Shown: piece by piece, positions 1-24,076 of the stretch | Position numbering within the stretch: the stretch's first letter is position 1 | Layout: each line of letters begins with the position of its first letter | Source of the DNA: a virus | DNA length: 24,076 nt | Reading direction: 5' to 3' (one strand) | IMG/VR virus record: IMGVR_UViG_3300029319_000505 | Coordinates: 1-24,076 of that record | The notes under the pieces: model-generated | Database searches by the model: none | Told to the model about the DNA's origin: nothing | Seen by the model: only the letters and a program-made list of their open reading frames with translations | Position numbers and translations under genes: made by a program

Positions 1-206
1 ACACTGACATTAGCATCCGTTGAAACCGTGACTGTTCCAACTGCACTTGTTCCTGCAACGCCTGTGACTGTAACATTTGCATCTCCCGTAACTGTCACGG
101 AGCCTACGGCACCCGTCGCAGAAACCCCTGTCACTTCGACGGGTATGGGCTCGCCCCAAGCGCCTTGGCCCCAAGTGCCTCTGCCCCAACCCGTTACATT
201 TGCCAC
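1..206 (-). CDS. Repeat-rich structural protein, N-terminal part (cut by window edge)
   Basis: The reading frame is open from a GTG at 206 to the left edge; only the first 68 residues are visible. An AGTAGGG ribosome site lies a few bases before the GTG, and no ATG fits as well. The protein opens with a Trp/Gly-rich stretch (VTGWGRGTWGQGAWGEP), then runs into a 22-residue repeat of the form VTGVxATxAVGxVTVxxDANVxV, with two units visible. Alternating Val/Thr with Gly turns suggests beta-strand repeats, as in phage surface or fibre-type proteins. The same opening occurs, from memory, in many uncultured marine phage proteins of unknown function. It is the last gene of the minus-strand structural run in view. 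The structural role is inferred from repeats and context. Confidence 0.75.
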   Translation of the reverse strand, partial: MANVTGWGRGTWGQGAWGEPIPVEVTGVSATGAVGSVTVTGDANVTVTGVAGTSAVGTVTVSTDANVS

Positions 207-215
207 TCTTATTCC

Positions 216-305
216 CTACTGATTATGACTCGCATCTTGTTGCTGCTTCAGCCACAACAGATACTCCGCTGGAGTCATCTTGGTCTGTTGGGACTGTTGA
301 GCCAC
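216..305 (-). CDS. Tiny 29-residue ORF between two structural genes
   Basis: A 30-codon frame starts at GTG (305), only 6 bp after the stop of the gene at 312-743, and ends in TAG just before the ribosome site of the next gene. An internal ATG at 278 would give a 20-residue product beginning MTPAEYLLWLKQQQ. The peptide is Gln-rich with a short amphipathic helix. No clear Shine-Dalgarno precedes either start, so translation may rely on coupling to the upstream gene. It fills almost exactly the gap between two well-supported genes, which is the main reason to list it. Function unknown. Confidence 0.4.
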   Translation of the reverse strand: MAQQSQQTKMTPAEYLLWLKQQQDASHNQ

Positions 306-311
306 TGCATG

Positions 312-743
312 TTAGGCAATACGGATGATCGCGTTCGACGCATCCGCAGTTGGGAACTGCACAGTGAAATCACCGGAACTGGACGTCTTGTCGCCACCAA
401 AATCCAACGCGCAAACAGCGGGGTCGCCACTAGCACTGTCGTTGAATATCAAACACCCACGTGCTGTTATGGAGCTACTGCTGAACGTAAGATCGCTGAA
501 ATCTGTGAGCGCCGTGGTGCCAGAAGTGCTTGGATCTACTCGCGTAAGAGACGCGCCTTTGGCAGTATACCCAGTGCCAGATACCTCATTTGAGGTAGTG
601 TATGCAGTCGTGCTTGCGCCTAAACTAGCTGAACTGGTGTACAACGCGAGGTTGAACGTGCTGCCCCCTGTATTCTTGAAATTGTGAACAGCCTCCAAAA
701 GTTCTTTTTTGAAGCTGGTACACATAGCCGTCGTGATAGCCAT
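312..743 (-). CDS. Conserved phage virion-type protein (143 aa)
   Basis: This 143-residue protein starts at an ATG preceded by AGGAG with good spacing. Its start overlaps the upstream stop by one base (TAATG), so it is translationally coupled. It has an N-terminal helix (about residues 8-23, SFKKELLEAVHNF) and then Ser/Thr/Gly-rich beta sequence. The C-terminal segment (SSSGDFTVQFPTADASNAII) is strikingly conserved in proteins I remember from marine phages. Composition and location among adaptor and structural genes point to a virion component, perhaps tail- or neck-associated. No catalytic motif is seen and the precise role is unknown. Confidence 0.85.
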   Translation of the reverse strand: MAITTAMCTSFKKELLEAVHNFKNTGGSTFNLALYTSSASLGASTTAYTTSNEVSGTGYTAKGASLTRVDPSTSGTTALTDFSDLTFSSSSITARGCLIFNDSASGDPAVCALDFGGDKTSSSGDFTVQFPTADASNAIIRIA

Positions 744-1030
744 TACAGTCTCCTGAGTATTTCTGCCATGTCCTGATGGCCTTGTTGCTCCAACAAAGCA
801 ATCAAAGTGGTACGGTCGCTTTTGATTGCCTCTTTCATATAAAACAAAATCACATTAGAAACAGATTCTTTGAAAGCTTCTGCTTGCTGCGCGATCAAAG
901 GGTGACTTTTGCCACCCACACTAACTATACGTTTGGTCGCCTCTTCTGACCAGTAGTCGACAGAATGACCCCTATTCTGAGTGGTTGCTACTGTGACCTG
1001 CCCTATTGATGACTCTACGGTTTCAAACAC
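743..1030 (-). CDS. Conserved small helical phage protein (95 aa)
   Basis: This 95-residue, mostly helical protein uses a GTG start; the preceding gene's TAG ends 2 bp before it, with AGATAGG acting as a modest ribosome site. Its second half (HPLIAQQAEAFKESV ... AIKSDRTTLIALLEQQGH) predicts a chain of amphipathic helices and resembles small uncharacterised proteins next to adaptor genes in marine phages. It sits between an SU10-type adaptor and a virion-type protein, so a head-tail joining or assembly role is possible. That role is inference from position only. Confidence 0.85.
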   Translation of the reverse strand: MFETVESSIGQVTVATTQNRGHSVDYWSEEATKRIVSVGGKSHPLIAQQAEAFKESVSNVILFYMKEAIKSDRTTLIALLEQQGHQDMAEILRRL

Positions 1031-1032
1031 GC

Positions 1033-1671
1033 CTATCTGCCTTTGGATATATCGTATCGGTACTCATCGCGAGCGCCATAACCCTCGCCCAAATCTTTGA
1101 GCGCAGCCACCGCTTGGGCAAATCTTTGCTCGTATTTGGCAGCTTCATCTGGAATCTTCAAAAACGTCGCAGCTTCCGCCAAGGAACCATACAACAAAGC
1201 GTCAGGCGCATTCTCGGAAAGCCAAGTCGTGCCAGAACCCGCACCCGCTGTCAGTGATGTAGGACGAAACTTGTAGTGGAGTTCAAACGTAAAATTAGTG
1301 CTAGGCGTCGGAGCCAAAATAAACGTGTTGTCATCAAACAAAGCATAGTATTTCGGCGTGCCCGTCGTAGCTGGATTGGGCGTGTAACTACGGATGAAGC
1401 TGACGTGCTTAAACAACAAATACTCGTATTCACTGCTGCTGATCACTGCCAAACTGTAAGGAGATAAAAAATCTGTGGGGGTTGCCAGATACGTGTTGTC
1501 TTGCGCAGCCGTACCCGTGACGTTTTTACGAAACACCGGCAACTCTATGTTTTTGAGTATTCGCTCTTCTGCCTCTTTGATAAACACCGGCAGATTATTG
1601 ACAAACGTAGTCTCGCTCGTCTCCTGGTAATCCTGTATAGCCGTCTTCAAGCTGTCAAAAGTAAAACTCAT
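1033..1671 (-). CDS. Head-tail adaptor protein, SU10-adaptor-like
   Basis: This 212-residue protein begins at an ATG overlapping the previous stop by four bases (ATGA). The pattern of an N-terminal helix, an early EAEERILKNIELP segment, a central aromatic stretch with PKYYALFDDNTFILAPTP, a beta segment (FELHYKFRPTSL) and a closing helical region (PDALLYGSLAEAATFL...YEQRFAQAVAAL) matches the phage adaptor family typified by phage SU10. Those proteins form the ring joining portal to tail. The acidic/aromatic C-terminus is typical. It is coupled to the upstream small gene at 1668-1973 and two genes downstream of another adaptor-type protein. Assignment is from remembered motifs, not a search. 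Confidence 0.75.
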   Translation of the reverse strand: MSFTFDSLKTAIQDYQETSETTFVNNLPVFIKEAEERILKNIELPVFRKNVTGTAAQDNTYLATPTDFLSPYSLAVISSSEYEYLLFKHVSFIRSYTPNPATTGTPKYYALFDDNTFILAPTPSTNFTFELHYKFRPTSLTAGAGSGTTWLSENAPDALLYGSLAEAATFLKIPDEAAKYEQRFAQAVAALKDLGEGYGARDEYRYDISKGR

Positions 1672-1973
1672 GTGATCACCACTGTGACTGTGCCAACTTG
1701 CGTTGATGCTTTGACGGGGGTAAAAGTTTTCTCAAGAACGTTGGGCACCCCGACCGACACAACCATTGGTTCAACACGATCTGGTCGTGCATTGCGTAAA
1801 GCTTGTGGGTCATCAACCGGGGGTTTTGGGAACAATTGAGGTTGCTTGGGCTCGTACTCGTCCGGCCCTACAAGAGAACCGTTCCACTCTCGTTTCATAC
1901 GGTTGAGCTTGTACCGGACACCGGAGCGGTCTGATATTCCGTAAGCGTATTTACCTCGTGCAAAACCGGACAT
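1668..1973 (-). CDS. Conserved phage protein of unknown function (101 aa)
   Basis: This 101-residue protein starts at ATG 1973 with an AGGA ribosome site inside the end of the preceding gene (stop TAA, then 2 bp). The N-terminal core (SGFARGKYAYGISDRSG, MKREWNGSLV, DEYEPKQPQL) and the ALRNARPDR motif match a small protein family I recall from many marine phages, always in the adaptor neighbourhood. The rest is Val/Pro-rich. It lies between two adaptor-like genes and overlaps the second by four bases. Probably a connector or assembly component, but no function is established. Confidence 0.8.
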   Translation of the reverse strand: MSGFARGKYAYGISDRSGVRYKLNRMKREWNGSLVGPDEYEPKQPQLFPKPPVDDPQALRNARPDRVEPMVVSVGVPNVLEKTFTPVKASTQVGTVTVVIT

Positions 1974-1975
1974 CG

Positions 1976-2860
1976 TTAATTCCTGTAGGACTCGTAGCCA
2001 GGACTGATGCGCAGCGATGCACGATCTCTATCTTCGTCCATAGCACGCTGCATTTCTTCTTCATACACCTGCTTCAAGACCGCCATCATGCCAGGATTGC
2101 GCTTCATTGATATGTAGTAAGCCAGTCCTGCCGTAAGACACGGGTAGAACCGAAACGGGACATCGACTGTATTAGTATTTGTGTCTGCATCATCAATACG
2201 AGTCAAACGATCAAACTTTATAATGTCGGTGTTCTTGTCCGGCGTCGGCCATACCCGCAGCACCGGAGTGATTTGTCTATCTAAGAAGAACTGGTTTGGA
2301 CGCCCAGTTTGCGCTTTATTGGGTATGTTCAGGTAACTAGAACGACTTACGCGCTCTATTTGAAAATCGGTGCTGTCGCGTGTCACCACAACAGACAAAA
2401 TATCGATGGTGCTACGCACATCCGATAAATCAACCGCAGAACTGACTGTAGTGGTAGCGCCGCTAGTGCCCCCGGTAATAGTCTCTGCCGCCTGGAACGT
2501 ACCAGAAGGAATGGTCAAAGCTAATGTGGTAGCCGAGGGTTTGCTTGTAATCGTGGCTGTTGCAGCACTCGTACCGCCAGTGATTGTCTCAGCGACAGAA
2601 AAATTAGCAGAGGCAGCAACGGTCATGGTGAGGGTGCCGCCAGGGTAATCGCGAACACCGGATGCCAAAGTTATCGATGTCTGCTCGATGGTCCATTGAT
2701 TCAGACCTCGATTTGCCCAATCCGCAAACAGCAAATTCAAAGATCGACGTGCCGTTTTAAGGTCGTAGCCGGTCCTTACTTCGAGGCCGCAGCGTTCAAA
2801 CGCCTCTTCGACATACTCTGCGACATCTAATTCAAAGTCTTTGCTATTGCTGGTTGTCAT
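1976..2860 (-). CDS. Head-tail adaptor/connector-like protein with inserted tandem repeat
   Basis: This protein has 294 residues from ATG 2860. A TTG at 2875 in the same frame would add five residues, and neither start has a strong ribosome site. The N-terminus (EYVEEAFERCGLEVRTGYDL, ARRSLNLLFADWANRG) is characteristic of a phage connector/adaptor family found beside portal or tail genes. The C-terminal half (LRVWPTPD, helices with FYPCLTAGLAYY) fits the same family. Between about residues 75 and 146 lies an extra Thr/Gly-rich segment with two copies of an AETITGGTS(A/G)AT repeat, 35 residues apart, which looks inserted into a loop of the core. It overlaps the preceding gene by 17 bp. Likely part of the neck, by family resemblance. 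Confidence 0.72.
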   Translation of the reverse strand: MTTSNSKDFELDVAEYVEEAFERCGLEVRTGYDLKTARRSLNLLFADWANRGLNQWTIEQTSITLASGVRDYPGGTLTMTVAASANFSVAETITGGTSAATATITSKPSATTLALTIPSGTFQAAETITGGTSGATTTVSSAVDLSDVRSTIDILSVVVTRDSTDFQIERVSRSSYLNIPNKAQTGRPNQFFLDRQITPVLRVWPTPDKNTDIIKFDRLTRIDDADTNTNTVDVPFRFYPCLTAGLAYYISMKRNPGMMAVLKQVYEEEMQRAMDEDRDRASLRISPGYESYRN

Positions 2861-3524
2861 TGTACAAATTGTCAAAAATTTGATTCACGTCAAGCGTGTA
2901 ATCTAAATCGCTTTTTGAATAATGTATATGCGCAGAAGGCTTGAAATCCGGTGCGCCCTCTCCTGTTTCAAACCACGCGGGGTGTGTAACCCGTACGCGA
3001 TTATTCGGCAAAGCCACTATGTTGCCTGTCCAAGAGCCCGCATCCAACAACTGCAACACATGACTCTGCTTATGTTGCGCAGGATCGTCGGCAATCTCAC
3101 TCTCTGAGTAATCCACGGTGAAAAGATACTTGGCGGGGTACATCTCACCGTCAATCTTTGCCAACCAAGGGCACGGTGTGGCCCTATCAAGCACATATAC
3201 CGAGTGATGGTGAGAGCTACAATCCCAAGGTTGAGCAGCCCAAACCGGCATAGGTTCCGGCCATTCTTCTAATGGGACATCCCCTACCAACGCTGTGATC
3301 GGCATACGAGCCCACATAGCGCCCCCGTGAACAGTGTCTTCTTCTTCGCCCTCTGCTTCGATCCCGGTAAAGATCAACTGAAAGCTAAGACACCTGCACG
3401 GCATTGTAGTCACAGCAATTGCCATAGCATGCAGGAACTCGCCGTGATATTCCTCGTGGTTTTTCGTGTATTCACGACGCACCCAGCACTTAAAGTGCGG
3501 GATGTTAGATTGTAGGTAAGGCAT
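2844..3524 (-). CDS. Conserved phage protein of unknown function (226 aa)
   Basis: This 226-residue protein begins MPYLQSNIPHF at an ATG one base after the TGA of the Lys/Gly-rich gene; the ribosome site is weak, so coupling is likely. It is Trp- and His-rich (PWDCSSHHHSVYVLD, CPWLAKIDGEMYPAKYLF) with a conserved-looking middle and a C-terminal acidic helix. I recall close relatives in uncultured marine phages, always unannotated and near structural genes. His and Cys residues could bind metal, but no standard catalytic motif stands out. Its place in the late operon suggests a virion or assembly role. Function unknown. Confidence 0.82.
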   Translation of the reverse strand: MPYLQSNIPHFKCWVRREYTKNHEEYHGEFLHAMAIAVTTMPCRCLSFQLIFTGIEAEGEEEDTVHGGAMWARMPITALVGDVPLEEWPEPMPVWAAQPWDCSSHHHSVYVLDRATPCPWLAKIDGEMYPAKYLFTVDYSESEIADDPAQHKQSHVLQLLDAGSWTGNIVALPNNRVRVTHPAWFETGEGAPDFKPSAHIHYSKSDLDYTLDVNQIFDNLYNDNQQ

Positions 3525-3525
3525 A

Positions 3526-3798
3526 TCAGATTTTGCCGCCTACCTTCTCACCTTTCTTTTTCATTTTGCCGCCGTATCTCATGCCTTTGGGGGCCATCTT
3601 GCCGCCGTTCTTCATGCCTTTTGGCTTCACGCCGCCGCCATTCTTCATACCGCCGGGCATCATTTCTTTTTTGCCACCCATAGCGCCGCCTTTGGACTTC
3701 ATTTTAGCCCCTTGTGCGCTACCTTTACTCTTCATCGCTTTCTTTTTGGGTGCAGCTTTTTTCTTGAAACCGCCCATACCAAGATTCACTCTAGACAT
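3526..3798 (-). CDS. Lys/Gly-rich basic small protein
   Basis: This 90-residue protein starts at ATG 3798, preceded by GAGGT at good spacing; an in-frame upstream codon at 3837 lies inside the previous gene and is less likely. It contains 25 lysines and is built of short degenerate repeats such as MKNGGG, MKNGGK and MRYGGK separated by KPKG or APKG. There are almost no hydrophobic core residues, so it is probably disordered and strongly positive. It is one of four consecutive basic small proteins (3526-4643) in the late operon. DNA binding or charge neutralisation inside the head is a reasonable inference, not shown. The opposite strand carries a Pro/Phe-rich shadow frame. Confidence 0.8.
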   Translation of the reverse strand: MSRVNLGMGGFKKKAAPKKKAMKSKGSAQGAKMKSKGGAMGGKKEMMPGGMKNGGGVKPKGMKNGGKMAPKGMRYGGKMKKKGEKVGGKI

Positions 3799-3805
3799 AC
3801 TTACC

Positions 3806-4132
3806 TCACAAGTATTTTGTTTTCTTTCTGCGGTCACTCATAACAGCCCCGCATCCCCTAGCAATTTCCGCTCTTACAGCCCCACCCGCCTTCATCTTGG
3901 TGACTTTGGCTTTGGGCGTGTTTGCAACGACGGTTTTACCTTTTGACCCTTCTCGCTTCTTTTTACGTGCCGTAGCTGCTCGCTCTGATTTACTCAACGA
4001 GCGTGCTTTTTTCTCTGGCAGGCAACGGTCTGGGTTTTTCTTGTTTTCAGAACTGCCACACTCGCCAACAATGTCGCCTTCTGTGTTGATGCGGACCCAT
4101 TTCTGATCAAGCCATTTTTTGAGCTCGCCCAT
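3806..4132 (-). CDS. Basic small protein, DUF6321-like
   Basis: This 108-residue protein starts at an ATG whose A is the last base of the preceding TAA (TAATG). The N-terminus (KKWLDQKWVRI, acidic linker, CGSSENKK, DRCLPEKKARSLSKSER) followed by a run of Lys/Arg matches a small family seen in marine phages and in giant viruses; I believe it is DUF6321, but the number is from memory. Two Cys flank the middle and a third lies near the C-terminus (RGCGAVMSDRRKK). It contains MKAGGAV, a short motif echoed in neighbouring proteins. Function unknown; strongly basic, so nucleic-acid contact is plausible. Confidence 0.78.
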   Translation of the reverse strand: MGELKKWLDQKWVRINTEGDIVGECGSSENKKNPDRCLPEKKARSLSKSERAATARKKKREGSKGKTVVANTPKAKVTKMKAGGAVRAEIARGCGAVMSDRRKKTKYL

Positions 4133-4359
4133 TATCGGCCCTTTCTCTTCCCACCTTTTGCCTTTTTGGCGTAATTTGGGTCTTTACAATACTTGCTGGC
4201 TGCCAAGTTCGCGTAAGCGGACGGATAGGTATCAAAGGTACGTTTGGCCCAAGCTTTGCCTTCGGGACAAATTTTACTGCCTTTGCTCTTCTTAGACGCG
4301 CCGCCACCTTTAGCGTAATACGTCAATCCTCTTGGCATACTGCCTCGCGTAATCACCAT
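4132..4359 (-). CDS. Basic small protein with CPEGKAWAKRTF / YPSAYANLAASKYC motif
   Basis: This protein has 75 residues from ATG 4359, chosen because GGAG lies nine bases upstream; a TTG at 4374 and an ATG at 4338 are alternatives. It begins inside the end of the 4353-4643 gene and ends in a TAATG overlap with the next gene. After a Gly/Lys-rich start it has CPEGKAWAKRTF, then YPSAYANLAASKYCKDP, then a Lys-rich tail. This block is familiar from pelagic phages, where it occurs as a stand-alone protein near structural genes. The two Cys could pair or bind metal. Function unknown. Confidence 0.78.
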   Translation of the reverse strand: MVITRGSMPRGLTYYAKGGGASKKSKGSKICPEGKAWAKRTFDTYPSAYANLAASKYCKDPNYAKKAKGGKRKGR

Positions 4360-4643
4360 GCGTCGCAACTCCAATACCGTGCCGTAAATTTATCTTTGGC
4401 TTTCGCTGTGTCACACCCATGTCGAGCGCGAAAGTTTTTGCGCCGACCAGGCTGGTTTTTCTTGATTGTCATGTCGGGATCACCGAACCGAACAATCTTC
4501 ACCTCGTTGCCTTTTTTGGCTAAGACCGCAGACTTCTTGTTTTTACCGGGTGTCCTTTTTGGCTGGTTGTACCCAGAGAAAGTTTCACCCCGATACTGTA
4601 AACGACCAGAGGGCAAACGTTTCACGTCCTTGGTCGTTGCCAT
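4353..4643 (-). CDS. Basic small protein with RARHGC ... ARYWSCDAW tail
   Basis: This 96-residue protein starts at an ATG overlapping the previous stop (TAATG), with AGGAAAGG about nine bases before it. It carries a conserved C-terminal module (GRRKNFRARHGC, then ARYWSCDAW) known from short phage proteins and some giant-virus proteins. The rest is Lys/Arg-rich. The two conserved Cys and the His of ARHGC suggest a small metal site or disulphide, which is inference. First of four basic small genes in a row. Function unknown, though its conservation among marine phages argues for a virion role. Confidence 0.82.
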   Translation of the reverse strand: MATTKDVKRLPSGRLQYRGETFSGYNQPKRTPGKNKKSAVLAKKGNEVKIVRFGDPDMTIKKNQPGRRKNFRARHGCDTAKAKDKFTARYWSCDAW

Positions 4644-5047
4644 TAGTCGAAGCCTTTCCTCATGTACAAGATCACAGTGTACGTGTCCGCTGAACTAGCA
4701 CCCACTGTAGTGAACTTAATGTCACCAGTTTTGCCGGACCCGGCATTGTTAGTCAGGCCACCGAAACTGCTGTAATCGTGGTCACCACTTTGATTTTCAC
4801 CTAGTTCGATGATAAAGGCGTCTGAGGTAGCATCGAACAGTAATTGCACTTTCATGCCTATGCATTGCCACCAGATTCGGTCGATGGTGACACTTGTGCA
4901 AGTATCACCATCAGCACTAGGTTGCAAAGCTGACACGTCTACTTTCGTGACCGCCGACTCGCCCGTACCGTCTGAAATGTTGGTCAGTTTGAGTACGGCA
5001 AACTTCGGACCATCGACTAATGTTTGCGACGTTACTGCATCAGCCAT
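4643..5047 (-). CDS. Conserved phage virion-type protein (134 aa)
   Basis: This 134-residue beta-rich protein starts at ATG 5047 with TAGGAG at good spacing. The opening (MADAVTSQTLVDGPKFAVLK, NISDGTGESAVTKVDVS) is very familiar from marine myo- and podoviruses, where the protein is unannotated or listed as structural. The middle has IDRIWWQCIGM and LLFDATSDAFI; the end has TVILYMRKGF. No enzymatic motif is seen. It follows another beta-rich protein and precedes the basic set, all downstream of the capsid gene. A capsid or neck surface role is inferred. Confidence 0.83.
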   Translation of the reverse strand: MADAVTSQTLVDGPKFAVLKLTNISDGTGESAVTKVDVSALQPSADGDTCTSVTIDRIWWQCIGMKVQLLFDATSDAFIIELGENQSGDHDYSSFGGLTNNAGSGKTGDIKFTTVGASSADTYTVILYMRKGFD

Positions 5048-5059
5048 AACTCACTCCTA

Positions 5060-5569
5060 CTATTGGTCAGCAAATGCGGGGGCAGTTGTGCTCGTTACAT
5101 TACCGAAGATTTGGTAGTTGGTAGTGTTCAGACCAATGATTGTCACATCAAAGCCAGCAGGTACGTTCAATTGAATGCTGCTGTTGGAGTTACCATCGGA
5201 AAATACGGAGCTTACTTCGTTGCCGTCTGTGTCTAGGAAAGTAACACCACCAATATAAAAATTAGTGTTGCCGGGAGTAACGATAAGCGCATCAGTGGCA
5301 TCAGCAGCGCCACCAGCGTAGACAAACCTAAAAATAGATCCAGCAATAGGAGCCGGGAGCGTATAAGTATTATCTTGCCCACCATCAGGGACAAGAAGAA
5401 TCCTTCCGCTATGAGTTGCATTAGTGAGCGTAACATTTCCATCAGAAAGACTTACGGGACCGTCACCAATAGTTGCAACTTCAGTGATCGCGCCAGTAGT
5501 GGAATTTTTGCTTACAGTCTTGAAAGTGCTTTCAGAGCGGACTGCACCCGAGAAAGTAGTATTAGCCAT
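5060..5569 (-). CDS. Beta-rich structural protein (169 aa)
   Basis: This 169-residue protein starts at ATG 5569: an AGGAG sits six bases before it, whereas an ATG at 5575 directly abuts the AGGAG and is unlikely to be used. The sequence is Thr/Gly/Asn-rich with strands such as GRILLVPDGGQDNTYTLP and GSIFRFVYAGG and a C-terminal FDVTIIGLNTTNYQIFG, typical of jelly-roll or Ig-like phage decoration and fibre domains. It is the first gene after the terminator that follows the capsid gene. I recognise relatives in marine phages only as structural or hypothetical. Confidence 0.8.
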   Translation of the reverse strand: MANTTFSGAVRSESTFKTVSKNSTTGAITEVATIGDGPVSLSDGNVTLTNATHSGRILLVPDGGQDNTYTLPAPIAGSIFRFVYAGGAADATDALIVTPGNTNFYIGGVTFLDTDGNEVSSVFSDGNSNSSIQLNVPAGFDVTIIGLNTTNYQIFGNVTSTTAPAFADQ

Positions 5570-5654
5570 TGTCATCTCCTGTCGTGGCTGGTGTCAGGCA
5601 CGGGATGCACCTGTCAGGATAGGAGAAAGATAACCAAGAAACAGGCAAAAAGAA

Positions 5655-5674
5655 AGGGCGACATTGTCGCCCTT
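5655..5674 (-). terminator. Rho-independent terminator after the major capsid gene
   Basis: A 9-bp perfect stem (AAGGGCGAC / GTCGCCCTT) with a 3-base loop is followed on the minus strand by TTTCTTTTT. It lies 20 bp past the capsid stop. A second hairpin (AAGCAGA/TCTGCTT, 5678-5695) overlaps the capsid stop codon. Together they should end or thin transcription of the highly expressed capsid operon and may protect the mRNA 3' end. Confidence 0.82.
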
Positions 5675-5693
5675 CTCAAGCAGAAAGTTCTGC

Positions 5694-6599
5694 TTATGCG
5701 CCGGGTGTCCCGAACACAGCACGCCAATCGCTGACGCCGAAAGAGTATCTTTCGCGAGCTTTGAAGCGCATGTTTCCTGTGTCGAAATCGCCTTCCATCG
5801 CTGTCTTGATGGGAGTTCTTTGGAACAACTTGAAGCCATTCGGGGCGTCTGTCTTGATGAAAAACGCGTCTGTATCCGTCAAGAAGTGGTTTACAACCGC
5901 CCCTTCTGGAAGCATACCCATAGACTTATTGGCATTGATATCGTTATCAGCCGTTCCCGGTCGCAGATTTGAGTTCAAAACTCTTTCTGCAATGAATTGC
6001 AGTTCTTTCGGTATGATCAATTTCATACCACGAACAGCAATCTTCAGACCTCTTTCGTCTGTCAGACCAGCAATATCAATCAGCATTTGCTCTAACGAAG
6101 TCTCATTGAGATCCGCTGCAGTAGCTAGAAGGTTAGTCTGGTTACCAGAGATTGAGGGGTGAGCCGCCGAACAAAGCGCAGCACCGTCACCTATGGGTGA
6201 GGCTGTGCTGAATGCTTGGTTCAAAACGGTAGCAGCACGAATCTGCTTGGTTTGAGACATTGAACGAGCCAGCGCACGCGTGTAACGCGCTGCCAACCGG
6301 TCGTACAAATTGTCTTCAATCGCTTCCTCGGTGATCGAAAAAGCGAGCGCGATTGTCTCGTGCGTATAGCGTGCAGTGTAAGTTTCCTGCGCGTCATCGA
6401 ACGAGATTGCGCTGCCTTCTGATTTCACAGGGGCAGTACCAAAGCCAGAAAGCATGACTTCTTCTTCAAACGCTCGGTCTGAAGTTTCTTCGTCAAAAAT
6501 TTCTGCGTGCTCTTGATCGTAACGATCATACTCAAGCCCGAACAAAGCATTAAGGCCAGGTTCAAGCTCTTTCGCTAATTGTGCGCGAGTAATAGGCAT
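5694..6599 (-). CDS. Major capsid protein
   Basis: This 301-residue protein starts at ATG 6599 with AGGAG. Features of the Mu gpT-like / HK97-fold capsid group are visible: an N-terminal helix (AKELEPGLNALFG), an early acidic region that may form the E-loop, the strand-helix TARYTHETIALAFSITEEAI, a spine helix (DRLAARYTRALARSMSQTKQ), DGAALCSAAHP, and a C-terminal IKTAMEGDFDTGNMRFKARER ending near WRAVFGTPGA. Genes upstream are scaffold and probable decoration protein, the usual head-module order, and a strong terminator follows. No protease-cleavable delta domain is obvious, consistent with the separate scaffold gene. Family placement is from motifs; the assignment as capsid is firm. Confidence 0.88.
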   Translation of the reverse strand: MPITRAQLAKELEPGLNALFGLEYDRYDQEHAEIFDEETSDRAFEEEVMLSGFGTAPVKSEGSAISFDDAQETYTARYTHETIALAFSITEEAIEDNLYDRLAARYTRALARSMSQTKQIRAATVLNQAFSTASPIGDGAALCSAAHPSISGNQTNLLATAADLNETSLEQMLIDIAGLTDERGLKIAVRGMKLIIPKELQFIAERVLNSNLRPGTADNDINANKSMGMLPEGAVVNHFLTDTDAFFIKTDAPNGFKLFQRTPIKTAMEGDFDTGNMRFKARERYSFGVSDWRAVFGTPGA

Positions 6600-6614
6600 T
6601 GAAGTTCTCCTACC

Positions 6615-7265
6615 TTAGATGCCAGTTGTAGTGGCAGTGGTTTGTGAATCGAATCGAGCGTTTGGCGAATTGTAGTGTGCATTTATGCGTACAATCAAAC
6701 CAATACCTGCTGCGGTGAAGTCACTGTTCGCGTCGTCGTCGACGAGACCCATGATCTTCAACGGCAGGGTAGCAGTTGTAGCGATAGATGAAACACTCAA
6801 AGCCGAGTTAGAACGACCCGTGTTAGTAGAGCCCGTACGAGCAGACGTACCAAGGCTTGCGTTCGCGAATACACCGGTCAGTGCTGTAGCACGGTCAGTC
6901 AGTGATGCGTCGCTTGCGACTTGGAAAGTTTGCATCGGATTGTCTGCAACCAAAGCTTTGACAGGGAAATTAGTGTCAACACTTACGTTGTTTGATCCGG
7001 GCCAATAGTTGCTAAATACAGTCTTCTTTGAAGTCGAGTCGACATATTCCACACCTACCAAAACACCCAGAGCAGCAGTGGTGCCGCCTGCGGTGTCTCC
7101 AGCTTGGTCAATCACGCCCGCAGCAAGCGGGATGACGATGCTGTACTGGAAAATGGCATTGGTGTTATCAGAAGCAATTTCATACTTCGTTACACCAGTA
7201 GAATTGACGGCACTACCTACAAGTCCAATCGGACGTAGACCGTACGCGGTTTCCTGATTTGCCAT
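6615..7265 (-). CDS. Probable head decoration / minor capsid protein
   Basis: This 216-residue protein starts at ATG 7265 with AGGAG, 15 bp upstream of the capsid gene. It is Ala/Thr/Gly-rich with a conserved-looking opening (ETAYGLRPIGL) and strands such as FQYSIVIPLAAGV, GVLVGVEYVDS, FPVKALVADNPMQTFQVA and a C-terminal IGLIVRINAHYNSP. No catalytic motif is seen. In related marine phages the gene between scaffold and capsid has this composition and is abundant in virions, from memory. A trimeric decoration or cement role is the best inference; a second capsid-like shell protein cannot be excluded. Confidence 0.72.
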   Translation of the reverse strand: MANQETAYGLRPIGLVGSAVNSTGVTKYEIASDNTNAIFQYSIVIPLAAGVIDQAGDTAGGTTAALGVLVGVEYVDSTSKKTVFSNYWPGSNNVSVDTNFPVKALVADNPMQTFQVASDASLTDRATALTGVFANASLGTSARTGSTNTGRSNSALSVSSIATTATLPLKIMGLVDDDANSDFTAAGIGLIVRINAHYNSPNARFDSQTTATTTGI

Positions 7266-7283
7266 AAAAAGTCTCCTAATACC

Positions 7284-7772
7284 TTACTGATTACGAGGAC
7301 CACCAAAAGTAACACGCGATTGACGTTCAGGTTTGCCAATGCGCATAGTTGAATGTGCATTCTCTCGTAGGACATCAGTTTCAACGGCTTCGACTTGATC
7401 CGCGTGCTTCCTGTTGAAGTAATCGGTTCTTTCGGCCACCGTCTCTAACGGAATCCTAGCTAGAAGCAATCCGCCAACTCCAAACACCCCTTCATATTTA
7501 CCCGATTCAATAGCTGGTGCCTCAAAGTCAGGGTATTCATCTCGTCGGACTAACTCGTAGCCCTCTCGGAGACGTGCGCTGATGTTACTTGTGTCATCAA
7601 AGCCACGAGTTTCGGCACGTATCCAGCGATGTTTGAACCCTTCAGGCGCGGGTGGAGCATCTAAGTTTGACTTAGGGGACCACGGTTTGCGTTGTGCAGT
7701 CGAGGCCCTAGATGATTTTGCGCGAGAAGTTTTCTTGATCGCTTCAATTTCTTTGTCAGTTGAATCTACCAT
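7284..7772 (-). CDS. Conserved head-module protein of unknown function (162 aa)
   Basis: This 162-residue protein starts at ATG 7772 with AGGAGTAG; the scaffold stop TAG is part of the same stretch, 2 bp before the ATG. The N-terminus is Lys/Ser-rich and probably disordered; the core has HRWIRAETRGFDD and the segment ARLREGYELVRRDEYPD, then GGLLLARIPLETVAERTDYF. The C-terminus is basic (RIGKPERQSRVTFGGPRNQ). I recall it between scaffold and decoration genes in marine phages, always unannotated. Its position in the head module suggests an assembly partner; no enzymatic motif is seen. Confidence 0.82.
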   Translation of the reverse strand: MVDSTDKEIEAIKKTSRAKSSRASTAQRKPWSPKSNLDAPPAPEGFKHRWIRAETRGFDDTSNISARLREGYELVRRDEYPDFEAPAIESGKYEGVFGVGGLLLARIPLETVAERTDYFNRKHADQVEAVETDVLRENAHSTMRIGKPERQSRVTFGGPRNQ

Positions 7773-7774
7773 GT

Positions 7775-8686
7775 CTACTCCTTCACGTACTTCGCATATT
7801 CTTCAAGCGGCACTCCCAATCGTTTGGCAATAGTTACTTGGCTAGGGGAGAGTCTAACCTTTTTGCCGCGCCCGCCTTTCGACGGACGAGATACACCGGC
7901 TACAGTTTGTGTAGTCCGGCGCGGTTGCGAAACTTCTTCTTCAACGTCCGAAAACTTATGAGGAAACGCGTCTCGCATAGCGGAATCTAGGGCATCATAG
8001 TATTCGTCACTTGTGCCGTCCATGCCTTTCTCTTGGATCAACTCTTTGTGAATACCGAATGCTGCAAAAGTCATGGCAGAGTCTTGTCCGAACCAAGTGT
8101 TATTTTCTGCCCACTCTTCTGCTTTGGGATCTGGTCTTTGCGTTTGTGGCGCTGGCTGATAGGCGGGCTGCTGCACCTCTTGTTCAAACTGTGCGGCTTG
8201 GGCCTCTCGTTGAGCACGTGCCTGGGCGTGACGATCCGCAGCAACGGCAAGCTGTGAAATTTTTTCTTGTGCCTCAAGCTGCCTATCGGTATCGCCTGTC
8301 TCTATCGCAGCCTTGAGTTCATCCTTGGCGCGTTGTTGCTCTGACGAAACCCGGTTGCCGTACTCGTCAATATAATTCTTATCTAGATTATGCAGCCGCT
8401 GCTTGACGCTTTGGTTTTCTTGCTGAACGGCTTGTGCGAACTTGACCGCCTCTTCGCGCTCTCTTTCTGCCTCTCTCGCACGTTTTGTAAGCTGGTTGAT
8501 TCTTTTTTGAACCGATTTGCCATACTGCTCATGTTCATCGACCGATTCTTCCTCAGTCGCGACCGGTTCCGGTGCTGCTGCGGTTTGCTGAGAATCTTCT
8601 TCTAAAACAACTTCTTGCGCCTCTTCATCGAACTCCAGATTGATCTGTCCGTCATCCGGCTCGTGCGCAGGGCTTGACTCTGCCAT
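7775..8686 (-). CDS. Head scaffolding protein
   Basis: This 303-residue protein starts at ATG 8686 with AGGAG. It has an acidic N-terminus (first 55 residues rich in Glu/Asp), a long coiled coil (about 60-180, Glu/Gln/Arg/Ala-rich), then a conserved block at 195-245 with WFG, MTFAAFGIHKE, YYDALD and AMRDAFP, and a basic C-terminal tail (GGRGKKVRLSPSQV). This layout is usual for phage scaffolds, where the basic C-terminus contacts the coat protein. It lies just upstream of the capsid genes. The 195-245 block reappears in the small protein at 23289-23561. Confidence 0.83.
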   Translation of the reverse strand: MAESSPAHEPDDGQINLEFDEEAQEVVLEEDSQQTAAAPEPVATEEESVDEHEQYGKSVQKRINQLTKRAREAEREREEAVKFAQAVQQENQSVKQRLHNLDKNYIDEYGNRVSSEQQRAKDELKAAIETGDTDRQLEAQEKISQLAVAADRHAQARAQREAQAAQFEQEVQQPAYQPAPQTQRPDPKAEEWAENNTWFGQDSAMTFAAFGIHKELIQEKGMDGTSDEYYDALDSAMRDAFPHKFSDVEEEVSQPRRTTQTVAGVSRPSKGGRGKKVRLSPSQVTIAKRLGVPLEEYAKYVKE

Positions 8687-8695
8687 TTTTTACTC

Positions 8696-9142
8696 CTAAC
8701 CGTGATAAATGTCTTTTGGATCTAAAATCGTGCCTAGCACCTCGTCGTCGTTCAGCATTCGCACTTCGCTGCCGAAAGCTGCTTTTTTATCGCCGTTCAA
8801 ACGAAAACGAGATCCAGCGTATCGAGCAAAAATCACCCAATCGCCTTCTTTGCACCATTCTCCGGTGGGGTATCGCTCTTTGTCTTTGTATGCAAGCGGC
8901 CCAGCCTTCAAAACGTAACCGACCTGTGTCTGTATCACGTCTTCTTCTAGGGTTTTGGGTGCAAGTAAAATACCGCCGTCACTCTTTTCCGGTGGGCGGA
9001 AGGGCATGATCAAGATGCGCCACCCCGTTGGTTGGGGTAAACGTTCAATAAGTTCTTTATCCATTAGGGACGGGTCTAATACCCGCTTTTCTTCTGCGAC
9101 GTAGCACTCAGACACGTCTAGTGCTTCATTCGTATCAGGCAT
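8696..9142 (-). CDS. GroES-like co-chaperonin (Cpn10 family)
   Basis: This 148-residue protein starts at ATG 9142 with AGGAAC, overlapping the preceding gene by eight bases. Residues 38-140 follow the GroES pattern: WRILIMPFRPPEKSDGGILL with the mobile-loop region at about 53-73, then VGYVLKAGP, and the hallmark KEGDWVIFARYAGSRF (99-113) in which bacterial GroES has GD.V.F....G. It is longer than cellular GroES (about 97 aa) by an N-terminal extension of some 37 residues. GroES forms a heptameric lid on GroEL; T4 gp31 is the classic phage counterpart needed for capsid folding. No GroEL gene is in the window, so it would work with host GroEL. The neighbouring scaffold and capsid genes fit that role. 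Confidence 0.82.
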   Translation of the reverse strand: MPDTNEALDVSECYVAEEKRVLDPSLMDKELIERLPQPTGWRILIMPFRPPEKSDGGILLAPKTLEEDVIQTQVGYVLKAGPLAYKDKERYPTGEWCKEGDWVIFARYAGSRFRLNGDKKAAFGSEVRMLNDDEVLGTILDPKDIYHG

Positions 9143-9332
9143 CTCTTTGTTCCTGTTTTTTTAGCATTTCAGAAAGCTCAACCAAAACGTAATCACACGC
9201 TCTGATTTCACCCATGCACTCTCTGTAATGTTCCATATCTTTTATCCCGCCTTCAGACATGAGTTCTTGAATTTGGGCTTTGCGACCTTTCAATGTTTTT
9301 TGCACAAACTGCACGACATCTAGATCGTTCAA
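9135..9332 (-). CDS. Small helical phage protein (65 aa)
   Basis: This 65-residue protein probably uses TTG at 9332, with AAGGAAAA about five bases before it; the next in-frame Met is 24 residues in and would remove the first helix. It is nearly all helix (VVQFVQKTLKGRKAQIQELM, then HYRECMGEIRACDYVLVELSEMLKK), Glu/Lys-rich and likely a short antiparallel coiled coil. It overlaps the GroES-like gene by eight bases, so the two are probably co-translated. Similar small proteins lie between portal and scaffold in marine phages. Function unknown. Confidence 0.72.
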   Translation of the reverse strand: MNDLDVVQFVQKTLKGRKAQIQELMSEGGIKDMEHYRECMGEIRACDYVLVELSEMLKKQEQRDA

Positions 9333-9381
9333 GGGTTTTCCTTGTCGTTTACTCTCCGAGTAAGTCCGATACTATCGCTTT

Positions 9382-9585
9382 TTATGCGATTGTAAAGCGT
9401 CCGCCTCGTAACGCTGCGCCCATACCACGCTTTTGACCACGGGTAATTTTCGCCGTCATTGTGTTAGGGGTTACTTCTTCGGTAGCCACAGCGTATGGAA
9501 TACTGCCTTGGCCTTCGATATCGGCCTTTGCTACAGGTGTCGGCGGTTCTTTCGGCTTCACGCCATTCACTTTCACTGTTCTCAT
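9382..9585 (-). CDS. Small protein downstream of the portal (67 aa)
   Basis: This 67-residue protein starts at ATG 9585, which overlaps the portal stop by four bases (ATGA) and has GAGGTG upstream. Pro/Lys-rich start (VKVNGVKPKEPPTPVAKADI), a short middle, and a basic Gly-rich end (KITRGQKRGMGAALRGGRF) that resembles a nucleic-acid or capsid-contact tail. No family recognised. The 49 bp between it and the next gene holds a short hairpin (TTACTC/GAGTAA, 9349-9363) without a good U-tract, so it is probably not a full terminator. Confidence 0.7.
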   Translation of the reverse strand: MRTVKVNGVKPKEPPTPVAKADIEGQGSIPYAVATEEVTPNTMTAKITRGQKRGMGAALRGGRFTIA

Positions 9586-12020
9586 GTGTCACCTCTTTGT
9601 TTCAATAGTTCCCGTTCGATGCCCGCTTGAATACGAGCCTGAGTTTGGGCCTCTTGACTAGCCAGCCTTTGCTGGAAGTTCGCTTCGCGTTGCGCCAGTT
9701 TTTCTCTTTCGAGTTGGAGTTTGGCTTGCTCTTCCGCAACGTCGTTTTGCTCTTGTTGAGCTTTCAATTGAAGCTCTTGTTGTTTCAACGCTATCAACGG
9801 ATCGGGTCCTTGCTGCTCCTGCGGCTGACCCGCTTGCTGTATCTGTTGACCCAGAGCGACCGCCTGCTGCATGCCTTGCGCCACAAACTGCGCCACCAAC
9901 GCTTGGAAAGGGGCGTTGTTTGTAGGATCTGCCAGTGCAACGTTTGGATTCTGCTGCGCAAAAGCCGCCTCAGCTTGCTCTTCCGCCATCAACTGCACAT
10001 GGTTCAGTATGTGCTTCTGTATCGCAAGCACCACCTGGGGCAACGTAGCGGCCACACCGCCCGTTACAAACAACAGGTGGGACTGTATATGCGCCATGTG
10101 ATCTTGCCCCTTAAACGCCTCTAGAGACACGTTTTCGAGGGCGTCCATGTTCTCCTGCGCAGGATCTTTCGGACGCACTTCGTCAGTCACTTCAGCGTTG
10201 AGAATTTGGTCTACGTTTTTGACACCCATAGCGTCATAAACTCGACGGTACACCTGCGGCATGTTGTGAAGCTGCGGTGCCTGCATTGCAAGCTGTAGTT
10301 CCGTCTGCGCCAAAGCGATTCTCTGACTTTGTGAGAAAATGTTTGGGTCAGAAACCGGTAATACGTCTACACGTTCATCGAAATCTCTTGCTTTCACCGC
10401 CTGATCTGCCCCCGCAACGGCGTACGGGTACACATTGGGCAGGCTTTCATTCATTACACGCGCCAAAATCTTAAACTCAACCTTCATGGCGTAATGAAGG
10501 CGTTTATGAATCGCGCTCATCACGCGGGCACCTTGCTCAATCATAGCAATCGTCGTGCCAACAGCCGCCGATTGATTGCCATCGCCTATCTTCATATCGG
10601 TTATCGTGGCAAAACGTTGAGCGGCTTGAACTACAAAGCCCAAAAGCTGAAATAACGTTCCATCGGGGCCTTTGAAGGGCAAAGGCATCAAAGAATCGCG
10701 TATTTGCCCGCCAGGAGCGTCCACATCTCTAAATTCGCCAGGTTGCAAGGGGTCTTCGTCGTCTCTGATCCGCAAACCACGGGCTTTGAAGCCCGCAGGG
10801 AGGTTAGAAAGCGTTCCTGCGTCGATCAATTGACGCAAAGCCGCCGTCGCAGTACGAGAAAGGCCACCAATCGTGTGAATCAAGCCCATTCCGTACATAC
10901 CGAAGCCCGGCAAAAACTTGTAATGGACAAAATACTGAATTTTTGACTTTAAGGGGTCGTCTTCGCGGTAATTTCGTCGGATTGCCAACACTTTGCCGTT
11001 GTCTTCACTGATTGTGACCACATACGGCACCTTGATGCCGGTCATTTCACCGTTTTCGTCGGTATCTTCGTACCCCTCAATGTCCAAATCGACGTGACAC
11101 TCCAACAACGTGCAGTCATAGTCGACTCCAGTGGCCCGCGTGCCGTCGATATAGTCGATTTCATCGCTGACACTGGTCGAATCGGGCTGTGAAGGCAGGA
11201 CTTTGATGTCTCGATAGAAGCCACTGACCTGCTGTTTACGCAAATCGTTCAAAGACATACGCACAACGTGCGTAATGTTGGGACAAGTCTCTAGATCGTT
11301 GCTTTCATACGGCACCACAAGGTGCTCTGCCGGTATAAATTTACAAACTGGCCGCCCCAGAGCGTCGTCAAAGTACACTTTTTTGAACGTAGAGCCCGCC
11401 AAAGGCAAATAAAACAGCATCTGGTCAAACTCTGGCGTGTATTCTTCCATCACATTGGTGATGTAGTAGTTCATAAAGTCTTGAACACGCTTGGCTTGGT
11501 CCATTTTTTCCGTGGTTTGTGAGCCAAGAACCGTGGTTCGTACTGGACCGTCCGCTGGCAAAAGCTCGTTAAAGGCTTGCGCTTGAAACTGAACCGCCGC
11601 TTCCGCCAAAAGGGGATGCGTTACACCCGTTGCGCCTCGGAAAGGCTCTGTGCGCTCTTCGTAATTGAAGCCCAAAAGCTCAAGGCCCTTGGAGTACGCG
11701 TCTTCCCAGTCCTGTCTTGACGCTCGATTGGCACTGTATTGCTCCATAAGCTCGTTAGAAACTTGGGCAAGCACCGAATCTGGCAAAAACTCTGCTAGAT
11801 TGTCATAAAAATCGTCTTCTCGATCCCGGTTACGAAAAGGATCAAAGTCTAAAGTAGCACCGCCGTCGTCTTCTCGAACAATCTCTATGCCTTCAATCTC
11901 TACATTCGTAATCAAATCGCCTGGTAAAGCCTCTACTTCAACAGCCTGCAAGTTCTCATCATCGAGATTCAAACCTTCTCGATCCATCAACGAAACAGGT
12001 GGGGTATCACCATTTGCCAT
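9582..12020 (-). CDS. Portal protein (P22-like)
   Basis: This 812-residue protein starts at ATG 12020, two bases after the previous stop. It forms the dodecameric DNA entry ring at one capsid vertex. Core portal features are present: the early helical region (SRQDWEDAYSKGLELLGFNY, then FRGATGVTHPLLAEA and VQFQAQAFNELLPADGPV), the beta-rich wing with FIPAEHLVVPY, the stem/clip region around GFGMYGMGLIHTIGGLSRTATAALRQLIDAGTL (in parts), and the helix with IGDGNQSAAVGTTIAMIEQG. The last 150 residues are Gln/Ala/Glu-rich and predict a long coiled coil, comparable to the barrel of the P22 portal. It lies downstream of the terminases as usual. Length is in the range of P22-type portals. Confidence 0.9.
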   Translation of the reverse strand: MANGDTPPVSLMDREGLNLDDENLQAVEVEALPGDLITNVEIEGIEIVREDDGGATLDFDPFRNRDREDDFYDNLAEFLPDSVLAQVSNELMEQYSANRASRQDWEDAYSKGLELLGFNYEERTEPFRGATGVTHPLLAEAAVQFQAQAFNELLPADGPVRTTVLGSQTTEKMDQAKRVQDFMNYYITNVMEEYTPEFDQMLFYLPLAGSTFKKVYFDDALGRPVCKFIPAEHLVVPYESNDLETCPNITHVVRMSLNDLRKQQVSGFYRDIKVLPSQPDSTSVSDEIDYIDGTRATGVDYDCTLLECHVDLDIEGYEDTDENGEMTGIKVPYVVTISEDNGKVLAIRRNYREDDPLKSKIQYFVHYKFLPGFGMYGMGLIHTIGGLSRTATAALRQLIDAGTLSNLPAGFKARGLRIRDDEDPLQPGEFRDVDAPGGQIRDSLMPLPFKGPDGTLFQLLGFVVQAAQRFATITDMKIGDGNQSAAVGTTIAMIEQGARVMSAIHKRLHYAMKVEFKILARVMNESLPNVYPYAVAGADQAVKARDFDERVDVLPVSDPNIFSQSQRIALAQTELQLAMQAPQLHNMPQVYRRVYDAMGVKNVDQILNAEVTDEVRPKDPAQENMDALENVSLEAFKGQDHMAHIQSHLLFVTGGVAATLPQVVLAIQKHILNHVQLMAEEQAEAAFAQQNPNVALADPTNNAPFQALVAQFVAQGMQQAVALGQQIQQAGQPQEQQGPDPLIALKQQELQLKAQQEQNDVAEEQAKLQLEREKLAQREANFQQRLASQEAQTQARIQAGIERELLKQRGDT

Positions 12021-12022
12021 AT

Positions 12023-15000
12023 CTAAGCTCCAAAGCTTCCGATGCCTTGACTCAAGCCTACATCACCGCCGTATCGCATACCACCCACGCCTGTAATGTC
12101 GATCACCTCGGGTGGGACTTGTCGTTTCTTACCAGGACCGCCGCCACCGACAAGATTACAGATCGGATTGCCATTCACAAAAGACAACACGTACCCATTC
12201 GGGCATTGATACATCTGCGTCGGCTCAAGACCGTATGTGCCGGGGGCCGTGCTTTGCGTGCCGGTGTTGATGGTGCCTGAACCAGGCCCCGGCGCAGCAG
12301 AGCCCGCAGTGAACGCGTCAGGGTCTACATCGCCAGTTTCTGTTGTCCTGAACAACGACGGCATGGTTTGTTGAGCCACCGGCTTGTAAATCGGCATCGT
12401 GTAACCTGTAGCCCGCTCTTCCTCTGTGCCTTCAAAAGGCATGTAAGTGCGTTGGATTTCCATGCCCCGGCTGGTCGGGTATCCAAACGCAAAATTTTCT
12501 ACAGGATCTGGCACCGTTAGATTGATTCTGTCCAGCGCGGCTTGGAGCGAACCGATACCTCCACCGACGGGATCAAACACCTGTCCGTACGCACCACGGT
12601 CTATCGCTGTCGCCGTATCGGTAGGTGTCGTGAATAAATCCTCTGTGGCCGCTTGCGCGGTTTCAGCCGCTTGTAAAAGTTCACCTTGTGTCGGCGCATC
12701 GTAGATCGGATCGGGGTCAGGAGTCGCCGCAAGTTGCGCTTCCATCGCTAGACGATCCGCTTCTTGTTGCGCCGCAAGTTGTTCTGCTGCCTGGAGTTGA
12801 GCAGCAGCCTCTTGGTCAGCGGCTAACTGGGCAGCCTCTTGAGCAGCAAGTTGTTCTGCTGCCAACTGAGCGGCTGCCAGACGTTCTGCTTCAGCGGCTG
12901 CAAGCGCCTCTTGTTCTGCTGCCAGGGCTGCCGCCTCTTCCGCCGCCTGTCTTTGTGCCAAAGCCTCCAGTGCTGCTTGCTCATCTGCAAGCGCCTGTGC
13001 TGCTGCGGCCTCTGCGGCTGCTTGCTCGGCTGCAATACGCTGGGCTTCTTCTTCTGCCAACCGGATACGCTCGGCCTCTTCTGCTGCTTGTTGAGCGGCT
13101 AGTGTTTCTGCGGCAAGTCTTCGTGCTTCTTCTGCTGCTGCCTGCTCTTGCGCAATGCGGGCAGCTTCTTGCTGGGCAAGCAATTCTGCTGCAGCTTGTT
13201 CATTTGCGATCCGTATGGCTTCTTGTTCTGCTGCGATACGATCCGCTTCCTCTTGTGCAATTCTTATCTGTTCCGCTTCTTGAGCAGCGAGTGCGTCTGC
13301 GGCAGCTTGTTCGGCGGCTAGAATCTCTGCAGCAGACGGGCCTGCCACGACAGGTGTCGTTTCTACGGGAGGAAGATAGACCGGATCGGTCGCTACAGTT
13401 TGGACGGGCTCAGACGCCACAGGTGTCGTGGTTACTGGGGTAGTTGTCACCGGCGTTGTGGCTACCGGAGTCGTTGTCACCGGATCAGTCGTTGTCACAG
13501 GGTCGGTCGCTACGGGATCTGCAGCCACCGGGTCAGTCGCGACTGGGTCTGTGGCGACTGGGTCGGTCGCTACGGGATCGGTCGGGCGGGTGCCCCCTCG
13601 TCCCTGATAATTTGTTATTACGTTCGGCGACAATAATACGTCGGTGCCCTCTCTCAAAAACATGCCGGGTTCATTCGGTGTCTGCCCTGGTGCCGTTGCC
13701 AGAGCACCCATAGCCTGCGCTTGTTCTAACGCTCTTTGTTGTGCTATCAAATCTCGTGTCGCAGGCGTAGTTGGCGTAGCGACAGCTTGCTGTGCAGCCA
13801 ATGCCTCTGCAGCCGCAGGGGCGACGTACGCAGGTAGCTGCGTTGGGTCAATCTGCACGTTGGAGAAACCAAGCTCTGGGACGAAACGGCCCATGCCGCC
13901 GCCACGGAACATACCTACCGGTTGTTGTGTTTCACGTGAAACACGTGCCAGGGGTCCCTGTGTAAAGCCACGTAACAGGCCCGAGAGCCCTGACGAAATA
14001 ACTGGTTTTCTCATTTGGTTTACCTCGCCGCCTTGTGCGTAGTCTCTATCCGTAGGATAACCCGCAGCGGCTCTTAGCTGTTCGATTTCTCTCTCTTTCT
14101 GAGCCAGTTGTCTAGCGACCGCAACACGCGCTTTGGAATTAGGAAAATCATCCTGATCCAAAACCCCGCGTAGGTAATCTCTCCTTGGGATCAGATCTTC
14201 AGCGGGGTCTTTTGGCAGCGGTTTGGGAGGCCCCATGCCGGGTAGTTCCATTTGGGGGTTGTTCGGGTCGTCTATTGAAAACGAAGGCTCACTCTTTCTG
14301 CCCTCGCGCATTGAGTACACCAACCCGCTTTCCGGCAAGACCATTTGTTGAGTGTCCTCGGGGAAGACGCGCTGTAGTTCTTCGCCTGATAGCGTTTCTG
14401 GAAACCGGGTTAATTCACCAGACGGCGCTCGTACATATTCATCTTTCTTTACGCCTTCAAAACGTCGCTGTACGTTCCGAGCCTCAACCTCACCAGGGTT
14501 CCCTTCGTACATTTGAAACATTTGTGACTCGATGTCCTCAATGTCCTGTTTTTCTTTCAGGAGAGGTCTTAGTTCTTCGATCTGCTCGTCGAACGCCCCA
14601 GCAATTTTTTCTGCAAATTTTTCGTGATCTTTGACCCCAGCTTCTTTCAGTGCTTCATTAAGACTAATCATACGGCGATCAGATCCCGAGTAGCGAAACG
14701 CTTGGCCTCTATACTCGTCGTCTACAGCGTCAATCTGTTCTTGCGGACGACCCATCTCTCTGAGTTGTGCTTTGCGTTTTTCGATGGCGTCATTTAATTC
14801 TTGACGAGCGGTCTGTGCTTTGGAAAGAACGCCCTTTGCTTCTAGCTCTGCTTCTTCCGCACGTTCGCGCAAATACTCTTGAGTGAGATATTTGACACGT
14901 CTTAGTTCTGCTTCTGGCGCGTCTTGGAGAGCGTTAACCAACGGAGGACCGTCATCGGGAGTTGGTTTCGCTTGACCAATGGCTCGTTTTCCAAAATCTA

Positions 15001-16432
15001 AAACGGTCGAAAACATCGTCGGTTTCGGGGCCGCGTCGGTCGTAATTACAAGACTATCGAGTGTGTCTTCAATTCTTTCCTCTACGGCTTGCAAAGCATC
15101 TCTATTTTTTGTTTTGCGATCCGCAAAACCGGTTGGTTCAAACATGCCGGTGTTTGCCCCACCGTAAAGACCCTCTATGTCTTGTACAGCGTGCTGCACT
15201 TCATGCATCAACGTGCTCATCATGTCTTTACGGCCTTCGGGCGTATTTGGTACATCTGCTAGTTGAATGGTCTTTGTTTCGGGGTTGTAAGAACCTTTAA
15301 CAAAAAACGCCAACGGCGGGGTAGACTCGATTCTGATACTACGAAGCTGGGGGTATTCGTCAAAAAGTTCTGGAAAATCAATAATTTGCTCTAATACGGG
15401 TGAAGGAAATTTTTGTAGCCCCTTCGTGCCCGCCTTGTAGTCGTATCGCGTGAACCCGTACTTGTTTAGTTGTCCTTCATCTAGATCAAAAAACCCCGGT
15501 ATCGTTAAGTAGTCCTTATCATTGATTTGTCGGATTCTCATCCCTTGCATGGCAAGGAGGCGTTGCTCTGTTCTAGTATCCGGGTCTAATAGCTTCCCAA
15601 GCTCTACCTCGGGGTCCTCTGTGGCTCGGAAGGCTTGCTTGAAAGACACGTTGGTCATTGGTATTTCATAGCGAACCTTGTTGTCTAAACTAGAACGGTA
15701 GGCTTTGTAAGTGTTCGCGCCCGACTGCCTTTCCCAACCCTGCGCCGGGTCAAGCCCCGCTTCCTCAAGCATCTCCACCGTATCTTCAGCTTGCTTGCCA
15801 GACTTACCTTTACCTGAGCCAAAAATACCAAAACTGTTTTGGGGTACGTCGCTAACGGCTCTTCCTACGGCCAGAGGGCCTGTGGCTGCAAAAAAAGACT
15901 CAATACCAGAAAATGTTTCGCCAGTTTTTGGATCGACAGTTTCAATCCGACCACGTTCAAAAGCATCCGCGCCGCCGTACAACTGTCGTTTCATTTGTTC
16001 CGGTAGCCGTGAAACAGTGTCCGCCAACTGCGAGCGGGCTTCAGGACTGTCAATAAGCTCTTGTCCGTAGTCCACTAGAGAGCCGATACCGCGAACTATT
16101 GGGGCATATCCCAAACCAAACTCTGTTTTGCCGTACACGCCGGGAGTAACCGTGCGATCAACAACCTCTTCAAGTTGGTTTGTGACGGGGTTCAGTTGAG
16201 TTCGGGGCTCCCCAAACTCCGTGACCGGCGGCTGCAATACTTCGGTGCGGAATGGAGCTAGATAGCTAAGTACCTGAGTGGGTAACGTACCCTCTTCTTG
16301 AACGCCGGGAATCCCGTACGCAAACTCGCGCTCTACGGGCGCTGGCCGTTCAAACAACTCTCGATCTGCATCTTGTCGCGCCAAAGCACGCTCCAAATCC
16401 GCCAGCATCTCCGCTTGTGTACGTTCAGCCAT
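12023..16432 (-). CDS. Giant zincin-domain protein (polyvalent-type, 1469 aa)
   Basis: This frame of 1469 residues opens with an ATG overlapping the large-terminase stop by eight bases. Visible parts: residues 1-290, no clear domain; about 300-430, a zincin metallopeptidase core with FPELFDEYPQLRSIRI, a strand of the GSYNPETKTIQLAD type, and HEVQHAVQ at 410-417 (zinc ligands His410 and His414, catalytic Glu411); 647-657, GEVEARNVQRR, whose Glu probably supplies the third ligand; helical segment about 515-562; YAQGGEV at 798-804; Thr/Asp/Pro/Val repeats at about 950-1030; an Ala/Glu/Gln coiled coil at about 1035-1234; near the C-terminus a CPNGYVLSFVNGNPIC module (1410-1425) and MRYGGDV. The paired HExxH and GEVEARN motifs are those of the MPTase-PolyVal domain of phage polyvalent proteins. 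Possible roles are virion-delivered anti-host factor or internal maturation protease; neither is shown. Confidence 0.8.
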   Translation of the reverse strand: MAERTQAEMLADLERALARQDADRELFERPAPVEREFAYGIPGVQEEGTLPTQVLSYLAPFRTEVLQPPVTEFGEPRTQLNPVTNQLEEVVDRTVTPGVYGKTEFGLGYAPIVRGIGSLVDYGQELIDSPEARSQLADTVSRLPEQMKRQLYGGADAFERGRIETVDPKTGETFSGIESFFAATGPLAVGRAVSDVPQNSFGIFGSGKGKSGKQAEDTVEMLEEAGLDPAQGWERQSGANTYKAYRSSLDNKVRYEIPMTNVSFKQAFRATEDPEVELGKLLDPDTRTEQRLLAMQGMRIRQINDKDYLTIPGFFDLDEGQLNKYGFTRYDYKAGTKGLQKFPSPVLEQIIDFPELFDEYPQLRSIRIESTPPLAFFVKGSYNPETKTIQLADVPNTPEGRKDMMSTLMHEVQHAVQDIEGLYGGANTGMFEPTGFADRKTKNRDALQAVEERIEDTLDSLVITTDAAPKPTMFSTVLDFGKRAIGQAKPTPDDGPPLVNALQDAPEAELRRVKYLTQEYLRERAEEAELEAKGVLSKAQTARQELNDAIEKRKAQLREMGRPQEQIDAVDDEYRGQAFRYSGSDRRMISLNEALKEAGVKDHEKFAEKIAGAFDEQIEELRPLLKEKQDIEDIESQMFQMYEGNPGEVEARNVQRRFEGVKKDEYVRAPSGELTRFPETLSGEELQRVFPEDTQQMVLPESGLVYSMREGRKSEPSFSIDDPNNPQMELPGMGPPKPLPKDPAEDLIPRRDYLRGVLDQDDFPNSKARVAVARQLAQKEREIEQLRAAAGYPTDRDYAQGGEVNQMRKPVISSGLSGLLRGFTQGPLARVSRETQQPVGMFRGGGMGRFVPELGFSNVQIDPTQLPAYVAPAAAEALAAQQAVATPTTPATRDLIAQQRALEQAQAMGALATAPGQTPNEPGMFLREGTDVLLSPNVITNYQGRGGTRPTDPVATDPVATDPVATDPVAADPVATDPVTTTDPVTTTPVATTPVTTTPVTTTPVASEPVQTVATDPVYLPPVETTPVVAGPSAAEILAAEQAAADALAAQEAEQIRIAQEEADRIAAEQEAIRIANEQAAAELLAQQEAARIAQEQAAAEEARRLAAETLAAQQAAEEAERIRLAEEEAQRIAAEQAAAEAAAAQALADEQAALEALAQRQAAEEAAALAAEQEALAAAEAERLAAAQLAAEQLAAQEAAQLAADQEAAAQLQAAEQLAAQQEADRLAMEAQLAATPDPDPIYDAPTQGELLQAAETAQAATEDLFTTPTDTATAIDRGAYGQVFDPVGGGIGSLQAALDRINLTVPDPVENFAFGYPTSRGMEIQRTYMPFEGTEEERATGYTMPIYKPVAQQTMPSLFRTTETGDVDPDAFTAGSAAPGPGSGTINTGTQSTAPGTYGLEPTQMYQCPNGYVLSFVNGNPICNLVGGGGPGKKRQVPPEVIDITGVGGMRYGGDVGLSQGIGSFGA

Positions 16433-17900
16433 AATAGTTTGCCGCCGATATCATTTGACTTGGTTCATAACTGTCTTCCCAATCGTCACTGGGCAGATTT
16501 ACAAAGTTGCCTTGACGGTATCGCATCAACGCCTGCGTCGTGCTGTCCACCAAGTCATCATGGGTTCCGTTCGGAAATGCAGCACACTCTTCAATCACCT
16601 CGTGCGCCCAGCTTTCGTCCGGGGCCCAGATCATCCCCGCTTCAAACAACGGAGAGATAGAATGTACTCTCGATAACTTGTCATTGCCACGACTCGGTGT
16701 GAAATTTACAACAGGTATGCCAACCTGCCGTAGCTCGTGAGTCAGAGGGGTCCCTGTGGCTTTTGCCTCAATAATTACCGTTTCGGGCTCCCAATACTTG
16801 TACAGGTCCAAAGCGATTTCTTTCAACTCTGGAAAATCCCACCTGCCCTTCTTCGCATCGAGCAAGATTAGATTCGCGGGGCCCCCAGCCTCTTCTGGAT
16901 AGAACACACCCCACGTCGTGATCGCACTGTAGTCCGCAGTCTCGCGTTTCGAGAACGCCGTATCGTAGCTTTGAATCACATACTGCAAGTTTGGTATGGT
17001 CACCCCTTCCCAGATCTTCCACCACTCGCGCTTTAAGATCGCCAGTGTTTCTGACGTCGGTGCCTGCTGATACTGCGCATTCCACTGGTATGGCGGTATC
17101 GACGCTTTTACAGACTCTAACTCTTCTTTTTTCCAAAACTCAGGCCACGTAGGCTCCCCAGACGGCAAAATCGCCGGTAACTCCACAACTTCCCACTGAT
17201 CAGCGTGGGGGTCCCTGGTCATTTGACGGATCAAGTTGCCCGTCATGTCTTTCTCAGACCAGCGCGTCTGCACCAGAACGATAGCGCCACCCGGCTGCAA
17301 ACGCTGTCGAGGCCCTGCCGTGTACCACTCCCATGCGTTCTCAAACCCACTCGCCGACATCGCCGTCTGCTCTGAGTGCGGATCGTCAATGATAATCAAG
17401 TCACCACCACGACCAGCCAAGTTTGAGCCCACGCCAACCGCGTAATACATACCACCGGATTTCGTGTCCCAGCGTCCCGACGCCTTGCTGTCCTGCGACA
17501 GCACCGTCCCGTCAAAAACTTCTTTGTATTCGTCCTGCTCCAGAAGATTCTTGACCTTCCTACCAAAGTTCACAGCAAGCTCGGTCGTATGCGTCGCCTG
17601 TATGATCTTCATCGCCGGATTGCGCCCTATCATCCACGCCGGGAACAAAAACGACGCAAACTCAGACTTCGTGTGACGCGGTGGCATGTTGATGATCAAA
17701 CGCTTCAATTCACCATTCGCGATCTGCTCTAGCTTTTCAGCGATCAAATGATGGTGCCGACCCGCAATGAACTGGGGCCACATAGCATTTACAAATGGTA
17801 AAAAATTATTTTGGCAGGATTCCACACGCTCAAGCTGCTTCAAACGCAACTCTAAACGTAATTTTTGTACATCCGCCGTGGAGTCCAGACTAAGGCTCAA
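16425..17900 (-). CDS. terL: Terminase large subunit
   Basis: This 491-residue protein is the ATPase-nuclease motor that cuts concatemers and pumps DNA through the portal. Walker A is MPPRHTKSE (72-80), Walker B LIIIDD (168-173), and a coupling-type motif QTRW lies at 211-214. The RNase H-like nuclease has Asp313 (YDTAFSK), Glu378 (VIIEAK) and Asp448/Asp449 (THDDLVD). Length is normal. The start appears to be TTG 17900, overlapping the nuclease stop as TTGA; no in-frame ATG lies nearby without losing the N-terminal helix. Order is small terminase, nuclease, large terminase, giant protein, portal. Confidence 0.93.
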   Translation of the reverse strand: MSLSLDSTADVQKLRLELRLKQLERVESCQNNFLPFVNAMWPQFIAGRHHHLIAEKLEQIANGELKRLIINMPPRHTKSEFASFLFPAWMIGRNPAMKIIQATHTTELAVNFGRKVKNLLEQDEYKEVFDGTVLSQDSKASGRWDTKSGGMYYAVGVGSNLAGRGGDLIIIDDPHSEQTAMSASGFENAWEWYTAGPRQRLQPGGAIVLVQTRWSEKDMTGNLIRQMTRDPHADQWEVVELPAILPSGEPTWPEFWKKEELESVKASIPPYQWNAQYQQAPTSETLAILKREWWKIWEGVTIPNLQYVIQSYDTAFSKRETADYSAITTWGVFYPEEAGGPANLILLDAKKGRWDFPELKEIALDLYKYWEPETVIIEAKATGTPLTHELRQVGIPVVNFTPSRGNDKLSRVHSISPLFEAGMIWAPDESWAHEVIEECAAFPNGTHDDLVDSTTQALMRYRQGNFVNLPSDDWEDSYEPSQMISAANYYG

Positions 17901-18316
17901 AGGGGCCCCCGACTCAAATACTCAATAAACGGACTATAGCCCGACGAACAGGGAAAAAGTAGACGCGGCTTTGTTTTGTTCATGCCATTCACCGACACAT
18001 CCATCACCTGATCCGCTGAATACAACAAACATTCCGCCTGCGTGTCCGATGGCCGCCAACGCTGCACCAAGACCCAGCAATTGCTGCCCTGGTGCCGGAC
18101 CGCAAAGCTCACCTGGAACGGAGACAAGTTGACCTGGTTCCCCTTCGCGACTTTCAACTCAACCATGTGCAGCCGTTTACGACGGTCCATCAACAACAAA
18201 TCCGGTATACCCGGCGTCTGACTGTTTTCGATACGCGTCAGAACAACGTCCGAATCCAGCTTTTCAACGTTAGCCTTGAGCGCCTTCCAGAAGTTCGACT
18301 CCGTCCGCTTCGACAT
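17897..18316 (-). CDS. PD-(D/E)XK nuclease, VRR-NUC / resolvase-like
   Basis: This 139-residue protein starts at ATG 18316 with AAGGTG six bases upstream, inside the end of the small-terminase gene (47-bp overlap). The nuclease signature is complete: Glu6 in ESNFW, GIPD with Asp39, VELK with Glu53 and Lys55, and Gln68 in LSPFQ. This set is typical of VRR-NUC and phage Holliday-junction-type nucleases that cut branched DNA with Mg2+. Its place between the two terminase genes suggests trimming or debranching of concatemers before packaging, as T7 gp3 and T4 gp49 do for their phages. The family is well supported; the packaging role is inference. Confidence 0.85.
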   Translation of the reverse strand: MSKRTESNFWKALKANVEKLDSDVVLTRIENSQTPGIPDLLLMDRRKRLHMVELKVAKGNQVNLSPFQVSFAVRHQGSNCWVLVQRWRPSDTQAECLLYSADQVMDVSVNGMNKTKPRLLFPCSSGYSPFIEYLSRGPL

Positions 18317-18809
18317 CGATCACCTTCTCGCCCAACTGAGCCTTCAGTTCGTTCAAAGCCTTTACGACCTCTTCTTTCGACATCTGGTCAATCGACCCAT
18401 GACGAATCTCGCTCTTATTCACGTATATGTCACCCTGGGCCAAGCCCCGTGCTTTCTCCGCCTGCACCGCAGCACTGTACGCACCTGCTTCCAAAGCCGT
18501 GTCACGGATATGCTGTAAATCTCGAATATGCCTGGCATACGTCACTTCATACTTTTCAGCCAACTCGCGCCGCCGCTCACGCAACGCCTTCACAATATGC
18601 GGCGATTTTTGCGGGTTCAACATCTCATACGCACGAGTATGCGCACCCTTCACACTGAATCCCGCCTCAGCGGCCAGATTACGGAGCGTGTCCTGCCCCT
18701 CTCGCGTCGCAACCAACTCGACAAACTTAATTTGCTTCCCGGTCAAACGCGTGTTTTCGGACACTCGCGGACGACCCCGCGTTTCAACTTTCCCGGCTTC
18801 TTTAGCCAT
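18270..18809 (-). CDS. terS: Terminase small subunit
   Basis: This 179-residue protein recognises the packaging site and feeds DNA to the large subunit. After a basic N-terminus (RGRPRVSENTR) it has LTGKQIKFVELVATREGQ and NLAAEAGFSVKGAHTRAYEML, a helix-turn-helix of the Terminase_2 type, with paralogous-looking NPQKSPHIVKALRE. A coiled coil (about 82-125) would drive oligomerisation, and the acidic C-terminus would contact the large subunit. It starts at ATG 18809 with only a weak ribosome site. Upstream lies a 590-bp gene-free, G-rich repeat region. Confidence 0.87.
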   Translation of the reverse strand: MAKEAGKVETRGRPRVSENTRLTGKQIKFVELVATREGQDTLRNLAAEAGFSVKGAHTRAYEMLNPQKSPHIVKALRERRRELAEKYEVTYARHIRDLQHIRDTALEAGAYSAAVQAEKARGLAQGDIYVNKSEIRHGSIDQMSKEEVVKALNELKAQLGEKVIDVEADGVELLEGAQG

Positions 18810-18845
18810 GCATCAAATCCCATACCAAAGTGGACTTGGGGCGCA

Positions 18846-18873
18846 AATATAGCACTTTTTTATCACAGTTAAA
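18846..18873 (-). promoter_or_regulatory. Possible promoter for the packaging operon
   Basis: On the minus strand a TATATT (18846-18851) lies 16 bp downstream of TTTAAC (18868-18873) and about 37 bp before the small-terminase start. The spacing is acceptable, but the -35 is poor. A CACAGT (18864-18869) in this element is mirrored by ACTGTG at 18899-18904, which could be an operator pair. Confidence 0.35.
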
Positions 18874-19030
18874 GGGTCACGGATCTTGGTTCGTTTTTAC
18901 TGTGAATTGTTTGCGTAAAACCTGCGCATGTACACGTGCTGTGTGCGCGGTGCCCGGTGCGCGAGGATCGGGCCAGTTGAAACGTGCTAAGGGCAGTAGT
19001 TTTGCCTCGATTGTCCGGGGGACCCGGAGC

Positions 19031-19148
19031 CAGGGGCCGGGGGCACTGGGTCACGTCCTGGAAGTCTTTTTTTAACTTCCAACTCCGGAAAGGTTGCACG
19101 ATTGCTTACGGATCGCGGACCAGGGGCCGGGGATCAGGGGCCGGGGAT
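19031..19148. repeat. CAGGGGCCGGGG repeats with G-quadruplex motif
   Basis: The 14-mer CAGGGGCCGGGGAT occurs twice in exact tandem (19121-19134, 19135-19148), and its first 12 bases occur again at 19031-19042. The tandem pair gives four G4 runs separated by 2, 4 and 2 bases (19123-19146), a textbook G-quadruplex pattern on the plus strand, the template for leftward transcription. Confidence 0.88.
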
Positions 19149-19256
19149 CAATAGCCGCAGCCTATCAATAGCGGCCAAATTGGGGGCAGATCGGGCCGGG
19201 CTCGGCCCAGATCGCAGCTCCGGGGGCCGGTTTTCGATAGGTTTGGACTATGGCAA

Positions 19257-19277
19257 GCGGGTCGCGGGTCGCGGATC
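19257..19277. repeat. Three tandem 7-bp units GCGG(G/A)TC
   Basis: Three adjacent units read GCGGGTC, GCGGGTC, GCGGATC. A related GCGGACC is at 19115-19121. They lie in the gene-free region upstream of the small terminase and could be binding sites for it, which is inference. Confidence 0.8.
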
Positions 19278-19348
19278 TTGGACCCCGTACGTTTGAACCT
19301 GGGGAGCGGCCCGCCCTTCCCGGCAGGTTTAACCGGTAAATAAGAACC

Positions 19349-19374
19349 AAAAAAAGCCCGCACTATGGCGGGCT
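19349..19374 (-). terminator. Rho-independent terminator of the 19398-19832 gene
   Basis: The minus strand has a 7-bp G/C stem (AGCCCGC / GCGGGCT) and then a run of seven Ts. A second inverted repeat (TTAACCG/CGGTTAA, 19382-19397) abuts the gene's stop codon. The stem is the same as in the terminators at 19913 and 20708. Confidence 0.88.
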
Positions 19375-19397
19375 AATTCGGTTAACCGAGCGGTTAA

Positions 19398-19832
19398 TTA
19401 GTCGAACCTCGCTATTTTCGTTGCGCCGTGACTGTCGCGAAGTCCCACAAAACCGTAGGGGTAAACAAACATTTCGACGTTAGTGCGTGACGGGTCCAGG
19501 CTTGTAAATGCGATGTATGGCTCCAGGTGCGGGTCATCATCATATTGGCTCACGTAGGTCCCCTGAGCGTTAACCTCGCCGTCTATTGGGTACGCCTGGA
19601 ACCCACCAAAACCATAAAGTTTATCCATTGTTTCAGCGATTGATTCGATATCGACAAACGGGTCTACCGACAACGCACGCTCAAAAAAGTCCGGAATGAT
19701 ACCGCACGCCTCTTCTAGCCACTGTTCTTTGTCGTCTTTGTCGTCGAAGTACCATCGGTCATAGGCTTTGCGCGGATCGTACTGCCAGCTTAGTAGCAGT
19801 TTAGCAGGTCGAATTTTTATCACTTTGTCCAT
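19398..19832 (-). CDS. Hypothetical protein in a stand-alone cassette (144 aa)
   Basis: This 144-residue acidic protein starts at ATG 19832, preceded by AGGAAAAAG. It is rich in Asp and aromatic residues (WQYDPRKAYDRWYFDDKDDKE, in part), with a Gly/Phe-rich middle (YGFGGFQAYPIDG) and a beta-rich end (VEMFVYPYGFVGLRD). No family recognised. It has its own promoter and 5' hairpin (19854-19907) and its own terminator, so it is an independent transcription unit. Small, acidic, separately expressed phage genes are often host-interaction or anti-defence factors, but nothing here shows that. Confidence 0.78.
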   Translation of the reverse strand: MDKVIKIRPAKLLLSWQYDPRKAYDRWYFDDKDDKEQWLEEACGIIPDFFERALSVDPFVDIESIAETMDKLYGFGGFQAYPIDGEVNAQGTYVSQYDDDPHLEPYIAFTSLDPSRTNVEMFVYPYGFVGLRDSHGATKIARFD

Positions 19833-19853
19833 TGTTTCTTTTTCCTATTGTTG

Positions 19854-19870
19854 CGCTGCGGTTTGCAGCG
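19854..19870 (-). promoter_or_regulatory. 5' leader hairpin (copy 1)
   Basis: A 6-bp perfect stem (CGCTGC/GCAGCG) with a 5-base loop lies just downstream of the -10 box, so it would sit at or near the 5' end of the transcript, before the ribosome site. Copy 2 is at 20651-20667 with the same stem and a changed loop. It may stabilise mRNA or bind a regulator. Confidence 0.7.
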
Positions 19871-19877
19871 TTTGCGA

Positions 19878-19907
19878 AGTATAAGAGTAAACGCATAAAA
19901 AGAACAA
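19878..19907 (-). promoter_or_regulatory. Sigma70-like promoter of the 19398-19832 gene (copy 1)
   Basis: On the minus strand TTGTTC (19902-19907) and TATACT (19878-19883) are 18 bp apart. The surrounding bases (GTATAAGAGTAA on the plus strand) are repeated in the second promoter at 20676-20705 with the same spacing, which supports function. Confidence 0.7.
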
Positions 19908-19912
19908 CCCAC

Positions 19913-19938
19913 AAAAAAGCCCGCACTATGGCGGGCTT
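19913..19938 (-). terminator. Rho-independent terminator of the 20632-19960 unit
   Basis: On the minus strand an 8-bp stem (AAGCCCGC/GCGGGCTT) with a 6-base loop ends in a T run. The stem and loop are nearly identical to the 19349 terminator. It lies 22 bp past the stop of the 19960 gene. Confidence 0.88.
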
Positions 19939-19959
19939 GCTTGCAGATCGACGGATCGT

Positions 19960-20181
19960 CTAGGTATGAGCGTACCCGTCGCGCTCAATCCCAATGTGCA
20001 TCCCAGGGACAACCGCCAACAGACAGTCGTCATAATGCAAAGCAATCACGTCCCGGTCGATCCAATCTAAAAAGCCCAGGTTGCGGAACGTCAAATCGTG
20101 GCTGTCGCGGACGTGACGCTCGAAGATGCGCACCAGTGCCGAAGACTGCTCTGGCGTTATTGTGATTTCGTTTAGATCCAT
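19960..20181 (-). CDS. Small hypothetical phage protein (73 aa)
   Basis: This 73-residue protein starts at ATG 20181, chosen because a near-perfect AGGAGGT lies seven bases upstream; longer in-frame starts lie within the preceding gene and lack such a site. It has a helical first half (EQSSALVRIFERHVRDS) and a second half with DWIDRDVIALHYDDCLLAVV and an ending of HIGIERDGYAHT that I recall in other phage small proteins. It sits 10 bp after the 20192 gene and shares its promoter and terminator. Function unknown. Confidence 0.75.
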   Translation of the reverse strand: MDLNEITITPEQSSALVRIFERHVRDSHDLTFRNLGFLDWIDRDVIALHYDDCLLAVVPGMHIGIERDGYAHT

Positions 20182-20191
20182 TGCGCACCTC

Positions 20192-20632
20192 CTACCGAGT
20201 GAACCTAAATTCGCCGTTGTTGATAACCTCAGCAATTTTGTAGTCCAGATCGATATCGGCAACCGCTTCTTCGATAACCTCGCTGAAGTCGTAGTCTCTG
20301 ATAACTTCACAAACTGCGGTATCGAAGTAACTGTGCTGTGAAATATCGAAATCCTCTAATTGATCATGCACCGCATTGTCGACAATGAAATGGATCTTAT
20401 GCTCTATAATCGGCAGGATCGCCTCGCAAAGTTGTTCGTTGCGTTTTCTATTCTTTTCAAGCCAGTTTTCTTGTTGCTCAATTTTGTGTTGCGCTGTGCG
20501 AAGGCTTGCTTCGAGCTCTGCTATTTTTGCGTTCAGCGTTACAGTATCGCCCACCGTTATCACCGTTTCTTCTTCCGTAATGGGGTTTGCCAAACGGTTT
20601 CCGTCTTCATCAAAATATCTTTCATTTTCCAT
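20192..20632 (-). CDS. Hypothetical acidic coiled-coil protein (146 aa)
   Basis: This 146-residue protein starts at ATG 20632 with a weak GAGAT site. After a short acidic head (NERYFDEDGN) it has a coiled coil at about residues 30-70 (LNAKIAELEASLRTAQHKIE and following), then an acidic helical C-terminal half ending in a short basic tail. It is the first gene of a two-gene unit with its own promoter, 5' hairpin (20651-20705) and terminator at 19913. No family recognised. Confidence 0.78.
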   Translation of the reverse strand: MENERYFDEDGNRLANPITEEETVITVGDTVTLNAKIAELEASLRTAQHKIEQQENWLEKNRKRNEQLCEAILPIIEHKIHFIVDNAVHDQLEDFDISQHSYFDTAVCEVIRDYDFSEVIEEAVADIDLDYKIAEVINNGEFRFTR

Positions 20633-20650
20633 GTTTGTATCTCAGTTGTG

Positions 20651-20667
20651 CGCTGCGGGTTGCAGCG
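20651..20667 (-). promoter_or_regulatory. 5' leader hairpin (copy 2)
   Basis: Same 6-bp CGCTGC/GCAGCG stem as at 19854-19870, with a 5-base loop differing at one base, again between the -10 box and the gene start. Conservation of the stem in two unrelated genes' leaders is the main support. Confidence 0.7.
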
Positions 20668-20675
20668 TTGACGCA

Positions 20676-20705
20676 AGTATAAGAGTAACCGCATACGAAT
20701 CACAA
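20676..20705 (-). promoter_or_regulatory. Sigma70-like promoter of the 20632-19960 unit (copy 2)
   Basis: On the minus strand TTGTGA (20700-20705) and TATACT (20676-20681) are 18 bp apart, the same boxes, spacing and flanks as copy 1. It lies immediately beside the terminator at 20708, so one unit ends where the next begins. Confidence 0.7.
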
Positions 20706-20707
20706 GC

Positions 20708-20734
20708 AAAAAAAAGCCCGCTCAAGGCGGGCTT
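20708..20734 (-). terminator. Rho-independent terminator of the DUF932-like gene
   Basis: On the minus strand an 8-bp stem (AAGCCCGC/GCGGGCTT) with a 5-base loop is followed by a run of eight Ts. The stem is shared with the terminators at 19349 and 19913; the loop differs. It lies 21 bp past the stop of the 20755 gene. Confidence 0.88.
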
Positions 20735-20754
20735 GTGTTGGTGGGTGGGTAGAT

Positions 20755-21879
20755 CTATGCGGCCAGCGCTATGGTTTCCCATTGGTTGCGAGGCAAATCT
20801 AACACCGTGCGGCCATTTGAATACCAATCGTCTAAACTGTCAGCGTCGGCAGTATGGGCGACCGCAGTGACCGCATTAACGATAGTCGCACGCGAGATAG
20901 GCTTATTGGTGTATCCGGGCTGTTGTATCGTTTGCATAAGTCCCGCCATTATGTCGCCGCTGGATTTTTTGGGCAGTTTGAGAACAGACACAACGGCGTC
21001 GACCACGCCTTGCGGATTAGCTAACCCGTTTTCCACAATATCGCCATGCGCCTGGCGCATTAGTTCGACGTGCGCATCGAAGGATTCACGGCTACCGTAC
21101 GCTGCGACCACGTCGCGCAATTTCAATTCCAGCGCCTTATTGTCCGCGCTCTTAGCTTCATCGGTTAGCAATGCCCATTGGTCGCCACCACGGGCACTAG
21201 TCACGTGGGTGTGGCGGGATTTGTTTTCAGTAGTGCAACCGTTAAGGCACCACAGTGTCCAAGCCAGTTGGGATACTTCGACGGAACCCAGGCCGACCTC
21301 GCTATTTTTTAAAAGTATGCCGTTAGCCATCGTGTCGCCGACTGCTGGCTCCGCTATTTGGTTTTCGGATTTGAGGCGCATATACAAACGCTGATCCGTG
21401 ACCGTGCCGTTTACAATTTTCCAATTCGCATCGGAATCAATTAACTGCGGCAGCGCAGCTTTTACCAGGTCAACGTTATCGAAGGTTTTAAACTTATCGC
21501 TGACAATGGCGCGGCAGATAGGCTTTTCGCCGTCAAACGTGCGAATCATTTTGTTTTTGGGTTCATTGACAAGAATTTTATTCACGAGCGCATCAAATTC
21601 CGGCGCGTAATTCTCATTGTCTCGCAACCGGCGAGCGGTTCGCACGTCAATGTCGCAGTTAGCCGCTAGTTGCTGAAACGCAACCTCGTTAGTTTCAAAA
21701 AATTGTGTCGGTTCACCACGATTAGCTTCAAAAACCACGCTAGTGCAGCCGTCGGTAGTCTGTACCTGAAGCTCACTAGTGGGCGCTATATAGTCGGCTT
21801 TGCGCGAAGCTTGCTCGCTAATTGTTCGCAAGATGCTTTCCAGCGTGCCGTTTTGGTTTTCTAGTTTGGTATCTAACAT
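20755..21879 (-). CDS. DUF932-like phage protein
   Basis: This protein has 374 residues from ATG 21879; a GTG three bases earlier is equally close to the AGGT ribosome site. The middle (RTFDGEKPICRAIVSDKFKT, then NVDLVKAALPQL) and the following IVNGTVTDQRLYMRLKS, GILLKNSEVGLGSVEVS and CTTENKSRHTHV match the DUF932 / phage-plasmid-like family, common on phages and plasmids and without an established function. The N-terminal QFFETNEVAFQQLAANCDI is also typical. It lies downstream of the GP88-like gene. No catalytic residues can be assigned. Confidence 0.75.
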   Translation of the reverse strand: MLDTKLENQNGTLESILRTISEQASRKADYIAPTSELQVQTTDGCTSVVFEANRGEPTQFFETNEVAFQQLAANCDIDVRTARRLRDNENYAPEFDALVNKILVNEPKNKMIRTFDGEKPICRAIVSDKFKTFDNVDLVKAALPQLIDSDANWKIVNGTVTDQRLYMRLKSENQIAEPAVGDTMANGILLKNSEVGLGSVEVSQLAWTLWCLNGCTTENKSRHTHVTSARGGDQWALLTDEAKSADNKALELKLRDVVAAYGSRESFDAHVELMRQAHGDIVENGLANPQGVVDAVVSVLKLPKKSSGDIMAGLMQTIQQPGYTNKPISRATIVNAVTAVAHTADADSLDDWYSNGRTVLDLPRNQWETIALAA

Positions 21880-21941
21880 CACATGTTTACCTATTTTGGG
21901 GGCCAGCGGCGGGGCCTGAATGAATGCCGCATGGGAATCCT

Positions 21942-21961
21942 CGCATATTGGAGGATAACTG
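21942..21961. promoter_or_regulatory. Short inverted repeat upstream of the DUF932-like gene
   Basis: ATCCTC and GAGGAT form a 6-bp stem around the 8-base spacer GCATATTG, about 60 bp before the gene start. It could be an operator or an mRNA hairpin. No convincing promoter boxes accompany it. Confidence 0.4.
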
Positions 21962-21980
21962 CAAGCGATTTTTTAAAATT

Positions 21981-22718
21981 TTAGGCGGTCACGCTCGCAA
22001 TCAAATTGGCATCGACCACGAAGCCGGTTGTGTCGTTTTTGGCGGGGCCTTTGGCTTTAAGACCGACCACTACAGGCCCGGCCAGGGCGTTCAATATGTC
22101 CGATCCATCGCCGTCGATAACCGGGCGGCCTCGGTATTCGGTCGGCATTCCATTTTTAAAAACCACAGCAATCGGCGCGTCGGTTTTCTCAGCACGCTCG
22201 ACTTGTTTAGCATATTGCGGTCGGTCGCTGTAGCTGAATATCAAATGATAGTTAGAGGGCGTTTTGCCAAGTCGCTCGGTAAGCTTTGTGTAGTCTAAGA
22301 AAAACAACTCCGGGAATGCTTGCGGTATACCGTGCCGCTCCCACTGAATATCCGACAATACATTTAACCGCACGACGCCCTGCACGCCCTGCTTGCAGCA
22401 TAGTTTTGAAAAATTAGTTAGTTCCCGGCGTAATTGATCCAGAAAGCCGGGTTGATCAGAATGCCAAAAATCGGTTTTAGCTTGTCGGGCCTTGTTGATA
22501 GATCCAAACACGGCGGCCAAACCAGATTCTTTTAAGCAGGGTTTCATACACCCGGCGGCTTTGCTGCCAGGGCATAACGTGTCATTCGGGAGCAGGCTTA
22601 AGGAGGCCAGTCGCACGGGGCCTAAGCTGGTCTCAAACGCTGCCGTTTTCGCTACTTTGGTGTTGCCGTTCGTCGTGTCCGTATCTAAAAGTTTCTTTAT
22701 CGTTGTCATTATTCGCAT
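21981..22718 (-). CDS. GP88-family phage protein
   Basis: This 245-residue protein (242 if it starts at the second ATG, 22709) resembles the phage gene-product-88 family named after mycobacteriophage genes. Features: LLPNDTLCPG with Cys49, Cys57 and Cys61 (CPG...C...C), Cys107-Cys108, then VVRLNVLSDIQWE, a FFLDYTKLTERLGKTPSNYH segment, YSDRPQ, IDGDGSDI and a C-terminal VVVGLKAKGPAKNDTTGFV. The Cys set could bind metal or an Fe-S cluster, which is inference; no activity is established for the family. It overlaps the preceding small gene by 77-86 bp. Confidence 0.78.
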   Translation of the reverse strand: MRIMTTIKKLLDTDTTNGNTKVAKTAAFETSLGPVRLASLSLLPNDTLCPGSKAAGCMKPCLKESGLAAVFGSINKARQAKTDFWHSDQPGFLDQLRRELTNFSKLCCKQGVQGVVRLNVLSDIQWERHGIPQAFPELFFLDYTKLTERLGKTPSNYHLIFSYSDRPQYAKQVERAEKTDAPIAVVFKNGMPTEYRGRPVIDGDGSDILNALAGPVVVGLKAKGPAKNDTTGFVVDANLIASVTA

Positions 22719-22875
22719 CCGTTGTTATAGGTGTATGCGAATAGTCTGATATATCAGCCAGGGTTGCAACCTTTTCTTTTTTCTTTTCGTAGTCCGAAAC
22801 CAAACGCGATAGCGCCTTATCAGGTTTCGGTTTTGGCCGGAGCCAAGCCATAAATTTATCGATTAAATAGAACAT
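22633..22875 (-). CDS. Small protein upstream of and overlapping the GP88-like gene
   Basis: This 80-residue frame starts at ATG 22875 with AGTAGGT close upstream. The first 55 residues look like a real protein: a hydrophobic, aromatic start (MFYLIDKFMAWLRPKPKP), then a charged helix (RLVSDYEKKKEKVA). The last 25 residues are polar and low in information, and lie in the overlap with the next gene. The long overlap lowers confidence; the placement after a possible promoter raises it. No family recognised. Confidence 0.5.
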   Translation of the reverse strand: MFYLIDKFMAWLRPKPKPDKALSRLVSDYEKKKEKVATLADISDYSHTPITTDANNDNDKETFRYGHDERQHQSSENGSV

Positions 22876-22910
22876 TACCTACTTCAGTGTTTTCGTTACC
22901 AGTGGAAACG

Positions 22911-22938
22911 CTAACACTATGCAAACGTCCGATGTCAA
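22911..22938 (-). promoter_or_regulatory. Possible promoter for the GP88-like operon
   Basis: On the minus strand a perfect TTGACA (22933-22938) is followed after 16 bp by TGTTAG (22911-22916), about 35 bp before the start at 22875. The -10 box is weak. It lies within the inverted TAACACTA repeat, which could be an operator. Confidence 0.4.
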
Positions 22939-23064
22939 GGACTAATCCCATACATTCGTTAATCGCCTTAGTGTTATAGACTTTTCCCAGCAATTTTATT
23001 TTTTTTTATAAAAACTTTTTTTGAGGCCCTATAACCCACGTCCCTTTTTTTTGATTTTTGTCCC

Positions 23065-23100
23065 ACCACTGCAAAACAGTGGTACGGGCAGTGGTACGGC
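23065..23100. repeat. Hairpin and tandem CAGTGGTACGG repeats
   Basis: ACCACTG/CAGTGGT forms a 7-bp stem with loop CAAAA (23065-23083). Its right arm begins the first of two tandem 12-bp units, CAGTGGTACGGG and CAGTGGTACGGC (23077-23100). No T-run follows on either strand, so this is not a standard terminator. Confidence 0.82.
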
Positions 23101-23135
23101 TGAAAGCCTTATGCGACAAGGGCTAGAGCCGATCT

Positions 23136-23158
23136 GTACCGCCGTACCGGCTGTACCG
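23136..23158. repeat. Three GTACCG iterons
   Basis: GTACCG occurs at 23136, 23144 and 23153 (8- and 9-bp spacing), in inverted orientation to the GGTACGG within the tandem repeats 40 bp to the left. The cluster is followed by an AT-rich stretch with the inverted repeat TTTTGAAAA/TTTTCAAAA (23162-23187). Confidence 0.75.
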
Positions 23159-23288
23159 GCATTTTGAAAATTATTTTTTTTTCAAAAAAGTATTTTGCTC
23201 AGAAAACTCTATATAGAAAGCCGTTTTTTGTCCCCCGAGCCGTGACCCGTGCTACGTGAAGTAACACTCGTTACCTTTCGTAACAAAC

Positions 23289-23561
23289 CTAGCTCTTCCA
23301 CGGGTATTCGGGAAACTCTTCCCGCATTCGGTCGTCGATAAAGTCGTAGTAAATCTGCTCTTCTGGGTTGAGACCTATCTCCATCGCTTCTTTGTGTATG
23401 AAGAACGCCGCCATGGTCATCGTATTGTGCTGCTCCCCACTGCCACCATACCAGCGGTTACGGCGCTGCCACCTACTAGGTTTGCTCCAAGGCATAGGCC
23501 CGGTTTTGAAACTGATCCACCGATACTTTATCAACCACAACTTTTGCTTAAACCACTTCAT
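23289..23561 (-). CDS. Small scaffold-related protein (90 aa)
   Basis: This 90-residue protein starts at ATG 23561 with CAGGAG upstream. The first 35 residues are basic and Trp-rich (seven Trp in the whole protein). Residues 35-86 carry the same ordered motifs as scaffold residues 195-245: RWYGG for TWFGQ, MTMAAFFIHKE for MTFAAFGIHKE, YYDFID for YYDALD, and RMREEFP for AMRDAFP. It lacks the acidic and coiled-coil parts of the scaffold. It is the first leftward gene after the divergent promoter, far from the head operon. A role modulating scaffold or using the same binding partner is inference. Confidence 0.8.
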   Translation of the reverse strand: MKWFKQKLWLIKYRWISFKTGPMPWSKPSRWQRRNRWYGGSGEQHNTMTMAAFFIHKEAMEIGLNPEEQIYYDFIDDRMREEFPEYPWKS

Positions 23562-23585
23562 CTATTTCTCCTGGTTCAAGAGCCA

Positions 23586-23614
23586 AGAATAAAGAGGCTT
23601 GCATCTGTATGCAA
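23586..23614 (-). promoter_or_regulatory. Leftward promoter of the divergent pair
   Basis: On the minus strand TTGCAT (23609-23614) and TATTCT (23586-23591) are exactly 17 bp apart, about 25 bp before the 23561 start. The -35 is one arm of the palindrome shared with the rightward promoter. Confidence 0.65.
23599..23614. promoter_or_regulatory. Palindromic operator overlapping both -35 boxes
   Basis: TTGCATCTGTATGCAA is a perfect 6-bp inverted repeat with a 4-base centre. Each arm is the -35 box of one of two divergent promoters, so a dimeric regulator bound here could block or activate both. Confidence 0.7.
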
Positions 23615-23627
23615 CATCCCGTAATCT
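23599..23627 (+). promoter_or_regulatory. Rightward promoter of the divergent pair
   Basis: TTGCAT (23599-23604) and TAATCT (23622-23627) are 17 bp apart on the plus strand, 28 bp before the 23655 start, which has GGAG eight bases upstream. Confidence 0.65.
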
Positions 23628-23654
23628 CGCTTACCCTTTAACGGAGAAATGTGA

Positions 23655-23921
23655 ATGAAAAAACAATTAGATTCCCAAGAACGTGACCAAGCAGCCTATC
23701 GCGCTGCTTTACGGTTGTCCGCTATTTCGAAGTCGGAAAAAGAACGCGAGTTGTTCGAAGCGGCTGCGGACGAATTGGCCGACATCATTGGCCTGAGTGA
23801 GGCAATGCCGATACTTGAAGAAGAACTCGACTTCTTACGTGCCGAGCGCCGTAAACTGCAAGCCGAGGTCGTGCGTCTTGAACTAGCCGCGGAAATGACA
23901 ACTTATGAATCGTTGAAGTGA
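23655..23921 (+). CDS. Small coiled-coil protein, first rightward gene (88 aa)
   Basis: This 88-residue protein starts at ATG 23655 with GGAG eight bases upstream. It is almost entirely helical and Glu/Ala/Leu/Arg-rich; the C-terminal half (EEELDFLRAERRKLQAEVVR) has heptad spacing typical of a coiled coil. No DNA-binding or catalytic motif is seen. It is the first gene of the rightward transcript driven by the divergent promoter. A regulatory or assembly partner is possible, but nothing identifies it. Confidence 0.8.
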   Translation: MKKQLDSQERDQAAYRAALRLSAISKSEKERELFEAAADELADIIGLSEAMPILEEELDFLRAERRKLQAEVVRLELAAEMTTYESLK

Positions 23922-23931
23922 GGTGCGGGTA

Positions 23932-24076
23932 TGACTGACGCAGAGATTCTGAAGTTGATCTTGGATGTGTTGGACACCGAGATCGGCCCGGATTGCAGCA
24001 ATTTTGATTGGCAAGAATGGTGGCAAATGTCCGACGAAAACTACGCGCTTGTGCAAGAAGCGGTAAAGCGGTTGAG
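23932..24076 (+). CDS. Second rightward gene, N-terminal part (cut by window edge)
   Basis: The frame is open from ATG 23932 (GAGGTGCGG before it) to the window end, giving 48 residues beginning MTDAEILKLILDVLD and containing a Trp-rich segment (FDWQEWWQMSD). It follows the 23655 gene by 10 bp in the same direction, so the two form an operon. Acidic and helical; no family recognised from this part. Confidence 0.72.

Follow-up and report, generated by a model that had tools for sequence, protein, structure and literature searches.

Organization of the locus

The window analysed here, by which we mean the whole stretch of DNA under study, measures 24,076 bases and is a virus contig (IMGVR_UViG_3300029319_000505), probably a fragment. 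Its closest named relatives, as judged by the large terminase (63-67% identity), are phage 023Pt_psg01, Pelagibacter phage HTVC027P and phage DSL-LC04. The head and packaging genes are read leftward; they start at about 18.8 kb and extend to the left end of the window. Between portal and large terminase lies a 1469-aa ORF (12023-16432, minus strand) with a TDPVATDPVA repeat run and long stretches rich in alanine, glutamine and glutamate, and short imperfect G+C-rich repeats (GGACCCGGAGCCAGGGGCCGGGG and similar) are found at 19019-19146, between the small terminase gene and a 144-aa gene. A GP88-like gene occupies 21981-22718 and is followed by a conserved noncoding region of 380 bp (22906-23285), a 90-aa ORF on the minus strand (23289-23561) and, facing away from it, an 88-aa ORF on the plus strand (23655-23921) that belongs to a rightward operon of small ORFs. 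Both ORFs have a good ribosome site, AGGAGAAATAG-ATG for the leftward and GGAGAAATGTGA-ATG for the rightward one, as the initial annotation had stated.

The site of interest lies between these two ORFs. At 23599-23614, the sequence TTGCATCTGTATGCAA forms an inverted repeat, present once in exact form in the window, whose arms TTGCAT and ATGCAA stand 10 bp, or one helical turn, apart from centre to centre. It had been described as a 16-bp palindrome carrying TTGCAT on each strand; the arms are as described, but the repeat is a 6+4+6 dyad with a non-palindromic centre, CTGT. The left arm would be the -35 element of a rightward promoter and the right arm that of a leftward one. A -10-like hexamer is indeed found exactly 17 bp from each: TAATCT at 23622-23627 (plus strand), with a predicted start near 23633-23634, and TATTCT at 23586-23591 (minus strand; AGAATA on the plus strand), with a predicted start near 23579. 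The two -35 elements are thus back to back, and the predicted starts are some 55 bp apart. The remainder of what proved to be a conserved block (23615-23636, plus strand) consists of CATCC in the rightward spacer and of TCGCTTACCC, which spans the end of the -10 element, the start and the first transcribed bases of the rightward promoter.

Scored by general promoter criteria, the two sites are weak as consensus sigma70 promoters. TTGCAT matches TTGACA at 3 of 6 positions, and TAATCT and TATTCT match TATAAT at 3 and 4 of 6, respectively. With a sigma70 matrix of approximate E. coli frequencies, the rightward site ranked 791st and the leftward site 180th of the 240,460 placements scored in the window, the best being TTGTGA-18-TATACT at 20705-20676 (minus strand). 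Neither site has an overall consensus score above background, neither was picked up by a consensus promoter scan of the window, and nothing in the promoter score alone singles out the pair. Of 200 dinucleotide shuffles made from the window, 21% contained one or more 6-4-6 repeats with TTG arms; none contained such a repeat flanked on each side by TA...T at 16-18 bp, in a test of the double geometry that was designed post hoc, after the site had been seen.

Conservation of the rightward promoter

A search pattern requiring the palindrome and CATCC matched 11 viral contigs, of which ten proved to be true relatives, and a pattern blind to the palindrome (TCGCTTACCC..GGAGAA..GTGA) recovered the same ten plus three more (L042-L044), giving 13 viral contigs. 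They belong to a family of uncultured phages with kinship to phages of the ocean, and the element they share with the window spans some 40 bases. The layout of a sigma70-type promoter, with TTG at -35 and TA...T at -10 separated by 16-18 bp, is present in the window and in 13/13 relatives: in every one the stretch 28 bases upstream opens with TTG, and the spacing is always 17 bp. The -35 element is TTGCAT in all except L042 (TTGCGC), and the -10 element varies among the 14 sequences only at positions 3-5 (TAATCT, TACTCT, TACTGT, TAAAGT). Changes in the two hexamers are confined to the inner -10 positions and to -35 positions 5-6, where changes are tolerated in sigma70 promoters. As TTG, the 17-bp spacing and TA...T are kept in all 13 relatives, the promoter-like function that had been proposed for the rightward half, as promoter of the small-ORF operon, can be regarded as well supported by this pattern of conservation.

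Other parts of the block are kept more strictly than a promoter of this class would require. CATCC is invariant in 13 distinct sequences and fixed in all relatives of the set, more strictly than the arms; TCGCTTACCC and CGCTTACCC belonged to the search anchor, so that their conservation is not independent evidence. Since conservation of CATCC and TCGCTTACCC exceeds sigma70 needs, a different polymerase or a regulator may read the block.

There is one block per contig, and in the relatives it precedes different first genes and follows different left neighbours, for which reason we treat it as a unit of its own. A protein-anchored search for the 88-aa family gave 12 loci, 11 of them on contigs of the block-bearing set; the twelfth locus (L069) is on a contig that begins 284 bp upstream, within a different ORF, and no block is seen in that stretch. 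Searching for the palindrome with CATCC in bacterial genomes gave 20 matches, all in unrelated organisms, which is about the chance expectation for 17 fixed bases in that collection. In viral contigs, the palindrome with TANNCT matched beyond the family without the rest of the block, mostly in copies of one unrelated conserved stretch. Neither the block nor the noncoding region 22906-23285 had a match among named phages, and a specific search of HTVC027P, 023Pt_psg01 and DSL-LC04 found no copy of the block or its dyad, nor of the noncoding region. According to the infection transcriptome of HTVC027P, none of its early genes has a known function; promoters are not mentioned there (PMC12753301).

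The dyad as a candidate operator

The arms of the dyad are exact in 10/13 relatives, carry one mismatch in two (L043 and L044, with ATGCGA as right arm) and are lost in one (L042), and the exact dyad occurs once per contig wherever it is present. The arms are mostly constant and the 4-bp centre varies (CTGT, TGAT, CCGT, TGGT, CTTT), a pattern as would be left by the two half-sites of a dimer, one helical turn apart. The centre of the dyad lies near -27 of the rightward promoter, over the -35 element and the spacer, a position typical of a repressor. From this arrangement, a dimeric regulator acting on the dyad is a plausible, still tentative candidate. No match to a DNA-binding family was obtained among the neighbouring genes tested. 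The confident, all-helical model of the 88-aa protein had no significant structural match, and the model of the 90-aa protein was of low confidence and was set aside. The dyad is not essential, since L042 keeps the promoter without the palindrome and the right arm is imperfect in L043 and L044. In L042, a different short palindrome, CTTGCGCAAG, is found at the -35 element (8816-8845), and the block directly adjoins the noncoding region, with no gene between.

The divergent gene

The leftward 90-aa gene, which matches phrog_28737 (unknown function), is present in 3/13 relatives, at 69-70% identity to that of the window: L013 (the same contig as L001), L007 and L008. The last two are alike here and count as one, leaving two distinct relatives and, with the window, three divergent lineages. 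All three have a minus-strand TANNCT at 17 bp (TATTCT, TACTCT and TATCCT), and all three keep the dyad. The ten contigs without the gene have no minus-strand TA...T at 16, 17 or 18 bp; their left neighbour is co-directional in nine, and in L042 there is no gene at that place. The idea of two divergent promoters with both spacings preserved therefore holds in part: the rightward spacing is general and the arms largely so, but the leftward -10-like hexamer accompanies the 90-aa gene in every relative that has it and is found in none without it. Within these three lineages, to which the support is limited, a leftward promoter for the 90-aa gene is likely, if not strongly so, and the gene probably uses the second arm as its -35 element.

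Most non-divergent relatives also keep the dyad, both arms being exact in 7/10. Because of this, service to a pair of divergent promoters is not what the palindrome is there for, and the proposal that its symmetry makes two promoters compete for polymerase is not supported. The divergent gene rather has the look of an insertion, acquired or shed at a site that was already there.

Where the leftward and rightward programmes divide

The initial annotation had seen in the palindrome a possible decision point between the leftward packaging and head genes and the rightward programme. The gene arrangement speaks against this. The leftward unit at the palindrome is the single 90-aa gene, with its stop at 23289, beyond which the noncoding region begins. 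Farther minus-strand terminators and promoters intervene between the block and the packaging genes, several terminator-promoter cassettes being passed before about 18.8 kb, so that packaging transcription need not start at 23579 and probably does not. What divides the two programmes is the noncoding region 22906-23285, which has the leftward GP88 operon on one side and the operon of small rightward ORFs on the other. This region is 71-91% identical in 11 relatives, a conservation at least equal to that of the neighbouring genes, and is kept whatever separates it from the block, which lies to its right by 39 bp (L042) to 1656 bp (L013), either inside the rightward operon or at its head. It is thus the likely divergence point of the two operons.

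The region has long T tracts, GTACCG/GGTACGG repeats (23081-23158) and fixed TGTTATAG...CTATAAC arms, and it could be the seat of the main promoters or of a replication origin. A similar promoter-like element occurs in it on both strands, as TTGCTGGGAAAAGTCTATAAC leftward (22973-22993, minus strand) and TTGCTCAGAAAACTCTATATA rightward (23195-23215, plus strand), a pair that is perhaps a better candidate for divergent promoters than the palindrome. An Rfam search gave sub-threshold matches only, and the consensus RNA fold of the region had little covariation, so no structured RNA is claimed.

Terminators and comparison with known systems

In five contigs (L005, L006, L010, L012 and L014), a terminator-like stem follows the co-directional left gene, with some 6 bases between the end of its T run and TTGCAT. 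The window itself has no terminator directly upstream of the block. On its left side, terminator-promoter cassettes are repeated at 20625-20735 and 19830-19937 (both minus strand), each made up of a GCCCGC stem with a T run, TTGTKM-18-TATACT and a leader hairpin, CGCTGC-5 nt-GCAGCG, which shows a compensatory change in L015 (CGCTAC/GTAGCG); a terminator alone is found at 19350-19374.

Such units recall the PeSL promoter-terminator motifs of T4-type phages, reportedly the subject of work by Arbiol in 2010 and Comeau in 2014. By this analogy, the leftward cassettes may be called PeSL-like; their phage is not T4-type. In a PeSL, a promoter comes immediately after a terminator, between small genes of T4-type phages that can be exchanged (PMC4503421, PMC4177764). 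The block resembles it in 5/14 contigs, where promoter and stem-loop terminator share one intergenic unit, but differs in having a terminator in a minority only and in its additional palindrome. PeSLs recur many times within one genome, at shuffled loci; as the block is single-copy and its phage is not T4-type, we did not file it as one.

With host-sigma70 phage early promoters, the block shares -35 and -10-like hexamers, a 17-bp spacing and a place upstream of a small variable gene cluster; unlike them, it matches the consensus poorly, and the conserved sequence in its spacer and beyond its -10 element is of unusual length. In bidirectional promoters as defined by Warman et al. (PMC10268837, PMC12825309), sequence symmetry likewise gives transcription signals on both strands, but the -10 elements overlap and the starts are 7-25 bp apart. 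With back-to-back -35 elements and widely separated predicted starts, the present site was ruled out as a member of that class. Divergent promoters around one operator are familiar from regulator-target gene pairs and from temperate phage switches, with a dimeric regulator that is often encoded adjacent to them. Here too a dyad lies between two divergent genes; however, neither neighbour resembles a known regulator, and the divergence is found in a minority of the relatives.

Weighing the alternatives

The symmetry itself may be accidental: an unknown factor or feature of the polymerase would require TATGCAACATCC in the spacer, the right arm would mirror the -35 element by chance, and no dimer would be involved. 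The relatives in which the palindrome is lost (L042) or imperfect (L043 and L044) and the rest of the block is kept fit this account, as does the stricter conservation of CATCC, which lies outside the dyad. Yet arms that stay exact in ten relatives around a freely varying centre, and a centre-to-centre distance that suits a dimer, speak against it, and we hold this explanation to be unlikely, if worth serious attention. If, on the other hand, the palindrome acted as an RNA hairpin in read-through transcripts, as attenuator or processing site, nothing conserved just upstream would promote transcription through it, and L042 could not form it; the two arms could base-pair as RNA, in L043 and L044 with the help of a G-U pair, and the leftward cassettes of the same phages do carry a 5' leader hairpin with a compensatory change, but such a role seems very improbable.

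The block could also serve mainly as a junction for recombination, where a terminator-promoter cassette is retained because it supplies homology for the shuffling of small genes, much like the PeSL of T4-type phages. The exchange of genes on both sides, the terminator that abuts the block in five contigs and the repeated cassettes on the left side of the same genomes all agree with this. Against it, the block is single-copy, and its -10 changes track the tolerance of a promoter rather than plain sequence homology, which makes this role improbable as the main one. Least credible is the symmetric switch, in which divergent promoters would have evolved so that polymerase competition or a shared regulator decides between packaging and head genes and the rightward programme. 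Its exact geometry in both directions, absent from the shuffles and preserved in all three divergent lineages, has to be set against the exact arms of relatives lacking that gene, a leftward unit of one gene, packaging genes beyond other terminators and promoters, and a divergence region that lies elsewhere, at 22906-23285.

Proposed function

We consider it reasonably probable, on the comparative evidence, that the site is a rightward promoter, conserved in the family and overlapped by an operator-like dyad, which adjoins a terminator in some relatives and now and then also serves a divergent gene. Its core would be TTGC[A/G][T/C], 17 bp, TA[A/C][T/A][C/G]T, CGCTTACCC and a GGAGAA ribosome site, and it would drive a mosaic operon of small unknown genes. 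The host RNA polymerase, assumed to carry sigma70, probably transcribes it, despite the poor sigma70 match and with partial contigs to judge from. From the observed sequence, geometry, conservation pattern and gene contexts, we infer transcription in both directions and the binding near -27 of a dimer, which would most likely repress or otherwise modulate the promoter. In some relatives, a terminator directly upstream would make of it a terminator-promoter unit between exchangeable genes, and in three lineages, that of the window among them, one gene facing the opposite way would probably take its -35 element from the second arm.

One might speculate further, at the price of a rather improbable reading, that a dimeric regulator of phage or host origin acts on TTGCAT-N4-ATGCAA to time the small-gene operon, and that inserted genes can connect to whichever side of the operator is still free. 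If so, an inserted gene would gain a ready-made -35 element and need only an added -10, and a palindromic operator would be a landing place for new divergent genes. The element itself is modest and ordinary, of a known kind rather than a new kind of switch. As a conserved single-copy promoter with an operator-like dyad, it offers a concrete site for transcription mapping in this group of phages, and an example of how a divergent gene may exploit one arm of an existing dyad.
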